Of a DNA stretch of 64,000 nucleotides, positions 1-64,000 are shown in pieces. The notes under the pieces are model-generated. The model ran no database searches. It had not been told where the DNA came from and worked only from the letters and a program-made list of their open reading frames with translations. The stretch is from Kineococcus rubinsiae (lineage in GTDB: Bacteria; Actinomycetota; Actinomycetes; Actinomycetales; Kineococcaceae). The DNA lies in assembly GCF_011839805.1 (NCBI RefSeq), contig NZ_VWPY01000014.1:1-64000 (forward strand), written 5' to 3'. Numbering within the stretch: position 1 is the first letter of the stretch; every line of letters starts with the position of its first letter. Made by a program: the position numbers and the translations under genes.

Positions 1-182
1 GGCAGCGCCCCCGCGACCTGGCCGATGCCCAGCAGGGCGACGACGAGGGCGGCGGTCGCGACCGGGGCCCCGAGCTCGCGCGCGCTGAGCGGCAGGACGG
101 GCAGCAGCGCGCCCTGGCTGACGCTGAACAGGGCGGCCGGGGCGTAGACCGCGGCGAGGGTGCGCCACGGGACGGCCCTCAC
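1..182 (-). CDS. MFS transporter, N-terminal part (cut by window edge)
   Basis: Only the first 60 codons are in the window. The start is GTG at 182-180, overlapping the TGA of the upstream MFS gene in a GTGA arrangement, so the two are translationally coupled. The visible residues make a short basic N-terminus and one to two hydrophobic helices (AAVYAPAALFSVSQGALLPV, then a second alanine/leucine-rich helix ending GIGQVAGAL), which is the usual start of a major facilitator protein. Substrate cannot be told. The family call is inferred from hydrophobicity and from the neighbouring MFS gene. Confidence 0.6.
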   Translation of the reverse strand, partial: MRAVPWRTLAAVYAPAALFSVSQGALLPVLPLSARELGAPVATAALVVALLGIGQVAGAL

Positions 183-1450
183 GCGGGGTCGCCGGCGGTG
201 GGACGGTCGGCGGCGCCGCGCAGCGTCCGGCCGAACACGACCGCACCGAGGCCCGCGAGCACGACGACGAGCAGCGCGAGGCGCAGGCCGACGGCGTCGG
301 AGACGACCCCGACGATGAGCGGCGACGCGAGCAGGCCCAGGCGCAGCAGCCAGTTCGACACGGCGAGCCCGAGGCCGTGCGGCAGCCCGGGCACCTCGTC
401 GGCGGCCTGGAACACGGCCGGCACGAGGGTCGCGACGCCGAGCCCGGCGAGGGCGAAGCCCACCAGCGTCAGCGGCACGGACGGCAGGGCGAGCGCCGCG
501 CCCATGCCGACCGCGGCGAGCAGGCCCCCGGTGCGCACGACGCGCCGCTGCCCGAACCGGTCCACGACGCGGTCCCCCGTCAGGCGTCCCACCGTCATGG
601 CCACGGACAGGGCGACGTAGCCGAGGCCCGCGACCGCCGGCCCGGCCGCGAGGTCGGTGCGCAGGTAGAGCGTGCTCCACGAGGACCCGGCGTCCTCCAC
701 GAACACCCCGCAGGCGGCCAGCAGCCCCAGGACGGCGAGCGCCGCGACGGCGGGGCGGCGCGAGCCGCGCGCCGGACGGCCTCCGGTCGCTCCCCCGTCC
801 ACCACCGCGGCCGCAGCACCGTCCCCATCGTCGTGGCCGGCTCCCTCGGCCTGGCCGACCCCGTCGTCCTGGTCGCGCCCGCGCAGCAACCACCGGTGGG
901 CGAGGAGCGCGACGACGCTGAACACGACGGCCGATCCGCCGAGGTGCCAGCCCAGCGGCAGGCCGAGCCCCGCGGCGGCCGAGCCGAGGAGGCCGCCGGT
1001 GACCGAGCCCAGGCTCCACACGCCGTGGAACGCGTTGAGGATCGAGCGGCCGAAGCGGCGCTGGACGCGCAGCCCGTGGGCGTTCTGCGCGACGTCGACG
1101 ATCGCGTCGAGCGCCCCGGAGACCAGCAGCACGGCGGCGAGCGCCCACCAGCCCGGGGCGACGGCCACGCAGGCCAGCGCGGCGGACAGGAGCACGAGAC
1201 CGGACGAGGCCAGCCGGGCCGAGCCGAACCGCCGGATCAGCGCGGCGGAGGTCAGGCCCGCGAGCAGCGACCCGAGCGGGACCGCGGCCAGCGCCGCGCC
1301 CAGGGCCCCGTTGCTCAGGTCGAGCGCCGCCTTCACCTCGGGCACCCGCGGCACGAGGTTGGCGTAGAGGACGGCGTTGACGAAGAAGCAGGCGCCGACC
1401 GCGACGCGGGCGCGCCGCAGCTCCACGTCCGGTGCGGTGGCGGTGCTCAC
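179..1450 (-). CDS. MFS transporter, 423 aa
   Basis: Twelve-helix-type membrane protein of the major facilitator superfamily, probably an exporter or sugar/drug permease. Alternating hydrophobic segments run the whole length. A long polar, glycine/aspartate-rich loop at roughly residues 190-235 sits where the central cytoplasmic loop between helices 6 and 7 is expected. The start is GTG. It lies 49 nt downstream of the PIG-L deacetylase gene on the same strand and overlaps the next MFS gene by 4 nt, so it probably belongs to the end of the sugar operon or to a short operon of its own. A small GC hairpin (GGGCG/CGCCC, about 1468-1482) lies in the gap. Substrate unknown. Confidence 0.8.
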   Translation of the reverse strand: MSTATAPDVELRRARVAVGACFFVNAVLYANLVPRVPEVKAALDLSNGALGAALAAVPLGSLLAGLTSAALIRRFGSARLASSGLVLLSAALACVAVAPGWWALAAVLLVSGALDAIVDVAQNAHGLRVQRRFGRSILNAFHGVWSLGSVTGGLLGSAAAGLGLPLGWHLGGSAVVFSVVALLAHRWLLRGRDQDDGVGQAEGAGHDDGDGAAAAVVDGGATGGRPARGSRRPAVAALAVLGLLAACGVFVEDAGSSWSTLYLRTDLAAGPAVAGLGYVALSVAMTVGRLTGDRVVDRFGQRRVVRTGGLLAAVGMGAALALPSVPLTLVGFALAGLGVATLVPAVFQAADEVPGLPHGLGLAVSNWLLRLGLLASPLIVGVVSDAVGLRLALLVVVLAGLGAVVFGRTLRGAADRPTAGDPA

Positions 1451-1499
1451 GGGTCCCAGGGTCGCAGGGCGGGGATCGCCCGCCGACGCGCGCCCGCGC

Positions 1500-2180
1500 T
1501 CAGGCGAGACCGTGCCAGCGGCTCTCGTCGCTGGTGCGGCGCAGCGCGAACGGCCCGGGCACGGACAGCTGGCCGATCCCGTAGCGGCCGGCCGCGTGGT
1601 CGACGCGCGCGTACTCGTCGCACGCCGCGAGGTAGCGGGTCCTCGGGGCGTGCTCGGTGCTCAGCGCCGGGCGCGGGGTGGGCGCGTCCCACTCGTCGGG
1701 CTTGACGTAGAACCGCACCTCCCCCGTGATCGCGGGCGCCAGGTCGCGCAGGGCCGCACCGAGGGCGGCGTGGTCGCGGTGCGCGTCGGTCCACGTGGTG
1801 GTGCAGAACCGCCCCGCCGGGAACAGCCCGGCCCACGTCCCGACCACGGTGCGGGCGAGCTCCGGGGTCAGCGCGCCGTCGACGCAGTGCGCGAGGAACA
1901 CCTGCTCCTCGGGCACCCCGAGGGCCGCGCAGGCCGCGAGGAACTCCCGGTCGCGGGCGGCGGAGAACTCCGCCACGCCCAGCCCCGTGAAGGCCCGCGC
2001 CCCCGACGCGCGGCCGTCGGTCACGAGGACCACCACGACGTGGAGGCCGTCGGCGACGGCCCGCTCGACGGCGGGGCCCATCGCGAGGGTCTCGTCGTCG
2101 GCGTGGGGGGCGAGGACGACGACGGGGGCGACGACGCCCTCCGGCGCCGCCAGGGACTGCGTCCGCACGGTGACCGGCAC
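1500..2180 (-). CDS. PIG-L family (LmbE-like) deacetylase
   Basis: Zinc-dependent N-acetyl-sugar deacetylase fold of the PIG-L/LmbE family, 226 aa, close to the usual 220-290 aa. The family metal motif appears near the N-terminus as PHADDETLAMG (normally AHPDDE), and the second metal-binding histidine is in the DAHRDH motif near residue 125. I chose the GTG at 2180; a GTG four codons later is equally possible. The open frame extends further upstream, but that part is arginine/proline-rich and unlike the family. Family members act on GlcNAc-linked lipids or thiol precursors such as mycothiol. No mycothiol or glycosyltransferase gene is next to it, so the substrate is open. It follows the sugar oxidation genes and may deacetylate a related glycoside. 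Confidence 0.82.
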   Translation of the reverse strand: MPVTVRTQSLAAPEGVVAPVVVLAPHADDETLAMGPAVERAVADGLHVVVVLVTDGRASGARAFTGLGVAEFSAARDREFLAACAALGVPEEQVFLAHCVDGALTPELARTVVGTWAGLFPAGRFCTTTWTDAHRDHAALGAALRDLAPAITGEVRFYVKPDEWDAPTPRPALSTEHAPRTRYLAACDEYARVDHAAGRYGIGQLSVPGPFALRRTSDESRWHGLA

Positions 2181-2248
2181 GCCCCGGACGCTAGCGGGTC
2201 GGGTGCCGCTGGGTGACCGGCGACCGGGTCGCCGGGGCGGCCGCCACG

Positions 2249-2581
2249 TCAGACGGGGAGCAACCGCCGCACGTGGACGGGTTCCCGGAGGTCCGGTGCC
2301 AGCGCGCTCAGCAGGTCGCCCACGCGGGCACCGGTGTCGTGCCGCCTCCACGCGGCCTCGTCCTCCCACTCCTCGTAGAGCACGAAGGTGGTCTCGTCCT
2401 CCTCGTCGCGGTGGACGCGGTACTGGCGGCAGCCCGGCTCCCCCCGGCTGAGCACGGCCAGTTCGCGCAGCAGCACCAGGACCTGCTCGGCGCGACCGGG
2501 TCGCGCCCGCAGCTCCGGTACGAGGACGAACCCCGGGCCGACCGGCTCGAGGCACGTGCTCGTCGACGCCGGCTCGCTCAC
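2249..2581 (-). CDS. Antibiotic biosynthesis monooxygenase (ABM) domain protein, putative quinol monooxygenase
   Basis: Small 110-aa single-domain protein of the dimeric alpha/beta-barrel ABM family (YgiN-like). The typical core is visible: a beta strand followed by a helix ending LLRELAVLSRGEPGCRQYRV, then the hallmark strand TTFVLYEEWEDEAAWRRH. The start is GTG at 2581-2579, overlapping the TGA of the preceding dehydrogenase gene (GTGA), which fixes the start and shows co-translation in the sugar operon. Such proteins often oxidise quinols or act as accessory proteins in oxidation pathways. The exact role here is not readable. Confidence 0.8.
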   Translation of the reverse strand: MSEPASTSTCLEPVGPGFVLVPELRARPGRAEQVLVLLRELAVLSRGEPGCRQYRVHRDEEDETTFVLYEEWEDEAAWRRHDTGARVGDLLSALAPDLREPVHVRRLLPV

Positions 2582-3750
2582 CCGTCGACCCGGGGCACGC
2601 TGGTCCACGCGCCCGTGGTCGCGGAGGTGAGCACCGCCTCGTCCACCAGAGCCGCCTGGTAGCCGTCCTTGAAGCTCGGGCTCACCGAGCCGCCGCTGAC
2701 GACGGCGCTGAAGAAGTCGTACGCCTCGATGATCTTCGTCTCGCCGTAGCCGATGCCGAGCGCGGGGATCGGCCACAGCCCCTCTCCGTAGGGGGTGTTG
2801 GGCCCGGTGTAGACCGTGCGGAAGCCGCGGCGGTCGTCGCCGTCAGCCGCGAAGCACACCTGCAGCTCGTCGCGACGTTCGTAGTTGAAGACGATCGAGC
2901 CCTCGGTCCCGTGGATCTCGAAGGTGAGGAAGTTGTTGCGGCCCCAAGCGTTGCGGGTCGCCTCGATCGAGCCGACGGCCCCCCCCTCGAACCGCAGCAG
3001 CGTCATGACCTCGTCGTCGACGTCCACGTCACCGCGCGGGCCTGCGCCACCTCGCTCGCCGCCCAGGCTGTCGGCGCCGCCGGACTGCAGCGGACGGGTG
3101 GGGACGAACGTGGAGACCAGCGCGTTCACGCTCGCGATCTCGCCGACGAGGTGGCGCGCGAGGTCGACGACGTGGCTGCCGATGTCGCCGACCGCCCCGG
3201 AACCGGCGATGTCCTTGCGGAAGCGCCAGGACAGCGGGGCGTCCGGGTGGGCGCTCCAGTCCTGCAGGTAGGTCCCGCGGAAGTTGAGGACCCGGCCGAT
3301 GGCGCCCTCCTCGATGTACTTCTTCGCCAGGGCGACGGCCGGTGTGCGGCGGTAGTTGAACGCCACCATGTGCACGGTCCCGGCGTCCTTCACCGCGTTC
3401 CACATGGCCGCGGCCTCGGCCGTCGTCCGGGCCAGCGGCTTCTCGCAGATGATGTGCTTGCCCGCCCGGGCGGCGGCGATGGCGATCTCGGCGTGCAGGT
3501 GGTTGGGGGTGGCGATGTCGACGACGTCGACGTCGGGGTCCTCGACGACCTCCCGCCAGTCCCCGGTCGACCGCTCGAACCCGAACCGCTGGGCGGCCTG
3601 CGCCGCCAGCGCCTCGTCCGACTCGGCGATGATGGACCGGACGGGCAGTGCCGGGGCGGGCCAGAAGAACATGGGCATGGCCGCGTAGGCCAGGGAGTGG
3701 GCCTTGCCCATGAAGCCGCCGCCGATGAGGCCGACGTTGAGGGTGCGCAC
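2578..3750 (-). CDS. Gfo/Idh/MocA family NAD(P)-dependent oxidoreductase
   Basis: 390-aa dehydrogenase of the glucose-fructose oxidoreductase/inositol dehydrogenase family. The N-terminal Rossmann motif GLIGGGFMGKAHS is at residues 7-19, and the conserved CEKPLA motif (cofactor-binding Lys-Pro) lies near residue 105. The C-terminal half is the alpha/beta substrate domain typical of sugar, inositol or rhizopine oxidation. It starts with GTG and is in one operon with an isomerase-like protein and a ribose-type ABC importer, so it most likely oxidises the imported polyol or sugar. An inositol or rare-sugar substrate would fit; the sequence does not choose between them. Confidence 0.9.
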   Translation of the reverse strand: MRTLNVGLIGGGFMGKAHSLAYAAMPMFFWPAPALPVRSIIAESDEALAAQAAQRFGFERSTGDWREVVEDPDVDVVDIATPNHLHAEIAIAAARAGKHIICEKPLARTTAEAAAMWNAVKDAGTVHMVAFNYRRTPAVALAKKYIEEGAIGRVLNFRGTYLQDWSAHPDAPLSWRFRKDIAGSGAVGDIGSHVVDLARHLVGEIASVNALVSTFVPTRPLQSGGADSLGGERGGAGPRGDVDVDDEVMTLLRFEGGAVGSIEATRNAWGRNNFLTFEIHGTEGSIVFNYERRDELQVCFAADGDDRRGFRTVYTGPNTPYGEGLWPIPALGIGYGETKIIEAYDFFSAVVSGGSVSPSFKDGYQAALVDEAVLTSATTGAWTSVPRVDG

Positions 3751-3807
3751 GGTGGTCCTCCAAGGAGTCGTGGGTCGTGAGAGTGGTCGTGAGGAGTGGG
3801 GTGGTGC

Positions 3808-4635
3808 TCAGGCGCGGTCGGACAGCAGCCGGTCCAGACGTTCCTTGCTGATGGCCGCGGCCCGCGCCGGATCACCGTCGTAGTCGTCCAGCTCCACCAC
3901 GAGCCAGCTGTCGTAGCCCGACTCGCGCACGGCGGCGAGGATGTCGGGCAGGTCGAGGACGCCTTCGCCCAGGGGGAGGAACGCGAACGGCTCGGGTCGG
4001 AAGTCCTTCAGGTGGACGTGCCGGATCCGCTCCGGGTACGCGCCGATGAGCGCGGCGGGATCACCACCGCCGGCGGCCAGGTGCGCGGTGTCCGGGCACA
4101 GGCCGATCCGCGTGACCTGCAGCAGGCGGTGGAGCTGCGCCGGGCTCTCCACGATGGTGGACAGGTGCGGGTGGTAGCTGGCTTCCAGGCCGTGCGCCTC
4201 GGCGATCTCGCAGACCCTGTCCAGGGCGCTGCCGAGCCGGTCGTAGTCGCTGTCGAGGACGCCCGCGGCGCGGGTCCCACCGCCACCGACGACGAGGCGT
4301 CCGGCCCCGAACGTCGCCGCCAGTTCGGCCGCCCGGGTGATCCGGGCCAGCTCGTCGGGCAGGACGTCGGCGTAGACGAAGTTGGCGCCGGTGTAGACGC
4401 TGACCAGTTCCACGCCCGCACCGGTGAGCAGGTCCCGCAGCGCCTCGGGGCGCTCCGCGAAGTCGACCAGGTTCCCGTCGAACATCTCGACGCCCTCGTA
4501 CCCGGCGGCGCCGATGTCGCGGATCGCCTGCTCCATGGAACCGCCGGCGCGGTAGAAGAGGTCCTTGATGCTGGTGACGCCGCTGGCGTGGCCGGCGACA
4601 CCACCCCAGGTGATGGTGTGGTACGCGAGTCGCAC
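3808..4635 (-). CDS. Sugar phosphate isomerase/epimerase family TIM-barrel protein (IolE-like)
   Basis: 275-aa protein of the xylose-isomerase-like TIM-barrel superfamily, which includes inosose dehydratase IolE, tagatose epimerases and hydroxypyruvate isomerase. It begins RLAYHTITWGG, typical of the IolE branch. Metal-ligand positions are visible: a Glu in GYEGVEMF, an HPH pair in ASYHPHLST, CPDTAHL, HVHLKD and a C-terminal Glu in WLVVELDD. The start is GTG at 4635. It lies between the permease and the dehydrogenase genes on the same strand, so it probably isomerises or dehydrates the oxidised sugar or inosose. Confidence 0.85.
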   Translation of the reverse strand: MRLAYHTITWGGVAGHASGVTSIKDLFYRAGGSMEQAIRDIGAAGYEGVEMFDGNLVDFAERPEALRDLLTGAGVELVSVYTGANFVYADVLPDELARITRAAELAATFGAGRLVVGGGGTRAAGVLDSDYDRLGSALDRVCEIAEAHGLEASYHPHLSTIVESPAQLHRLLQVTRIGLCPDTAHLAAGGGDPAALIGAYPERIRHVHLKDFRPEPFAFLPLGEGVLDLPDILAAVRESGYDSWLVVELDDYDGDPARAAAISKERLDRLLSDRA

Positions 4636-4675
4636 TGCAGTTCCTCCGGGGGTCGGGGGGAGTGAGGACGTGTGG

Positions 4676-5644
4676 TCACTTCTTCCGGGCGAGGGCGACG
4701 GCGAGGATGATGATCACGCCGCGCACGACCTGCTGCTGGCTGGAGTCCAGGCCGGCCAGGATGAGGCCGTTGTTGATGAGTCCGATGAGGAGAGCACCCG
4801 TGAGCGTGCCCACCACGGAACCGGCGCCACCGAAGAGGCTCGTGCCGCCGAGGATCACCGCGGCGATGGCCGACAGCTCGTCCCCCGCGCCCCACTGGAA
4901 GCGGCCGGACTCGAGCCGCCCGGCGTAGAGCATGCCCGCCACGGAGGCCACCAGACCCGACAGCAGCATGACGGTGAAGGTGATGCGCCGGGTGCTCACC
5001 CCGGTGAACCGGGCTGCGGTGCGGTTGCCGCCGGTGGCGAGCACCTGACGCCCGAACCTCGTCCTGCGCAGGACGATCGAACCGGCGGCGACGAAGAGGA
5101 GGCTCCACACCAGCAGCCCGGGGACCGGGCCGACGTCGCCACCCCCGAACACCAGGTTGAAGGTGTCGTCGAGGATGGGTTGCGGCGCCGACGCGGTGAT
5201 CCACTGCGCGAGACCGGCGGCCACGCCGAGCATGCCCAGGGTCACCAGGAAGGAGGGGATGCCCAGCAGGCTGACGAGGGCTCCGTTGAGGGCCCCGATG
5301 ACGGCTCCGACCAGCAGACCGGCGAGGACGCCGACCACCACACCGTGCTGGGCGATCGCCATGGCGGCGCAGACCGACGCGAGGCCGGCCACCGACCCCA
5401 CGCTGAGGTCGATCTGCGCGCAGGCGATGACGAAGGTCATGCCGACCGCGATGACGGTGATCGTCGCCGTCTGCCGGAAGATGTTCAGCAGGTTATTCGG
5501 CGACAGGAACCCCTCGTCGCGCAGCAGCACGGCGAAGAAGGCGAAGACGACCACGAAGCCGATGTAGATGACGTAGCGCCGCCAGTCGAGGCGGTGCCTC
5601 ACGGCGTCCGTCGCGGTGGCCCTGCGGACGGCGGTGGTGCTCAT
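4676..5644 (-). CDS. Ribose-type ABC transporter permease
   Basis: 322-aa inner-membrane permease of the RbsC/XylH (BPD_transp_2) family with about eight to ten hydrophobic helices and the family signature GTSLFGGAGSVVGTLTGALL near the C-terminus. It ends in a basic tail (ARKK). The ATG start overlaps the stop of the ATPase gene by 4 nt, so the two are coupled. It forms the channel of a carbohydrate uptake system with the neighbouring ATPase and lipoprotein receptor. The cargo is probably a monosaccharide or cyclitol, given the downstream isomerase and dehydrogenase. Confidence 0.92.
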   Translation of the reverse strand: MSTTAVRRATATDAVRHRLDWRRYVIYIGFVVVFAFFAVLLRDEGFLSPNNLLNIFRQTATITVIAVGMTFVIACAQIDLSVGSVAGLASVCAAMAIAQHGVVVGVLAGLLVGAVIGALNGALVSLLGIPSFLVTLGMLGVAAGLAQWITASAPQPILDDTFNLVFGGGDVGPVPGLLVWSLLFVAAGSIVLRRTRFGRQVLATGGNRTAARFTGVSTRRITFTVMLLSGLVASVAGMLYAGRLESGRFQWGAGDELSAIAAVILGGTSLFGGAGSVVGTLTGALLIGLINNGLILAGLDSSQQQVVRGVIIILAVALARKK

Positions 5645-7236
5645 GACGTTGCTCCTTGGACGGCTAGTTCGAGGAACTCCTCGTCGGCGATCTGCTCACG
5701 CGAGTACTCGCCGGCGATGGTCCCGTCGCGGATGATCAGCACCCGGTCGCTGACGGCGAGGAGTTCCGGGTACTCGGAGGAGATGACGATGACGCCCTTG
5801 CCGGCGGCGGCGAGGGTGCGGATCATCGTCACGATCTCGTTCTTGGTGCCGATGTCGATCCCCGCGGTCGGCTCGTCGAGGATGAGCACGTCGGGGTCGG
5901 TGCCCATCCACTTCGCCAGCACGACCTTCTGCTGGTTCCCGCCGGACAGCAGGCTCACCGGGCGTGCGGGGTCGGCGACCTTGACGGCGAAGCGGCGGAT
6001 GAGGTCGGCGGACCGCTCGCGGGCGCGGCGGGCGTGCAGCAGCGGGCCGCGCCTGAGCTCGCCGAGCACCGGCAGCAGCAGGTTGTCGGCCACGGAGTGC
6101 TCCAGCACCAGCCCCTGCTCGCGACGGTCCTCGGGGATCAGCGCGAGCCCGGCCGCGATCGCCTTCCTCGGTGAGCTCAGGTCGGCCCTGCGGCCGCGGA
6201 CGCTGATCTCGCCGGACGTCACCTCGTCGATGCCGAAGAGGGCTCGAGCCAGTTCGCTGCGTCCGCTGCCCATGAGCCCGGCCAGACCGATGACCTCCCC
6301 GGCGTGCAGGGTGAAGGAGACGTCGCGGACCTTCGGTGGTGCGTGCACGGCGTGGGCCTGCAGCAAGACGGCTCCGAGCCCGGCACCGTCGACCTGCCGG
6401 TGGACCGGCTGACCGTCCAGCGCCTTGCCGACGATGCCCTCGACGATCTGCTCGGGCGTGATCTCGCTGAGCGGCCGGGTCAGGAGCCGGGTCCCGTCGC
6501 GCAGGACGGTGATCCGGTCGGCGATCCGGTAGACCTCCTCCATGCGGTGGGAGATGTAGACGACGGCGATCCCTCGCGCGGCCAGGCGCCGGATCAGCGC
6601 GAACAGCGCCTCGCTCTCCTGGCGCGCCAGGCTGGCGGTCGGCTCGTCCATGATGAGGACGCGGGCGTCCTGCGCGAGGGCCTTGGCGATCTCGGTGAGC
6701 TGCCGGTAGGCGGTGCTCAGGTCACCGACGACGGCGCGCGGATCGACGTCGACCCCCATCTCCTCGAGGACCGCCCCCGCGGCGGCGACCGCAGCCCGGT
6801 CGTCGATGAGGCGGCTGCGGCGCAGCGGTTCCGCGCCCAGGAAGATGTTCTGCGCCACCGTCAGACTCGGGACGAGGCTGAACTCCTGGAAGACCATGCC
6901 GATGCCGGCGGCCCGCGCGTCGTGGATCGAGCTGATCTCCACGCGTCGCCCGTCGACGGCGATGGTCCCCTCGTCCGCGGGGTGCACGCCCTGGAGGACC
7001 TTCATCAGGGTCGACTTGCCGGCACCGTTGCCGCCGGCGAGGGCGTGGACCTCGCCGCGGGCGAGGTCGAAGTCGACGCCGCGCAGCACCGGGACGCCCC
7101 CGAAGCTCTTGCGGATGCCGCTCATGAGGACGGCCGGCTCACCGCCGCGGACCTGCGTAGCCGTGCCGTCGTCCGCGCGCGCTGCTCCGGGCACGTCGGT
7201 GCTCCTCTCGTCTCCGTCGGTGGGGGGCCGGGTCAC
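5641..7236 (-). CDS. Sugar ABC transporter ATP-binding protein (two ATPase domains)
   Basis: 531-aa RbsA/MglA-type ATPase with two fused nucleotide-binding domains. The first has Walker A GGNGAGKST near residue 70 and Walker B VLIMDEPTASL. The second has signature LLSGGNQQK and Walker B VLILDEPTAGID; as in the family, its P-loop is degenerate (GLMGSGRSE). The GTG start overlaps the stop of the binding-protein gene. A short acidic N-terminal extension precedes the first domain. It powers uptake through the adjacent permease. Confidence 0.93.
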   Translation of the reverse strand: MTRPPTDGDERSTDVPGAARADDGTATQVRGGEPAVLMSGIRKSFGGVPVLRGVDFDLARGEVHALAGGNGAGKSTLMKVLQGVHPADEGTIAVDGRRVEISSIHDARAAGIGMVFQEFSLVPSLTVAQNIFLGAEPLRRSRLIDDRAAVAAAGAVLEEMGVDVDPRAVVGDLSTAYRQLTEIAKALAQDARVLIMDEPTASLARQESEALFALIRRLAARGIAVVYISHRMEEVYRIADRITVLRDGTRLLTRPLSEITPEQIVEGIVGKALDGQPVHRQVDGAGLGAVLLQAHAVHAPPKVRDVSFTLHAGEVIGLAGLMGSGRSELARALFGIDEVTSGEISVRGRRADLSSPRKAIAAGLALIPEDRREQGLVLEHSVADNLLLPVLGELRRGPLLHARRARERSADLIRRFAVKVADPARPVSLLSGGNQQKVVLAKWMGTDPDVLILDEPTAGIDIGTKNEIVTMIRTLAAAGKGVIVISSEYPELLAVSDRVLIIRDGTIAGEYSREQIADEEFLELAVQGATS

Positions 7237-8393
7237 TTCTCGACGGAGTTCTGCAGCTCTGCGGGGGCGTCCTGGTGGTAGACCTGCTTCCAGGCCTGCA
7301 GGACGTTGTCGTGGGTGACGGGCAGCCCGCTCAGGGCCACGTAGGGCGGCGCCTGCTTGCCGACGAAGGCCCCCGCGGCCAGGTTCGCCTCGGTGATCGC
7401 CTGGTCGAAGGGCACCTGCGCACCCAGACCGACCACGAGCTCGTCCTGCGCGAGGGCGATGGCGACGTTGGTGCCCAGGTCCTGGGTCGCGACCTTCAGG
7501 TCGCCGCGCCCGGAGGCGCGGGCGGCGGCCAGCACACCCTCGGCGGGGACGTCCCAGACGGCCCAGATGCCCGCGAGGTCGGGGTGCTTGGCCAGCATCG
7601 CGTTGGCTGCACCCTGCGCGTCCCCGGCGAAGTCGGGACCGGCGATGCCCTGGTCCTCGACCACCGTCATGTCGGGGTAGTCCTCCCGCAGGGTGCGGGT
7701 GAAGCCCTCGTAGCGCTGCTGCGTGGCGAAGAAGTCGGCCTCGTGGTGGATGACGCCGATCTCGCCCCGGCCGCCGGTGGCCTTGGCCAGGAGGTGCGCG
7801 GAGATGACCCCGTTGCCCAGGTTGTCCGCCGAGACGACCGAGACGTAGTCCTCGCCGGCCACCAGCCCCTGCGGCGCGTTGTCCATGAACACGAGCTTCA
7901 CGCCGGCCGCGGCGACCTTCTCGTAGGCCGCCGCGGTGGCCACCGGGTCGGTGGGGATGGAGACGATGATGTCCGGGTCCTTGGTCATGACGGTCTCCAG
8001 GTCCGAGACCTGCTTGTCCGGCTTGAAGTTGGCGTCGGTGGTGGCGACGACCTCGATCCCCAGCTGCGAGAAGCGCTCTCGCAGGCCGGCGATCTGCGCG
8101 TTGGCCCAGTCGTTGCCGCCGTAGTGCATGACGATCGCGGCCTTGAGGTGGAGTTCGCGGACCTGCGCGACCTCCGCGTCGGTGAGGTCGGCGCTGCTCG
8201 CCGGTGCCGGCTCCTCGCCGTGCGGGCCCTTCGAGAGCACCGTTCCGGCGACGGCCGCCAGGGCGCGGTCCGCCCCGGCCGCGACGGCGGGGTCGACCTG
8301 GCTCGTGCTGCTGCTCGCGGACGTGCAGCCCCCGAGCGCGAGCGCGGTCGTGGTCAGCAGTGCGGCGGCGATGGACGTCCTCGTCCTGCGCAT
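7233..8393 (-). CDS. Sugar-binding lipoprotein of ABC transporter
   Basis: 386-aa extracytoplasmic receptor of the periplasmic-binding-protein-4 (ribose/inositol) family. Residues 1-23 are a lipoprotein signal peptide (MRRTRTS, hydrophobic core, lipobox ALGGC with Cys23). The mature part has the two-lobe sugar-binding fold, with strands such as DIIVSIPTDP and GEIGVIHHEAD. I chose the ATG at 8393 because it gives an exact signal peptide; the longer frame upstream is not protein-like. It is the first structural gene of the operon, after a leader of about 200 nt with regulatory sites at 8606-8655. Confidence 0.92.
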   Translation of the reverse strand: MRRTRTSIAAALLTTTALALGGCTSASSSTSQVDPAVAAGADRALAAVAGTVLSKGPHGEEPAPASSADLTDAEVAQVRELHLKAAIVMHYGGNDWANAQIAGLRERFSQLGIEVVATTDANFKPDKQVSDLETVMTKDPDIIVSIPTDPVATAAAYEKVAAAGVKLVFMDNAPQGLVAGEDYVSVVSADNLGNGVISAHLLAKATGGRGEIGVIHHEADFFATQQRYEGFTRTLREDYPDMTVVEDQGIAGPDFAGDAQGAANAMLAKHPDLAGIWAVWDVPAEGVLAAARASGRGDLKVATQDLGTNVAIALAQDELVVGLGAQVPFDQAITEANLAAGAFVGKQAPPYVALSGLPVTHDNVLQAWKQVYHQDAPAELQNSVEK

Positions 8394-8605
8394 GTGTCGT
8401 CTCCTCGTGTCGTGCCGGGCGCCGGTGCCCCCGTGCGAGCGGTGGCCCCGGATGCTCCGGGGCGTCCTGCGTCGACGGGCGGCTGCGGGGGTCTCCCGCG
8501 GTCCTCGTTCCGCCCGCGGTGGCCGACCACCCGTGGGAGGTGCGACACCGCGGCGGACCTCGTCCGTCAGCGCTGCCGTGCGCCGCCGCCGTCCGTCGTG
8601 ACGCC

Positions 8606-8619
8606 TACCGTGAACGGTA
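8606..8619 (-). promoter_or_regulatory. LacI-family operator-like palindrome with nearby -35 box
   Basis: The 14-mer TACCGTGAACGGTA is a perfect 6+6 inverted repeat around a 2-nt centre. On the minus strand (TACCGTTCACGGTA) it lies about 10 nt after a TTGACG hexamer (8635-8630), so it occupies the -10/start region of the presumed operon promoter. A LacI regulator is encoded immediately upstream of the operon, which makes this its likely operator. Function is inferred. Confidence 0.6.
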
Positions 8620-8639
8620 ACAGTGGCCTCGTCAAGGGG

Positions 8640-8655
8640 TGTGAGACGGATCACA
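8640..8655. promoter_or_regulatory. CRP-type binding site
   Basis: TGTGAGACGGATCACA matches the CRP/GlxR consensus TGTGA-N6-TCACA exactly. It is centred about 41 nt from the point where transcription would begin if TACCGT at 8619-8614 served as the -10 box, the classical activator position. It suggests cAMP-dependent control in addition to the local LacI repressor. Confidence 0.6.
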
Positions 8656-8788
8656 TTCAAGGAGCTGGAGCAGGCTGGACGAGGAGACCACCGAGCGAGC
8701 ACAGTGGACGCGGCCGACAGCGGAGAACCCCGGCACGGGGTGCCGGAGCGCCGCCAGGGGTGCGCGCGCGCCCCTGCCGGCGCGCTCC

Positions 8789-9835
8789 TCAGCCCCGGGG
8801 GCCGGCGGTGGAGGCGCGGACCACCAGGGTCGGGGCCCTCGGCGGTTCCTCCTGCAGCAGAGCGCTGGTGGCGTCGTCGAGCAGGTCCAGGGAGGCGCGG
8901 GCCAGCTCGGCGAAGTCCTGGCGGACGGTGCTCAGCGGCGGGTAGAAGAAGTCCGCACCCTCGACGTCGTCGTAGCCGATCACGCTGACGTCCTCGGGCA
9001 CCCGCACGCCGACCTCGGCGAAGACCCTGAGCAGGCCCAGAGCCATGTGGTCGCTCGCGGCGAAGATGGCCGTGGGCAGCCCCTCCTCGACGAGGGTGTG
9101 GCCGAGGTCGTAGGCGTAGGCGGGGCTCCAGTCGCTCTCGAACCACCGCTCGCTCGACAGGCCTGCCTCGTCCATCTCCGCCGCCCAGCCGCGCAGGCGG
9201 ACCCGCCCGTCGAACCAGTCCTGCGACCCCGCCACGTGGAGGATGTCCGAGTGCCCCGAGCGGATCAGGTGCTGGGTGGCCATCCGCGCACCCAGCTCCT
9301 GGTTCTCACCCGAGACGAGCACGCCCGGGGTGGAGACCTCACCGGCGGCGATGAGGACCAGCGGGACGCGGGTCCGGTAGGCCCGCACCTGCGCGGCGGC
9401 CGCCACCAGGGGGGCGATGACGACGACGCCGTGCACGCCCATCTCCTCCAGGTTCCGCAGGGCCGCGGGGACGGAGACGCCGTACGGCTCGCGGATGGTG
9501 ACGACGGCGCACGTCAGCCCCTTGGCCCGCGCGGCCGCCTCGAGGGCCATCAGCGTGCTGGCGGGTCCGAGGCGGGGCGAGCCGTCGGTGACGATGCCCA
9601 GGGTCCCGGAGCGGTTGGTCGCGAGGTTGCGGGCGGTGAGGTTGCGCCGGTACCCGAGCTCCTCGATGGCCGCGAGCACCTTCGACCTCGTGGCCGGCGC
9701 CACGTCCGGGAGGTCGTTGAGCACCCGCGAGACCGTCTGGTGCGAGACGCCGGCGACCCGCGCGACGTCGCGGAGGCCGGGGTGCCGGGTCCCGCCGCCG
9801 CCCGGGACGCGAACCTGCCCTGCCGCCTTCACCAT
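8789..9835 (-). CDS. LacI family transcriptional regulator
   Basis: 348-aa LacI/GalR-family repressor. The N-terminal helix-turn-helix and hinge are clear (RDVARVAGVSHQTVSRVLN, then YRRNLTARNLATNRSGTLGIV), followed by the sugar-binding effector domain (DVSVIGYDDVEGADFFYPPL, LSTVRQDF). ATG start. It precedes the ABC operon on the same strand with a 395-nt gap holding an operator-like palindrome, so it most likely represses that operon until the imported sugar or a metabolite binds. Confidence 0.92.
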   Translation of the reverse strand: MVKAAGQVRVPGGGGTRHPGLRDVARVAGVSHQTVSRVLNDLPDVAPATRSKVLAAIEELGYRRNLTARNLATNRSGTLGIVTDGSPRLGPASTLMALEAAARAKGLTCAVVTIREPYGVSVPAALRNLEEMGVHGVVVIAPLVAAAAQVRAYRTRVPLVLIAAGEVSTPGVLVSGENQELGARMATQHLIRSGHSDILHVAGSQDWFDGRVRLRGWAAEMDEAGLSSERWFESDWSPAYAYDLGHTLVEEGLPTAIFAASDHMALGLLRVFAEVGVRVPEDVSVIGYDDVEGADFFYPPLSTVRQDFAELARASLDLLDDATSALLQEEPPRAPTLVVRASTAGPRG

Positions 9836-9860
9836 GTGGTCCTCGCTCGTCGACGGGGTC

Positions 9861-9906
9861 GTGCCCGCGCGACCACCCGGTCCGCAGACCGTGGTGCGCG
9901 CGGCAC
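9861..9906. other. Long imperfect hairpin upstream of the LacI gene
   Basis: Arms GTGCC-GCGCG-ACCA and TGGT-CGCGC-GGCAC pair with single-base bulges, and an inner stem CGGTC/GACCG closes on a CGCA loop. The structure starts 25 nt upstream of the lacI-family start codon. It could act as a terminator between divergent units, an operator, or a leader structure; I cannot tell which. Confidence 0.4.
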
Positions 9907-9962
9907 CAGCAGATCATGCCGGGGCGACGGCGGGGCGCGGGGCCGGTCGGCAGGGCCGGAGC

Positions 9963-9978
9963 TCGAACACGCGTTCGA
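9963..9978. promoter_or_regulatory. LexA binding site (SOS box)
   Basis: TCGAACACGCGTTCGA is an exact match to the actinobacterial/Gram-positive SOS box TCGAAC-N4-GTTCGA. It ends 20 nt before the GTG of the small gene at 9999. The divergent LacI gene starts 128 nt away, so the small gene is the likely target. Confidence 0.8.
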
Positions 9979-9998
9979 GTCCGTGCCATCCTGGCGGG

Positions 9999-10358
9999 GT
10001 GGCAGGCGGGCGCTGGAGCAGGTCGTACGAGGAGCGCTACCGCGCGGCCCGGGCCCGCGGCGAGCCCTCCCCCTTCGCCGAGGCGGAGCAGGCGCTGGCC
10101 CGCCGGGCCGGTGGTCCCCCTCAGACCACCGGTCCGGGCCGCGGGCCCACGGCGGAACCCGAGCGCAGCGTCGGCCGCCACTGCTGGGTCCAGGGCCCCG
10201 CGGAGGACCCCGGGCCCTTCCCCGGCCTCCTCCTCGCCTGGCGGCGGGGACCGGACGGCTGGCTCGGCCGCGTCGCCTACGTCCTGCTCGACGAGCACGT
10301 GCGCCCGGTCCTCATCGACACCTGGGTGCCCGCGTCGTCGCTGCGGCCCGCCACCTGA
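9999..10358 (+). CDS. Small hypothetical protein under a LexA box
   Basis: 119-aa soluble protein of unknown function. The N-terminal third is charged and arginine/alanine-rich (RSYEERYRAARARGE). The C-terminal half is a compact, probably beta-rich domain: RHCWVQGPAEDPGPFPG, LLLAWRRGPDGWLGRVAYVL, then RPVLIDTWVPASSLRP. No catalytic motif, signal peptide or membrane helix is visible. I chose GTG at 9999 because it follows the perfect SOS box by 20 nt and the conserved-looking sequence begins there; there is no strong ribosome site, so a short-leader transcript is possible. It is monocistronic, convergent with the stress-protein gene. LexA control implies a role in DNA damage response; this is inference. 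Confidence 0.65.
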   Translation: MAGGRWSRSYEERYRAARARGEPSPFAEAEQALARRAGGPPQTTGPGRGPTAEPERSVGRHCWVQGPAEDPGPFPGLLLAWRRGPDGWLGRVAYVLLDEHVRPVLIDTWVPASSLRPAT

Positions 10359-10376
10359 CGGGCCGCCTCGGACGGA

Positions 10377-11231
10377 TCAGCTGCGCTGCAGCGTCCTGGT
10401 GCCGACGACGTCGGGCAGGACGACGGTGCGCACGGACGCGGGGACGAGCACGACCGGCGCGCGCAGGGTCCGCATCGGCACGTCGTGCGGGTCGACCCCG
10501 CCGACGACGACGAGGTCCCCGACGGTCACGCGGTGCGCCAGCACGTCGCCCAGCTGACCCTCGGCGATGTCGGCGCGGATGGAGCGCCGGGCGACGGGCG
10601 CGACGACCTGACCGGCGCGCTGGTGGCGCTGCGCGGCGAGCAGGTGCCGGCGGCGGCGCTCGTCGTCGTGGTCGGGGTAGCGCAGCGGGTTCAGCGACCA
10701 CGTGGTCAGCACCCGGACCTGCAGCCCGGAGGCCTGGGCCCGCAGCAGCGCCCACTCGGCCACCGCGTCGTCCTCGCTGGAGACCAGCAGCAGCCGGCGG
10801 GCGGGCGAGACGACGGCCTGGGGCCCCACGAGCACCAGCGGTACCGGCGAGTGGGGCACGCACTCGCGCACCACGTGACCGGTGCCGGGACCGATCGGCC
10901 CCACGCGCCGGCCGACGCCGAGGACGAGCGCGTCGCTCGTCGCCGCGGCCATCAGCAGCGCCACGTGGGCGGTCCCGGTCACGCACGACGTCGTGACGGC
11001 CGGGGCCCGTCCGGGCAGGTGGCGCAGCTCCTCCGCCAGCGCCGGCCCGAGGGCCTCCGAGGGCAGCGCCTCGTGCAGGGGGGCGGGCAGCGTCGTGCGG
11101 TGCGGCGGGTCCACCGCGACGACGTGGACGCTGCGCCCCGTCGCGGCCCCGTCCACCAGCGCCCAGCGCAGGGCGCGCCGCGACGCTCCCGACCCCGAGA
11201 AACCCACCGTCGTGCGACCTCGAGCCTGCAT
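10377..11231 (-). CDS. Universal stress protein, tandem UspA domains
   Basis: 284-aa protein with two UspA-like domains. Domain 1 starts TTVGFSGSGASRRALRWAL and ends with a nucleotide-loop-like stretch GVGRRVGPIGPGTGHVVREC and the strand PVPLVLVGP. Domain 2 (about residues 145-275) keeps the fold (RRLLLVSSEDDAVAEWAL ... GDLVVVGG) but has a degenerate ATP loop. The ATG at 11231 is preceded by GAGGAGG at 8 nt, which decides the start. Such proteins bind ATP and are induced by stress or dormancy. It is a single-gene unit between the SOS gene and the end of the polyamine operon. Confidence 0.82.
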   Translation of the reverse strand: MQARGRTTVGFSGSGASRRALRWALVDGAATGRSVHVVAVDPPHRTTLPAPLHEALPSEALGPALAEELRHLPGRAPAVTTSCVTGTAHVALLMAAATSDALVLGVGRRVGPIGPGTGHVVRECVPHSPVPLVLVGPQAVVSPARRLLLVSSEDDAVAEWALLRAQASGLQVRVLTTWSLNPLRYPDHDDERRRRHLLAAQRHQRAGQVVAPVARRSIRADIAEGQLGDVLAHRVTVGDLVVVGGVDPHDVPMRTLRAPVVLVPASVRTVVLPDVVGTRTLQRS

Positions 11232-11278
11232 CGCCACCGCCTCCTCGCGGCCGGGACCGGAGCGCGCCGTTCCGCTCC

Positions 11279-11299
11279 TGCAGGCATGGTCCGCCTGCA
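11279..11299. terminator. Hairpin between USP gene and polyamine transporter operon
   Basis: Perfect 7-bp stem TGCAGGC/GCCTGCA with a 7-nt loop. It lies 48 nt upstream of the USP start and about 80 nt past the stop of the last transporter gene, both on the minus strand. It may terminate the transporter transcript or serve as an operator. There is no T-run, as usual in such GC-rich genomes. Confidence 0.4.
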
Positions 11300-11382
11300 A
11301 GCGCGCCGGGACAAGACGGCGGGCGTCGCGACCTCTCCGGTCGGCTCCCGCCGCTCGACTCGTGCCGGCCGACTCTCGCCGG

Positions 11383-12282
11383 TCAGCCCCCGCCGGTGAG
11401 GGTGCGGGCGACGTCGGTCGCGGAGTCCCCCGAGCGCCGCAGGACGAGGGCGACCACGGCGAGGCTCACCAGGGTCAGCACCAGCATCAGCGTGGAGACC
11501 GCGGCGATCTCCGGGCGCAGCGCGGCCCGCAGCGCCGACAGGACGTAGACGGGCCACGGGGTTCCCCCGGGCAGCTGCACGAAGCTCGCGACGATGGTGT
11601 TGTCCAGGCTCAGCGTGAACGCCATCAGCCCGCCCGCCAGGACGCCCGGCGCCGCCAGCGGCAGCGTGATGTCGCGGAACCGCGCCCACGGCGTCGCGTA
11701 GAGGTCCGCCGCGGCCTCCTCCAGCGAGGCGTCCATCCCGGACACGCGCGCCCGCACGATGAACGTGACCACGGCGGTCGAGAGCACCGAGTGCGCGATC
11801 ACGAGGCGCACGAGGCCGTTGCCGAACAGGGGGAGGCCGGCGTCGGAGTCGAGGGACACGAACCAGCCCAGCAGCGAGATCGCGTCCACGATCTCCGGCG
11901 TGACCAGCGTCAGGCCGAGCAGGAGCGTCAGCAGCCCCGCCCAACGCCCGCCGCGACGGGCCAGCGCCAGCCCCGCGAGGGAACCGATGACCGCCGAGAG
12001 CAGGGCCGCGCCCACGGCCGCCTTCACCGACGTCGCGATCGCCCCGCGGATCACGGGACGGTCCAGACCGGCGGCGTAGCTGCTGAACCCGAACCCCTGC
12101 CAGGAGGTCAGCAGGCGGCCCGTGTTGAACGAGTAGACGACGATGACCGCGATCGGCAGGAACAGGAACACCAGGACCAGCGCGCCCCAGATCCCCAGCA
12201 GCGCCGAGGAGGTGCTGCGCCGCCGGCGGGCGGGGGCCGGCGCCGCGCGGCGCGTGCCGGGACGGTCGTCGAGCGCGGTCAC
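11383..12282 (-). CDS. potC: Polyamine-type ABC transporter permease (PotC-like)
   Basis: 299-aa inner-membrane permease of the spermidine/putrescine family, with six hydrophobic helices and the EAA loop SLEEAAADLYATPWARFRDI followed by TLPLAAPGVLAGG. The N-terminus is basic and cytoplasmic. GTG start at 12282, overlapping the stop of the other permease gene (GTGA). It is the last gene of the operon, which also holds an ATPase, a receptor and a second permease. Polyamine is inferred from family membership and from the amine-catabolic neighbours. Confidence 0.88.
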   Translation of the reverse strand: MTALDDRPGTRRAAPAPARRRRSTSSALLGIWGALVLVFLFLPIAVIVVYSFNTGRLLTSWQGFGFSSYAAGLDRPVIRGAIATSVKAAVGAALLSAVIGSLAGLALARRGGRWAGLLTLLLGLTLVTPEIVDAISLLGWFVSLDSDAGLPLFGNGLVRLVIAHSVLSTAVVTFIVRARVSGMDASLEEAAADLYATPWARFRDITLPLAAPGVLAGGLMAFTLSLDNTIVASFVQLPGGTPWPVYVLSALRAALRPEIAAVSTLMLVLTLVSLAVVALVLRRSGDSATDVARTLTGGG

Positions 12283-13211
12283 GAGCGGCCTCCCGCGGGC
12301 GCCGGCACCCGGGCGGACGCCACGGCCGGCAGGTCGACCCGCCGGCCCCGGCGCACCGCGGTGCGCACGAGCAGCGCCACCGCCGCCGCGACGAGGACGG
12401 TGACCGCGATGAACACCACGAGCAGGACGGCCATCGCGGAGCCGAGGGCCCAGTTCTGCGCGGTCTGGAACTGGCTGGCGACGAGCTGGCCGACCATGTT
12501 GCCCTTCGCGCCCCCGAGGACGGTGGCGGTCACGTAGTCGCCCATGAGGGGCACGAACACCAGCAGGCACCCCGCGGCGATCCCCGGGAACGCGAGCGGC
12601 AGCGTGACCGACGTCAGGGTCCGCCAGCGGCCCGCGCCGAGGTCGCGGCTGGCCTCGCGCAGCGACGCCGTCGTGCGCTCCAGCGCCACGTAGCAGGGCA
12701 GCACCATGAGCGGCAGGTAGTTGTAGACGACGCCGAGCTGGACGGCGCCCCGCGTGTAGAGGACCTGCAGCGGGTCGTCCCGCAACCCGAGCGCCTGCAG
12801 CCCCGAGGACACGAACCCCTCGGGGCTGAGGGCGATCTGCCACCCCAGCGTGCGCACGAGGAAGTTCGTCCAGAACGGCACGAGCACCAGGGCGATCAGC
12901 AGGCCGCGCCAGCGCGTCGGCACCTTCACGGCGACCCAGTAGGCGAAGGGCAGCGCCACCACGAGGCAGATCGCCGTGCCCAGCAGCGCGATGCGCAGGG
13001 TGTTCCAGAACGTCGCCAGGAACGTGGCGTCCGCGGCCTCGCCGTAGCGCGCGAAGGACAGGACCTCGTTGGAGTGCGTGCCGAACAGTCCTGGCTTCTC
13101 CCCGAAGCTGTACCAGAACACCAGGGCGACGGGCGCGACGAAGAACGCCAGCAGGAACACCCACGCCGGCAGCGCCAGCGCCCCGTGGGGGGCGCGCAGC
13201 CGGCGCAGCAT
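12279..13211 (-). CDS. potB: Polyamine-type ABC transporter permease (PotB-like)
   Basis: 310-aa permease with six helices and the EAA-type loop TASLREASRDLGAGRWRTL followed by TLPLAFPGIAAGCLLVF. It contains the family-typical segment VPFWTNFLVRTLGWQI. The ATG at 13211 shares its A with the TGA of the receptor gene (TGATG), which fixes the start; the open frame continues further upstream but in non-protein-like sequence. It pairs with the PotC-like protein to form the channel. Confidence 0.88.
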   Translation of the reverse strand: MLRRLRAPHGALALPAWVFLLAFFVAPVALVFWYSFGEKPGLFGTHSNEVLSFARYGEAADATFLATFWNTLRIALLGTAICLVVALPFAYWVAVKVPTRWRGLLIALVLVPFWTNFLVRTLGWQIALSPEGFVSSGLQALGLRDDPLQVLYTRGAVQLGVVYNYLPLMVLPCYVALERTTASLREASRDLGAGRWRTLTSVTLPLAFPGIAAGCLLVFVPLMGDYVTATVLGGAKGNMVGQLVASQFQTAQNWALGSAMAVLLVVFIAVTVLVAAAVALLVRTAVRRGRRVDLPAVASARVPAPAGGRS

Positions 13212-14401
13212 CAGGCGCCCGCCGCGGCGCGGATCTTGCCGAGGATGGCCACGATCGTCTCGTGGCCGTCGTTGAGGACGCTCGCGGTCAGCCGGGCCAC
13301 GACCTCCTCGGAGGGGAAGACGAGCTCGGCGCGGTCGAGCCCCGCGGCCGTGGCCTTCGCCTCGATGTCCTTCAGGCCGGTGTTGTAGCCGATGTAGAGC
13401 AGCTCCTGGACGGAGGTGTCCACCTCGAGCACCTGGTCGATGAACGCGTACGCCGCGTCCGGGTGCTCGGCGCCGGCCGTGATGCACCAGTTGTCCATCC
13501 AGATGTTCGCCGTCGGCGTGGGGAAGACGTACTTCCACTTGTCCGGCTCGTTCGAGCCGTCGAGGCCGAGCCGCGCGTCCCCGTTCCAGCACTGCATGAG
13601 GGCGTACGTGGACTGCGCGATGGCGCTGCCGCCCGGGTTGGACTCGAACCCCTTCAGGTGCGGGGCGAGGTTCGCGACGAGGTAGTCCTCGCAGGCCTGC
13701 AGCTGCGCCGGGTCGGAGGTGTTCGGGTCGATCCCGTTCGCCGCGAGGTAGATGCAGGTGACCTCCCACGGGTCCTCGAGGATCGAGACGCTCCCGCTGG
13801 CCTCCTTCTGCGCGGCGTCGAGGAAGTCGGCCCAGGACGTCAGCTCGCGGCCGATGACGGTCGTGTCGTAGATGAACCCCGTCGTCCCCCAGTCCTTCGG
13901 GACGCTGTAGGTGTTGTCCGGGTCCCACGTCTGCCCGAGGTACTGCGGGTCGAGGTTGGCGAAGTTCGGCAGCTTGCTGCGGTCGAGCTCCGCGAGGAAC
14001 CCGTTCGAGCCCATCTGCGGGATGAACAGACCCGTCGGCACGACGATGTCGTAGCCGCTCGCGCCCTTCGCGGCGACGAGCTTCGCGAGCATCTCCTCGT
14101 TGGAGCCGTAGCTGTCGATCTGCAGCGTCGGGCCGCCGCCCTCCTGGAACGCGCTCAGCACCTCCGGGGCGTCGTAGTCGGCCCAGGTGTAGATGTTCAG
14201 AGCGTCCTCGACCTTCCCGTCCGCCTCCGCCCCCGCCGAGGACGCGCTCGAACCGCCGTCGCCGCAGGCCGACAGCGCCCAGGCCGAGCCCGCGGCGGCC
14301 AGGCCGCCGAGGACGCTGCGCCGGCCGAGGCGCGTGCTCAGCCGGCGCGCGGTCTCCCGCGGCGCGAGCAGGGAGGCGGTGGGCGGGGGCTTGCGGGTCA
14401 C
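13211..14401 (-). CDS. potD: Polyamine-binding lipoprotein (PotD-like), Tat-type signal
   Basis: 396-aa extracytoplasmic receptor of the spermidine/putrescine-binding family. The N-terminal region has a twin-arginine signal with a lipobox (LGRRSVLGG then ALSACG). The mature protein shows family landmarks: LNIYTWADYDAPEVLSAFQE, SNEEMLAKLVAAKGASGYDIV, DNWCITAGAEHPDAAYAFID. I chose GTG at 14401; the short leader upstream is not protein-like. It lies between the ATPase and permease genes in one operon. Confidence 0.9.
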   Translation of the reverse strand: MTRKPPPTASLLAPRETARRLSTRLGRRSVLGGLAAAGSAWALSACGDGGSSASSAGAEADGKVEDALNIYTWADYDAPEVLSAFQEGGGPTLQIDSYGSNEEMLAKLVAAKGASGYDIVVPTGLFIPQMGSNGFLAELDRSKLPNFANLDPQYLGQTWDPDNTYSVPKDWGTTGFIYDTTVIGRELTSWADFLDAAQKEASGSVSILEDPWEVTCIYLAANGIDPNTSDPAQLQACEDYLVANLAPHLKGFESNPGGSAIAQSTYALMQCWNGDARLGLDGSNEPDKWKYVFPTPTANIWMDNWCITAGAEHPDAAYAFIDQVLEVDTSVQELLYIGYNTGLKDIEAKATAAGLDRAELVFPSEEVVARLTASVLNDGHETIVAILGKIRAAAGA

Positions 14402-14478
14402 GGGCGCTCCTGGGGTGGCGGGGTGGACGGCGTCAGGGGGAACGGCGTCAGGGGGGAACGAGGTCAGAGGGAGACGGG

Positions 14479-15609
14479 TCAGGCGGGGAAGACGTGCACC
14501 TGCTCGGGCGGGAACGAGAGCCAGACCTCGCTGCCGACGTGCGCGGGGACGGCCGCGTCCGCACCGCGGGGCGCGCGGGCGATGAGCTCCAGCCCGGAGC
14601 CCGTCACGACCACCCGCTGCACCACGTCGCCCAGGTGGGCGACCCCGGCGAGCGTCCCGCGCACGACGTTGGCACCGCCCCGGGGTTCGGCCGCCGTGAC
14701 GGTGAGCGCCTCGGGGCGGATCGCGGCCAGGACGTCGCCGCCGGCGGCGGGGCCCGACCACGCGCGGGTGCTGGACACCGTGGCGTCGGCGCAGCGCAGC
14801 ACGCCGGGCTGCACGACGGTGGCGGGCAGGAAGTTCTGCTTGCCGATGAACCCCGCGACGAACGCGCTGACGGGTTCGGAGTAGATGTCCTCGGGCGCCC
14901 CGAGCTGCTGCACGCGGCCGTCGAGCATGACCGCGATGCGGTCGCTCATCGACAGCGCCTCCTCCTGGTCGTGGGTGACGAACACGAACGTCGTCCCCAG
15001 CGAGGTCTGCAGCAGCTTCAGCTCGACCTGCATCTCCTCGCGCAGCTTGCGGTCCAGCGCGGAGAGGGGCTCGTCGAGCAGCAGGACCTGCGGCCGGTTC
15101 ACGAGCGCGCGGGCGAGCGCGACGCGCTGCTGCTGTCCGCCCGAGAGCGCGGCGGGGGCGCGGGTGGCGAAGGCGCTCATGCGCACCATCTCCAGCGCCT
15201 CCCCCACCCGGCGCCGCACGTCGGCCTTCGGGGTGCGGCGCTGCCGCAGGCCGTAGGCGACGTTCTCGGCGACGCTCATGTGCGGGAACAGGGCGTAGGC
15301 CTGGAAGACGGTGTTCACGGGCCGCCGGTGCGCGGGGACGCCGACGACGGAGCGGCCCGCGATCTCGATGGTCCCCTCGTCGGGTTCCTCGAAGCCGGCG
15401 AGCATCCGCAGCAGGGTCGTCTTGCCGCAGCCCGAGGGCCCCAGCAGGGAGAGGAACTCCCCCGACCGCACGTCGAGGTCGACGCCCGCGACGGCCGTCG
15501 CGGCGCCGAAGCGCTTCACGACGCCGCGCAGCGCGACGGAACCCCCGGCCCCGACGAGGGACGGCGCGGGTACCGGAGCGGTCACGGTCACCGGGTCGAG
15601 GCTCGTCAT
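14479..15609 (-). CDS. potA: Polyamine-type ABC transporter ATP-binding protein (PotA-like)
   Basis: 376-aa ATPase with Walker [10 protein letters not shown], signature [15 protein letters not shown] and Walker [13 protein letters not shown], followed by a C-terminal TOBE regulatory domain (about residues 290-376). Residues such as [13 protein letters not shown] are typical of the polyamine/iron branch. The ATG start overlaps the amidohydrolase stop (ATGA). It energises the PotBC-type channel. Confidence 0.92.
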
Positions 15610-17297
15610 CGGGGTCCTCCTGGGCTCGTCGCGTGCTGGTGGTCGTGGACGACGGCGCCGCCCACGACCGTCGTGTCCACCGACAGCTCGTGCAGCTCCG
15701 CGGCCGGCAGGTCGAACGGGTTCCCCGAGCAGACCGCCAGGTCGGCGACGGACCCCGGGCGCACCGCCCCGGCGTCGTCGTGGCGGTTGATCCAGGCCGA
15801 CCCCGCCGTGTACGCGGACAGCGCCTCGGTCAGCGTCAGGACGTGCTGCGGCAGGAACGCCGGGACCTCGGGTTCCCCGGGCGGGCGGCGGGTCACGGCG
15901 ACCGAGATGGCCTGCCACGGGTCGGGGGTGGAGACGGGCCAGTCGGAACCCATCACCAGGCGGGCGCCGCTGCGCAGCAGCCCGCCGAAGGGGTACTGCC
16001 ACCCCGAGCGCTCGGGGCCGAGGAACGGCGTCGTGAGCTCGGACATCTGCGCGTCGTCGCAGGCCCACAGCGCCTGCGCGTTGGCCGCGACCCCGAGCTC
16101 CGCGAACCGCGGGACGTCGTCGGGGTGGACGACCTGCAGGTGGGCGAGGTGGTGCCGCCCGCCCCGCGAGGTGGGGGAGCGCCGGGCGGCCTCGACGGCG
16201 TCGAGGGCGTCGCGCGCGGCCCGGTCGCCGATGACGTGCACGTGGACGTCGAAGCCGGCGGCGTCGAGCGCGGGCACCGCGGCCAGCAGCAGGTCGCGGT
16301 CCAGGTGGGAGAGCCCCGAACCGGCGCTCGCGCAGCCGCAGCGGTCGAGGTAGGGCGAGAGCATCGACGCCGTCTGGTTCTCCGCGACCCCGTCGAGCAT
16401 GATCTTGACGGTGGTGGCCCGGAACCGCCCGGTCCCCGCCGCCGCCCGGCGGGCCGCGAGACCCGCGACGACATCGTCCACGTCGGCGACCGCGTGACCC
16501 CGCGGCCACCACAGTGCCCCGACGACGCGGGCGGTGAGGGTCCCCGCCTCCTGCGCGGCCAGGTAGGCCCCGGTGGTGTCAGAGTGGCCCGCGTACTCCC
16601 CCACGATCGCGTCCTGCCAGCCCGTGATGCCCAGGGACAGCAGGTAGCGCTGCCCCTCGGCCAGACCGGCCGCCACGGTCGCGTCCGTCACGGGCGGCAG
16701 GAACCGGCCGACGAGGTCCATGGCCCCCTCGTGCAGGGTTCCCGTGGGCGTGCCGTCCGGGTCCCGCTCGATCCGGCCGTCCGGCGGGTCGGGAGTTCCC
16801 GCGTCGACCCCGGCCAGGCGCAGGGCGGCGGAACTCACCCAGGCGCCGTGGTGGTCGCGGTTGACGAGGTAGGCGGGACGCTCGCCGACGGCGGCGTCGA
16901 GGTCCTCGCGGCGGGGGGTCCCGCCCGGGAAGTCGGACATCGCCCAGCCGCCCCCGACGATCCAGTCGCCGGGCGTCGTGGCCGCGCGCTCCGCCAGCAG
17001 CTGCAGCGTCGCGGCCCGCCCGGACACCGCGGTCAGGTCGCAGCCGAGACGTTCGACGCCCCCCATGACGGGGTGCACGTGGGCGTCGGTGAAACCCGGG
17101 AGCAGCAGGCGCCCGGCGAGGTCGACGACCTCGGTGCGCGGCCCCGCGGGACCCGCGGCGGCCCGGACCTCGTCGTCGGTCCCGACGGCCACGACCCGGC
17201 CCGCCGAGACCGCGACCGCGGTGGCCGTGGGGTGCAGGGCGGAACCCGTGAACACGCGGCCCGAGTGCAGCAGCAGGTCGGCGGCGTCGTGCGGCAC
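15606..17297 (-). CDS. Amidohydrolase family protein (YtcJ/exoenzyme-regulator-like)
   Basis: 563-aa metal-dependent amidohydrolase of the YtcJ-like group. Visible landmarks are the HxH metal motif in [12 protein letters not shown] near residue 73, [15 protein letters not shown] in the middle and [14 protein letters not shown] near the C-terminus. Members hydrolyse C-N bonds in diverse amides and ureides. It is the first gene of the transporter operon and overlaps potA by 4 nt, so it may release an amine or polyamine from an N-acyl precursor taken up by the transporter. The substrate is inferred only from context. A candidate Lrp-type motif lies 64 nt upstream of the start. Confidence 0.82.
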
Positions 17298-17360
17298 AGG
17301 CTGGCTCCCTCCGTCGTCGAACGGTTCGACTACGGTGGAACGTACCGACGAACAGGCGGT

Positions 17361-17375
17361 TGGACAACGGATTCC
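17361..17375 (-). promoter_or_regulatory. Candidate Lrp-type motif upstream of amidohydrolase/pot operon
   Basis: Read on the minus strand, GGAATCCGTTGTCCA resembles the repeated motif seen in the lrp/FAD intergenic region (20736-20774) and between the amine oxidase and APC genes (28270-28317). It lies in the 138-nt gap before the operon start at 17297. Its role as a regulator site is inferred from recurrence. Confidence 0.45.
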
Positions 17376-17435
17376 GGCGTCGATCGTGTAAACAACATCG
17401 GGTTCCGCGTGCGCCGCGGGGTCAGCGCGGCACGC

Positions 17436-18842
17436 TCAGTGCCCGGTCAGCCGCCCGAGGAGCCCACCGACCGGAGTTTCCCGCCCGCGGCGGCGCTCGG
17501 CCGCGTCCGCGGCGCGGGCGAGCACGAGGCCGGCGTTCACACCGGTCCAGCGCAGGGGTTCGGGTTCCCAGCGCGGCGACGTGTGACCGAACCACGGCAG
17601 GTCCAGCAGCGGGGTGCGCCGGCCCGCGACGGCGTCGGCGAGCGTGCGGCCCGCGAGGTTGGTCGTGGCCACCCCGTCCCCGACGTAGCCGCCCGCGCTC
17701 GCGAGCCCGGTGCGCGGGTCGTGGCGGACGCTCGCGTGCCAGTCGCGCGCGATGCCCAGCGGCCCGCCCCAGCTGTGGGTGAACCGGGCGTCGCCGATCG
17801 CGGGGAACAGTTCCCGCACCGTCTCGCGCAGGGCGTCGAAGACGCGGGGTTCCGCGTCGTGGTCGGGGCGGATCGATGACCCGAAGTGGTACGGCGCCCC
17901 GCGCCCGCCGAAGGCGAGCCGGTCGTCGGCGGTGCGCTGGCCGTAGACGATGACGTTGCGGAAGTCCGAGAACGTCTCCCCGCCCGCGAGGCCCGCGCGC
18001 TCCCAGAACGACGCGGGCAGCGGTTCCGTGGCCACCATGAGGGAGTAGACGGGCACGACGTCGCGGCGCGAGGACGGCAGCGTGCTGGTCCAGGCCTCGG
18101 TCGCGCGCACGGCGGAGCGGCAGCGCACGGTCCCCCGCTCGGTGCGCACCTCGCCGGGGGCGATGGCCGTGACGCGGGTGCCCTCGACGATGCGGCCCCC
18201 CGCGCGCTCGACGGCGCGGGCCAGGCCGCGCGCCAGCCGCAGCGGGTGCACGCGGGCGCAGTGCGGCGTGAAGGTCGCACCGAGCGCGCCGCTGATCCGC
18301 ACCTTCTCGCACGCCTGCCGGGCGTCGAGGAACCGCACGCCCTCCGCGCCGCCGGCCGCCTCGTCGGCGTCCGCCTCCGCGTGGGCGCGCTGCAGCTGCG
18401 CGAGGGTGCGCGCGATGACGACCGTGCCGCCCTTGCGCCAGTGGCAGTCGATCCCCTCCGCCTCGACGACCCGCCCGACCTCGTCGACGGTCTCGCGCAT
18501 GGCCCGGCGCATCGCCTGCGCCGCCGCGGCGCCGCTCTCGCGCGCCATGAGCTCGGCGCTCTGCGGGAACAGCGCCGAGACCCAGCCGCCGTTGCGGCCG
18601 CTGGCCCCGAAACCCGCCGTCTCGGCCTCCACCACCAGCACGTCGAGGCCGGGGTCGGCCTGCAGCAGGTAGTACGCGGTCCAGAGCCCCGTGTACCCGG
18701 CGCCGACGATGCAGACGTCGACCTGCTCGTCACCGTCCAGCGGGGTCCGCGGCGGCGCGGCCGCCTCCGCGGCGTCGAGGGTGTCGGCCCACACCGAGCG
18801 GGGGCCGCGCGCCGCGGTGGTCCGCTCGGCGGTCGCCGTCAC
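17436..18842 (-). CDS. PuuB-like FAD-dependent amine oxidoreductase (first copy)
   Basis: 468-aa flavoprotein of the DAO (D-amino-acid oxidase/gamma-glutamylputrescine oxidoreductase) family. The Rossmann FAD motif VCIVGAGYTGLWTAYYLLQ is at about residues 43-61, followed by the PuuB-type GFGASGRNGGWVSALFP. The C-terminal part has the family strand FTHSWGGPLGIARDW and GYVGDGVATTNLAGRTLAD. GTG start at 18842, overlapping the aminotransferase stop (GTGA). It probably oxidises an amine or gamma-glutamyl amine to an aldehyde. No gamma-glutamylputrescine synthetase (PuuA) is visible nearby, so the exact amine is unclear. Confidence 0.87.
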   Translation of the reverse strand: MTATAERTTAARGPRSVWADTLDAAEAAAPPRTPLDGDEQVDVCIVGAGYTGLWTAYYLLQADPGLDVLVVEAETAGFGASGRNGGWVSALFPQSAELMARESGAAAAQAMRRAMRETVDEVGRVVEAEGIDCHWRKGGTVVIARTLAQLQRAHAEADADEAAGGAEGVRFLDARQACEKVRISGALGATFTPHCARVHPLRLARGLARAVERAGGRIVEGTRVTAIAPGEVRTERGTVRCRSAVRATEAWTSTLPSSRRDVVPVYSLMVATEPLPASFWERAGLAGGETFSDFRNVIVYGQRTADDRLAFGGRGAPYHFGSSIRPDHDAEPRVFDALRETVRELFPAIGDARFTHSWGGPLGIARDWHASVRHDPRTGLASAGGYVGDGVATTNLAGRTLADAVAGRRTPLLDLPWFGHTSPRWEPEPLRWTGVNAGLVLARAADAAERRRGRETPVGGLLGRLTGH

Positions 18843-20233
18843 AGCAGCGACCACGCGGTGCTCAGGACGCCGCGCAGCTTCTGCTCGATCTCGTCGAACT
18901 CCTTCGGACCGATGATCAGCGGCGGCGCGAGCTGGATGACGGGGTCGCCGCGGTCGTCGGCGCGGCAGTACAGGCCCGCCTCGAACAGCGCCGGCGACAG
19001 GTACCCGCGCAGCAGCCGCTCCGCCTCCTCGCCGCTGAACGTCTCCCGCGTCTGGCGGTCCTTGACGAGCTCGATGCCGTAGAAGAACCCGGCTCCGCGC
19101 ACGTCGCCGACGATCGGCAGGTCCAGCAGCCGCTCGAGGGCCCCGCGGAACAGGGGCGCGTTCTCGTGGACGTGCTGGACGAGACCCTCGCGCTCGAAGA
19201 TGTCGAGGTTGGCCATCGCCACGGCGCACGACACCGGGTGCCCGCCGAAGGTGTACCCGTGGGCGAAGGACGTGTCCCCGTGGGCGAACGGCTCGAACAG
19301 CCGCTCCGAGGCGATCATCGCCCCGAGCGGGGCGTACCCGGACGTCAGCCCCTTGGCGCACGTGATGATGTCGGGGACGTAATCGAAGTCCTCGCAGGCG
19401 AACAGCTCCCCGATCCGGCCGAAGGCGCAGATCGTCTCGTCGCTGACGAGGAGGACGTCGTGCTCGTCGCAGATCTCGCGCAGGCGCTCGAAGTAGCCGG
19501 GGGGCGGCGGGAAGCAGCCGCCCGCGTTCTGCACGGGCTCCACGAAGACGGCGGCGACGGTGTCGGCGCCCTCGAACTCGATGGCCTCACCGATCCGGTC
19601 GGCCGCCCAGCGGCCGAACGCCTTCGGGTCCTCGCGCAGGTGCTCGGGCGCCCGGTAGATGTTCGTGTTGGGCGCGCGGAAGCCGCCCGGCACCAGCGGC
19701 TCGAACGGCGCCTTGACCTCGGGGATGCCCGTGATGGACAGCGCGCCCGCCGTGGTGCCGTGGTAGGCGATGGCCCGGCTGATGACCTTGTGCTTCATCG
19801 GCTTGCCGACGAGCTTGTAGTACTGCTTGGCGAGCTTCCACGCGGCCTCGACGGCCTCGCCCCCGCCGGAGGTGAAGAACACCCGGTTCAGGTCGCCGGG
19901 CGCCTCGTGGGCGAGCCGCTCGGCGAGGTCGATCGCCGTGGGGTGCGCGTAGGACCACAGCGGGAAGAACGCGAGCTCCTGCGCCTGCTTCGACGCCGCC
20001 TCGGCCAGCTCGGTGCGGCCGTGGCCCACCTGCACGGTGAACAGCCCGGCGAGGCCGTCGAGGTACTGCTTGCCGGCGGCGTCGTAGACGTAGGCGCCCT
20101 CGCCCCGCGTGATGATCGGGACCTCGCCGCCGCCCTCGGAGAACGTGGAGTGGCGCGTGAAGTGCATCCACAGGTGGTCGCGGGCCGCGTCCGTGCGGGC
20201 GGTGCCGCGGGGGGTCACGTTCGCTGCGCTCAT
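18839..20233 (-). CDS. Class III aminotransferase (putrescine/omega-amino acid type)
   Basis: 464-aa PLP-dependent aminotransferase of fold type I, class III. The PLP lysine lies in the motif DIITCAKGLTSGYAPLGAMI near residue 290. Other landmarks are FFTSGGGEAVEAAWKLAKQY and LLVSDETICAFGRIGE. Length and motifs match putrescine-pyruvate, beta-alanine-pyruvate and similar omega-aminotransferases. The start overlaps the Lrp-family gene by 4 nt and the next gene is a PuuB-like oxidase, so it most likely transaminates putrescine, a related diamine or an omega-amino acid. Confidence 0.9.
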   Translation of the reverse strand: MSAANVTPRGTARTDAARDHLWMHFTRHSTFSEGGGEVPIITRGEGAYVYDAAGKQYLDGLAGLFTVQVGHGRTELAEAASKQAQELAFFPLWSYAHPTAIDLAERLAHEAPGDLNRVFFTSGGGEAVEAAWKLAKQYYKLVGKPMKHKVISRAIAYHGTTAGALSITGIPEVKAPFEPLVPGGFRAPNTNIYRAPEHLREDPKAFGRWAADRIGEAIEFEGADTVAAVFVEPVQNAGGCFPPPPGYFERLREICDEHDVLLVSDETICAFGRIGELFACEDFDYVPDIITCAKGLTSGYAPLGAMIASERLFEPFAHGDTSFAHGYTFGGHPVSCAVAMANLDIFEREGLVQHVHENAPLFRGALERLLDLPIVGDVRGAGFFYGIELVKDRQTRETFSGEEAERLLRGYLSPALFEAGLYCRADDRGDPVIQLAPPLIIGPKEFDEIEQKLRGVLSTAWSLL

Positions 20234-20697
20234 CGGGTTCCCCAGTTGTAGAGCTGCTTGCGCAGCTTCAGGTAGACGAAGGTCTCGGTGCCGACCACAC
20301 CCGGGATCGCCCGGATCTTGGAGTTGATGACGTCGAGGAGGCCCTCGTCGTCCTCGCAGACCGCCTCGACGAGGATGTCGAAGCTGCCCGCCGTGATGAC
20401 CACGTAGTCGATCTCCGCGACCTCGGCCAGGCGGTCGGCGATGATCCGGGTGTCGCCCTCGGCGCGGATGCCGATCATGGCCTGGCGCGCGAAGCCGACC
20501 TGGAGGGGATCGGTGACGGCGACGATCTGCATGACCCCGCCGTCCAGCAGGCGCTGCACCCGCTGGCGCACCGCGGCCTCGGAGAGGCCGACGGCCTTGC
20601 CGATGGCGGCGTAGGACATCCGCCCGTCCTCCTGCAGGACCTCCACGATCCGCTTCGAGACGTCGTCCAGGGCGGGAGCCGGGGTGCGGATCGTCAC
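20230..20697 (-). CDS. Lrp/AsnC family transcriptional regulator
   Basis: 155-aa one-domain-plus-RAM regulator. The N-terminal winged helix reads LQEDGRMSYAAIGKAVGLSEAAVRQRVQRL, and the C-terminal RAM ligand domain holds YVVITAGSFDILVEAVCEDD. GTG start. It is the first gene of the aminotransferase/oxidoreductase operon and is divergent from a second PuuB-like gene. The shared promoter region carries two facing copies of a candidate recognition motif. It probably senses an amine or amino acid and controls the amine-catabolic genes of this window; the regulon is inferred. Confidence 0.9.
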   Translation of the reverse strand: MTIRTPAPALDDVSKRIVEVLQEDGRMSYAAIGKAVGLSEAAVRQRVQRLLDGGVMQIVAVTDPLQVGFARQAMIGIRAEGDTRIIADRLAEVAEIDYVVITAGSFDILVEAVCEDDEGLLDVINSKIRAIPGVVGTETFVYLKLRKQLYNWGTR

Positions 20698-20735
20698 GGC
20701 GGCGATGCTAGCGGGCCGCGGAGGCCCCGGACAAG

Positions 20736-20774
20736 GGAATCCGTGGTTCGGAGGCCCCCGGACGACGGATCCGC
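20736..20774. promoter_or_regulatory. Candidate Lrp-type operator, inverted pair
   Basis: Two facing arms: GGAATCCGTGGTTCGG (20736-20751) and CCGGACGACGGATCC (20758-20772). The right arm extends to GGACGACGGATCCGC (20760-20774), which recurs exactly, in reverse complement, at 28270-28284 between the amine oxidase and APC permease genes. The site sits between the divergent lrp and FAD oxidoreductase genes, 38 nt from the lrp start codon. Confidence 0.55.
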
Positions 20775-20846
20775 TCTTGTGGACCCGTCCGCAGCACGGT
20801 AGAACTCGACCGGAACGCCACCGTCCACGACCACCGGGAGTCCCGC

Positions 20847-22235
20847 GTGCCGTTCCACCCCGTGCCCTCGGCCGCGGCCGAGGCCGCCCTCGCCGGCGCG
20901 CGACCCGTCTCCCCCTGGCTCGACGACCCCCGGCGCCCCGCTCCCCTGCCCCCGCTGCGCGGTGCCGCGCGGGCCGACCTCGCCGTCGTGGGCGGCGGGT
21001 ACACGGGCCTCTGGACGGCGCTGCGGGCCAAGGAGCGCGACCCCGGCCGCGACGTCCTGCTGGTCGAGGGGGCGAGCACGGGCTGGGCCGCCTCGGGGCG
21101 CAACGGGGGCTTCGTCTCGGCGAGCCTGACCCACGGCCGCAGCAACGGCGAGCGGCACCTGCCGCGCGAGGTCGACCGCCTCGACGAGCTGGGGATGGAG
21201 AACCTCGACGGGATCGGCGCGACGGCCGCGCGCTACGGCTGGGACTGCGCGTGGGAGCGGACCGGCTCGCTGACGCTGGCGACCGAACCGCACCAGGTGG
21301 AGGAGCTGCGCGGGGAGGCGGGGTTCCTGGACGCCGCGGCGGTGCAGGCCGAGGTGCGCTCCCCGACCTACCTGGCGGGGGTCTGGAACCGGGACGACAC
21401 GGCCCTGGTCAACCCCGCGCACCTGGTGTGGGAGCTGCGGCGCACCTGCCTGGAGCTCGGCGTGCGGATCGTGGAGGGCACGCCCGTGCGGCGGCTGTCC
21501 TCGGACGCCGCAGGCGTCCGGCTGCGCACCGACGGCGGCGTGGTCACGGCCGCCGCCGTCGCGCTGGGCACCAACGTGTTCCCGTCGCTGCTGAAGCGCT
21601 ACCGCCTGCACACCGTCCCGGTCTACGACTACGTCCTCATGACGGAGCCGCTGAGCGCGGAGCAGCGGCGCTCCGTCGGCTGGGCGAACCGGCAGGGCCT
21701 GGACGACATGAACAACCAGTTCCACTACTACCGGCTCACGGCCGACGACCGGGTCCTGTTCGGCGGCTACGACGCGATCTACCACTACGGGCGGTCGCTG
21801 TCGGCCGCCCACGACCAGCGCGCGGAGTCGTTCCGCACGCTCGCGGCGCACTTCGGCCAGACGTTCCCGCAGCTGGACGGCGTGCGGTTCACGCACGCGT
21901 GGGGCGGGGCGATCGACACCTGCACGCGGTTCTTCCCGTTCTTCGGCACAGCCGCGAAGGGGCGGGTCGCGAGCGTCGCGGGGTTCACGGGGCTCGGCGT
22001 CGGGATGACGCGGTTCGCCGCGGACGTCCTCCTCGACCTGCTGGGCGGGGAGGCGACGGAGCGCACCGAGCTGGAGCTCGTGCGCTCGACCCCGCTGCCG
22101 TTCCCGCCGGAACCCCTGGCGTGGGCCGGGATCACGCTGACGACGAAGGCCCTCGTCCGCGCCGACCGGCGGCAGGGCCGCCGCGGCCCGTGGCTCGCCG
22201 CACTGGACGCCGCCGGTGTCGGCTTCGACTCCTGA
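20847..22235 (+). CDS. PuuB-like FAD-dependent oxidoreductase (second copy)
   Basis: 462-aa DAO-family flavoprotein, a distant paralogue of the one at 17436. The FAD motif ADLAVVGGGYTGLWTALRA is at about residues 42-60, followed by GWAASGRNGGFVSASLTHG. The C-terminal half has FTHAWGGAIDTCTRFFP and FTGLGVGMTRFAADVLLDL. GTG start at 20847 with GGGAG 6 nt upstream. It is divergent from the Lrp gene and shares its operator region. It probably oxidises a different amine or N-methyl amino acid from that of the first copy. Confidence 0.86.
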   Translation: MPFHPVPSAAAEAALAGARPVSPWLDDPRRPAPLPPLRGAARADLAVVGGGYTGLWTALRAKERDPGRDVLLVEGASTGWAASGRNGGFVSASLTHGRSNGERHLPREVDRLDELGMENLDGIGATAARYGWDCAWERTGSLTLATEPHQVEELRGEAGFLDAAAVQAEVRSPTYLAGVWNRDDTALVNPAHLVWELRRTCLELGVRIVEGTPVRRLSSDAAGVRLRTDGGVVTAAAVALGTNVFPSLLKRYRLHTVPVYDYVLMTEPLSAEQRRSVGWANRQGLDDMNNQFHYYRLTADDRVLFGGYDAIYHYGRSLSAAHDQRAESFRTLAAHFGQTFPQLDGVRFTHAWGGAIDTCTRFFPFFGTAAKGRVASVAGFTGLGVGMTRFAADVLLDLLGGEATERTELELVRSTPLPFPPEPLAWAGITLTTKALVRADRRQGRRGPWLAALDAAGVGFDS

Positions 22236-22265
22236 CGCCGCCCGGGAGGACGGAACCCGGCCGCC

Positions 22266-22946
22266 TCAGGAGGAGACGACGCCGCGCACGCGGTGACCCA
22301 CCGCGATCGACTCCCCCGACACCGCGCCGGCCAGGGGCGAGGCCAGGAACGCGACGAGGTCGGCGATCTGCTCCGGGGAGGACTCGCCGCCGCGCCCGGC
22401 CTCGACCTCCGCCGCGGGCGTCGGGGTCACCGTGCCGGGGCTCACCGTGTTCACGGTGACGCCGGTACCGGCGACCTGGTCGGCGAGGTTCTTCGCGGTG
22501 ATGATGAGCGCCGCGTTGCGCACCGAACCCGTGATGTTGCCGGTGAGGAAGGCGTTCTGCCCGCTGACGCCGACGACGCGGCCGTACCCGGCCTCCACCA
22601 TGCCCGGCAGCACCTCGTTCGCCAGGCGCAGGAACGTCATCGCCTTCGCGTCGACCGCGCTCAGCACCTGCTCGGGGTCGGCGTTGCGGGCGGGGTCGAG
22701 GGTGCGGGCGCTCGGGGCCGCCGTGACGACCAGCACGTCGAGGCGGCCGTGCTCGCGCCGCACCTGCTCCACGGCCGCGCGCACCGACTCCGCGTCCTGG
22801 CCGTCCACGGCGATGCCGTCCTCGGGGTGGCGCGAGGCCGCGACCACGACGGCGCCCTCAGCGCGCAGCCGCGCGACCACGGCCCGGCCGATCAGGCCGG
22901 TGCCGCCCACCACCAGTGCCACGTGCTCGTCCAGTCCGAGGTCCAC
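22266..22946 (-). CDS. Short-chain dehydrogenase/reductase-like protein lacking the YxxxK motif
   Basis: 226-aa SDR-fold protein. The N-terminal nucleotide motif is LVVGGTGLIGRAVV, the expected strand LDVLVVTAAPSA follows, and the C-terminal VNTVSPGTVTPTPAAE is typical. The catalytic region, however, reads VSGQNAFLTGNITGSVRNAAL: the Tyr-x-x-x-Lys pair that should follow the Ser is absent (Thr/Arg at those positions). It may bind a nucleotide or act as a sensor rather than a classical dehydrogenase. GTG start at 22946. It lies convergent to the second FAD oxidoreductase and downstream of the MarR gene on the same strand (41-nt gap). Confidence 0.75.
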   Translation of the reverse strand: MDLGLDEHVALVVGGTGLIGRAVVARLRAEGAVVVAASRHPEDGIAVDGQDAESVRAAVEQVRREHGRLDVLVVTAAPSARTLDPARNADPEQVLSAVDAKAMTFLRLANEVLPGMVEAGYGRVVGVSGQNAFLTGNITGSVRNAALIITAKNLADQVAGTGVTVNTVSPGTVTPTPAAEVEAGRGGESSPEQIADLVAFLASPLAGAVSGESIAVGHRVRGVVSS

Positions 22947-22987
22947 GCGGGCACGGTACCCGGGGCCCCGGTGCCCGACGGCGGGGG

Positions 22988-23443
22988 TCAGGACGGGGCG
23001 AGGCGGGTGATGACGTCGGTGAGGTGGCTGAAGAACCGCAGGACGGTGTCGCGCTCCCCGGCCGGCAGCGAAGCGCAGTAGTCGTCGATCGCGCCGATCA
23101 CCGGGCCCCAGGCGTCCTCGGAGGCCTGCCGCGCCGCGTCGGTCTCGGTGACGGTGACGCGACGGCGGTCGACCGTGTCGCGCACCCGCCGCACGTGCCC
23201 GGCCCGCTCGAGGCGGTCGATCATCAGCGTCGCCGACGCCGTGCGGATCCCCAGCCGCCGCGCCAGCTCGGAGGGGCCCATGGGCCCGTGCTGGACGAGC
23301 TCGCCGATGGCCGACATGTCGTTGACGGTCATCCCCATGCGCTGGGCCATCCGCCCCGTGAGCTCGCGGGAGCCGGCGATCACGTCGCGCACGGCCAGGG
23401 TCGCGGGGTCGAGCCCCTCGAAGGGCTGGTGCGGCTGTTCCAC
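22988..23443 (-). CDS. MarR family transcriptional regulator
   Basis: 151-aa winged-helix repressor. The DNA-binding part reads MGPSELARRLGIRTASATLMID RLERAGHVRRV with the beta-wing DTVDRRRVTVTETD, a classic MarR pattern; the helices before and after form the dimer interface. GTG start at 23443. It is divergent from the flavin monooxygenase gene, and the 56-nt gap holds two palindromes, so it very probably represses both genes and is released by a phenolic or drug-like ligand. Confidence 0.9.
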   Translation of the reverse strand: MEQPHQPFEGLDPATLAVRDVIAGSRELTGRMAQRMGMTVNDMSAIGELVQHGPMGPSELARRLGIRTASATLMIDRLERAGHVRRVRDTVDRRRVTVTETDAARQASEDAWGPVIGAIDDYCASLPAGERDTVLRFFSHLTDVITRLAPS

Positions 23444-23462
23444 GGACCCATCTCACCACGCC

Positions 23463-23498
23463 TTGCCACTAGGCCACCTAGTCGCTAGTTTGCCTAGC
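23463..23498. promoter_or_regulatory. MarR operator pair and promoter
   Basis: Palindrome 1 is ACTAGGCCACCTAGT (23468-23482; perfect 6-bp arms, 3-nt spacer). Palindrome 2 is GCTAGTTTGCCTAGC (23484-23498; 5-bp arms GCTAG/CTAGC). They lie side by side just before the monooxygenase ATG at 23500. A -35-like TTGCCA (23463-23468) and -10-like TAGTTT (23486-23491) with 17-nt spacing overlap both, so bound repressor would block the promoter. Confidence 0.65.
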
Positions 23499-23499
23499 T

Positions 23500-24723
23500 A
23501 TGAGCACCTCGGCACGACCCCGCGTCCTCCTCACCGGCGGCAGCATCGCGGGACCCACCCTGGCCTGGGGCCTGCACCGGGCGGGGTTCGCCGTCACCGT
23601 CCTGGAGCGCTCCCCCGCGCGCCGCGACGCCGGGCAGAACATCGACGTCCGCGGCCTCGGCCGGGAGGTGCTGCGCCGCACGGGGCTGCAGGACGCGGTG
23701 ATGGCGAGGCTCACCGGGGAGGTCGGCACGCGGTTCGTCGACGAGGCCGGGCGCGTGGTCGCCGAGGTCACCGCCACCGCCGGCCGCGACGGCACGACCG
23801 CCGAGGTCGAGATCCTCCGCGGCGACCTGTCCGCGCTCCTGCTGGACGCGGTCGACGGGGACGTCGAAGTCCGCTACGGCGACGCCGTGACCTCGGTGGA
23901 CCAGGACGCCACGGGCGTCGACGTGACCACGGCCTCCGGCGCCCGCGAGCGCTACGACCTGCTGCTGGTCGCCGAGGGCCGCAGCTCCCGCACGCGCCGG
24001 CACCTGTTCGCCGACCGCACCCGCGTCGTCGACAAGGGCGTGAACATCGCCTACGGCACGATCGACCGCGAGGAGCAGGACGACGACTGGTGGTACTGGA
24101 TGACCACCTCGGGCCGCCGGACCGTGTCCGTGCGCCCCGACCCGCTGGGCACCCTGCGGGCGAGCCTGAACTTCATGACCCCCGACGTGGGGTTCGACGG
24201 CCTGCCCGTCGCCGCGCAGCTGCAGGTGCTGCGCGCGCGCTTCGGCGACGTCGGCTGGCGGGTCCAGCGCGTCCTGGAGGGTTTCGCACAGCGGCCCGAG
24301 GAGTTCTACACCGAGCGGATGGCGCAGGTCGTCGTGTCGCGGTGGAGCACGGGGCGGGTGGCGCTCGTCGGGGACGCCGCGTGGGGTTCGGGGCCGACCG
24401 GCATGGGGACGACGCTGTCGCTCGTGGGCGCGCACGTCCTCGCCGGGGAGCTGGGCCGGACCCTCAGCGAGTCCGGCGTGACGCACGGCGAGGCCTTCGC
24501 CCGCTACGAGCGGCTGCTGCGGCGCTACGTCGACAGCGCGCAGGGCCTGCCGCCCGGGACCCCGGGGCTGATGCACCCCCGCAGCGACCGCGGGGTGCGG
24601 GTGCTGCACCGGGGCATGCGCATCGCGCTCGCGCCGGCGCTGCGGCGCTTCGCGGAGAAGACGGTCATCACGAGCCAGCGGCACGAGCCGGCGCTGCCGG
24701 AGTACCCGGGGCTGCGCGGCTGA
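23500..24723 (+). CDS. FAD-dependent aromatic-type monooxygenase
   Basis: 407-aa class A flavin monooxygenase (PHBH/TetX fold). It has the N-terminal FAD motif GGSIAGPTLAWGLHRAGFAV, the mid-protein motif YDLLLVAEGRSSRTRRHL and the second FAD motif VALVGDAAWGSGPTGMGTT near residue 290. ATG start 2 nt after the second MarR palindrome, so it has a very short leader. Such enzymes hydroxylate or inactivate aromatic compounds, including tetracyclines and rifamycin-like drugs. A MarR-controlled single gene suits detoxification or aromatic use. Confidence 0.88.
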   Translation: MSTSARPRVLLTGGSIAGPTLAWGLHRAGFAVTVLERSPARRDAGQNIDVRGLGREVLRRTGLQDAVMARLTGEVGTRFVDEAGRVVAEVTATAGRDGTTAEVEILRGDLSALLLDAVDGDVEVRYGDAVTSVDQDATGVDVTTASGARERYDLLLVAEGRSSRTRRHLFADRTRVVDKGVNIAYGTIDREEQDDDWWYWMTTSGRRTVSVRPDPLGTLRASLNFMTPDVGFDGLPVAAQLQVLRARFGDVGWRVQRVLEGFAQRPEEFYTERMAQVVVSRWSTGRVALVGDAAWGSGPTGMGTTLSLVGAHVLAGELGRTLSESGVTHGEAFARYERLLRRYVDSAQGLPPGTPGLMHPRSDRGVRVLHRGMRIALAPALRRFAEKTVITSQRHEPALPEYPGLRG

Positions 24724-24727
24724 GACC

Positions 24728-24769
24728 CCCCGCCGCGGCGGGGCACGGGACCGGCCGCGCCGGGTCCCG
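24728..24769. terminator. Convergent terminator hairpins
   Basis: Two adjacent dyads lie in the 78-nt gap between the converging monooxygenase and aldehyde dehydrogenase genes: CCCCGCCGCGGCGGGG (24728-24743), and a GGGACC ... GGTCCC stem with inner GGC/GCC (24747-24769). They probably stop transcription in both directions. Confidence 0.5.
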
Positions 24770-24801
24770 GGCACGGCCGGTCGGTCGGTCGGGGACGGCG
24801 C

Positions 24802-26241
24802 TCAGGAGTCGAGGTTGGCCATCACGTGCTTGATGCGCGTGTAGTCCTCGAGGCCGTACATCGAGAGGTCCTTGCCGTAGCCGGAGCTCTTGAACCCGCC
24901 GTGCGGCATCTCGGCGACGAGCGGGATGTGGGTGTTGATCCAGACGCAGCCGAAGTCGAGGCGGCTGGACATCCGCATCGCGCGTCCGAAGTCCTTCGTC
25001 CAGACGCTGGAGGCCAGGCCGTACTCGGTGCCGTTGGCCCAGCGCACGGCCTCCTCCTCGTCGCTGAAGCGCTGCACCGTGATGACGGGCCCGAAGATCT
25101 CGTTCTGGATCGCCTCGTCGTCCTGGCGCAGGCCGGACACCACCGTCGGCTGGTAGTAGTAGCCGTCGGCCAGCTCCGCGGTGCCGCGGCCGCCGCCCGC
25201 ACCGAGGACGGCGTGGTCGGGCAGCCGGTCGACGAACCCGGAGACGTGCGCCAGCTGGCGCGCGTTGTTCACCGGTCCGAGGGCGGCGTCGGGGTCGTCG
25301 GGCAGGCCCGGCTTCGTGGCCCGCGCCTGCTCGGACAGGGCCGCGACGAAGTCGTCGTGGACCCCCGGCGCGGCGAGGACGCGGGTCGCGGCCGTGCAGT
25401 CCTGGCCCGCGTTGAAGTACCCCGCGCCGGCGATCGCCGCCGCCGCGGCCTCGACGTCCGCGTCGTCGAAGACGACGACGGGCGCCTTGCCGCCCAGCTC
25501 CAGGTGGACCCGCTTGACCTGCGCCGCAGCCGACTGCGCGACCTGCACGCCGGCCCGCACGGAACCCGTGATGGCGACGAGCTGCGGGGTCGGGTGCTCC
25601 ACGAGCGCGCGGCCCGTGTCGCGGTCGCCGCAGACGACGTTCAGCACGCCGGGCGGCAGCACCTCGTTGGCGATCTGCGCGAGCAGCACCGTCGAGGCGG
25701 GCGTCGTGTCCGAGGGCTTGAGCACGATGGTGTTGCCGGCCGCCAGGGCCGGGCCGATCTTCCAGATCGCCATCATGAGCGGGTAGTTCCAGGGCGTCAC
25801 CTGCCCGACCACGCCGATGGGCTCGCGGCGCACCCAGGAGGTGTGCCCGGCCAGGTACTCCCCTGCCGCACGGCCCTCGAGGACGCGGGCCGCCCCGGCG
25901 AAGAACCGCAGCTGGTCGACCGCCGGCGGCAGCTCCTCCGAGCGGGTCAGGGCGACCGGCTTGCCCGTGTTGCGGACCTCCGCGGCGATGAAGTCCTCGG
26001 ACCGCTCCTCGATCGCGTCGGCCAGGTCGAGCAGGAACTTCTGCCGCTCGCCCGGCGTCGTGCGGCCCCACGAGGTGAAGGCCTTCGCGGCCGCCCCGTA
26101 GGCGGCGTCGACGTCGGCGGGCCCGGACAGCGGCGCGGACGCGTACACGGTGCCGTTCGAGGGGTCCACGACGTCGGTGGTGCGGCCGTCGGCCGCGGGG
26201 ACCGCCTCGCCGCCGACGATGTTCGAGAGGGCCTGGGTCAC
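24802..26241 (-). CDS. Gamma-aminobutyraldehyde-type aldehyde dehydrogenase
   Basis: 479-aa NAD(P)-dependent aldehyde dehydrogenase. The catalytic Cys is in [15 protein letters not shown] (about residue 285) and the catalytic Glu is in [31 protein letters not shown] and IFGPVITV are family hallmarks. The GQDC-type motif and overall sequence match the aminobutyraldehyde/betaine aldehyde branch (PatD/Prr). GTG start at 26241 with GGAGGAA 4 nt upstream. It follows the copper amine oxidase gene on the same strand (26-nt gap), so it should oxidise the amino-aldehyde made by that enzyme to an amino acid such as 4-aminobutyrate. Confidence 0.88.
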
Positions 26242-26267
26242 GACGTTCCTCCGGGGGCTCAGCGGGA

Positions 26268-28196
26268 TCAGTGGCAGGACGGGGTGGGACCCGCGTGCGC
26301 GGGACGCCCCGTGCGCGGCAGGTCGAGCGAGGGGTTGCGGTCGAAGAACCCCGCGGGCTTGAGCTGGAAGCTCACGACGTCCGCGGGCATCACGGGCCAG
26401 TCCTCGGGGCGGGTGACGTGGTGGATCCCGAAGACGTGCCACAGCACGACGTCGGTGCCCTCGAGCGGTTCGTCGTCGGCGATCCAGCGGGTCATGCCCG
26501 TGTCCACCTCGCTCTGGGTGGGGTGGTCGCCCGCGGGCCACAGCTCGTCGTCGTGATGGCGCGTGACCCACACGTCGTGGCCGATGACCGGCGCCCGCAG
26601 GAACTGCGGGGCGGACGGGTCGAACAGGTGCGGGATCGCGGCCGTGGACACGAGCTTGTACCCCGTCGGCGAGCCCATCGCGTTGCGGCGCTGCGTGCTC
26701 GCGACCTTCCAGCTGCGCTGGCGCTGCCAGTCGACGTCGCGGCCGGCCTCCGCCTCGGAGCGCACGGGGGTGCTCGTGGTGACGACCGCGAGGCCGTGGG
26801 GGTTCTCCGGCCCGATCGGCGCCGCGGAGGAGTCGATCTCGAAGACGGTGTTCTCCTGGCCGTCGACGTCGAGGTCGAGGCGGGCGACGAGGAAGTGCTG
26901 GTGGAACGGCGCGTAGGTGCGCTGGTCCACGAGCGTGCCGTAGGGGGGCGTCGGGGCGCCCTCGGGCAGCGGGGTCGTCACCATGATGCCGGTGGCCCGC
27001 ACCTCGCACTCGATGGTGCCGTCCTGCTGGAAGCGCCAGTAGACGAGGTACTCGTAGTTGGCGACGGTCGCGTGGAACGAGACGACCATGCGGCGCGAGC
27101 GGCGGACCTCCGCGCGGCCGTTCGCGTCCACGTGCTTCCACAGGACCGCGTCGTCCTCCTCGTGCAGGCAGATCGCGTTGGTGATGGTGTACGGCTCCCC
27201 GTGGGAGTCGGTGAGGACGGCGTCGAGGTAGCGGATCTCCCCGAGGCAGTCGCAGCCCAGCTCCAGCGACGTCGTCATGTACCCCAGGCCCCACTCGCCG
27301 ATGTCGTAGGCGGTGCGGCGGCGGTGCTCGAACCCCGGGTCGCGGTAGGGCACGATCATCTCCGCGAAGGACATCCGGTAGGCGATCTCGCGCTCGGTGC
27401 CGGCGTCGTCGTAGCGGACCTGGTGCAGCACGAGGCCCTCGCGGTAGGTGAACCCGATCCGCATCGACCAGTTCTGCCAGCGCAGCTCCCCGTCGCCGTC
27501 GATCGTGAACGAGGGCCCGTCCGGCTGCGAGACGTCGAGGGCACGCAGGCCCTCGCGCGGCGTGAACTCCGGCACGAGCTCGGGCTCGTACTCCCCCATC
27601 ACCGGCGCGGGTGGGGCGATCTCGTCCGCGACGTCGATCTCCAGCAGCTCGAACGTGTTCATGTCGACGACGAGCTTCAGCCCGTGCACGGGGTGGGCGT
27701 AGGGGTTGCCGTGCGGCGTGGCCCGGTGCCAGACGTCGCACCAGCCGAGCCGGCGGTCGCGGTACTGCTCCGGCATGACGCCGTGGCCGTACGTCCAGAC
27801 GTCGATGAGCACGAGGTCCAGGTCCGTCAGCCCGCGCTCGGCGAGCGCCGCGACGACGCGGGGCTCGGCCTTCAGCGCGACCTCGCACTCGTGCCACTCG
27901 TCGACCGTGAAGTTCGGGGTGACGCCGGGGACGTGCTCGAACGCCAGCACCTGCGCCGCCACGAGGTCGACCAGCACCTCGTAGGCCCGGTTGTCGCTGC
28001 GGTCCCAAAGGACGGACTTCGCGCGGCGCGGCACCGCGTCCCCCGGCGTCCACGCCAGCACGTCCGCCTTGGGCGGCTCCGCCAGGACGACGGAGGCGAA
28101 GCGCATGCTCGGCGCGAGCCGCCCCGAGGACCGCAGGACCTCGACGTTCAGCGCGAACTCGTCGGTGCGCAGCGGGATCAGCGGGTGGGACGGCAC
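26268..28196 (-). CDS. Copper-containing primary-amine oxidase
   Basis: 642-aa copper amine oxidase (EC 1.4.3.21), which oxidises primary amines to aldehydes with release of ammonia and H2O2. The topaquinone precursor tyrosine is seen in [11 protein letters not shown] at residue 381, nearly the same position as in the Arthrobacter globiformis enzyme. The catalytic-base Asp is probably in [10 protein letters not shown]. Copper histidines are in [12 protein letters not shown] and in the C-terminal [16 protein letters not shown] chose GTG at 28196 with GGAGG about 10 nt upstream; a longer frame exists but is not protein-like. It is divergent from the APC permease and followed by the aldehyde dehydrogenase, forming a two-step amine oxidation unit. 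Confidence 0.93.
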
Positions 28197-28269
28197 AGCG
28201 GGGACACCTCCAGGTGGGGCACGGGCGGCCAGTGTGACCCCCAGCCGTCGCGGGGGCAAGGACGCGCGC

Positions 28270-28317
28270 GCGGATCCGTCGTCCGAGGGGTGATCCACGA
28301 CGGGATCCGTCGCTCGG
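28270..28317. promoter_or_regulatory. Candidate Lrp-type motif, two direct copies
   Basis: GCGGATCCGTCGTCCGAGG starts at 28270 and GGATCCGTCGCTCGG at 28303, 31 bp apart (about three helical turns). The first 15 nt match 20760-20774 exactly in reverse complement. The pair lies between the divergent amine oxidase and APC permease genes, so both could be controlled by the Lrp-family protein at 20230. Confidence 0.55.
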
Positions 28318-28380
28318 CAGCGATCACGCTGCTAGTCTCCGCCGCGACGTGCGCAGAGCAGCCCGACGCGAAGGAGCATC

Positions 28381-29934
28381 ATGGCAGCGACCCCACCTCC
28401 CGGACCCGTCTCCCGCCCGGAACCCGCGGCGGCCCCGCCGGGGGGCAAGGGCCTGCAGCCCGGCGCCCTGGGCCTGTGGGGGAACACCGTCATCGGTCTC
28501 GGCGCCACCGCCCCGGCGTACAGCCTCGCGGCCACCCTCGGGTACGTGGTGCTGGCGGTGCACGACAAGGCGCCCGCCATGTTCCTCGTCGCGTTCGTGC
28601 CCATGCTGCTGGTGGCCATCGCCTACCGGGAGCTGAACCGCGCGGCCCCGGACTGCGGGACGACGTTCACGTGGGGCACCAAGGCGTTCGGCCCGTGGGT
28701 GGGCTGGATGGGCGGCTGGGGCGTCGCCGTCTCCGCCATCATCGTGCTCGCCAACGTCGCGGAGATCGCCGCGATCTACTCGCTGCGCTTCCTGGGCCTG
28801 GACGGCCTGGCCGAGCAGCCGGTCGTGCGCGTCACCCTCGGCATCGCGTTCATCATCGGGATGACCTGGGTCAGCTACCGGGGCATCCAGATCTCCGAGC
28901 GCATCCAGAACGTCCTCATCCTGCTGCAGTTCGCGGTGCTGGCGATCATCTCGGTCGGCGCGCTCTGGCTGGTCGCGCGCGGGGAGGCCGGCCCGCAGGC
29001 CGTGACGCCGACGTGGGACTGGTTCTCCCCCTTCGGGGTCAGCGCGTCGGCGCTGGCGGAGGCGGTCATCCTCTGCATCTTCATCTACTGGGGCTGGGAC
29101 GCCTGCCTCGCGGTCTCCGAGGAGACCCGCGACTCCGACACGACCCCCGGCCGGGCCGCCCTGCTGGCCACCGTGATCCTCGTCGTCACCTACGTCCTCG
29201 TCGCGGTCGCCGTGCAGGCGTACGCGGGGTTCGGGACGACGGGCATCGGCCTGGGCAACGAGGAGAACGCCGACGACGTCCTGACGCTGCTGGGCGACCC
29301 GGTGGGCGGTGCGGTGCTGTCGTTCCTGCTGCTGCTCACCGTCGCCGTGTCCGCGGCCGCCTCGACTCAGACGACGATCCTGCCGACCGCGCGCGGGGCG
29401 CTGGCCATGGCCGTCTACGGCGCGGTGCCGCAGCGGTTCGCGACCGTCCACCCGCGCTTCCGCACGCCGTCGTTCGCGACGGCCGTCATGGGCGTCGCGG
29501 CCGTGGGGTTCTACCTCGTGCTGACGCTGGTCAGCCAGAACGCGCTGCAGGACTCGATCGCCTCGCTCGGCCTCGCCGTCGCGTTCTACTACGGCATCAC
29601 GGCGTTCGCGTGCGTCTGGTACTTCCGGTCCTCGCTGCGCACCTCCGTGCGCCACCTGCTGCTGCGCGGCGTCCTGCCCCTGCTGGGCGGCCTCGCCATG
29701 CTGTGGGCGTTCGTGCAGAGCGCGATCGACATGGCCGCGAAGGACTACGGCTACACGGTGTTCGGCCCGCTCGGCGGGGTCTTCGTCATCGGCGTCGGCA
29801 TGATCGTGCTGGGGATCCCGCTGATGCTGCTGTGCGCCCGCCGCCTCACGGACTTCTTCGCCGGGCGGACGCTGCGCGCGGACACCCCGATCCTCGTGCC
29901 CGACACGGGGCAGCCGCCCATCGGCGGGCTCTGA
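28381..29934 (+). CDS. APC superfamily amino acid/amine permease
   Basis: 517-aa membrane transporter with about 12 helices. The first helix has the APC pattern NTVIGLGATAPAYSLAATL, and GTTFTWGTKAFGPWVGWMGG and TFIYWGWDACLAVSEETRD-like segments (IFIYWGWDACLAVSEET) are typical of the family. It has an ATG start after a GGAGCATC ribosome site. It is divergent from the amine oxidase/aldehyde dehydrogenase pair, so its cargo is probably the primary amine or a related amino acid. Its stop is 12 nt from the first copy of the duplicated nagA end. Confidence 0.9.
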   Translation: MAATPPPGPVSRPEPAAAPPGGKGLQPGALGLWGNTVIGLGATAPAYSLAATLGYVVLAVHDKAPAMFLVAFVPMLLVAIAYRELNRAAPDCGTTFTWGTKAFGPWVGWMGGWGVAVSAIIVLANVAEIAAIYSLRFLGLDGLAEQPVVRVTLGIAFIIGMTWVSYRGIQISERIQNVLILLQFAVLAIISVGALWLVARGEAGPQAVTPTWDWFSPFGVSASALAEAVILCIFIYWGWDACLAVSEETRDSDTTPGRAALLATVILVVTYVLVAVAVQAYAGFGTTGIGLGNEENADDVLTLLGDPVGGAVLSFLLLLTVAVSAAASTQTTILPTARGALAMAVYGAVPQRFATVHPRFRTPSFATAVMGVAAVGFYLVLTLVSQNALQDSIASLGLAVAFYYGITAFACVWYFRSSLRTSVRHLLLRGVLPLLGGLAMLWAFVQSAIDMAAKDYGYTVFGPLGGVFVIGVGMIVLGIPLMLLCARRLTDFFAGRTLRADTPILVPDTGQPPIGGL

Positions 29935-29945
29935 GGACCCCCCGG

Positions 29946-30108
29946 GTCAGGCGAGGACGCGCAGCACCCGCAGCTCCGGGCCGAGCAGCACCGCCCCCCC
30001 CCGGTGGCACCGGGTTCGAGGTGGCCCCGGCCGGCGCGGCCGAGCAGGCCGGCGGGCACGGACGTGGCGGCCGCCAGGGCGTCGTCGAGGTCCAGCCCCG
30101 CCTCGTGC
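29946..30108 (-). pseudogene. Remnant of nagA 3' end (direct repeat copy A)
   Basis: This 163-bp stretch is a near copy of the last 161 bp around the end of the intact nagA (36048-36208). I count three substitutions and one 2-nt insertion in a C-tract (nine C here, seven in nagA), which shifts the frame. It would encode the NagA C-terminus in reverse (AGLDLDDALAAATSVPAGLL then frameshift) but has no start or upstream part, so it is dead. Together with copy B it brackets the 5.9 kb cassette. Confidence 0.88.
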
Positions 30109-30130
30109 CCCGCCACCTAGGCTGGCGGGG
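30108..30130. promoter_or_regulatory. Hairpin/palindrome at left cassette junction
   Basis: A perfect 8-bp stem CCCCGCCA/TGGCGGGG encloses the 7-nt loop CCTAGGC. It begins on the last base of repeat copy A and ends 46 nt before the alcohol dehydrogenase start. It may be an operator, a terminator protecting the cassette from upstream transcription, or a trace of the insertion. Confidence 0.45.
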
Positions 30131-30176
30131 ACCGCGGCTCAGCACCGGCCGGCCGCGCGGACCAGGAGGAGGAGCG

Positions 30177-31301
30177 GTGGGACGGTCGCTGACGATCCGC
30201 GGGGCGGTGCTGGAGGACGTCGGACGAGCGCGCCCCTTCGCGCGCTCGCGTCCCGTGACGATCAGCGAGCTCGACCTCGACCCACCGGGTCCCGGGGAGG
30301 TCCTGGTGCGCATCGAGGCGGCAGGCGTGTGCCACTCGGACCTGTCGGTCGTCGACGGCAACCGGGTGCGCCCGGTGCCGATGCTGCTGGGGCACGAGGC
30401 CGCGGGGCTCGTCGAGGCGCTCGGCCCCGGGGTCGAGGACCTGGAGCCCGGTCAGCGGGTCGTCATGACGTTCCTGCCGCGCTGCGGGCGCTGTGCGGGC
30501 TGCCGCACCGAGGGCAAGCTGCCGTGCGGACCGGGGAGCGTGGCCAACGGGGCCGGCGACCTGCTGGGTGGGGGGGTGCGGCTGCGGCGCGACGGGCAGC
30601 CCGTCAAGCACCACCTGGGGATCTCCGCCTTCGCCACCCACGCCGTGGTGGACCGGCGCTCGATCGTGCCGGTCGAGGCGGACGTGCCGCCGGCGGTCGC
30701 CGCGCTGCTGGGCTGCGCGGTGCTCACCGGCGGCGGGGCGGTGCTCAACGCGGGCCGGCCGCAGGAAGGGGACGACGTGGTCGTGGTCGGCCTGGGCGGG
30801 GTCGGCATGGCGGCAGTGATGACCGCAGCCTCGCTGGGGACGGGCCGCGTCGTCGGCGTCGACACGGTGCCGGCCAAGCTGACCGCCGCCCGCGCCGCGG
30901 GCGCCTCGCAGGCCCTGACGCCGCAGCAGGCGCTGGAGCAGGGACTGCGGGCACCCGTCGTGGTCGAGGCGGCCGGCAACGTGCGCGCCTTCGAGACGGC
31001 CGTGCAGCTGACGGCACCCGGCGGCACCACGGTCACGGTCGGCCTCCCCGCACCCGGCGCACGTGCGCAGGTGGCGCCCCTGGGGTTGACGGCCGAGGCG
31101 CGCACCATCGTCGGGAGCTACCTGGGGTCGGCGGTGCCCGCACGCGACATCCCCACCTACGTGCGGCTGTGGCGGGAGGGCCGGCTACCGGTGGAGCAGC
31201 TGGTCTCGGCGACCATCGGGCTGGAGGACCTCAACGAGGCGATGGACACGCTCGCCGACGGCCTCGCCGTGCGCCAGCTCGTCGTCCCGGTACCCGGCTG
31301 A
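30177..31301 (+). CDS. Zinc-dependent alcohol dehydrogenase (MDR family)
   Basis: 374-aa medium-chain dehydrogenase. Catalytic zinc ligands are visible as Cys in GVCHSDLSVVDG and His-Glu in MLLGHEAAGLVEALG. The structural-zinc cysteines cluster in PRCGRCAGCRTEGKLPC. The NAD-binding motif VVVGLGGVGMAAVMTAA lies near residue 205, with the Asp of VVGVDTVPAK suggesting NAD+ preference. GTG start at 30177 with a strong AGGAGGAGGAG ribosome site. It is the first gene of the inserted cassette and probably oxidises or reduces an alcohol in the same pathway as the HisD-like protein. Confidence 0.9.
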   Translation: MGRSLTIRGAVLEDVGRARPFARSRPVTISELDLDPPGPGEVLVRIEAAGVCHSDLSVVDGNRVRPVPMLLGHEAAGLVEALGPGVEDLEPGQRVVMTFLPRCGRCAGCRTEGKLPCGPGSVANGAGDLLGGGVRLRRDGQPVKHHLGISAFATHAVVDRRSIVPVEADVPPAVAALLGCAVLTGGGAVLNAGRPQEGDDVVVVGLGGVGMAAVMTAASLGTGRVVGVDTVPAKLTAARAAGASQALTPQQALEQGLRAPVVVEAAGNVRAFETAVQLTAPGGTTVTVGLPAPGARAQVAPLGLTAEARTIVGSYLGSAVPARDIPTYVRLWREGRLPVEQLVSATIGLEDLNEAMDTLADGLAVRQLVVPVPG

Positions 31302-31358
31302 ACCCGGTTCGACTCCCTGCGCCGCAACCCACCACCCAGGTCCGAAGGAGCGACACGC

Positions 31359-32375
31359 ATGGCCCGGCGACCGCTCGTCTCCAGCGTCCAGATCGCGCGG
31401 GAGGCGGGAGTGGCGCAGTCGACGGTCTCGCGCGTCCTCAACGGCGGCAGCGTCGCCCCGGAGACCCGGCGCCGAGTGCTGGAGGTCCTGGCCAAGCACG
31501 ACTTCCAGCCGAACCTCGCGGCGAGGTCGCTGGTCGCCGCCCGCAGCGGCCTGGTCGGGGTCGTCATCCGCGACCTCACCAACCCCTTCTACCCGATCAT
31601 GGTGCGGGCCGTGGAGCGCGTGCTGCACGAGCAGGGACTGCGCCTGCTCCTGCTCAGCGACGTGGCGACACCTCAGGAGAGCCTCGCGATGCTGCGCCGG
31701 GAACGGGTCGACGGAGTGGTGTTCAGCTCCGCCGTGCGCGACGACCCGCTGGCATGGCCGGTCAGCGACCACGGGATCCCCGTCGTGCTGTGCCACCGCA
31801 CCATCGAGGGTTTCCCCGGCGACCAGGTGGAGGCCGACAACACCACCGCGGGAAGGCTCGCCGCCGACCACCTGCTCGACCTGGGGCACCAGCGCATCGC
31901 GATGGTGTGCGGGACCGTGCTGGCGAGCACGGCCGAGCAGCGCGCGGCCGGTTTCCGGGCCCGGCTGGCCGAGCGGGCGCCGCGGGCGGAGCTCGTCGAG
32001 GTGCAAGGCGGCTACGACTACGCCGCCAGCTACGCCGCGGTGCGCGAGCTGCTGGCCGGCCCGCAGCGCCCGAGCGCGCTCTTCTGCCACAACGACGTGA
32101 TGGCGCACGCGGCGCTCAACGCCGCCGCCGCCGAGGGCGTCGACGTCCCGGGCCGGCTGAGCGTCGTCGGGTGCGACGACGCGCCGGCCTCCGCCTGGGA
32201 GCGCATCCAGCTCACGACGGTCCGCCAGCCGCTGAGCCGGATCGCCGAGGTGGCGGCTCGTCTGCTCCTGGAGCGGCTGCAGGTCCCGGACTCGCCGCTG
32301 CGCCACGAGGTGCTGCCGGTGGACCTGGTGCTGCGCACCACCACGGCGCCGTGGAACGGCGATCCGACCGGCTGA
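31359..32375 (+). CDS. LacI family transcriptional regulator of the cassette
   Basis: 338-aa LacI/GalR regulator. Helix-turn-helix VQIAREAGVAQSTVSRVLNGG, hinge NLAARSLVAARSGLVGVVIRD and effector domain with RLSVVGCDDAPASAWERIQL and TTVRQPL are all in place. ATG start with GGAG ribosome site. It sits between the alcohol dehydrogenase and the HisD-like gene. A perfect 16-bp palindrome lies 70 nt after its stop, upstream of the HisD-like gene, and is its probable operator. Confidence 0.92.
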   Translation: MARRPLVSSVQIAREAGVAQSTVSRVLNGGSVAPETRRRVLEVLAKHDFQPNLAARSLVAARSGLVGVVIRDLTNPFYPIMVRAVERVLHEQGLRLLLLSDVATPQESLAMLRRERVDGVVFSSAVRDDPLAWPVSDHGIPVVLCHRTIEGFPGDQVEADNTTAGRLAADHLLDLGHQRIAMVCGTVLASTAEQRAAGFRARLAERAPRAELVEVQGGYDYAASYAAVRELLAGPQRPSALFCHNDVMAHAALNAAAAEGVDVPGRLSVVGCDDAPASAWERIQLTTVRQPLSRIAEVAARLLLERLQVPDSPLRHEVLPVDLVLRTTTAPWNGDPTG

Positions 32376-32444
32376 GTCCGCGAGCGGCGCACCCGACGCC
32401 AGGGGTTGACGGGTCCGCCACCTGCCCCTTCCTTCGCACCACTG

Positions 32445-32460
32445 TTGGATACGTATCCAA
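32445..32460. promoter_or_regulatory. Perfect palindromic operator upstream of HisD-like gene
   Basis: TTGGATACGTATCCAA is fully self-complementary over 16 bp with the central CG typical of LacI-family sites. It lies 50 nt before the ATG at 32511. A TTGACG at 32406-32411 may be the -35 box; no clear -10 was identified. The adjacent LacI-type protein is the likely binder. Confidence 0.65.
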
Positions 32461-32510
32461 GATGGACGACGCACCAGCCGGAACGCCAGACGACTCGCGA
32501 TGGAGCTGAG

Positions 32511-33830
32511 ATGTCCCACCCCCTCAAGACGGCCACGTCCACCTCGACCTCGTTCGCCGGCAACGACGCGATCGCCGACACGGTGCGTGGCATCGTGGCC
32601 GACGTGCGCGAGCGCGGCGACGCCGCCGTGCGCGAGCTCTCCGCCCGCTTCGACCGGTGGGAGCCCGCCTCCTTCCGCCTCGACGAGCAGCAGGTGCAGG
32701 AGATCATCGCCTCGCTGCCGCAGCAGGTCATCGACGACATCACGACCGTGCAGGCCAACGTCCGCCGCTTCGCCGAGGCGCAGCGGGCGTCCCTGACCGA
32801 CATCGAGGTCGAGACCGAGCCAGGGGTCTTCCTCGGTCACCGCCACCTGCCCATCGCGGCGGTGGGCGCCTACATCCCTGGTGGCCGCTACCCGCTCACC
32901 GCCTCGGCTCACATGACCATCGTGACGGCCAAGGTCGCCGGTGTGCCGCGCGTCGTCGCCTGCACGCCCCCGATCCGCGGCGAGATCCCCGCCGCGACGA
33001 TCGCCGCGATGCACTTCGCCGGCGCCGACGAGATCCACGTCCTGGGCGGGGTGCAGGCGGTCGCCGCCATGGCCATCGGCACCGAGAGCATGGCGCGCGT
33101 CGACATGCTCGCCGGCCCCGGCAACGCCTACGTCGCGGAAGCCAAGCGGCAGCTCTTCGGCGAGGTCGGCATCGACCTGTTCGCCGGGCCCACCGAGGTT
33201 CTCGTAGTGGCCGACGAAGCGGCCGACCCGTTCGTGGTGGCCGTCGACCTCCTCTCCCAGGCGGAGCACGGCCCCGACTCCCCCGCCGTCCTCATCACCA
33301 CCAGCGAGGACGTCGGCCGCCGGGTCCTCGCGCACGTCGAGGAGATCCTGCCGGGCATGCCCACAGGCGACATCGCCGGCCCGGCCTGGCGCGACCACGG
33401 CCAGGTCATCGTCGCCGACGACCTCGACGAGGCGTACCGCATCGCCGACGACTTCGCGTTCGAGCACGTGCAGATCCTCACCGCCGAGCCCCGGCTGGCA
33501 CTGGACAAGATGCACGCCTACGGCGCCCTCTTCCTGGGCGAGGGGACCTGTGTCTCTTACGGCGACAAGGTGATCGGGACGAATCACGTCCTGCCCACCC
33601 GCGGCGCCGCCCGCTACACCGGTGGCCTGTGGGTCGGCAAGTACCTGCGCACCGTCACCTACCAGGAGGTGCGCGACACCGACGCCTCGGCCCGGCTGGG
33701 GACCCTGTGCGGGCGCGCCGCGCGCGTGGAGCTGTTCGAGGGCCACGCCCGTTCCGGCGACGTGCGCGCCGCCAAGTACGCCGGCGCCCCGCTGCCCTGG
33801 AGCGACCACTTCCAGAGCACCTCCGCCTGA
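32511..33830 (+). CDS. Histidinol dehydrogenase family protein, probable sulfopropanediol 3-dehydrogenase-like
   Basis: 439-aa NAD-dependent, zinc-containing four-electron dehydrogenase fold of HisD. The zinc and catalytic residues are present: Gln and His in LLSQAEHGPDS, the Glu-His pair in DFAFEHVQIL, Asp and His in SYGDKVIGTNHVLPT, and a C-terminal His in FEGHARSGD. The context is catabolic (LacI, MFS, SDR, alcohol dehydrogenase) with no his genes, so it is unlikely to serve histidine synthesis. HisD homologues in such loci include HpsN, which oxidises 2,3-dihydroxypropane-1-sulfonate to sulfolactate. That role is plausible here but not proven; no sulfolactate lyase is in the window. The ATG at 32511 gives a family-like N-terminus; a longer frame starts inside the operator. 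Confidence 0.8.
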   Translation: MSHPLKTATSTSTSFAGNDAIADTVRGIVADVRERGDAAVRELSARFDRWEPASFRLDEQQVQEIIASLPQQVIDDITTVQANVRRFAEAQRASLTDIEVETEPGVFLGHRHLPIAAVGAYIPGGRYPLTASAHMTIVTAKVAGVPRVVACTPPIRGEIPAATIAAMHFAGADEIHVLGGVQAVAAMAIGTESMARVDMLAGPGNAYVAEAKRQLFGEVGIDLFAGPTEVLVVADEAADPFVVAVDLLSQAEHGPDSPAVLITTSEDVGRRVLAHVEEILPGMPTGDIAGPAWRDHGQVIVADDLDEAYRIADDFAFEHVQILTAEPRLALDKMHAYGALFLGEGTCVSYGDKVIGTNHVLPTRGAARYTGGLWVGKYLRTVTYQEVRDTDASARLGTLCGRAARVELFEGHARSGDVRAAKYAGAPLPWSDHFQSTSA

Positions 33831-33873
33831 GAAGACCCCCTCCCCCTCCCCCACCGATCGACGGAGATCCGCG

Positions 33874-35238
33874 ATGGAGAAGTCCGCTCTCACCCCCCAG
33901 CAAGTGCGCCGCCGGTCCCTGCAGTCGGGCACCATCGGCGCGATCGTCGAGTGGTACGAGTACACGATCTACGGCACGGCCGCCGCGCTGGTGTTCGGCT
34001 CGGTGTTCTTCCCCAACCTCTCCGGGGCGGTGGGTCAGATCGTGTCACTGGCCTCCTTCGGCGTCGGGTTCCTGGCCCGCCCGCTGGGTGCGGTGATCGC
34101 CGGTCACCTCGGCGACCGCATCGGGCGCAAGTCGACGCTGATCCTCACCTTCTCGGTGATGACCGTCGCGACCGCCGCGATCGGCCTGATGCCCACCTAC
34201 GGGCAGATCGGCGTGGCGGCTCCGCTGCTGCTGTGCGTGCTGCGTCTGACCCAGGGCTTCGCCGTCGGCGGTGAGTGGGGTGGGGCCGCGATCATCGCGG
34301 TCGAGAACGCGCCGCGCCGCCGGCGCGGTTACTTCGGTTCGTGGCCGCAGATCGGCGTCTCCGCCGGGCTGCTGCTGGGAACCGCCGCGATGTCGCTGTC
34401 GGCGTGGATCTCGGGGGACGCCTTCGAGACCTGGGGCTGGCGGCTGCCGTTCCTGATGGCGATCGCGCTGGCCGTCGTCGGCCTCGTGATCCGCCTGCGC
34501 GCCAGCGAGAGCGAGGCGTTCCTGGTGGAGAAGGCGAAGATGGACGCCGAGATGGAGGAGCGCAAGGCACCCGCCGTCGTGCTGTTCCGCGAGCACAAGA
34601 AGCCTCTGCTCATCGCGATCTTCGGCCGTTTCGCCGAGGCCGGGAACTACTACCTGTTCACCACCTTCGTCCTCTCCTACGTGACGACGACCCTCGGCGC
34701 CCCGCGCAGCTACGGCCTCACCGCCTCGATGGTCGGCGCGGCCGCCAACATCGCCCTGATCCCCGTCTTCGGCAAGCTGTCGGACCGCATCGGACGCCCC
34801 AGGACGTTCCTCATCGGGGCGGGGATCATCGTGGTCACCACCTGGCCGGTGTTCGCGCTCGTGCAGACCGGAGAGCTCTGGGCCGTCGTCCTCGGCGTCG
34901 TGGTGTTCATGGCGCTGGGGCACGCCATGGTCTACGCCCCCCTGCCGGCGCTCTACTGCGAGATGTTCCCCACGGCCGTGCGCTACTCCGGGATCTCCAT
35001 CGGTTACCAGATGGCCTCGATCCTGCTGGCCAGCTTCGCCCCCGCCCTGGCGGCCTCGCTCGTGCTATGGACCGACGGGAGCCTGTGGGCGGTCATCGTC
35101 TTCTCCATCGCCTGCACCCTGGTGGCGATCGTCGCGATCTCCTTCGCCCCCGACCGGCGGCACCTGGAGCTGGACGAGATCGACGTGGTGGCCGTACCGG
35201 GTGAGCCCAGCACCTCGTCGCTGCGCGGAACGCGGTGA
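33874..35238 (+). CDS. MFS metabolite:H+ symporter
   Basis: 454-aa carrier of the MHS branch (ProP/ShiA/KgtP-like). Landmarks are GAIVEWYEYTIYGTAAALVFG at helix 1, GHLGDRIGRKSTLI in the 2-3 loop, RLTQGFAVGGEWGGAAIIAVEN and the late MFPTAVRYSGISIGYQ. ATG start with GGAG 6 nt upstream. It lies between the HisD-like gene and the SDR and overlaps the latter by 4 nt. It should import the small organic acid, polyol or sulfonate that the cassette degrades. Confidence 0.9.
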   Translation: MEKSALTPQQVRRRSLQSGTIGAIVEWYEYTIYGTAAALVFGSVFFPNLSGAVGQIVSLASFGVGFLARPLGAVIAGHLGDRIGRKSTLILTFSVMTVATAAIGLMPTYGQIGVAAPLLLCVLRLTQGFAVGGEWGGAAIIAVENAPRRRRGYFGSWPQIGVSAGLLLGTAAMSLSAWISGDAFETWGWRLPFLMAIALAVVGLVIRLRASESEAFLVEKAKMDAEMEERKAPAVVLFREHKKPLLIAIFGRFAEAGNYYLFTTFVLSYVTTTLGAPRSYGLTASMVGAAANIALIPVFGKLSDRIGRPRTFLIGAGIIVVTTWPVFALVQTGELWAVVLGVVVFMALGHAMVYAPLPALYCEMFPTAVRYSGISIGYQMASILLASFAPALAASLVLWTDGSLWAVIVFSIACTLVAIVAISFAPDRRHLELDEIDVVAVPGEPSTSSLRGTR

Positions 35239-36008
35239 GGGCCCCCGACGAGGTCGTCGGCGGACGCACCGCCCTGGTCACCGGGGCCGGAAACGGGCTG
35301 GGGCGGGCCATCGCGCTCGCTCTGGCCGGCCATGGCGCCCGCGTGGTCCTGGTGGGCCGCAGCGAAGCCCCGCTGGGGGAGACCGCCGCGATGATCGGGC
35401 CCACGGCGCGGGTGGCGACCTGCGACGTCTCCGACCCCGCCTCGGTGGAGGCCCTCGCGGTACACCTGGCCGGGGAGTCGATCTCCATCCTGGTCAACAA
35501 CGCCGGCATCGCCGGTCCGGTCGCCGACCTCACGGCCGTGCAGCCGCACGAGTGGGACGAGGTCTTCGCCGTGAACGTCCGCGGGACCTACCTGGTGTGC
35601 CGGGCGTTCCTGCCGCCGATGCTGCAGCGGGGTTCCGGTGACGTGGTGAACATCGCCTCCGTCAGCGGGAAGCGCCCCCTGCCGGGACGCACGCCGTACA
35701 CCGCCTCCAAGATGGCGGTGCTGGGCCTGACGACCACGCTGGCCCACGAGGTCGGCCCGGGTGGCGTCATGGTGAACTCCGTCTCCCCCGGCCCCGTCGC
35801 TGGGCCGCGGATGGACCGCAACTTCGCCCGGGAGGCGGAGCGCACCGGGACGAGCCCGGCGCAGGCGGAAGAGGAGTTCGTCTCCCGCGCCGCGCTGCGG
35901 CGCATGGTCACCGCCGAGGAGGTGGCCACGGCCACCGTCGCGGTGCTGTGCGTTCCGGGCCTGTGCGGCGCTGACGTCGACCTCTCGGCGGGCATGATCG
36001 CCCGCTGA
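35235..36008 (+). CDS. SDR family oxidoreductase of the cassette
   Basis: 257-aa classical short-chain dehydrogenase. The NAD(P) motif TGAGNGLGRAIALALAG is at residues 17-33. NNAGIAGPV, the catalytic Ser in NIASVSGKRPLPG and the YTASKMAV motif (Tyr-x-x-x-Lys) are intact, and VNSVSPGPVAGPR follows. GTG start overlapping the MFS stop (GTGA). It is the last gene of the cassette, ending 40 nt before nagA copy B. It probably interconverts a hydroxyl and keto group on the same substrate as the HisD-like and zinc dehydrogenases. Confidence 0.9.
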   Translation: MRAPDEVVGGRTALVTGAGNGLGRAIALALAGHGARVVLVGRSEAPLGETAAMIGPTARVATCDVSDPASVEALAVHLAGESISILVNNAGIAGPVADLTAVQPHEWDEVFAVNVRGTYLVCRAFLPPMLQRGSGDVVNIASVSGKRPLPGRTPYTASKMAVLGLTTTLAHEVGPGGVMVNSVSPGPVAGPRMDRNFAREAERTGTSPAQAEEEFVSRAALRRMVTAEEVATATVAVLCVPGLCGADVDLSAGMIAR

Positions 36009-36048
36009 GGGCCGGACCGCCCGTCGTCCCGGCGGGTGGCCTCGAGCG

Positions 36049-37188
36049 TCAGGCGAGGACGCGCAGCACCCGCAGCTCCGCGTCGAGCAGCACCGCCCCC
36101 CCGGTGGCACCGGGTTCGAGGTGGCCCCGGTCGGCGCGGCCGAGCAGGCCGGCGGGCACGGACGTGGCGGCCGCCAGGGCGTCGTCGAGGTCCAGCCCCG
36201 CCTCGTGCACGGCGAAGGCCAGGGCCCGGTCCATCGTCAGGGTGCTGCCGGCGATGGAACCCCCGGGGGCCAGGCGGGCCGTCCCGCCGCGCACCTCGAC
36301 GTGCAGGTCCCCGAGCAGGTAGTCCCCGTCCGCCCCGCCGGCCGCGGCCATCGCGTCGGTGACCAGGGCCGTGCGCCGCGGCCCGGCGCTGTGCGCGGCG
36401 TGCGCGACGGTGAGCGGGTGCAGGTGGACGCCGTCGGCGATGAGCTCGACGACGACGCGCTCGTCCTCCAGCAGCGCGACGACCGGGCCCGGGGCGCGGT
36501 GGTGCACGGGGGGCATGGCGTTGAACAGGTGGGTGGCCAGGCGCGCACCCGCGTCGACCGCCGCGCGCGCGAGCTCGGCGTCGGCGTCGGTGTGCCCGAT
36601 CGCCGCGACCGCGCCGGAGCCCGCGACCCGCCGCACGGCGTCGAGGCCGCCGGGCAGCTCAGGGGCCAGCGTGACGACGCGGACGGCGCCGCCGCCCGCC
36701 CGCAGCAGGTCCTCGACGTCGGCGGGCGCCGGGGGCTGCAGCAGCGCCGGGTCGTGCGCCCCGCGATGCAGCGGGCTCAGCCAGGGACCCTCGAGGTGGA
36801 CGCCGGCGAGCACCCCGTCGCCGACGAGGTCCGCGAGCGCCGCCACCGTCTCGCGCAGCTCCGCGGGCGGGCGGCTGACGAGGCTCGCCACGAGCGTCGT
36901 CGTGCCGTGGGCGCGGTGGGTGGCCGCGACGGTGCGGGCCGAGCGGACGGCGGCCTCCCCCGTCCCGCCGAACTGCTCGCCGCCCCCGCCGTGGCAGTGC
37001 AGGTCGACGAAGCCGGGCACGACGGTGGCGCCGCTCGCGTCGACGACCTCGGCGGCCGCGCGGTCCGGCGCCGGCGCGGCCCCCTCGCCGAGCGCGGTGA
37101 CGACCCCGTCGCGCAGCAGGACCCAGCCGTCGGTCAGGACGCGGCGACCGGTGCGGACCGTGCCGTGCTCGACCAGGACGGTCGTCAC
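36049..37188 (-). CDS. nagA: N-acetylglucosamine-6-phosphate deacetylase
   Basis: 379-aa metal-dependent amidohydrolase (EC 3.5.1.25) that removes acetate from GlcNAc-6-P or GalNAc-6-P. Motifs are VDLHCHGGGGEQFGGT (HxH), GVHLEGPWLSP (metal Glu), AIGHTDADAE, ATHLFNAMPPVHH and ALVTDAMAAAG (catalytic Asp). GTG start at 37188 overlapping the SIS gene stop (GTGA), so NagA and the deaminase are co-translated. Its last 53 codons are duplicated at 29946-30108. Confidence 0.93.
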   Translation of the reverse strand: MTTVLVEHGTVRTGRRVLTDGWVLLRDGVVTALGEGAAPAPDRAAAEVVDASGATVVPGFVDLHCHGGGGEQFGGTGEAAVRSARTVAATHRAHGTTTLVASLVSRPPAELRETVAALADLVGDGVLAGVHLEGPWLSPLHRGAHDPALLQPPAPADVEDLLRAGGGAVRVVTLAPELPGGLDAVRRVAGSGAVAAIGHTDADAELARAAVDAGARLATHLFNAMPPVHHRAPGPVVALLEDERVVVELIADGVHLHPLTVAHAAHSAGPRRTALVTDAMAAAGGADGDYLLGDLHVEVRGGTARLAPGGSIAGSTLTMDRALAFAVHEAGLDLDDALAAATSVPAGLLGRADRGHLEPGATGGAVLLDAELRVLRVLA

Positions 37189-38228
37189 CGCGTCTCCGTC
37201 ACCTTGCGCAGCCCGCGGGGCGCGTCGGGGTCGAGGCCCCGGGCGACGGCCATCTCCAGTGCGAGCCGCTGCAGCGGGACGATCTGCACGACGGGGGCCA
37301 GGTCCTCCGGCATGCCCGCGGGCAGGCTCAGGCGGACCGTCGCGTCGGTCGCCAGGTGCGGCGGGGCGACCGCGCAGACGTCGGCGCCGCGGTCGCGCAG
37401 CGCGGCCAGGACGGGGGCCATCGCCTCGCCGCCCGGGCCCTCCGCGACGACGGCGATGACGGGCCGGTCGGCGTCGACCATGGCGAGCGGTCCGTGCATG
37501 AGGTCGGCCGCCGAGAACGCCTGCGCCGACAGGTAGGAGGTCTCCATGAGCTTCAGCGCGGCCTCGCGGGCCGTCGGGTAGGAGTAGCCGCGGGCCGTGG
37601 TGACGAGCCGGTCGACGAAGCGGTAGCGGGACGCGACGTCGGGGACGTCGCTCGCGTCGACGGCGGCCTGCAGGAAGCCGGGCACCGCGGCGGCCGCCGC
37701 GGTCGGCGCACCGCGCCACGTCGTGACGAGCAGCCACAGGGTGAGCAGCTGCGCGGTGTAGCTCTTGGTCGCGGCGACGGCGAGCTCGGGGCCCGCGTGC
37801 ACGTCGAGGTGGTGCTCGGCGGCGCGGGCCAGCGGGGAGTCGGGCGCGTTGGTGACGGCCAGGGTGAGCGCGCCGGCGCGGCGGGCGGCCGCGGTGGACT
37901 CCACGAGGTCGGGCGACCCGCCGGACTGGCTGATGCTGATCCAGAGCACGCCCCGCAGGTCGGGCTGCGCGCCGTAGACCGTGAGCGTCGACGTGGACGT
38001 CAGCCCGCACGGCAGCCCGAGCCCGACCTCGACGAGGTACTTGGCGTAGAGGGCGGCGTGGTCGCTGGTGCCGCGGGCGGTGAGCAGGACGGCGCGCGGG
38101 GCGGCCTCGCGCAGGACCGCGGCGAGGCGTGCGAGCTCCCCGCCGGCGGAGGCGAGCACCCGCTCGGCCACGGCGGGTTGCTCGGCGATCTCCGCGCGGA
38201 CCAGGCGGCCGAGGACGGGGGTGCTCAT
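37185..38228 (-). CDS. SIS-domain glucosamine-6-phosphate deaminase (NagB-II/GlmS-isomerase type)
   Basis: 347-aa protein with two SIS domains like the isomerase half of GlmS. The first has LLTARGTSDHAALYAKYLVE and SISQSGGSPDLVEST; the second has YSYPTAREAALKLMETSYL and LMHGPLAMVD. It lacks the glutaminase domain, which fits the catabolic NagB-II type that turns GlcN-6-P into Fru-6-P and ammonia. I chose the ATG at 38228 because GGAG lies 5 nt before it; an ATG 11 codons earlier is possible. It precedes nagA and is divergent from an RpiR regulator. Confidence 0.88.
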   Translation of the reverse strand: MSTPVLGRLVRAEIAEQPAVAERVLASAGGELARLAAVLREAAPRAVLLTARGTSDHAALYAKYLVEVGLGLPCGLTSTSTLTVYGAQPDLRGVLWISISQSGGSPDLVESTAAARRAGALTLAVTNAPDSPLARAAEHHLDVHAGPELAVAATKSYTAQLLTLWLLVTTWRGAPTAAAAAVPGFLQAAVDASDVPDVASRYRFVDRLVTTARGYSYPTAREAALKLMETSYLSAQAFSAADLMHGPLAMVDADRPVIAVVAEGPGGEAMAPVLAALRDRGADVCAVAPPHLATDATVRLSLPAGMPEDLAPVVQIVPLQRLALEMAVARGLDPDAPRGLRKVTETR

Positions 38229-38254
38229 GGGGGCTCCAGCCGTGGTGAAGGAAG

Positions 38255-38283
38255 TTGACACGATGCTATCGGTCCACGAAAAC
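38255..38283 (+). promoter_or_regulatory. Putative promoter of the RpiR gene
   Basis: A consensus -35 TTGACA lies at 38255-38260, facing the RpiR-type gene that starts at 38329. A weak -10-like GAAAAC follows after 17 nt. The 100-nt gap must also hold the nagA-operon promoter on the other strand (TAGCAT at 38267-38262 is a possible -10). No clear palindrome for the regulator was found. Confidence 0.35.
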
Positions 38284-38328
38284 TAGCGCCAGGGTCGGCG
38301 CGGGTCCGGCGCCGGGAGCGGGGGTGCG

Positions 38329-39210
38329 GTGGAGGCCCCACGGCCCGCGGCGCTGCACGCCCACCTCCTCGCGGCCCTGCCCTCGGCGACGGCCTCGCTC
38401 TCCCGCGTCCTGCAGGCGATGCTCGACGACCCCGGCGCGTGCGCGCAGCTCACCGTCACCGACCTGGCGCGGCGCGCGGCCACCAGCGAGGCCACCGTCG
38501 TGCGCACCGCCCGGGCGCTCGGGTTCGCGGGCTACCCGCAGCTGCGGCTGGCGCTCGCGGCCTCGGCCGTGGCGGGCACGGCGCCCCCGGCGCTCGGCCT
38601 GCTCACGGGGACCCTCACCGACGCCGACGACCCCGCGCACGTCGTGGCCACGCTCGCGGCCGTGGAGGCCGAGGCCATCGCCGCGACCGCGCGGACCCTC
38701 GACGTCGCGGCCCTGTCGGCGGCCGCGGACGCCGTGGCGGGCGCGCGGGTCGTGGACTGCTGCGGCATCGGCGCCTCCGCCGTGGTGGCCCTCGACCTCG
38801 ACCACCGGCTGGGCCGGGTCGGCGTCGTGTGCCGCCCGCGCACCGAGGGCCACGCGGCGCTGGTCTCCGCGGCGGGCCTCGGGCCGGGCGACGTCCTCGT
38901 CGCCGTCAGCCACTCCGGGCGCACGGCCGACGTGGTGGGGGCGGCCCGCGAGGCCGCGGCGCGCGGGGCGACGGTCGTGGCCCTGACCAGCACGGCCGCC
39001 TCGCCGCTGACGGCGGCCGCGTCCCACGTCCTGCTCGCCGCGGGGCGCGAGACCGCCTACCGGGCGGGGTCGATGGCGAGCCGCACGGGTTCCCTGCTCG
39101 TCGTCGACTGCCTCTACGTCACCGTCGTCCAGCGCCTCGGCGAACCCGCCCGGCAGTCCCTGGAGCGCACCTACCGCGCGGTGACGGGGCCGGTCGACCG
39201 GAACCGCTGA
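38329..39210 (+). CDS. RpiR/MurR family transcriptional regulator
   Basis: 293-aa regulator with an N-terminal RpiR helix-turn-helix (TVTDLARRAATSEATVVRTARALGF, written in parts: LARRAATSEATVVR, then ALGFAGYPQLRLAL) and a C-terminal SIS domain that binds a phosphosugar (DVLVAVSHSGRTADVVGAA). GTG start. It is divergent from the SIS deaminase and nagA genes and very likely senses GlcNAc-6-P or GlcN-6-P to control them. Confidence 0.9.
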   Translation: MEAPRPAALHAHLLAALPSATASLSRVLQAMLDDPGACAQLTVTDLARRAATSEATVVRTARALGFAGYPQLRLALAASAVAGTAPPALGLLTGTLTDADDPAHVVATLAAVEAEAIAATARTLDVAALSAAADAVAGARVVDCCGIGASAVVALDLDHRLGRVGVVCRPRTEGHAALVSAAGLGPGDVLVAVSHSGRTADVVGAAREAAARGATVVALTSTAASPLTAAASHVLLAAGRETAYRAGSMASRTGSLLVVDCLYVTVVQRLGEPARQSLERTYRAVTGPVDRNR

Positions 39211-39253
39211 GGGGTTCCGGACGACGCGGCGGACGCGGAACTACTGTCGGCGC

Positions 39254-40633
39254 GTGGCCCGTCCCGACACCGCCCCGCCCGTCCCCACCGATGCGCCGGC
39301 CCCCGACGTGCTGCCCGGTCTGCTGACCGGGACCGCCGACCGGGAGGCCGTGGCCACCGACCGCTCGGGGTACCGGCCCGCGTCGCTGCCCGACGGCGTC
39401 GTGCGGGCCACGCGCGTCGAGGACGTCGTCGACACCCTGCGCTGGGCCACCGCGCACCGGGTCCCGGTCGTCCCGCGCGGCGCGGGCAGCGGCCTCGCGG
39501 CGGGCGCCTCCGCCCACGCCGGGGAGGTGGTGCTGGACCTGTCCGGGATGGACCGCATCCTCGAGATCCGCCCCGCCGACCAGGTCGCGGTGGCCGAACC
39601 CGGTGTCCTGACCGGGGACCTCGACGCCGCGGCCCACGAGCACGGGCTGTTCTACGCGCCGGACCCGGCCAGCGCCGCCTACTGCTCGATCGGCGGCAAC
39701 ATCGCCACGAACGCCGGCGGGCTGCGGTGCGCGAAGTACGGCGTGACCCGCGAGTCCGTGCTCGGCCTCGACCTCGTCCTCGCCGACGGGCGGCGCGTGC
39801 GGACGGGCCGCCAGACCGTCAAGGGCGTCGCGGGCTACGACCTCACGAGCCTCGTCGTGGGTTCCGAGGGGACCCTCGCGGTCGTGGTCGGCGCGACCCT
39901 GCGGCTGCGGCCGCGACCCGACGAGACCGCCACGCTCGCCGCGCACTTCGCCGACGTCGGGACCGCCGCGGCGGCCGCGGCGGCGATCACCGCGGCCCGC
40001 CTGCAGCCCTCGGTCCTGGAACTGCTCGACGAGGCGACCCTGCTCGCGGTGGACGCCGCGCGCGGGACGTCGTTGCGCAGCAGCGGGTCCGCGATGCTCC
40101 TCGCGCAGTGCGACGGCCGCGGCGCGCAGGCCGACATCGCGGCGCTCGGCGCCGTGGTCGGGCGGTTCACCCCGCACCACCGCTCGACGACGGACCCCGT
40201 CGAGGCCGCGGGGCTCCTCGAGGCCCGCCGGGCCGCGTTGCCGTCGCTGGAGCTCACGGGCGACGTGTTCATCGAGGACGTCGCGGTCCCCCGCTCGCAG
40301 CTCGCCGCCGCGGTCGAGGGGATCGCGGCGATCTCGGCGCGCACCGGCGTCCGCATCGCGACCGTCGCCCACGCGGGCGACGGGAACCTGCACCCCATCG
40401 TCGTGGTCCCCCGCGGGGAGAGCGTCACCGAGGGCCCGGCGTGGGAGGCGGCCGGCGCGGTGTTCACGCTGGCGCTGGGCCTCGGCGGCACGCTCACCGG
40501 CGAGCACGGCGTGGGGATCCTCAAGCGCGCCTGGCTGCGCGAGGAGGTCGGGGACGACTCCCTCGACCTGCAGCGCGCGGTCAAGGCCGTGTTCGACCCG
40601 CTCGGCATCCTCAACCCGGGCAAGGCGATCTGA
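39254..40633 (+). CDS. FAD-binding oxidase, GlcD/D-lactate dehydrogenase type
   Basis: 459-aa flavoprotein of the VAO/GlcD family that oxidises 2-hydroxy acids such as glycolate or D-lactate. The FAD-binding domain has VVPRGAGSGLAAGASAHAG and YCSIGGNIATNAGGLRCAKYG, with VTRESVLGLDLVLADG and KGVAGYDLTSLVVGSEGTLAV following. The C-terminal half ends with VAHAGDGNLHP, LTGEHGVGILKR and LDLQRAVKAVFDPLGILNPG, all hallmark sequences. GTG start; weak ribosome site. No GlcE or GlcF partner gene is nearby, so it may act alone. Confidence 0.9.
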   Translation: MARPDTAPPVPTDAPAPDVLPGLLTGTADREAVATDRSGYRPASLPDGVVRATRVEDVVDTLRWATAHRVPVVPRGAGSGLAAGASAHAGEVVLDLSGMDRILEIRPADQVAVAEPGVLTGDLDAAAHEHGLFYAPDPASAAYCSIGGNIATNAGGLRCAKYGVTRESVLGLDLVLADGRRVRTGRQTVKGVAGYDLTSLVVGSEGTLAVVVGATLRLRPRPDETATLAAHFADVGTAAAAAAAITAARLQPSVLELLDEATLLAVDAARGTSLRSSGSAMLLAQCDGRGAQADIAALGAVVGRFTPHHRSTTDPVEAAGLLEARRAALPSLELTGDVFIEDVAVPRSQLAAAVEGIAAISARTGVRIATVAHAGDGNLHPIVVVPRGESVTEGPAWEAAGAVFTLALGLGGTLTGEHGVGILKRAWLREEVGDDSLDLQRAVKAVFDPLGILNPGKAI

Positions 40634-40681
40634 CCCCTCCGTGCTCGTGCAGGGTCTCCCTGCACGATCACCGAGGGGTCA
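40631..40681. terminator. Bidirectional terminator that includes both stop codons
   Basis: A 51-nt dyad. The outer stem TGACCCCTCCGTG/CACCGAGGGGTCA has one mismatch; the inner perfect stem CGTGCAGGG/CCCTGCACG closes on TCT. The first three bases are the TGA of the GlcD-type gene, and the last three are the complement of the TGA of the GntR gene. It ends both convergent transcripts. Confidence 0.8.
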
Positions 40682-41437
40682 GTCGGTGATGGAGGCGTGG
40701 AACGTGTACCGGTCGCCCCGGTACGCCTGGAACGTCAGCTCGATCGGCACGCCGGCCTGGTTGAACGTCAGCTGGGTCGCCGCGAGGATCGGGACGGGAC
40801 CCGACAGCTCCAGGTGCTCGTGCTCGTCGCCCTCCGCGTGGCGCGCCTCGACGGAGTAGTCCGCGTAGCGCGGCGCCTGCGACGGGACCGCCGCGCGCAG
40901 CACGTCGTACAGCGACGTCTCCGTGAAGTCCGTCGTCGCCATGGCGGGTGCCACGGCCAGCGGCAACCGGTTGTGCTCCAAGGCGATGACGAGGTCGTTC
41001 AGGTACCGGATGCGCCGCAGCTCGAACAGCTCCGCGCCGGCGACAGTGCGCAGCAGCTCGGCCTCGCGGACGGTGGCGGGCCGGACCGCCGAGGACAGCA
41101 CCCGGCTGCGCGTGCGCAGGCCGCGCTGCCCGGCCAGGTCGCTGAACCCCAGGACCCGGGCGCCCCGCGCCTCCTCCCGCACGCCGGGCGGGGCCGCGAG
41201 CGCCCACCCGCGGGCGGGCAGCGAGACGAGGACGCCCCGCTCGCGCAGCTCCCCGAGGGCGGCGCGGATGGTGACGCGGGAGGCCTCGTAGCGCTCGGCC
41301 AGCTGGCGCTCCGACGGCAGCCGGGCGCCGCCTTCCCCGTCCGCGGCCTGCAGGTCGGCCAGCAACCGCTCGGCCAGGCGCAGGTAGAGGGGCAGCTCGT
41401 CGGGGGTCAGCAGAGCCCTCACCTCACGTGCACCCAC
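40679..41437 (-). CDS. GntR family (HutC-type) transcriptional regulator
   Basis: 252-aa regulator with an N-terminal winged helix (LPSERQLAERYEASRVTIRA then LGELRERGVLVSLPARGW) and a C-terminal UTRA effector domain (ELFELRRIRYLNDLVIALEH ... ELTFQAYRGDRYTFHA), as in DasR/NagR. I chose GTG at 41437; a GTG five codons later is possible. It is divergent from the AgaS operon and very likely controls it in response to an amino-sugar phosphate. Confidence 0.9.
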   Translation of the reverse strand: MGAREVRALLTPDELPLYLRLAERLLADLQAADGEGGARLPSERQLAERYEASRVTIRAALGELRERGVLVSLPARGWALAAPPGVREEARGARVLGFSDLAGQRGLRTRSRVLSSAVRPATVREAELLRTVAGAELFELRRIRYLNDLVIALEHNRLPLAVAPAMATTDFTETSLYDVLRAAVPSQAPRYADYSVEARHAEGDEHEHLELSGPVPILAATQLTFNQAGVPIELTFQAYRGDRYTFHASITD

Positions 41438-41487
41438 GCGGGCGAACGTACCAGCGGCCCTCCCGCGGCCCGGCAGACGAACCAGCA

Positions 41488-41523
41488 CAGACCATTGACC
41501 GCCCAGTTGCAGACCAGTAGCGT
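41488..41523 (+). promoter_or_regulatory. Promoter of the agaS operon with GntR half-sites
   Basis: TTGACC (41495-41500), a 17-nt spacer and TAGCGT (41518-41523) make a good housekeeping promoter 37 nt before the ATG at 41560. Two direct CAGACCA elements (41488-41494 and 41510-41516, 22 bp apart) flank the -35 box and abut the -10. In reverse complement they contain TGGTCTG, close to the TGGTCT half-site of DasR-type GntR regulators. Confidence 0.6.
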
Positions 41524-41559
41524 CCCCGCGACGGCGACGAGAGCAGAGAGGCACTCCCG

Positions 41560-42696
41560 ATGGCAGCAGAGAACGACCTCCTGACCAGCACGTGGACCGG
41601 GGAGGAGATCGCCCAGCAGCCCGCGGTGTGGCGCGCGACGGCCCGCGTCGTCGAGGAGCGCCGGGCCGACGTGGACCGCCTGCTGGCCGCGGCGCTGGCC
41701 GACCCCCGCACCCGGGTCCTGCTCACGGGCGCCGGGACGTCGGCGTTCGCCGGCGAGGTCGTCGCGCCCGACCTGAGCCGGCAGCTGGGCCGCCGGGTCG
41801 AGGCCGTCGCGACGACCGACCTCGTCTCCGGCCCGGAGGCCGTGCTGGCCGGCGACCACCCCGTCCTGCTGGTCTCCTTCGCGCGCAGCGGGAACAGCCC
41901 CGAGTCGGTGGCCGCGGCGGAGATCGTCGACGCGCTCGCCCCGGCCGTTCACCACCTCGTGATCACCTGCAACGCCGACGGGGAGCTGGCCCGCCGGTTC
42001 TCCGCCGCGGGCAACGCCGTCGTCGTGACCCTGCCGCCCGCGTCGAACGACCGGGGCTTCGCCATGACGTCCTCGTTCACCTCGATGGCGCTGGCGACCC
42101 TGCTGTGCTTCGGGCACCCGGTCGACGTCGACGCCCTCGCCGAGGCCGGCACAGCCGTGCTCGCCGGCGTGGTCGACCTCGCGACCGCCGTCGCGACCAC
42201 CGCGCCGCGCCGGCTCGTCTACCTCGGGTCCGGCCCCCTCAAGGGCCTCGCGCACGAGTCCGCGCTGAAGTGCCTCGAGCTCACGGCGGGCGGGACGCTC
42301 GCCCTCGGGGACTCCTCGCTCGCGTTCCGGCACGGCCCCAAGGCCGTGCTCGACGACGCCACGTTCGCCGTGGTCTACCTCTCGGGCGAGGCCTACACCC
42401 GCTCCTACGACGAGGACATCGCCGCCGAGCTCGTCGCCTCGCTCGGGGCCGGCCGCGTGGCGGTCGTGGACGCCGAGGCCCCCACCGCCGGGGCCACGGC
42501 GTGGCGCGTCCCGCGCCCCGCCGGCTGGAGCGACGCGGCGTGGGCGCTGGTCGCCGTGCTGCCCGCCCAGGTCACCGCGCTCGCGTGCTCGGTCGCGGCG
42601 GGCCTGACCCCGGACAACCCCTTCCCCGGCGGCGAGGTCAACCGCGTCGTGCAGGGCGTCGTCATCCACCCGCTGCCCGCCCGCGGGCAGGCCTGA
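41560..42696 (+). CDS. agaS: AgaS family galactosamine-6-phosphate deaminase/isomerase
   Basis: 378-aa SIS-domain protein with AgaS hallmarks: VLLTGAGTSAFAGEVVAPDL, VAEAVATTD-like EAVATTDLVSGPEAV, LLVSFARSGNSPESVAAAE and HHLVITCNADGELARRF. It should convert galactosamine-6-P to tagatose-6-P plus ammonia. ATG start. It leads an operon with a kinase, a transporter, a PfkB kinase and a class II aldolase, the order expected for galactosamine use. Confidence 0.9.
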   Translation: MAAENDLLTSTWTGEEIAQQPAVWRATARVVEERRADVDRLLAAALADPRTRVLLTGAGTSAFAGEVVAPDLSRQLGRRVEAVATTDLVSGPEAVLAGDHPVLLVSFARSGNSPESVAAAEIVDALAPAVHHLVITCNADGELARRFSAAGNAVVVTLPPASNDRGFAMTSSFTSMALATLLCFGHPVDVDALAEAGTAVLAGVVDLATAVATTAPRRLVYLGSGPLKGLAHESALKCLELTAGGTLALGDSSLAFRHGPKAVLDDATFAVVYLSGEAYTRSYDEDIAAELVASLGAGRVAVVDAEAPTAGATAWRVPRPAGWSDAAWALVAVLPAQVTALACSVAAGLTPDNPFPGGEVNRVVQGVVIHPLPARGQA

Positions 42697-42697
42697 G

Positions 42698-43684
42698 GTG
42701 TACCTCGGCGTCGACGGCGGGGGCACGAAGACGGCGTTCTGCCTGCTGGGCGACGACGGGGAGCTGCTGACCCAGACCCGCACCGCGAGCACCTACTACC
42801 TGATGAGCGGCATCGGCATCGTCGAACCCCTGCTGCGGCAGGGCGTCGAGGAGGTCTGCCGGGCCGTCGGCACCACCCCCGGCGAGATCTCGCACGCGTT
42901 CTTCGGCCTGCCCGCCTACGGCGAGGTCAGCGCCGACGTGCCCGAGCTCGACGCGGTGCCCGGCCGCGTCCTGGGGACCGACCGCTACGCGTGCGGCAAC
43001 GACATGGTGTGCGGCTGGGCCGGGTCCCTCGGTGGCGTCGACGGCATCAACGTCGTCGCGGGCACCGGTTCCATCGCCTACGGCGAGAACGGCGGGCGCA
43101 CCGCCCGGGCCGGCGGCTGGGGCGAGGTCTTCGGCGACGAGGGTTCCGGCTACTGGGTCGGCGTGCGCGGGCTGAACGCCTTCAGCCGCATGGCGGACGG
43201 CCGCCTGCCGGGCGGGCCGCTGCAGGACGCGGTGCGCCGCAGCCTGGACCTGACGACCGACCTCGACGTCGTCGACGTCGTCCTGAACCGCTGGCACGGC
43301 GACCGCGGGAACGTCGCGGGGCTGAGCCGGGCCGTGGCCGAGGCCGCCGACGCCGGTGACCCCGCGGCGCTGGCGATCCTCACCGAGGCCGGCCGCGAGC
43401 TCGCGCTGCTCGTGGACGTCCAGGCCGATCGCCTCGGGTTCGGGGCAGCGGACGGCATCCCGGTCTCCTTCTCGGGCGGGATGTTCACCAACCCCCACGT
43501 GCGGGGTTCCTTCCGCGCGGCCGTGGCCCGCCACGGCGACCGCTACGACCTGCGCGACCCCCTGCTCCCGCCGCACCTGGGTGCCGCCGTGCACGCCGCG
43601 CGGCTCGCGGGGAACCCCCTGGACGCCGGTCAGGTCCGGCGTCTGCAGTCCGAGCACCTCGATGAGGAAGGTCGTCAGGCATGA
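42698..43684 (+). CDS. BadF/BadG-type N-acetylhexosamine kinase
   Basis: 328-residue ASKHA-fold sugar kinase. The phosphate loop YLGVDGGGTKTAFCLLG is at the very N-terminus, and NVVAGTGSIAYGE, GWGEVFGDEGSGYWVG and SGGMFTNPHVRGSF match N-acetylglucosamine/glucosamine kinases. GTG start one nucleotide after the agaS stop. It probably phosphorylates (N-acetyl)galactosamine or glucosamine entering without a PTS, feeding NagA and AgaS. Confidence 0.88.
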   Translation: MYLGVDGGGTKTAFCLLGDDGELLTQTRTASTYYLMSGIGIVEPLLRQGVEEVCRAVGTTPGEISHAFFGLPAYGEVSADVPELDAVPGRVLGTDRYACGNDMVCGWAGSLGGVDGINVVAGTGSIAYGENGGRTARAGGWGEVFGDEGSGYWVGVRGLNAFSRMADGRLPGGPLQDAVRRSLDLTTDLDVVDVVLNRWHGDRGNVAGLSRAVAEAADAGDPAALAILTEAGRELALLVDVQADRLGFGAADGIPVSFSGGMFTNPHVRGSFRAAVARHGDRYDLRDPLLPPHLGAAVHAARLAGNPLDAGQVRRLQSEHLDEEGRQA

Positions 43685-44664
43685 GCACGTCAGGACCCGG
43701 CGTCACGCGCCAGACCGGCTGGATCCCCTACGCCGCACTGCTCGTCCTGTTCTGGGGCGTGTGGGGCGCGTTCTCCAGCCAGCCCACGAGCCGGTACGGC
43801 TACCCGGACGGGATGGTCTACGTCATCTGGGCGTTCACCATGCTCATCCCGGCGTTCTTCGCCCTGCGCGGCACCACGTTCGACCGGCGCGGCATCGCCG
43901 CCCGCTACGGGCTCGTCGTCGGGCTCACCGGCGCCGGCGGGCAGCTGCTGCTGTTCAAGGCGCTCACCATGGGCCCCGCCTACATCATCTTCCCGATCGT
44001 CGCGCTGTCCCCCGCCATCACCGTGCTCATGGCGCTGTTCGCGCTGCGGGAGAGGCTGTCCCGCCTGACCGCCGTCGGCGTCGTCCTGGCGCTGGTCGCG
44101 ATCGTGCTGTTCTCCGTCTCCTCGGGCGACTCCGACGCCTCCACCGGGCCGTACCTCCTGCTGGCCGCCCTGGTCTGCGTCGCGTGGGGCGTGCAGGCCT
44201 TCTACATGCGCAAGGCCGCCACCGTCGGCGTCAACGACGCCACGACGTTCGGGTGGATGACCGTGAGCGGGCTCGTCCTGGTGCCGGTCGCCCTCGTGAT
44301 GTCGGGCGGGCTGCCCACGCAGTTCCCCTGGGAGGCACCGGCGCTGACCGCCGGCACCCAGGTGCTGAACGCCGTCGGCGCCCTGTTCCTCGTCATGGCC
44401 ATGAGCCGCGGCCGGGCCTCCGTCGTCGCCCCGGTCACCAACGCCATGGCGCCCGTGCTCACGATCGTGCTGTCGCTGATCGTCTACCGCACGCTGCCCT
44501 CGGGGTTCCAGACCGCCGGCATCCTGCTGGCCCTCGTCGGCTCCTCCGTCATGGTCTACACGTCGGAGAAGCGGGGTGAGGACGCCGGCGCGGCGGTCGA
44601 GCTGCCGCAGGACGTCGCCGCCCGCCAGCGCAGCACCGACGGCGGAAGCACACCGGTCGGGTGA
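43681..44664 (+). CDS. EamA/DMT family transporter
   Basis: 327-aa membrane protein with about ten helices and an internal repeat of the EamA type (LLLFKALTMGPAYIIFPIV, YRTLPSGFQTAGILLALVGS). ATG start overlapping the kinase stop by 4 nt (ATGA), so it is firmly inside the operon. DMT proteins move small metabolites and sugars; here it may be the amino-sugar importer or an exporter of a by-product. A hydrophilic C-terminal tail of about 30 residues ends the protein. Confidence 0.85.
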   Translation: MSTSGPGVTRQTGWIPYAALLVLFWGVWGAFSSQPTSRYGYPDGMVYVIWAFTMLIPAFFALRGTTFDRRGIAARYGLVVGLTGAGGQLLLFKALTMGPAYIIFPIVALSPAITVLMALFALRERLSRLTAVGVVLALVAIVLFSVSSGDSDASTGPYLLLAALVCVAWGVQAFYMRKAATVGVNDATTFGWMTVSGLVLVPVALVMSGGLPTQFPWEAPALTAGTQVLNAVGALFLVMAMSRGRASVVAPVTNAMAPVLTIVLSLIVYRTLPSGFQTAGILLALVGSSVMVYTSEKRGEDAGAAVELPQDVAARQRSTDGGSTPVG

Positions 44665-45641
44665 GCGCCCCCACCGCACCGGCGGGCCGCGTCCTCACGG
44701 TCACCCTGAACCCCGCCGTCGACGTCACCTACGCGGTCGACGCCCTGACCGTGGGCGAGACCGTGCGGGTGCGGGGCGTGCGCTCCCGCTCGGGCGGCAA
44801 GGGCGTGAACGTGGCCTCGGTGGTCCGGGCGCTCGGCGGCGAGGCCGTCGTCGTGGCCCTCACCGCCGCCCGGGAACCGGACGAGTTCGAGGCCGGGCTC
44901 GACGCCCTCCACCTGCCGCACCGCCTCGTCCTCGCCCTGGAGGCCGTGCGGCGGACCGTCGCCGTGGTCGCCGCCGACGGCACGACCACGAGCCTGCAGG
45001 AACCCGGCGGCCCCGCCGCGGAGGGCACCGCCGAAGCGGTCACGGCCGTGCTGGTGGAGGAGCTCGCGCAGGGCGCGGACGCCGTCGTCATCAGCGGCAG
45101 CGTCCCCCCGGGCCTGCCGGTGGACCTGCCCGCCCGGCTGGCGGAGCTCTGCCGGGACGCGGGCGTGCCCGTGGTCGCCGACCTGTCCGGGGCCCCGCTG
45201 CGGGCCGCGGCCGGGGTCGGCGCCGTGCTGGTGCCGAACCGCGACGAGCTCGCCGACCTCGTGGGCGCCCCCGCCCGGGACCTGCGCGAGGTCCTCGGCG
45301 CGGGCCGGCACCTGCTGGCCGGCGGGGCCGCGGCGGTGCTCGCCACGCTCGGCGAGCAGGGCGTCGTCGCGGTCACCCCCGAGGGTGCCTGGCACGCGCG
45401 GCCCGTCGAGGTCGTCGCGGGCAACCCCACGGGTGCGGGCGACGCGGCCGCCGCGGCGCTGGCCCGCCACCTGGGCGCCGGCGTCGCGGCGTGGCCCGCG
45501 GTGCTGGCCGACGTCGTCGCGACGTCCGCGGCGTGCGTGCTGCGGCCCGTGGCGGGCGAGGTCGACACCGGCGCGCGCGCACGCTGGCTCGACCTGGTGG
45601 AGGTCGAGGAGCTGGACGAGGAGAGAGGGGCACGCCGGTGA
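44661..45641 (+). CDS. PfkB-family tagatose-6-phosphate/1-phosphofructo-kinase
   Basis: 326-aa ribokinase-fold kinase. VTLNPAVDVTYAVDALTVGE at the N-terminus is characteristic of the FruK/LacC branch, and the catalytic Asp lies in NPTGAGDAAAAALARHLG near residue 260. GTG start overlapping the transporter stop (GTGA). Between AgaS and a class II aldolase it most likely makes tagatose-1,6-bisphosphate from tagatose-6-P. Confidence 0.88.
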   Translation: MSAPTAPAGRVLTVTLNPAVDVTYAVDALTVGETVRVRGVRSRSGGKGVNVASVVRALGGEAVVVALTAAREPDEFEAGLDALHLPHRLVLALEAVRRTVAVVAADGTTTSLQEPGGPAAEGTAEAVTAVLVEELAQGADAVVISGSVPPGLPVDLPARLAELCRDAGVPVVADLSGAPLRAAAGVGAVLVPNRDELADLVGAPARDLREVLGAGRHLLAGGAAAVLATLGEQGVVAVTPEGAWHARPVEVVAGNPTGAGDAAAAALARHLGAGVAAWPAVLADVVATSAACVLRPVAGEVDTGARARWLDLVEVEELDEERGARR

Positions 45642-46471
45642 AGGCGGAGGGCACGCAGGTCGTCGGAGGGCTGCGCGGGACCGGGCGGGGGGTCGGGGCG
45701 TTCAACGTGATCCTGCTCGAGCACGCCGAGGCCGTCGTGGGCGGTGCGGAGGACGCCGGACTGCCCGTGGTGGTGCAGATCTCGCAGAACGCCGTGCGCT
45801 ACCGGGGCGCGCTGGCCCCGCTGGCGCTGGCCTGCCTGAGCATGGCCGCGGCCGCGACGGTCCCCGTCCTGGTGCACCTCGACCACGTCGAGGACGAGGC
45901 GCTGATCGACGAGGGTCTCGCGCTCGGCATCCCCTCGGTGATGTTCGACGCCGCCGCGCTGAGCTACGACGAGAACCTCGCCCGCACCGCCGCGGTCACG
46001 CAGCGCTGCCACCGCGCGGGCGTCTGGGTCGAGGCGGAGCTCGGCGAGGTCGGGGGCAAGGACGGCGCCCACGCCCCGGGCGTCCGGACCGACCCCGCGG
46101 AGGCGACGGCCTTCGTCGCGGCCACCGGGATCGACGCGCTGGCCGTGGCCGTGGGCTCCTCCCACGCCATGAGCAGCCGGGACGCGGTGCTGGACGACGA
46201 GCTCATCGGCGCGCTGGCCGCCGCGGTCGACGTGCCGCTCGTGCTGCACGGCTCCTCCGGCGTCCCCGACGAGGGCCTGCGCCGGGCGGTGGCGCGCGGC
46301 ATGGCCAAGGTCAACGTGGGGACGCGGCTGAACCAGGTGATGACCGGCGAGGCCCGCCGCGTCCTGGCGGAGCAGCCGCGCCTCAGCGACCCCCGCAAGT
46401 ACCTCGCCCCGGGGCGGGACGCGGTGCGGGCGGAGGTCGCCCGGCTGCTGCGGGTGTTCGACGGGCGGTGA
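45638..46471 (+). CDS. Class II tagatose/fructose-bisphosphate aldolase
   Basis: 277-aa zinc-dependent aldolase (GatY/KbaY/FbaA family). The zinc His pair is in VLVHLDHVEDEALIDEGLA, and further landmarks are VWVEAELGEVGGKDG and VLHGSSGVPDEGLRRAVARG followed by KVNVGTRLN. GTG start overlapping the kinase stop. It should split tagatose-1,6-bisphosphate into glyceraldehyde-3-P and DHAP, the last step of the operon. Confidence 0.9.
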   Translation: MKAEGTQVVGGLRGTGRGVGAFNVILLEHAEAVVGGAEDAGLPVVVQISQNAVRYRGALAPLALACLSMAAAATVPVLVHLDHVEDEALIDEGLALGIPSVMFDAAALSYDENLARTAAVTQRCHRAGVWVEAELGEVGGKDGAHAPGVRTDPAEATAFVAATGIDALAVAVGSSHAMSSRDAVLDDELIGALAAAVDVPLVLHGSSGVPDEGLRRAVARGMAKVNVGTRLNQVMTGEARRVLAEQPRLSDPRKYLAPGRDAVRAEVARLLRVFDGR

Positions 46472-46481
46472 CTCTCAGCGA

Positions 46482-46540
46482 TCTCCGGTGACGGAGAGCG
46501 GGACGGGGGCCGCCAGGCCGGTGGCGTGCCCCGCCCCGCT
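46482..46540 (+). terminator. Structured region after the aldolase gene
   Basis: A perfect 6-bp hairpin TCTCCG/CGGAGA closes on GTGA, a GNRA-type tetraloop (46482-46497). A 12-bp stem AGCGGGACGGGG/CCCCGCCCCGCT with one mismatch (46497-46540) encloses an inner GCCGCC/GGTGGC stem. It begins 10 nt after the operon end, so it is most likely its terminator; a leader role for the next gene is possible. Confidence 0.6.
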
Positions 46541-46575
46541 GTGCAGGATCGGCCACGGAGGATCACCATCGACGG

Positions 46576-46821
46576 GTGGATGTGTGGTCGTCCTTCATGG
46601 ACCTGGTGCACCTGATCGGTGCCGTCGGCTGTGCCCTGCTGGCCGGGGCGTTCGCCGCCGCCGGCGAGCCCGAGCGCACGCTCTTCTACGCCGCCGCGGC
46701 GCTCGCCTTCGCGGGCGCCCTGCTGCGCCGGCGCACCCGGGCGCACGCCCCGGCGCACCGGGTGATCGACCTGACCGCCGCCGCGCGGCCGGCGTCGCAG
46801 CGTGAGCTGCTGGAGCGCTGA
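46576..46821 (+). CDS. Small membrane protein of unknown function
   Basis: 81-aa protein with two short hydrophobic segments (MDLVHLIGAVGCALLAGAFA and TLFYAAAALAFAGALL) separated by AAGEPER, and a basic/polar C-terminal tail. Probably two membrane helices. GTG at 46576; an ATG seven codons later would also work. GGAGG lies 13 nt before the GTG. It is 8 nt from the MBL-fold gene and may be co-transcribed with it. No known family is recognised. Confidence 0.55.
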   Translation: MDVWSSFMDLVHLIGAVGCALLAGAFAAAGEPERTLFYAAAALAFAGALLRRRTRAHAPAHRVIDLTAAARPASQRELLER

Positions 46822-46829
46822 CCGCACCC

Positions 46830-47462
46830 GTGAGCGACCTCGTGACCCGCACCGACGCCTTCGACCTGCGCGAGGCGCACGTCGGGCCCACCGACAACGT
46901 CGCCTACCTCCTGACCTGCCGGGCCACCTCGGCGCAGCTGCTCGTCGACGCGGCCGCCGACCCCGAGGCCCTGCTCGCCCTGGTGCGCGAGGGCGACCCC
47001 GCGGGGCGCCTGGACCTCGTCGTCACCACCCACCGCCACCCCGACCACGTCGGGGCGCTGGAGGCCGTCGTCGCGGCGACCGGCGCCGGCACCGCCGCGG
47101 GCACCCTCGACGCCGACGCCCTGCCGGTCGCGGTCGACCGGCGCCTCGAGGACGGGGACGTCGTCGAGGTCGGGGAGCTCCGCCTGCTCGTGCGCCACCT
47201 GCGCGGTCACACCCCCGGATCGGTGGCGCTCGTCCTGCGCGGCTCCCCCGACCGGGTGTTCACGGGCGACTCGCTGTTCCCCGGCGGCGTCGGGAACACC
47301 CGCGGCGACGCGGGCGACTTCACGTCCCTGCTCGACGACGTCACGGCCCGGCTCTTCGACGAGCTGGGCGACGACACCGTCGTCCACCCGGGCCACGGCG
47401 CCCCGACGACGCTGGGCGCGGAACGCCCGCAGCTCGCGGAGTGGCGCGCCCGGGGCTGGTGA
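46830..47462 (+). CDS. MBL-fold metallo-hydrolase (glyoxalase II-like)
   Basis: 210-aa metallo-beta-lactamase-fold hydrolase. The metal motif is VTTHRHPDHVGAL (HxHxDH) near residue 70, followed by RGHTPGSVALVL (third His), FTGDSLFPGGVGN (bridging Asp) and VVHPGHGAPTTLG (last His). The pattern and size fit hydroxyacylglutathione-hydrolase-like thioesterases. GTG start. Likely substrate is a thioester such as a mycothiol conjugate in an actinobacterium, but this is inference. Confidence 0.88.
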   Translation: MSDLVTRTDAFDLREAHVGPTDNVAYLLTCRATSAQLLVDAAADPEALLALVREGDPAGRLDLVVTTHRHPDHVGALEAVVAATGAGTAAGTLDADALPVAVDRRLEDGDVVEVGELRLLVRHLRGHTPGSVALVLRGSPDRVFTGDSLFPGGVGNTRGDAGDFTSLLDDVTARLFDELGDDTVVHPGHGAPTTLGAERPQLAEWRARGW

Positions 47463-47511
47463 GCGACCGCCCGCCGAGGAGGTCTGCGCTCCCCTCCGGC
47501 GCAGGCCCCGG

Positions 47512-47544
47512 CCGCGCCGCCGGTCCCTCGACCGGGCGGCGCGG
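47512..47544. terminator. Convergent terminator
   Basis: Stem CCGCGCCGCC/GGCGGCGCGG (10 bp) continues through GGTC/GACC with one bulged G and a CCTC loop. A smaller dyad CTGCGC/GCGCAG lies at 47484-47504. Both sit between the convergent MBL and secreted-protein genes. Confidence 0.75.
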
Positions 47545-47548
47545 CGTG

Positions 47549-48286
47549 TCAGTGACGGAGGATGGAGACCGACAGCGCGTAGGTGCTGCCGGCGGGCGAG
47601 CTCACCGCGAGCCAGTAGGTGCCCGTCTCGGGCAGCGTCACCGAGGCGCGCGCCTGCTGCTCGCTCATGCTGCCGTGCAGCGGCGAGCCGCCGGGCGACA
47701 CGAGGGACCAGGTGGCGTCGGGCGAGGAGTCCTGCAGCGTGACGACGGCGCGCTGGCCCCGCGCGGCGTCGAAGCGGTACCGGGCAGTGCCCGTGGTGGG
47801 CACCTGCCCCGACACGGTGGTCCCCGTGGCCCCGGCCGGGAAGCGGATCACCCGCTCGGAGGTCGCCGCGCTGGTGCCGGCCGGGATGGCGAGGGAGAGG
47901 TCGTAGCTCGCGGAGCGGGTCGAGACGATGTCGACGTAGTAGGTGCCGCTCTCGGGGAGCCGGTACGTGAAGTCGCTCTGGCGCGGGCTGGCCGCGTCGT
48001 GCACCGACGGGCCGGTCGGGCCGACGAGGGTCCAGGTCATCGCGGAGGTGCTGCGCGACAGGTGGAACGTCGCGGTCTGCCCGACGCGCGCCGAGAAGGT
48101 GTAGCGGCGGTCGCCGTGGGCGGCGACGCGACCGCTGACGTGGGTCGACGTCGCGCCGGCGGCGAAGTGCAGCGGCGTCGCCGTCGGGACAGCGGGGGTC
48201 GACGCCGAGGCCGCTCCGGCACCGGCGATCCCGGCGGCGGCGGCGGCGACGACGGCGGTGACGGCGGCGATGGTCTTTCCACGCAT
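47549..48286 (-). CDS. Secreted protein with two tandem beta-sandwich repeats
   Basis: 245-aa exported protein. Residues 1-29 are a Sec signal peptide (MRGKTIAAVTAVVAAAAAGI, cleavage likely after ASA). The mature part is two related domains of about 95 residues, each with the order FAAGATxTxVSGxV, RYxFxAxxGQ, TWxLVxPxG, LPExGTYxxxVSxxxxxYxLSxxI. This resembles bacterial pre-peptidase C-terminal (PPC-like) domains that normally accompany proteases or glycosidases, yet no enzyme domain is attached. Function unknown; possibly a cell-surface or matrix protein. ATG start with GAGGAG upstream. Confidence 0.8.
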   Translation of the reverse strand: MRGKTIAAVTAVVAAAAAGIAGAGAASASTPAVPTATPLHFAAGATSTHVSGRVAAHGDRRYTFSARVGQTATFHLSRSTSAMTWTLVGPTGPSVHDAASPRQSDFTYRLPESGTYYVDIVSTRSASYDLSLAIPAGTSAATSERVIRFPAGATGTTVSGQVPTTGTARYRFDAARGQRAVVTLQDSSPDATWSLVSPGGSPLHGSMSEQQARASVTLPETGTYWLAVSSPAGSTYALSVSILRH

Positions 48287-48325
48287 GGTGGTTCTCCTCA
48301 GAGGTGTCGGTTCCCCGACCGGGTC

Positions 48326-48427
48326 GTGGCCGCCGTTGCGGCCACCCCCAGGACGCTACGGATCCGGTGTGCCGCAGCGGTGTCGGCGCTGACACCGTCC
48401 CGCGACCCCGTGTGTCGACCTCGACAC
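48326..48427. other. Three perfect hairpins between secreted-protein and MFS genes
   Basis: The dyads are GTGGCCGC/GCGGCCAC (48326-48345, loop CGTT), CGGTGTC/GACACCG (48378-48397) and GTGTCGA/TCGACAC (48412-48427). The last lies 23 nt beyond the MFS stop (minus strand) and is probably its terminator. The first two fall in the leader/promoter region of the secreted-protein gene. Confidence 0.5.
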
Positions 48428-48449
48428 GCGGACCTCCGCCCCTCCGCGC

Positions 48450-49772
48450 CTAGGCGTCCTCGAGGGCCTCGCCGCGCATCTCGGGCAGCGCCAGGCTGGC
48501 GGACGCCGCGATCGCGAAGGACACCGCGAGCACGACGAACACCGCCCCGGTGCCGCCCAGCACCACCAGCGGCGGGACGGCCAGCGGCGCGAGGATCGAG
48601 GCGAGCCGGCCGAACCCGGCGGCGGCGCCGGCGCCCCGCCCGCGCACGGCGGTCGGGTAGATCTCGGGCGTCGCGGCGTACAGCGCACCCCACGCGCCCA
48701 GGTTGCAGAACGACAGCAGCATCCCCGCCGCGAGGATCGACGACCGCGCGTCCGCACCGGCGTAGAGCACGGCCGCGACGGCGGAGCCGAGGAGGAACAC
48801 CGACAGCGTCCGCCGGCGGCCCCACACCTCGACGAGGTAGGCCGAGAGGGCGTACCCGGGGAGCTGGGCCAGGGTGATGATCAGCGTGAACTGCAGCGAC
48901 TTCACGAGGCTGAACCCGTCGGCGACGAGCAGGCTGGGTATCCACGTGAAGGCGCCGTAGTAGCTGAAGTTCACGCAGAACCAGACCGCCCACAGGGCGG
49001 CCGTCCGGCGGCGCAGGGCGGGCGCCCAGATGCTGTGCCGCGTCGTGTCGGCCACCTCGGCGACGAGCTCACCGCGCGGGTGCTCGACGCCCGCCGCGAC
49101 CTCGAACTCCCGCACGACCCGCTCGGCCTCCTGCGTCCGGCCGCGGCTGACGAGGAACCGCACCGACTCCGGCAGGCCGCGGCGGACCACGACCGCGTAC
49201 ACCGCGGGGAGCGCACCGACCGCGAGCGCCCAGCGCCAGCCGTCGTCGCCCGTCGGCACCAGCAGGTACCCGAGCAGCGCGGCGAGGGTCCAGCCCACGG
49301 CCCAGAACGCCTCCAGCAGCACGACGACGCGGCCGCGGATGCGGCGGGGCGCGAACTCGCTGACCAGGGTCGAGGCGACGGGCAGTTCCGCGCCGAGGCC
49401 GAGGCCGACGAAGAACCGGAACACCAGCAGCGCGCCGACGGACCAGGACAGGGCGGCCGCACCCGTGGCCAGCCCGTAGACCAGCAGCGTCAGGGCGAAG
49501 ACCTGGCGGCGGCCGATCCGGTCGGCGAGCAACCCGCCCACGCTGGCGCCGACGGCCATGCCCGCGAACCCCACCGAGGCGACCCAGGAGACCTGCCCCG
49601 GGGACAGGCCCCACTGCACCGTCAGCGCGACCATGATCGAGCCGACGAGCCCGACGTCCATCGCGTCCAGCGCCCAGCCGACCCCGGAACCGACGAGCAG
49701 CCGCCGGTGCTTGGCCGTGAAGGGGAGGCGGTCCAGGCGGTCGGCGGCGGTCAGCGCCTCGGCGTTCTGCAC
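48450..49772 (-). CDS. MFS transporter, aromatic acid/NiaP-like branch
   Basis: 440-aa MFS carrier. GWALDAMDVGLVGSIMVAL at helix 1, GGLLADRIGRRQVFALTLL in the 2-3 loop, GLGLGAELPVASTLVSEFAP and ATPEIYPTAVRGRGAGAAAG are typical of the AAHS/NiaP/sugar-porter-like group. GTG start at 49772; an upstream extension of the frame is arginine/proline-rich and unlikely. It stands alone, 50 nt from the DprE2-like gene on the same strand. Substrate probably an organic acid or vitamin-like molecule. Confidence 0.88.
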   Translation of the reverse strand: MQNAEALTAADRLDRLPFTAKHRRLLVGSGVGWALDAMDVGLVGSIMVALTVQWGLSPGQVSWVASVGFAGMAVGASVGGLLADRIGRRQVFALTLLVYGLATGAAALSWSVGALLVFRFFVGLGLGAELPVASTLVSEFAPRRIRGRVVVLLEAFWAVGWTLAALLGYLLVPTGDDGWRWALAVGALPAVYAVVVRRGLPESVRFLVSRGRTQEAERVVREFEVAAGVEHPRGELVAEVADTTRHSIWAPALRRRTAALWAVWFCVNFSYYGAFTWIPSLLVADGFSLVKSLQFTLIITLAQLPGYALSAYLVEVWGRRRTLSVFLLGSAVAAVLYAGADARSSILAAGMLLSFCNLGAWGALYAATPEIYPTAVRGRGAGAAAGFGRLASILAPLAVPPLVVLGGTGAVFVVLAVSFAIAASASLALPEMRGEALEDA

Positions 49773-49822
49773 CGGGCCACCGTACTGGGGCCTGCGCGAC
49801 GGCTCAGGCCCGCGACCCGGGG

Positions 49823-50614
49823 TCAGCGGGGTGCGCGGCGCCAGATCGCGCGCGGGGTGACGTGCATGGCGGCCGCGAGCAGCCGCAGGGTCCCCGGGAC
49901 CCACACGACGGCGCGCCGGGCGGCGAGGCCCGCGACGACGGCGTCGGCGACCTGGGGCGGGGTGCTGGCGAGCGGGGCGGGCGACATCCCCGTGGTCATC
50001 CGGCCGACGACGAAACCCGGCCGGACGAGCAGGAGGTGCACGCCGCTGCCGGCGAGGGCGTCGGCGAGGCCGCTCGCGAAGCCGTCCAGGCCCGCCTTGG
50101 CCGCGCCGTAGACGTAGTTCGCGCGCCGCACGCGCGTCCCGGCGATCGAGGAGAACACCACGACCCGGCCGGCGCGCAGCGGGCGCAGCAGCGTGGCGAG
50201 GTGGGTGAGGACGCTCACCTGGGCGACGAAGTCGGTGTGCACCACGTCGAGCGCGTGCTCCGCCTCGGTCTCGGCGCGCGCCTGGTCGCCGAGGATCCCG
50301 AACGCCAGGACGGCGTCGACCGCCCCGTGCCGGGCGACGAGGTCGGCGAGCAGCGGCCCGTGGGTCTCCAGCGCGTCGGCGTCGAACTCGGCGACCTCGA
50401 CGTCGCGGGCCCCCGCGGCCCGCAGCCGGGCCGCCTCGGCCGTGAGCTCGCCGCTGCGCCGGGCGGCGAGGACGACGGTCGCCGCGCCCGCCCGCACGAG
50501 GCGCTCGACCACCTCGAGGCCGATCTCGCTGCGGCCGCCGAGCAGCAGCACGGCGGCGGTCGCGGGAGTCGTGGACGGCGTGGGCGTCGGGGAGGGCGTG
50601 GCGGGTGCGGGCAC
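49823..50614 (-). CDS. DprE2-like SDR (decaprenylphosphoryl-2-keto-ribose reductase type)
   Basis: 263-aa SDR. VLLLGGRSEIGLEVVERLV, AFGILGDQ, VVVFSSIAGTRVRRANYVYG and AAKAGLDGFASGLADAL closely follow the mycobacterial DprE2 pattern (LLLGGTSEIGL ... [21 protein letters not shown]). Catalytic Ser and YGAAK are intact, and VWVPGTLRLLAAAMHVTPRA near the end also matches. GTG start at 50614; the first 20 residues are a Pro/Thr-rich tail. DprE2 reduces the keto intermediate in decaprenylphosphoryl arabinose synthesis. No DprE1 is adjacent, so the role may be separate. Confidence 0.8.
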   Translation of the reverse strand: MPAPATPSPTPTPSTTPATAAVLLLGGRSEIGLEVVERLVRAGAATVVLAARRSGELTAEAARLRAAGARDVEVAEFDADALETHGPLLADLVARHGAVDAVLAFGILGDQARAETEAEHALDVVHTDFVAQVSVLTHLATLLRPLRAGRVVVFSSIAGTRVRRANYVYGAAKAGLDGFASGLADALAGSGVHLLLVRPGFVVGRMTTGMSPAPLASTPPQVADAVVAGLAARRAVVWVPGTLRLLAAAMHVTPRAIWRRAPR

Positions 50615-50652
50615 GGCGGACAGCAGACCACGCCGGCCGCCCCGGACGGCGC

Positions 50653-51543
50653 TCAGAGCGCCTCGAGGCGTCCCGTCAGGTGCAGGCGCGAGCCGTCGCG
50701 GCTGCGCACCGCGGTGCTCCAGCCCGGACGCCCGGCCAGCTCCCGCTCCGCGACGACGTGCACGACCGTCGAGGGCAGCAGCACGGGCGCCGCGAACTCG
50801 ACGGCGAACCGGGCGGCCGCGGGGGGCGGGCCGCCGAGCGCGGCGAGGCTGTGCGAGGCCGTCCACACGCCGTGCGCGAGGGCGCGCCGGAACCCGAGCG
50901 CCTTCGCCGTGAGGGCCGACAGGTGCAGCGGGTTCACGTCGCCGCTCACGCCGGCGAACCGGCGGCCGAGGTCCGCGGGCAGCCGCCACAGCGCACCGGG
51001 CCCCTCCGGGGCGGGCAGCGGCGCGGGCGCCGGGGCGGGCGTGCCGGGGAAGGTCACGCCGCGGGCCAGGTAGCGGCTGAGCCCGCGCCAGACGGGCTCG
51101 CCGTCCTGCCCCGCGGGCCGCACCTCGGTGACGAGGTCGACGGTGGCGCCGCGGCGGTGCGGGCGCAGGCCGGTGGCGCGCACGCGCACGTCGAGGCGCT
51201 CGTCGGCGCCGAGGGGGCGCTGCTGCTCGAACTCCTGCCGCACGTGCACGAGGCCCAGCAGCCGGAAGGGGAACGGCTCGCGCACCAGCAGGTCGACCTG
51301 CAGGCCGAAGCCGATCAGGTGCGGGAACGGCAGGGGCAGCTCCGCGCGCAGCGGGAAGCCGCAGAGCCGGGCGAACGCGGCGAGCCGGCCCGCGTCGGCG
51401 CGGACGTCGCGCACCTCGACGGAGCGCCGGGGCAGGTCGAGGGCATCGCCGTCGCGCGGCGCGAGGAGAGAGCGCACGTAGGTGCGCCCGAGCGACGGGG
51501 TGCGCGGCAGGACGCGCACGGGCGTCGTGGAGGGGCCGGCCAC
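50653..51543 (-). CDS. MaoC-family (R)-hydroxyacyl dehydratase, HtdX-like
   Basis: 296-aa double hot-dog protein. The hydratase-2 motif is in the C-terminal half: FAGVSGDVNPLHLSALTAKA then GFRRALAHGVWTAS, with the catalytic Asp and His present. The N-terminal half is a degenerate hot-dog fold. GTG start at 51543, one nucleotide after the FabG4-like stop. The order dehydratase-FabG4-thiolase equals the mycobacterial htdX-fabG4-fadA2 locus, so it likely dehydrates 3-hydroxyacyl thioesters in the same lipid cycle. Confidence 0.88.
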   Translation of the reverse strand: MAGPSTTPVRVLPRTPSLGRTYVRSLLAPRDGDALDLPRRSVEVRDVRADAGRLAAFARLCGFPLRAELPLPFPHLIGFGLQVDLLVREPFPFRLLGLVHVRQEFEQQRPLGADERLDVRVRATGLRPHRRGATVDLVTEVRPAGQDGEPVWRGLSRYLARGVTFPGTPAPAPAPLPAPEGPGALWRLPADLGRRFAGVSGDVNPLHLSALTAKALGFRRALAHGVWTASHSLAALGGPPPAAARFAVEFAAPVLLPSTVVHVVAERELAGRPGWSTAVRSRDGSRLHLTGRLEAL

Positions 51544-51544
51544 G

Positions 51545-52891
51545 TCAGGCCCCCAGCAGGTTCTGGCCGCAGACGCGCAGCACCTGCCCCGAGATCCCGG
51601 CCGCGGCCGGGCCGGCGAGGAACGCGACGGCCTCGGCGACGTCGACGGGCAGACCGCCCTGCTGCAGGGAGCTGGCGCGGCGGCCGACCTCCCGCGGCAG
51701 CAGCGGCATCCGGGCCGTCATGGCCGTCTCGACGAAGCCGGGGGCGACCGCGCTCGCAGCGCCCCCCGAGGCCGCGAGCCGGGCGTCCAGGGCGCGGACC
51801 ATCCCGATGACCCCGGCCTTGCTGGCCGCGTAGTTCGCCTGTCCCTTCGCGCCGGCGATGCCGTTGATCGACGACAGCTGCACCACGCGGGCCTGCGGCC
51901 GCAGCGCGCCCTCGCGGGCGAGGAGGCCCTCGGTCAGGCGCAGCGGGGCCCGCAGGTTCACCTCGAGCACCGACGCCCAGCCGGCCTCGTCGAGGTTCAC
52001 GAAGGAGCGGTCGCGCGTGATGCCCGCGTTGTGCACGACGACGTCGGCGCCGCCGTGGCGGCGCAGGAGGTGCTCGGCCAGCGCCGCGGGGGCGCTCGCG
52101 GCCGTGATGTCCAGGTGCAGCGCGGAACCCCCGACGCGGTTGGCGACGCGGGCCAGCTGCTCGCCCTGCGCCGCGAGGTCGACGCACACCACGTGCGTGC
52201 CGGAGCGCGCGAGCACCTCGGCGACCGCGGCGCCGATGCCCTGCGCCGCACCGGTGACGACGGCGGTGCGCGGACCGGCCGACGCCCGCGCCGCGTCGCC
52301 GCCGCGCGCGGGGCCGACCTCGAGCACCTGGCCCGAGACGAACGCGGAGCGGGCGGAGGCGAGGAACTCCAGGGGGCCGCGCAGGGCCTCGCCCGCACCC
52401 TCGCCGACGCGCAGCAGGTTCACGGTGGCGCCCGCGCGGGCCTCCTTGCCGAGCGTGCGCACGAGACCCTCCAGCGCCTGCTGCACGGCGGCGGCCTCGA
52501 CGGTCGTCGTGTCGGCGACGAGGGCCCCGAGTACGAGGACGCGCCCGTTCGCGGCGAGCCGGCGGAAGGCGGGTGCCAGGGGTTCGCGGACGGCGGCGAG
52601 GTCGGCCGTGGTGCGCACGGCGGACGCGTCGAGCACGACCGCCCCGAAGCGGTCGTCCGTGGCCGCCTCGGCGTCGGCCAGCCGGGCGCCCGCCGCCGCG
52701 AGCCACCGGGAGACGTCCGCGGCCAGGGGCGCCGCGCCGATGCCGAGCACGAGCGCGGGACCGGTCAGGAGGTCCGCCCCGGCCTCCCAGCGGCGCAGGG
52801 CGGTCGGGCGCGGGGCGCCGAGGCGGCGCGCCAGCGCGGCCCCCGGCCCCTGCCGGACGAGGCGCGCGTAGGCGTCGACCGGCGCGCTCAC
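51545..52891 (-). CDS. fabG4: FabG4-type two-domain 3-oxoacyl reductase
   Basis: 448-aa high-molecular-weight FabG. The N-terminal ~200 residues are a flavodoxin-like domain of unknown function, and the C-terminal half is a full SDR with VTGAAQGIGAAVAEVLARSG, VHNAGITRDRSF, the catalytic Ser in VVQLSSINGIAGAKGQ, and NYAASKAGVIGM. This layout is that of mycobacterial FabG4 (Rv0242c-like). It reduces 3-oxoacyl-CoA/ACP. GTG start overlapping the thiolase stop (GTGA), so it is co-translated with it. Confidence 0.9.
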   Translation of the reverse strand: MSAPVDAYARLVRQGPGAALARRLGAPRPTALRRWEAGADLLTGPALVLGIGAAPLAADVSRWLAAAGARLADAEAATDDRFGAVVLDASAVRTTADLAAVREPLAPAFRRLAANGRVLVLGALVADTTTVEAAAVQQALEGLVRTLGKEARAGATVNLLRVGEGAGEALRGPLEFLASARSAFVSGQVLEVGPARGGDAARASAGPRTAVVTGAAQGIGAAVAEVLARSGTHVVCVDLAAQGEQLARVANRVGGSALHLDITAASAPAALAEHLLRRHGGADVVVHNAGITRDRSFVNLDEAGWASVLEVNLRAPLRLTEGLLAREGALRPQARVVQLSSINGIAGAKGQANYAASKAGVIGMVRALDARLAASGGAASAVAPGFVETAMTARMPLLPREVGRRASSLQQGGLPVDVAEAVAFLAGPAAAGISGQVLRVCGQNLLGA

Positions 52892-54216
52892 GGGGCCTCC
52901 ACCAGGGCCGCGATCCCCTGCCCGCCGGCGGCGCAGATCGAGATGAGCGCCCGGCCACCCCCGCGCTCGGCGAGCAGCTTCGCGGTCGAGGCGAGGATCC
53001 GGGCGCCGGTCGCCGCGAACGGGTGCCCCGTGGCCAGCGAGGAACCCACCACGTTGAGCTTCTTGCGGTCGATCGTGCCCAGGGCGCCGTCGAGGCCGAG
53101 GCGCGTGCGGCAGAACTCCTCGTCCTCCCACGCGGCCGTGGTGGCGAGCACGGTGGAGGCGAACGCCTCGTGGATCTCGACGAGGTCGAGGTCGTCGAAC
53201 GTCCAGCCGTTGCGGCGCAGCAGCTCCGGGACGGCGAACACCGGCGCGGTGAGCAGCCCCTCCCCCGCGCGGACGTGGTCGACGGCCGCGGTCTGGGCGT
53301 CCACGAGGTGCGCGAGCACGTCGAGGCGGTGCTCGGCGGCCCACGCGTCGGAGGCCAGCAGGACGACGGCGGCGCCGTCGGTCAGCGGCGTGGAGTTCCC
53401 GGCCGTCATCGTCGCGGGCCCCTCCTCGTCGCGGCCGAACACCGGGCGGAGCTTCGCGAGCTTCTCCAGGGAGGTGTCGGGGCGGAGGTTGTCGTCGCGC
53501 CGCAGCCCGAGGTAGGGGGTCAGCAGGTCGTCGAAGAACCCGCGCTCGTACGCCTCGGCGAGGTGGCGGTGGCTCTCCAGGGCCAGCAGGTCCTGGTCCT
53601 CGCGGCTGACGTGCCACTGCAGCGCCGTGCGGGCCGCGTGCTCCCCCATCGACAGGCCCGTGCGGGGCTCCGTCACGCGCGGGGTGGCGGGGACGACCTG
53701 GCGCGGACGGAACCGGGACAGGGCCGCGAGGCGCTGCTGGGGCGTGCGGGCCCGCTGCAGCGCGAGCAGCACCCGGCGCAGGCCGTCGTCGACCGCGATC
53801 GGCGCGTCGCTCGCGGAGTCGGTGCCCCCCGCGATGCCGGACTCGACCTGGCCGAGCGCGATCTTGTTCGCCAGCAGCACCGCGGCCTCCAGACCCGTGC
53901 CGCACGCCTGCGCGACGTCGTAGGTCGGGGTGCGCGGCGACAGGGCCGTGGAGAGGACGGCCTCGCGGGTGAGGTTCAGGTCGCGGCTGTGCTTGAGGAC
54001 CGCCCCCGCGACGACCTCGCCCAGCTGCTCGCCGGCCAGGCCGAAGCGCGCGACGAGGCCGTCGATCGCGGCGACCAGGAGGTCCTGCGCGGAAGCCTCG
54101 GCGTAGCGTCCGCCCGCGCGGGCGAAGGGCGTCCGGTTGCCGCCGAGGATCGCGGCGCGGCGCGGCAGGCGGCCCTCCGGCACCGGGGCAGCGGCGGGAT
54201 CAGCGGGAACGGACAT
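52888..54216 (-). CDS. Acetyl-CoA acyltransferase (thiolase, FadA2/FadI-like)
   Basis: 442-aa thiolase. The acylated Cys lies in DVAQACGTGLEAAVLLANKI near residue 105, and the catalytic His in ATGHPFAATGARIL and the second Cys in SICAAGGQGIAALVE are in place. ILGGNRTPFARAGG near the start is typical. ATG start. It leads the fabG4-maoC operon and is divergent from a TetR regulator, with a long palindrome between them. It probably performs the last beta-oxidation step or the first condensation step. Confidence 0.92.
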   Translation of the reverse strand: MSVPADPAAAPVPEGRLPRRAAILGGNRTPFARAGGRYAEASAQDLLVAAIDGLVARFGLAGEQLGEVVAGAVLKHSRDLNLTREAVLSTALSPRTPTYDVAQACGTGLEAAVLLANKIALGQVESGIAGGTDSASDAPIAVDDGLRRVLLALQRARTPQQRLAALSRFRPRQVVPATPRVTEPRTGLSMGEHAARTALQWHVSREDQDLLALESHRHLAEAYERGFFDDLLTPYLGLRRDDNLRPDTSLEKLAKLRPVFGRDEEGPATMTAGNSTPLTDGAAVVLLASDAWAAEHRLDVLAHLVDAQTAAVDHVRAGEGLLTAPVFAVPELLRRNGWTFDDLDLVEIHEAFASTVLATTAAWEDEEFCRTRLGLDGALGTIDRKKLNVVGSSLATGHPFAATGARILASTAKLLAERGGGRALISICAAGGQGIAALVEAP

Positions 54217-54271
54217 CGGAGTCCTCCTCGTCGAGCGACGTCCACGGGTGGCCGTCGACCTGCCCCGAAGT

Positions 54272-54296
54272 TATCAGGTACTTCCGGTACCGGATA
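54272..54296. promoter_or_regulatory. TetR operator between thiolase and tetR genes
   Basis: A 25-bp palindrome: TATC-A-GGTAC (54272-54281), the centre TTCCG, then GTACC-G-GATA (54287-54296), with one mismatched pair. A further GGTAC half lies at 54309-54313. It is in the 106-nt gap between divergent genes, 26 nt before the tetR start, so the TetR protein is the likely binder. Confidence 0.7.
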
Positions 54297-54322
54297 CCCG
54301 CTGCAACAGGTACCGTCGAGAC

Positions 54323-54994
54323 GTGGACACCGTCGACGCGCCACCCCGCCCGGACGGGCGGCGCACGCGCTGGGCCGAGCACCGCCGGGCCCGGCGCGAG
54401 GAGCTCGTCTCCGCCGCCCTGCGGGCCATCGCCCGCCACGGCGCCGGCGTCGGGATGGACGAACTGGCCGCGACGGCCGGCACCAGCAAGACGGTCCTGT
54501 ACCGGCACTTCGCCGACAAGGAGGACCTCTACCAGGCGGTCGCCGAACGGGTGAACCGCCTCATCGTGCGGGAGCTGAACGCGGCCGCCGCCCGCGCCCG
54601 CAGCCCGCGCGACGCCCTGGCGGGGATCATCTCCACCTACCTGCACCTGGTGGAGAAGGACCCGGAGGTCTACCGGTTCGTGGTCTCCCACCCGCTCGTG
54701 GAACGCGTCGAGCGGGACCCGGTGCAGCGCATCTCCGGTCTCATCGCCGACGAGACCGCCCGCACCATCACGGCGCAGCTGCGCGTCGCCGGGTCGACGT
54801 CGGGCGCCACCGACGCCCTCGCGCACGGGCTGATCGCGATGATCCGCACCGCCGCCGACCGCTGGATCAGCTCCCCCGCCCCGCAGAGCGCGGACGACAT
54901 GGCCCGCGACCTGACGGCGCTCGCGTGGGGCGGCCTCTCGGCCGTCCTGCCCACCCCGACGACACCCGCTGGAACTCCCGAGGAGGACCGATGA
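54323..54994 (+). CDS. TetR family transcriptional regulator
   Basis: 223-aa repressor. The helix-turn-helix reads GVGMDELAATAGTSKTVLYR then HFADKEDLYQAV; the rest is the alpha-helical ligand domain, with a motif VYRFVVSHPLVER seen in TetR proteins of fatty-acid genes. GTG start at 54323; the longer frame upstream overlaps the operator. Its stop overlaps the ATG of the acyl-CoA oxidase (ATGA). It probably binds a fatty acyl-CoA and regulates both the divergent thiolase operon and its own. Confidence 0.9.
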   Translation: MDTVDAPPRPDGRRTRWAEHRRARREELVSAALRAIARHGAGVGMDELAATAGTSKTVLYRHFADKEDLYQAVAERVNRLIVRELNAAAARARSPRDALAGIISTYLHLVEKDPEVYRFVVSHPLVERVERDPVQRISGLIADETARTITAQLRVAGSTSGATDALAHGLIAMIRTAADRWISSPAPQSADDMARDLTALAWGGLSAVLPTPTTPAGTPEEDR

Positions 54995-57027
54995 GCACCA
55001 CTGCGGCCGAGAGGCCCACGGCCACCGCCGACCCCACCGAGGTCCCCGCCGGGGACGTCCCCGCCCCCGTCGCGGAACGCGCCGCGACGCTGCCGGTCGA
55101 CGTCGACACCCTGCGGGCGTTCCTCGACGGGCGCTTCGCCGACGCCCGGCAGAAGGCGCGCCGGGAGTTCCCCGCCGACTTCTTCGGCCCCACCGACCAC
55201 CTCTCGACCCGCGAGCAGCGCGACCTCACGCGCCGGCGGCTGCAGCGCATCACCGAGATCGGCGGTCACGAGCTCGGGTTCTCCTCCGCCCACGGCGGCG
55301 GTGACAGCCCCGGCGGTCAGGTCGCGCAGTTCGAGATGCTGGGGTTCACCGACGCGTCGCTGATGATCAAGTCGGGCGTGCAGTGGGGCCTGTTCGGCGG
55401 TGCCGTGCAGGCGCTCGGGACCGCCCGCCACCACGAGGCGCTGCTCCCGGGGATCCTGCGGCTGGAGATCCGCGGGTGCTTCGGCATGACGGAGACCGGC
55501 CACGGCTCCGACGTCGCCTCCCTCGGCACCACGGCGACGTACGACCCGGCGACGCAGGAGTTCGTCGTCCACACCCCCGACGAGGCCAGCCGCAAGGACT
55601 ACATCGGCGGCGCCGCGGAGGACGCGGAGATGTCGGTCGTGTTCGCGCAGCTCATCACGGGCGGCGAGCGCCGCGGCGTGCACGCGTTCGTCGTGCCGCT
55701 GCGCCGCGACGGCGAGCTGCTGCCCGGGGTGTGGGCCGGCGACGACGGCCGCAAGGCCGGGCTGAACGGCCTCGACAACGGCCGGCTCGCGTTCGACTCC
55801 GTGCGCGTCCCGCGGACGGCGCTGCTGGACCGCTACGCGCAGGTCGCCGAGGACGGCACGTACTCCAGCCCCATCGAGAGCGCGAACTCCCGGTTCTTCA
55901 CGATGCTGGGCGCCCTGGTCAAGGGCCGGGTCAGCGTCTCCGGCGGCGCCCTGAGCCAGACCAAGGTGGCCCTGAGCATCGCCTTGCGCCACGCGGAGAA
56001 CCGCTCGCAGTTCGCCAAGCCCGGCGCCGGGAAGGACGCGCAGAACGGCGCGGCCGGCCGCGAGGTCACCCTGCTGGACTACCTCAGCCACCAGCGCCGC
56101 CTGCTGATCCCGCTGGCCACCACGTACGCCCTCGGCTTCGGCCAGGAGGAGCTGCTCGTGGCCATGGACGACCTGGTGGGCCACCAGCTGCGCGGCGGCG
56201 AGAACGAGCCGCAGGCCCAGCGGGAGTTCGAGGCGTTCGCGGCCGGCATGAAGGTGGCCTCCACCTGGCACGCGACGCGCACCATCCAGACGTGCCGCGA
56301 GGCGTGCGGCGGCGCGGGCTACCTCTCGGAGAACCGCCTGCCGCAGCTGAAGTCGGACACGGACGTGTTCACCACGTTCGAGGGCGACAACACGGTGCTC
56401 CTGCAGCTGGTGGCGAAGAGCGTCCTGACCGCCTACAAGATGCAGTTCTCCGAGCTCGACACGCTCGGCATGGCGCGGTTCGCGACGCGCGACTTCGTCT
56501 CGACCCTCTCGGGGCGCAGCCCCGCCAAGTCGTTCGTGGCGGACATCGTCGACTCCGCGCCCGGCCGCGACAGCGGCGAGCTGCGGGAGCGGTCCTGGCA
56601 GCTGCGGATGCTGCGCGACCGCGAGCGCCACGTCGTGGAGTCGCTGGCCAAGCGCGCCCGCCGCGCGCAGGGCCGCCCGCCCGCGGAGGCGTTCGAGGCC
56701 CTCAACGAGCTGCAGGACCACATGCTGCTCGCGGGCCGCGCGCACGTGGACCGCGTCGTCGCCGAGGCGTTCACCGCGGCCATCGCCCGGGCCGAGGACC
56801 CGGCCGTCGCGGCGCTGCTCTCGGAGGTCTGCGACCTGCACGTCCTGGCGCTGCTGGAGGCGGAGAAGGGCTGGTTCCTCGAGCACCGCCGCATGACGCC
56901 CGTGCGGGCCAAGGCCCTCACGCACGCCGTCAACGACCTCTGCCGCTCGCTGCGCCCGCGCGTCGGGGAGCTGCTCGGCGGGTTCGGGATCCCCGAGCAC
57001 TGGCTGGGTGCGGTCATCGCGCGCTGA
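54991..57027 (+). CDS. Acyl-CoA oxidase/dehydrogenase family protein
   Basis: 678-aa flavoprotein, the length of acyl-CoA oxidases (EC 1.3.3.6) rather than of ~380-aa dehydrogenases. Motifs are GCFGMTETGHGSDVASLGTT (flavin/substrate domain), CREACGGAGYLSENRLPQLK and DVFTTFEGDNTVLLQLVAKS, hallmark of the ACOX group. ATG start with GAGGAGG upstream, overlapping the tetR stop. It should insert the trans-2 double bond into acyl-CoA, the first step of the cycle completed by the MaoC, FabG4 and thiolase proteins on the other strand. Confidence 0.9.
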   Translation: MSTTAAERPTATADPTEVPAGDVPAPVAERAATLPVDVDTLRAFLDGRFADARQKARREFPADFFGPTDHLSTREQRDLTRRRLQRITEIGGHELGFSSAHGGGDSPGGQVAQFEMLGFTDASLMIKSGVQWGLFGGAVQALGTARHHEALLPGILRLEIRGCFGMTETGHGSDVASLGTTATYDPATQEFVVHTPDEASRKDYIGGAAEDAEMSVVFAQLITGGERRGVHAFVVPLRRDGELLPGVWAGDDGRKAGLNGLDNGRLAFDSVRVPRTALLDRYAQVAEDGTYSSPIESANSRFFTMLGALVKGRVSVSGGALSQTKVALSIALRHAENRSQFAKPGAGKDAQNGAAGREVTLLDYLSHQRRLLIPLATTYALGFGQEELLVAMDDLVGHQLRGGENEPQAQREFEAFAAGMKVASTWHATRTIQTCREACGGAGYLSENRLPQLKSDTDVFTTFEGDNTVLLQLVAKSVLTAYKMQFSELDTLGMARFATRDFVSTLSGRSPAKSFVADIVDSAPGRDSGELRERSWQLRMLRDRERHVVESLAKRARRAQGRPPAEAFEALNELQDHMLLAGRAHVDRVVAEAFTAAIARAEDPAVAALLSEVCDLHVLALLEAEKGWFLEHRRMTPVRAKALTHAVNDLCRSLRPRVGELLGGFGIPEHWLGAVIAR

Positions 57028-57039
57028 CCCGTCCACCGC

Positions 57040-57065
57040 GCCCCGGGGGTCCCACCCCCCGGGGC
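57040..57065. terminator. Terminator after the acyl-CoA oxidase gene
   Basis: Perfect 10-bp stem GCCCCGGGGG/CCCCCGGGGC with a 6-nt loop TCCCAC, 13 nt after the oxidase stop and 14 nt before the lipoate ligase start. Confidence 0.75.
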
Positions 57066-57078
57066 GTACGGTGACCGC

Positions 57079-58128
57079 GTGCACGGTGAGTACAAGGTCC
57101 CCGGCGGCAAGCTCGTCGTGGTCGACCTCGAGGTGGTCGACGGCCGCCTCGCCGACGTCCGGCTGAGCGGCGACTTCTTCCTCGAACCCGACGAGGCCCT
57201 CGAGGCCGTGGACGCGGCGCTGCAGGGGGTTCCGGCGGACACCGACGCCGGCGAGCTCGCGGCCCGGGTCCGGTCCGCGCTGCCGCCGGGCGCCGTCCTG
57301 CTGGGGTTCGGTCCCGAGGCGGTCGCCACCACGGTGCGCCGCGCGGTCGGCGGCGCGACGGGCTGGCGCGACCACCCGTGGCAGTTCCTGCACACCGCCC
57401 CGCAGACGCCGCAGCTGCACATGGCGCTCGACGAGGTCCTCGCCCGCGAGGTCGCCGAGGGCCGGCGCCCCCCGACGCTGCGCGTGTGGGAGTGGGCGTC
57501 CTCCGCCGTCGTCATCGGCAGCTTCCAGTCGCTCGCGAACGAGGTGGACCGCGCCGCGGCCGACGACTTCGGCGTCGAGGTCGTCCGGCGGATCTCCGGC
57601 GGCGGGGCGATGTTCGTCGAACCCGGCAACACCATCACCTACTCCGTCTACGCACCCGCCTCCCTCGTCGAGGGGCTGTCGTTCCAGGAGTCCTACGCGT
57701 TCCTCGACGACTGGGTGCTCGTCGCGCTCGGCGACCTCGGTGTGAAGGCCTGGTACCAGCCGATCAACGACATCGCCACGGAGCAGGGCAAGATCGCCGG
57801 CGCGGCGCAGAAGCGGCTCGCGGACGGCACCGTCCTGCACCACGTGACGATGTCCTACGACATCGACGCGGCGAAGATGCTGCAGGTGCTGCGCATCGGC
57901 CGGGAGAAGCTGACCGGCAAGGGCCTCGCGAGCGCGGCCAAGCGGGTCGACCCGCTGCGCCGGCAGACGGGGCTCGCCCGCAGCGAGGTCATCGACCGCA
58001 TGGTCGACACGTTCCGCCGCCAGAACGGCCTCGAGGACTCCGACCTCACGCCCGCCGAGGTGGCCGCGGCCGAGGCCCTCGTGGCGTCGAAGTTCGCCAC
58101 CCCGGGGTGGATCGCCCGCATCCCCTGA
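57079..58128 (+). CDS. lplA: Lipoate-protein ligase A with N-terminal accessory domain
   Basis: 349-aa enzyme that activates lipoate with ATP and transfers it to E2/H proteins. The catalytic domain (from about residue 95) has VVRRISGGGAMFVEPGN and INDIATEQGKIAGAAQKRL, with the catalytic Lys in GKIAG. The first ~90 residues (HGEYKVPGGKLVVVDLEVVD ... GDFFLEPDEALEAVDAAL) match the LplA accessory (C-terminal/LplB) domain, here placed before the catalytic domain, the reverse of the E. coli order. GTG start. A single-gene unit. Confidence 0.9.
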   Translation: MHGEYKVPGGKLVVVDLEVVDGRLADVRLSGDFFLEPDEALEAVDAALQGVPADTDAGELAARVRSALPPGAVLLGFGPEAVATTVRRAVGGATGWRDHPWQFLHTAPQTPQLHMALDEVLAREVAEGRRPPTLRVWEWASSAVVIGSFQSLANEVDRAAADDFGVEVVRRISGGGAMFVEPGNTITYSVYAPASLVEGLSFQESYAFLDDWVLVALGDLGVKAWYQPINDIATEQGKIAGAAQKRLADGTVLHHVTMSYDIDAAKMLQVLRIGREKLTGKGLASAAKRVDPLRRQTGLARSEVIDRMVDTFRRQNGLEDSDLTPAEVAAAEALVASKFATPGWIARIP

Positions 58129-58182
58129 GGTTCCCCCACGCGGCCGCTCGACGGACGCGCCCCGCGGGCGCACACTCCTGGC

Positions 58183-58431
58183 ATGGAGCGCACCGCCGCG
58201 GGCCCGACGCACGGCATCCCCACGGGCGTCGTCCGCGACGCCGACCGGCGCGGCCGCGTCCTGCGGGTCAGCGCCCACCCCGAGCAGGGCCACGTCGTGC
58301 TCTCCACGTGGCAGGACGCCTCGTGCATGTCCACCGTGCGCCTCGACCGCGCCGACGTCGTGGAGCTCCTCGCCGCCCTCGGCACCGCCCTGCTGCCGGC
58401 CGCCCGGGACACCGCCGCCGACGGCGGCTGA
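58183..58431 (+). CDS. Small conserved-type protein of unknown function
   Basis: 82-aa soluble protein. The core RVSAHPEQGHVVLSTWQDAS then CMSTVRLDRADVVELLAALG looks like a small beta-beta-alpha fold with regular spacing, and base use matches neighbouring genes. ATG start without a strong ribosome site. Function unknown. It lies 54 nt after lplA and 44 nt before the flavin oxidoreductase. Confidence 0.55.
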   Translation: MERTAAGPTHGIPTGVVRDADRRGRVLRVSAHPEQGHVVLSTWQDASCMSTVRLDRADVVELLAALGTALLPAARDTAADGG

Positions 58432-58475
58432 GGCGAGGGCTGACACGGCGCCCCGACGGAAGCACACTGCCGCGC

Positions 58476-59288
58476 GTGAGCACCCGACCGTTCCGCGCGG
58501 GAGTCGTCGGCGGCCCCACCCGGACCGGCGCCGCGTGGCTGGCCTGGGCCGCCCGCGTCGAGGCCGCCGGCTACGACACCCTGCTGCTGCCTGACACCCG
58601 CCACACCCCGTCGCCGTTCCCGGCGCTCGCCGCCGCGGCCGCCGTCACCAGCACGGTCCGCCTCGGCACCTGGGTGCTCGCGTCGCCGCTGCACCACCCG
58701 GCGGCGGTCGCCCGCGACACCCGGGCACTGCAGCTGCTCAGCGGCGACCGCTTCGAGCTGGGCGTCGGCACCGGCCGCCCCGACGCCGCGGCGGAGGCGG
58801 AACAGCTCGGGCTCCCCTGGGGCAGCGGCGGCGACCGCCTCCGCCGGCTGGCCGAGATCGTCGGCGCCGTCCGCGACCAGGTCGACCCCGCCCCACCCGT
58901 CCTCGTCGCCGGTGCGGGTCCACGCGTCCTCACCCTCGCCGGCGGGCTGGCCGACACCGTCGCGCTCGCGCTGCACCCGACGGCGACCGCCGGCGACGTG
59001 GCGCAGGCCGCCGACCTCGTCCGCGGCAACGGCGACCCGGAGCTCGCCCTGTCGCTGTCCGGCGTGGCCGGTCGCCTCGTCACCCACCTCGCGCGGGCGG
59101 GGATGACCGCTGCGGACTGCGCCGGCGCGGCCGGCGTCCTCGACGGCGACGCCGCCGCCATGGCCGCGCACCTGCACGAGCTGCGCGAGCGGACGGGGGT
59201 GTCCTACCTGGCCGTGGCCGCCGAGCAGGCCGACGCCTTCGCCCCGGTCCTCGCGCTGCTGCGGGCGGACGACCCCGCGGTGGCCTGA
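58476..59288 (+). CDS. LLM-class flavin-dependent oxidoreductase
   Basis: 270-aa luciferase-like TIM-barrel protein. Landmarks are AARVEAAGYDTLLLPDTRH at the start, TSTVRLGTWVLASPLHHPAA, and LQLLSGDRFELGVGTGRPD, the conserved strand-turn of the family; PVLVAGAGPRVLTLAGGLAD follows. It is shorter than usual (300-350 aa). It may use FMN or F420, as many actinobacterial homologues do. GTG start. Substrate unknown. Confidence 0.85.
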   Translation: MSTRPFRAGVVGGPTRTGAAWLAWAARVEAAGYDTLLLPDTRHTPSPFPALAAAAAVTSTVRLGTWVLASPLHHPAAVARDTRALQLLSGDRFELGVGTGRPDAAAEAEQLGLPWGSGGDRLRRLAEIVGAVRDQVDPAPPVLVAGAGPRVLTLAGGLADTVALALHPTATAGDVAQAADLVRGNGDPELALSLSGVAGRLVTHLARAGMTAADCAGAAGVLDGDAAAMAAHLHELRERTGVSYLAVAAEQADAFAPVLALLRADDPAVA

Positions 59289-59300
59289 CCCGAGGCCCCG

Positions 59301-60317
59301 TCAGCCGCCGTCGGGCGAGGAGGACTCCCGCACGACGAGGGTGGGCCGCAGGCGCACCGAGCGCACCGGCTGACCGGCGGCGCGCTGCAGCAGCCGCGTC
59401 ATGCCCGTGCGGCCCATCTGGTCCATCGGGGAGGCCACCGAGGTCAGCGGCACGGGGAGCTCCGCGGCCAGCGAGACGTCGTTGTAGCCGACCACCGCGA
59501 CGTCGCGCCCCACGCGCAGACCCGCCTCGCGCAGTGCGCCCATGACCCCGATGGCGTTGAAGTCGTTGACGGCGAAGACGGCCGTGGGGCGGGGCCGGGC
59601 CGCCAGCAGCTCCCGCGCCGCCGCGTGGCCGCCGCGCACGTCGTAGGTGCCGTGCCGCACGCGCTCGTCGGGCACAGGCAGTCCCGCGGCCGCGTAGGCG
59701 TCGCGGAACCCCTGCGTCCGCTCGACCCCGGTGCTCGAGAACGGCTGCCCCGCGACGACCGCGACCCGCTCGTGCCCCAGCGCGAGCAGGTGCTCCCCGG
59801 CCAGCCGGCCGCCGAGCAGGTCGTCCGTCGTCACGGACAGGTGCCCCCGGCTGCGGCGGGAGACCAGGACGTAGGGCAGGCCCCGCGCCGCGATCTCGGG
59901 CAGCAGGTCGTCGTCGAGGCGCGCGTCGCCGAGCACGACGCCGTCGACGCGGCGGTCGAGCAGGGCGGCGAGCCGGCGGCGGCGCACCTCGGGCACGTCG
60001 GAGGTGTTCGCGACGAAGGTCTGGTACCCGGCGTCCGCGGCGATCGCGTCCAGGCCCTCGTAGATCGTCGCGAGGACGATGTCGGTCAGGCGCGGGACGA
60101 GGACGCCGACCAGGCCGCTGCGCCGGGTCCGCAGCGAGGACGCGGCCGGGTCCGGGCGGTAGCCCAGCTCGTCGGCGACGGCGCGGACCCGCACCACCGT
60201 CGCGGCCGCGATGCCGGTTCCCGCCCCCAGCGCGCGCGAGACCGTCGACGGGTGCACGCCCGCGGCCCGCGCCACCTCCGCCAGCGTGGCGGGGGCGCGG
60301 CGGGCGGTGGGGTTCAC
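59301..60317 (-). CDS. LacI family transcriptional regulator of the asparaginase operon
   Basis: 338-aa LacI/GalR regulator with helix-turn-helix TLAEVARAAGVHPSTVSRAL, hinge PDPAASSLRTRRSGLVGVLV and effector domain containing DVAVVGYNDVSLAAELPVPL then TSVASPMDQMG. GTG start. It is divergent from the asparaginase operon, and the 163-nt gap has two near-identical palindromic boxes. It most likely represses that operon. Confidence 0.92.
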   Translation of the reverse strand: MNPTARRAPATLAEVARAAGVHPSTVSRALGAGTGIAAATVVRVRAVADELGYRPDPAASSLRTRRSGLVGVLVPRLTDIVLATIYEGLDAIAADAGYQTFVANTSDVPEVRRRRLAALLDRRVDGVVLGDARLDDDLLPEIAARGLPYVLVSRRSRGHLSVTTDDLLGGRLAGEHLLALGHERVAVVAGQPFSSTGVERTQGFRDAYAAAGLPVPDERVRHGTYDVRGGHAAARELLAARPRPTAVFAVNDFNAIGVMGALREAGLRVGRDVAVVGYNDVSLAAELPVPLTSVASPMDQMGRTGMTRLLQRAAGQPVRSVRLRPTLVVRESSSPDGG

Positions 60318-60398
60318 GCCCCACTTCTACCCGACGCGTCGGCGGCGACCGTCCCCGCCACCCGTCCGCGGTCCGGTGTTAATTCCTCGTGACGACCC

Positions 60399-60445
60399 TT
60401 GTGCAGCCGAAACCGGTTGCGTAGGGTCCCTCGAAATCGATTGCG
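60399..60445 (+). promoter_or_regulatory. Promoter with two LacI-type operators
   Basis: TTGTGC (60399-60404), 17 nt, TAGGGT (60422-60427) form a promoter for the asparaginase operon. CGAAACCGGTTGCG (60408-60421) fills the spacer and CGAAATCGATTGCG (60432-60445) follows the -10, 24 bp apart. Both have the AACCGGTT/AATCGATT core typical of LacI-family sites. Confidence 0.75.
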
Positions 60446-60480
60446 AAACTCGTGAACCCCCCGAGCGGAGGACCCACCGC

Positions 60481-61440
60481 GTGCCCCTCACCCTCATCGC
60501 CACCGGTGGGACGATCTCCAGCACAGGCCGACCCGGGCAGCTCGACGCGCAGTTGCGCGCCGCCGACCTGCTCGCCGCGCTGCCCTCCCCCGTGCCCGGG
60601 GTCCGGGCCGTCGACGTGAGCACCGTCGTGAGTTCCGCGCTGCGGCCCGCGGACCTCCTCGGCCTGCACGAGGCCGTCCGGGCGGCGCTGGACGACGGCG
60701 CGGACGGCGTCGTGGTGACCCACGGCACCGACGCGCTGGAGGAGACGGCCCTGCTCCTGGACCTGCTGCACGACGACGAGCGCCCCGTGGTGCTCACCGG
60801 AGCGCAGCGCGCGGCCGACGCCGCCGGCGCCGACGGCCCGGCCAACCTCACGGCCGCACTGACGCTCGCGGCCGACCCGCTCGCCCGCGGCTGCGGCGTC
60901 CTCGTCGTCTTCGACGGTGAGGCCTACGCGGCGCGCGGTGTCCGCAAGGTGCACACCCTGCGCTCGGCCGCCTTCGCCGCGCCCGGCCGGGGGCCGACGC
61001 ACCGGATCGCCGCGGACGGAGTCACGCTGCGGCACCGGCCGGGACGTCCCGCGGCCCGGCACCTCCCGCCGTGGGCCGACCTGCCCCGCGTCGACGTCGT
61101 CGCCACGCACCTCGGCGCCGACGGTGCGCTCCTGCACGCGGCGGTCGCGGCGGGCGCGCGCGGGCTCGTGGTGGCGGCCATGGGCGCGGGCAACACCCCG
61201 CCGGCGGTCACGCGCGCTGTGCGGGAGGTCGTCGCCGGCGGGGTGCCCGTCCTCGTCTGCACCCGCGTCCCGGAGGGCCCCGTCCTCCCGCTCTACGCCA
61301 GCGGCACCGCGCTGCGCGGCGGCGGCGGCCTCTTCGCCGGTGACCTCAGCCCGTGGCAGGCCCGGATGCTCCTCGCCGTGGCCCTCGCCGACGGCTCCCC
61401 CGACGCCCTGCAGGAACTCCTGCAGGACAGCACGTCCTGA
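60481..61440 (+). CDS. Asparaginase family amidohydrolase
   Basis: 319-aa bacterial-type asparaginase (EC 3.5.1.1 family). The first catalytic Thr is in [15 protein letters not shown] at residues 4-18; the second motif [19 protein letters not shown] carries Thr-Asp. [17 protein letters not shown] also matches. No signal peptide, so it is cytoplasmic. GTG start. As the first gene of an operon with a deacetylase-family hydrolase, carrier and SDR, it might hydrolyse an amide other than asparagine, such as a half-amide. Confidence 0.9.
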
Positions 61441-61466
61441 CCCCCACTCCACCCCCAGGAGGACCC

Positions 61467-62351
61467 ATGCCCAAGGAGATCTTCGTCGCCTTCGGCGCCG
61501 ACGTCGACGCCGTCGGCGGCTGGCTCGGCTCGTACGGAGGCGCCGACTCCCCCGACGACATCTCGCGCGGTGTCTTCGCCGGCGAGGTCGGCGTGCCGCG
61601 CCTGGTCGAGCTGTTCCGCCGCTACGACCTCACCCAGACCTTCTTCTGGCCCGGCCACTCGATCGAGACGTTCCCCGAGCAGTTCGACGCGTGCGTCGCG
61701 GCCGGGCACGAGATCGGGATCCACGGCTACAGCCACGAGAACCCGATCGCGATGTCGCGCGAGCAGGAGGAGACCGTCCTCGACACCTGCATCGACCTGG
61801 TCACCTCCCGCACCGGCAAGCGCCCCACGGGCTACGTCGCGCCGTGGTGGGAGTTCAGCACGGTGACCAACGAGATCCTGCTCGACCGCGGCATCACCTA
61901 CGACCACTCCCTCATGCACCGCGACTTCACGCCGTACTACGTCCGCGTGGGCGACAGCTGGACGCCCATCGACTACGGCAAGCCCGCGACGGAGTGGATG
62001 AAGCCCCTCGTGCGCGGCCAGGAGACCGACCTCGTCGAGATCCCCGCGAACTGGTACCTCGACGACCTGCCGCCCATGATGTTCATCAAGTCGAGCCCGA
62101 ACAGCCACGGCTTCGTGAACCCGCGCGACATCGAGCAGATGTGGCGCGACCAGTTCGACTGGGTGTACCGCGAGAGCGACTACGCGGTGTTCACCATGAC
62201 GATCCACCCCGACGTCTCCGGGCGCCCGCAGGTGCTCATGGCGCTGGAACGGCTCATCGAGCACATCAGCGGCCACGCCGGGGTGACCTGGACGACGTTC
62301 GACGCCATCGCGTCGGACTTCACCCGCCGCTTCCCGCGGACCACGGCGTGA
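61467..62351 (+). CDS. Polysaccharide-deacetylase-family hydrolase (PgdA/imidase/PuuE-like)
   Basis: 294-aa NodB-homology-type protein. [15 protein letters not shown]-like start ([19 protein letters not shown]) gives the Asp-x-Asp, and [20 protein letters not shown] carries the HxxxH metal motif; [16 protein letters not shown] follows. The cytoplasmic location (no signal peptide) and the length fit the subgroup with HpPgdA, allantoinase PuuE and cyclic imidases rather than secreted chitin deacetylases. ATG start with AGGAGG upstream. With an asparaginase next to it, ring opening of a cyclic imide or ureide is plausible, but this is inference. Confidence 0.85.
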
Positions 62352-63688
62352 GCGCCCCGACGACCACCCGGCCCGCGCCCTGGGACCGGGTCATCACGTC
62401 CCGGACCCTGCTCGGCGTCTCCGCCGTCTGCTTCTTCGCGTGGGTGTTCTCCGTCTACGACTACACGCTGTTCGGGACCCTGCTGCCCGTCATCGCCGAG
62501 GACTTCGGCTGGTCGACGGCCTTCGCGGCCGGGATCAACACGTGGGTCACGGTCGGCGTCTTCGCCGTCTCGCTCGTCGTCGGGACGCTGCTCGACCGGT
62601 TCGGCCGCAAGCGGGCGCTCATCATCACCGTCATCGGTGCCGCCATCAGCTCCGGCTTGACCGGGCTCGCCGGCGGGGCGATCTCGCTCGTCCTCATCCG
62701 GGCGTTCTCCGGGTTCGGCGCCTCCGAGGAGGTCGTCAACGCGGTCTACCTCAACGAGATGTACGCCAAGGCCAAGCGGCGCGGGTTCATGTACAGCGTC
62801 GTGCAGGCCGGCTGGCCCGTCGGCGCCCTCGTGGCCGCGGGCCTCACCGCCCTCATCCTCCCGCACCTGGGATGGCGGTGGACGTTCGTCGTCGCCATGC
62901 TCCCGGCCGTCCTCGTCGCGATCGCCGCGACCCGGCTGCCCGAGTCACCCGCCTACGCGGCGCTGCGCGAGGTGCGCCGCCGCCGCGAGGCCGGCGAGGT
63001 GGACTCGGCGTCGACCCTGGCGGCCGAGCACGGGCTGAGCGACACCGACCACCGCGCCTCCCGCGTGCGCGACGTCTTCACGCCGGAGCTCCGCCGGCAC
63101 ACCGTGTGCCTGGCGCTGGCCTGGCTGTTCAACTGGATGGCCATCCAGGTGTTCTCGGTGCTGGGCACGAGCGTGCTGACCGAGGCCAAGGGGTTCAGCT
63201 TCAGCAACTCCCTGGTCGTCCTCGTCCTGGCCAACGCGGTCGGCTTCTGCGGGTACCTGTTCCACGGCTGGGTCGGCGACCGCATCGGCCGCCGCACGAC
63301 GATCATCGCGGGATGGATCGTCGGCGCCGTCGTCACCGCGGCCATGCTGCTGGGCCCGGACTCCTCGACCTACACGATCGTCACGTACTCGGCGTCGCTG
63401 TTCTTCCTCACCGGCCCCTACGCCGCGCTGCTGTTCTACATGGGCGAGTCGTTCCCGGCGCAGGTCCGCGGCATGGGGACCAACGTCGCCCACGTCATGG
63501 GCCCGGTGGGCGGCATCGCGGGGTCGGCGCTGCTCACCGTCCTGCTCTCGGCCGGCACCGGCATGCGGACGGCGGCGCTCATCACGGGCTCGCTGTTCAT
63601 GCTCCTCTCGGGCCTGGTGATGCTCGGCGCCCGCCGCACCCACGGCGTGCCCGACGAGGTCGTCGCCGCGGACGGGCTGACCGCGTGA
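62348..63688 (+). CDS. MFS transporter of the asparaginase operon
   Basis: 446-aa MFS carrier. Landmarks are [20 protein letters not shown] at helix 1, [39 protein letters not shown] and [20 protein letters not shown], with [20 protein letters not shown] late. It is in the metabolite-symporter-like branch. GTG start overlapping the deacetylase-family stop. It likely imports the substrate of the operon. Confidence 0.9.
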
Positions 63689-64000
63689 GCCCCGAGGCGG
63701 CGCTCGCGCGCGACGACGGCCTCGCCGGGAAGGTGGCGGTCATCACCGGCGGCGGCAGCGGGATCGGGCGCGCGCTCGCGGTGGCCTACGCTCGGGCCGG
63801 CGCCGCCAGCGTCGTCGGGCACTTCCCGGGCGACCCGCACGACGTGGGCGAGACCGTGGCCGCGGTCGAGGCCGCGGGCGGCCGCTGCCTGCCCGTGGCT
63901 GTGGACGTCGCCGACCCCGCGCAGGTCGACGCGCTGGCCCGCGCCGCCGTCGCGGAGTTCGGGCGCCTGGACGTCGGGGTGGCGGCGGCCGGTGTGCTGC
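63685..64000 (+). CDS. SDR family oxidoreductase, N-terminal part (cut by window edge)
   Basis: The first 105 codons of a short-chain dehydrogenase. The NAD(P) motif AVITGGGSGIGRALAVAYAR is at about residues 15-34; the Asp-Val of VAVDVADPAQVDALA and the strand LDVGVAAAGVL follow. GTG start overlapping the MFS stop (GTGA). The catalytic region lies beyond the window. It belongs to the LacI-controlled operon. Confidence 0.85.
   Translation, partial: MSPEAALARDDGLAGKVAVITGGGSGIGRALAVAYARAGAASVVGHFPGDPHDVGETVAAVEAAGGRCLPVAVDVADPAQVDALARAAVAEFGRLDVGVAAAGVL

Follow-up and report, generated by a model that had tools for sequence, protein, structure and literature searches.

A five-gene cassette between direct repeats of the nagA 3′ end in Kineococcus rubinsiae

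The window, i.e., the whole stretch of 64,000 nucleotides that we analyzed, comprises positions 1 to 64,000 of a 73.5-kb contig (C25; NZ_VWPY01000014.1) of Kineococcus rubinsiae. The left host flank of the locus is a forward-strand gene encoding an APC-family amino acid permease (28381..29934; PF13520, 103 bits). To the right, on the reverse strand, lies nagA (36049..37188), with an intact frame encoding N-acetylglucosamine-6-phosphate deacetylase (379 amino acids; TIGR00221, 238 bits vs. a cut-off of 226). Two direct repeats, which are 97% identical, are found here: copy A (29946-30108; 163 nt) beside the APC gene, and copy B (36048-36208; 161 nt), which is the working 3′ end of nagA. They enclose a cassette of 5.94 kb with five genes, all on the forward strand.

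The first cassette gene encodes a zinc-dependent alcohol dehydrogenase (ADH) of 374 amino acids (30177..31301; PF08240, PF00107) with 93% amino acid identity to its Kineococcus radiotolerans counterpart, and the second a LacI-family regulator of 338 amino acids (31359..32375; PF00356, PF13377), in keeping with the initial annotation, which had described a LacI-regulated cassette between the repeats. These are followed by genes for a histidinol-dehydrogenase-like (HisD-like) enzyme of 439 amino acids (32511..33830; PF00815, 459 bits), an MFS transporter of the metabolite/H+ symporter type with 454 amino acids (33874..35238; PF07690; TIGR00883 at 400 bits, short of its cut-off of 443), and a short-chain dehydrogenase/reductase (SDR) of 257 amino acids (35235..36008; PF00106, PF13561), the GTG start of which overlaps the stop of the transporter gene. 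A perfect palindrome, TTGGATACGTATCCAA (32445..32460), is located upstream of the HisD-like gene, and its core, GGATACGTATCC, is conserved in the three cassette copies that cover it (those of K. rubinsiae, K. radiotolerans and a third species, G010); judged from position and conservation, it is likely to be the operator of the cassette's own LacI regulator. With an overall GC content of 0.730, the cassette does not stand out from its left and right surroundings (0.735 and 0.767, respectively), whilst GC3 is 0.936-0.957 in the five cassette genes vs. 0.972-0.986 in six neighboring genes.

The HisD-like enzyme exceeds the TIGR00069 (hisD) cut-off of 244 with 445 bits. However, its closest solved structures are sulfopropanediol 3-dehydrogenases (8v35, E=3.8e-108, 365 bits), compared with 259 bits for the best histidinol dehydrogenase structure. 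The nearest solved relative is thus HpsN, the DHPS 3-dehydrogenase; according to the report on it, HpsN carries the motif G-R-Y-A/S-H, with a zinc- and sulfonate-binding histidine, and HisD homologues carry G-S-A-P-L (PMC11382572). The K. rubinsiae, K. radiotolerans and G010 copies all have GRYPL instead: the G-S-A-P-L of HisD was not found in the cassette enzyme, nor was the G-R-Y-A/S-H of HpsN in any of the three copies, and the enzyme therefore differs from HpsN in being without that histidine. Since this diagnostic residue is missing, DHPS was rejected as the substrate.

Copy B corresponds to codons 327-379 of NagA plus the stop codon, and the repeat starts one base past that stop. Relative to B, copy A has three substitutions and a C tract made longer by an insertion of 2 nt; no nagA sequence was found upstream of the fragment, and its frame is broken because of this insertion. 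The coordinates, direct orientation and difference counts given in the initial annotation were all reproduced, as was its view that B is the real nagA end and A a headless, frameshifted remnant behind the APC gene. When copy A with its flanks (29930-30140) was searched against the K. rubinsiae genome, B was matched with E=1e-72, and the best of the 11 matches listed, after B, spanned 77 bases with an identity of 77% (E=2e-5); the likeness of A and B is therefore far above chance. No other pair with a length of 60 nt or more and an identity of 85% or more was present in a self-comparison that covered 453.5 kb of the 4.88-Mb genome, namely C25 as a whole and parts of contigs C1 and C2. At the four differences, the state of B is shared by 9/10, 8/10, 10/10, and 10/10 relatives, with the nearest relative (G007) sharing the state of A at one of them. 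Judged from the alignments, the most plausible reading of the differences is that the unselected copy A decayed afterwards, which would mean that the duplicated DNA came from the recipient itself (or a conspecific). The assembly is a draft of 119 contigs, and one might suppose that the cassette and nagA end were wrongly joined in it. We consider such an artefact very improbable, given that the repeat copies are distinguishable (their longest exact common run is 77 nt) and each stands in a unique context, that both joins are well within the contig, and that the changes are best read as limited to the unselected copy.

We compared the locus in 11 genomes of the genus, one per species and including that of K. 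rubinsiae. In all 10 of the others, the APC gene and nagA are adjacent and convergent, and lie 10-549 nt apart. The two genes are thus tail to tail in every relative, and it follows that the cassette was absent from the ancestral junction, as had been proposed; the contrary case, with the cassette present in all relatives without the repeats, does not hold. The cassette does occur elsewhere with other flanks, which the initial annotation had suggested checking. K. radiotolerans SRS30216 (G005), the only other complete copy seen and the only one showing its outer flanks, has the entire collinear cassette (two BLAST pieces, with 89% and 86% DNA identity) at 4.51 Mb of a chromosome on which nagA is at 1.51 Mb. 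No bracketing repeats were detected within 19.9 kb of that copy at E<=1e-3. The third species, G010, has a partial cassette on a 3.5-kb contig.

Identity at fourfold-degenerate sites was compared with a baseline of two core genes only (APC and nagA). Against K. radiotolerans, it is 0.65-0.72 for the five cassette genes vs. 0.557 for APC and 0.586 for NagA, and against G010 it is 0.68-0.71 for three cassette genes vs. 0.609 and 0.555, respectively. Even with the nearest relative, APC and NagA reach 0.585 and 0.640, indicating that silent sites are near saturation and that the excess in the cassette is consequently modest. The best explanation is that the cassette is a catabolic operon moving between Kineococcus species. 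Its presence at this locus most likely reflects horizontal acquisition, in which the incoming operon inserted between APC and nagA and the nagA end was duplicated. We hold it very probable that insertion and duplication went together, as the initial annotation had supposed, with the differences between A and B read as subsequent decay of A.

How the operon entered is less clear-cut. Profile searches (NCBIfam and Pfam; Pfam for the ADH) identified no recombinase or transposase among the five cassette genes, and no tyrosine or serine recombinase (PF00589, PF00239) on the 73.5-kb contig, in agreement with the earlier remark that no integrase is present. A transposon or IS insertion was rejected, the cassette genes being without a transposase and the repeats consisting of 161-163 nt of host nagA sequence; so was a tRNA target, as there is no tRNA anywhere in the window. 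A plasmid or phage origin was likewise rejected, as no record covers 80% of 29900-36250 in BLAST searches. That region matched 476 of 72,556 plasmid records and 6 of 50,697 phage records, and the largest cover among the matches listed (20 plasmid, 6 phage) was 20%, from a HisD-like gene together with a LacI gene on a Deinococcus plasmid.

It is well known that some elements integrate at the 3′ ends of genes and rebuild the end with a duplicate copy, and site-specific entry of this kind was one of two routes that the initial annotation had put forward. The integrase-driven genomic islands concerned likewise insert beside a gene end, duplicate it and leave the gene intact. Support for such an event at nagA, with the integrase gene since lost or acting in trans, comes from the start of the repeat one base beyond the stop codon, from the fact that both borders carry the end of the target gene as a direct repeat, and from the tyrosine and serine recombinases encoded elsewhere in the genome (11 PF00589 and 5 PF00239 places, all on contigs other than C25). 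However, no integrase was found on the contig or in the cassette, the full K. radiotolerans cassette is located elsewhere without bracketing repeats, and 161 bp is far longer than the usual attachment core. The evidence therefore disfavors this route, which we regard as unlikely.

The other proposed route was recombination with a circular molecule, in which a circle bearing the cassette and a nagA 3′ end would enter through one Campbell-type crossover, mediated by RecA, within nagA. A single crossover of this kind yields exactly the observed geometry, with two direct copies, and its hallmark, foreign DNA flanked by directly repeated host sequence, is present here. A study in E. coli describes the same arrangement: 56 of 60 Lac- clones gave a PCR product diagnostic of partial duplication of the homologous locus, and the duplications in 14 sequenced clones were 109-950 bp, a range that includes 161 bp. 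The authors ascribed them to a single crossover by a circular molecule from which some of the homology had been lost (PMC3240628). There, however, the donor was built with lacZ homology, whereas no nagA-bearing donor is known here, and the complete K. radiotolerans cassette does not adjoin nagA. Moreover, NagA differs widely among species (71-80% amino acid identity between K. rubinsiae and other Kineococcus), and yet no difference between A and B demands a donor. The circle must therefore already have held the nagA end of its own species, which calls for a prior joining step that is equally unexplained. The geometry of the circular route fits; a single crossover by a circle already bearing the species' own nagA end is a close rival of illegitimate insertion, albeit one that we can entertain only as a tentative possibility.

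We are inclined to favor, with some reserve, illegitimate insertion by microhomology or end joining, with a local duplication. Homology to the K. radiotolerans cassette extends on the left to 30101, within an 8-nt stretch common with nagA, and on the right to the SDR stop. The stretch, CCTCGTGC (30101..30108), is a candidate microhomology at the left joint and also occurs in nagA and in the sequence flanking the K. radiotolerans cassette, with a gap of 1 nt between it and the homologous block there (3 nt in K. rubinsiae). Its post hoc p values are 0.0016 when the flank is resampled with a Markov model and 0.005 when random positions of real DNA serve for comparison. The right joint offers a weak 11/16 match (p 0.046), the donor flank at both joints being deduced from one relative, and the 39 nt that form the right edge of the insert (36009..36047) could not be aligned to K. 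radiotolerans, local alignment being no better than with resampled sequence (p 0.93). The donor flanks are not really known, because one other copy alone shows its outer flanks. Ku is encoded in 7 of the 11 genomes, that of K. rubinsiae included.

In the favored illegitimate insertion, the operon would have entered the short convergent junction in an ancestor of the strain as linear foreign DNA, joined through microhomology or Ku-type end joining. The two joints would have formed 161 bp apart in the recipient nagA end, on sister copies or via template switching, such that the 161 bp between them were retained on both sides of the insert. The right-hand copy is still attached to the nagA body, and the stop codon and frame of nagA would thereby have been preserved, leaving the left-hand copy as debris that decayed afterwards. 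Homology-facilitated and double illegitimate recombination in transformable bacteria also join DNA without a recombinase at short or no homology; these processes usually delete recipient DNA, whereas here 161 bp were duplicated. Deletion is likewise what the E. coli study leads one to expect of illegitimate recombination (PMC3240628). A duplication is left in the interchromatid merodiploids of Streptococcus pneumoniae, in which the donor pairs with sister chromosomes at two positions that are offset from each other, but there long repeats guide pairing and ~107-936 kb are duplicated, as opposed to 161 bp (PMC3784515).

We regard the event as genuine, though rather ordinary in kind; by itself it reveals no new mechanism. 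None of the literature matches listed names the cassette or the APC/nagA junction, the listing for Kineococcus itself covering 10 of 47 papers. It is improbable that the junction is a landing site for foreign operons, with recombinase-free entry duplicating the gene end, exit by RecA only, and spread between strains; if true, this would amount to a mobile cassette without an integrase. As a natural case of an operon without a mobility gene entering a chromosome with the frame of the target gene intact, the locus is clean and fairly recent. The repeat pair, one member of which is decaying, orders the insertion relative to speciation, and it predicts that the cassette should be excisable by ordinary RecA-dependent recombination.

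Realignment of the two copies of the nagA 3′ end confirmed the coordinates, direct orientation, and difference counts of the initial annotation. Copy A (29946-30108, 163 nt) and copy B (36048-36208, 161 nt) differ at three substituted positions and by two extra nucleotides in a C tract of copy A, and their longest identical run, 77 nt, terminates at 30108 and 36208. B spans codons 327-379 and the stop codon of NagA in an open reading frame and is indeed the real gene end, whilst A is a headless, frameshifted remnant. A search of the organism's own genome (119 contigs, 4.88 Mb) with 29930-30140 found B at E=1e-72; the next-best of the 11 matches listed covered 77 bases at E=2e-5. No second repeat pair reaching 60 nt and 85% identity was detected in a self-comparison of 453.5 kb of this genome. 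We regard it as highly improbable that the duplication is an assembly artefact.

The proposal that APC and nagA once lay tail to tail was examined in 11 genomes of the genus, our own included. In all 10 others, nagA and a close orthologue of the APC permease are convergent and adjacent, with spacings of 10, 22, 30, 34, 40, 77, 95, 127, 412, and 549 nt (measured between aligned coding parts, stop codons included), and none has a cassette-sized space at this junction. The two largest gaps, in G006 (549 nt, which by eye seems to include a small reading frame) and in the nearest relative, G007 (412 nt), contain no evident second nagA end; insertions seem to be tolerated here. In G010, a perfect 64-nt palindrome (G010:C697:8908-8971) makes up most of the 77-nt gap; its arm (≤2 mismatches) recurs at two further places in that genome and is absent from the 10 other genus genomes. 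In the window, the permease gene (28381-29934, +), a copper amine oxidase gene (26268-28298, −; NF008559, 865 bits, cut-off 651) and an adjoining aldehyde-dehydrogenase-like frame seen by eye (24802-26200, −) look like an amine-use cluster.

At the four differences between A and B, the B state is common to 9, 8, 10, and 10 of the 10 relatives; the exceptions are G007, which has the A state at the first difference, and two genomes that carry a third base at the second. This pattern is most simply explained by changes that accumulated in A once the duplication had taken place; the two copies would then have started out identical or almost identical, and the DNA that was duplicated would be the lineage's own. 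Judged by these sequences, the duplication is recent relative to the split from G007 (three substitutions in 161 sites, against NagA proteins of 80% amino acid identity).

The 5,939 bases between the repeats (30109-36047) contain five genes, all on the + strand, for a Zn-ADH, a LacI regulator, a HisD-like dehydrogenase, an MFS transporter, and an SDR. This cassette does occur elsewhere with other flanks: K. radiotolerans SRS30216 has it complete, in the same gene order, at C2:4507772-4513829, away from its nagA at 1.51 Mb of the same chromosome. Over the 19.9 kb examined there, the cassette is not enclosed by direct repeats. In that region (L089), tandem units of ~15 nt (GGGCAGTCGATCAGC, by eye) lie directly behind the cassette at 6981-7109, and an IS701-like DDE_5 transposase gene broken across two frames (4523-5762, −) lies 1.5 kb past its right end. 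The ADH, LacI, and HisD-like genes of G010 occupy a 3.5-kb contig with both ends inside the cassette; a contig of G003 has an SDR relative (80% amino acid identity) without the other four genes. When 396 genomes from the order were searched with 31359-36008 (E≤1e-200, scoring one or two candidate places in each genome among the matches listed), at least 17 had a DNA match: our genome and K. radiotolerans over essentially the whole query, G010 over the LacI and HisD-like part, and the remaining 14 over the HisD-like part. At laxer limits, an SDR also lies beside the HisD-like match in three of them, G001, G006, and G009 (72-73% DNA identity). A HisD-like protein search of named genomes confirmed 132 relatives, of which 80 were kept; the best 18 of these loci (L095-L112) comprise two from Streptomyces with LacI, HisD-like, and MFS genes (73-81% amino acid identity), 12 with HisD-like and SDR genes, and four with HisD-like alone, and each of the remaining 62 matched at most three of the eight query proteins.

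At the left joint, homology to the K. radiotolerans cassette extends to 30101. Its flank there contains CCTCGTGC, as does nagA at the joint, a match noted post hoc (p 0.0016 against 5,000 flank sequences resampled by a Markov model; p 0.005 against 20,000 random places in real DNA) and separated from the rest of the homology by 1 nt in K. radiotolerans and 3 nt in our genome. On the right, homology goes no further than the SDR stop codon; the next 39 nt show no alignment to K. radiotolerans (p 0.93), whose right flank weakly resembles the start of the repeat (11 of 16, p 0.046).

The ancestral junctions, the cassette elsewhere, and the polarity of A and B uphold the insertion history first proposed. 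The product reads APC, nagA end, cassette, nagA end plus nagA body. We somewhat favor illegitimate recombination, in which foreign DNA would have been joined to the nagA end at two positions offset from each other, either across sisters or through template switching. Such joining would be a single event drawing on the recipient's own DNA, and fits both the near-identity of the copies and the lack of tyrosine and serine recombinases on the contig; Ku is encoded in the genome. Of the two entry routes initially suggested, site-specific entry through an integrase acting at the nagA end is disfavored and improbable, whilst the circular molecule is retained as a tentative second choice. A circle already carrying the lineage's nagA end would give the same product by a single crossover, as described for E. 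coli duplications of 109-950 bp (PMC3240628), but this requires an assumed prior joining of cassette to nagA end. For the mechanism, the choice lies between two ordinary routes, illegitimate joining and single crossover.

The HisD-like enzyme scores 445 bits with the NCBIfam hisD model, above the cut-off of 244. Of the solved structures, however, sulfopropanediol 3-dehydrogenases are closer to it (365 bits); histidinol dehydrogenases reach no more than 259 bits. Its motif, GRYPL, differs from both the GRY(A/S)H of HpsN and the GSAPL of HisD found at that place, according to PMC11382572. GRYPL is shared by K. radiotolerans, G010, both Streptomyces loci (L095 and L096), L104, and L109; the search pattern had no match in 5 of 11 loci scanned. 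Upstream of the gene lies a perfect palindrome, TTGGATACGTATCCAA, which is a likely operator of the LacI regulator and whose core is kept in all three cassette copies covering the site. The cassette probably serves to import a polyol or hydroxy acid and oxidize it in an NAD-linked reaction, under the control of the LacI regulator.

At fourfold-degenerate sites, the identity of the five cassette genes to those of K. radiotolerans ranges from 0.65 to 0.72, against 0.557 for APC and 0.586 for NagA, the two genes on the core side of the comparison; for G010 the values are 0.68-0.71 in three cassette genes, against 0.609 and 0.555. These sites are near saturation, since even G007 gives 0.585 and 0.640. 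GC3 is 0.936-0.957 in the cassette genes versus 0.972-0.986 in six neighbors, whereas the overall GC of the cassette, 0.730, is close to the 0.735 on its left side (0.767 on the right). Given the silent-site and GC3 data, the other location in K. radiotolerans, and the absence of the cassette from the relatives' junctions, it most likely moved within the genus Kineococcus.
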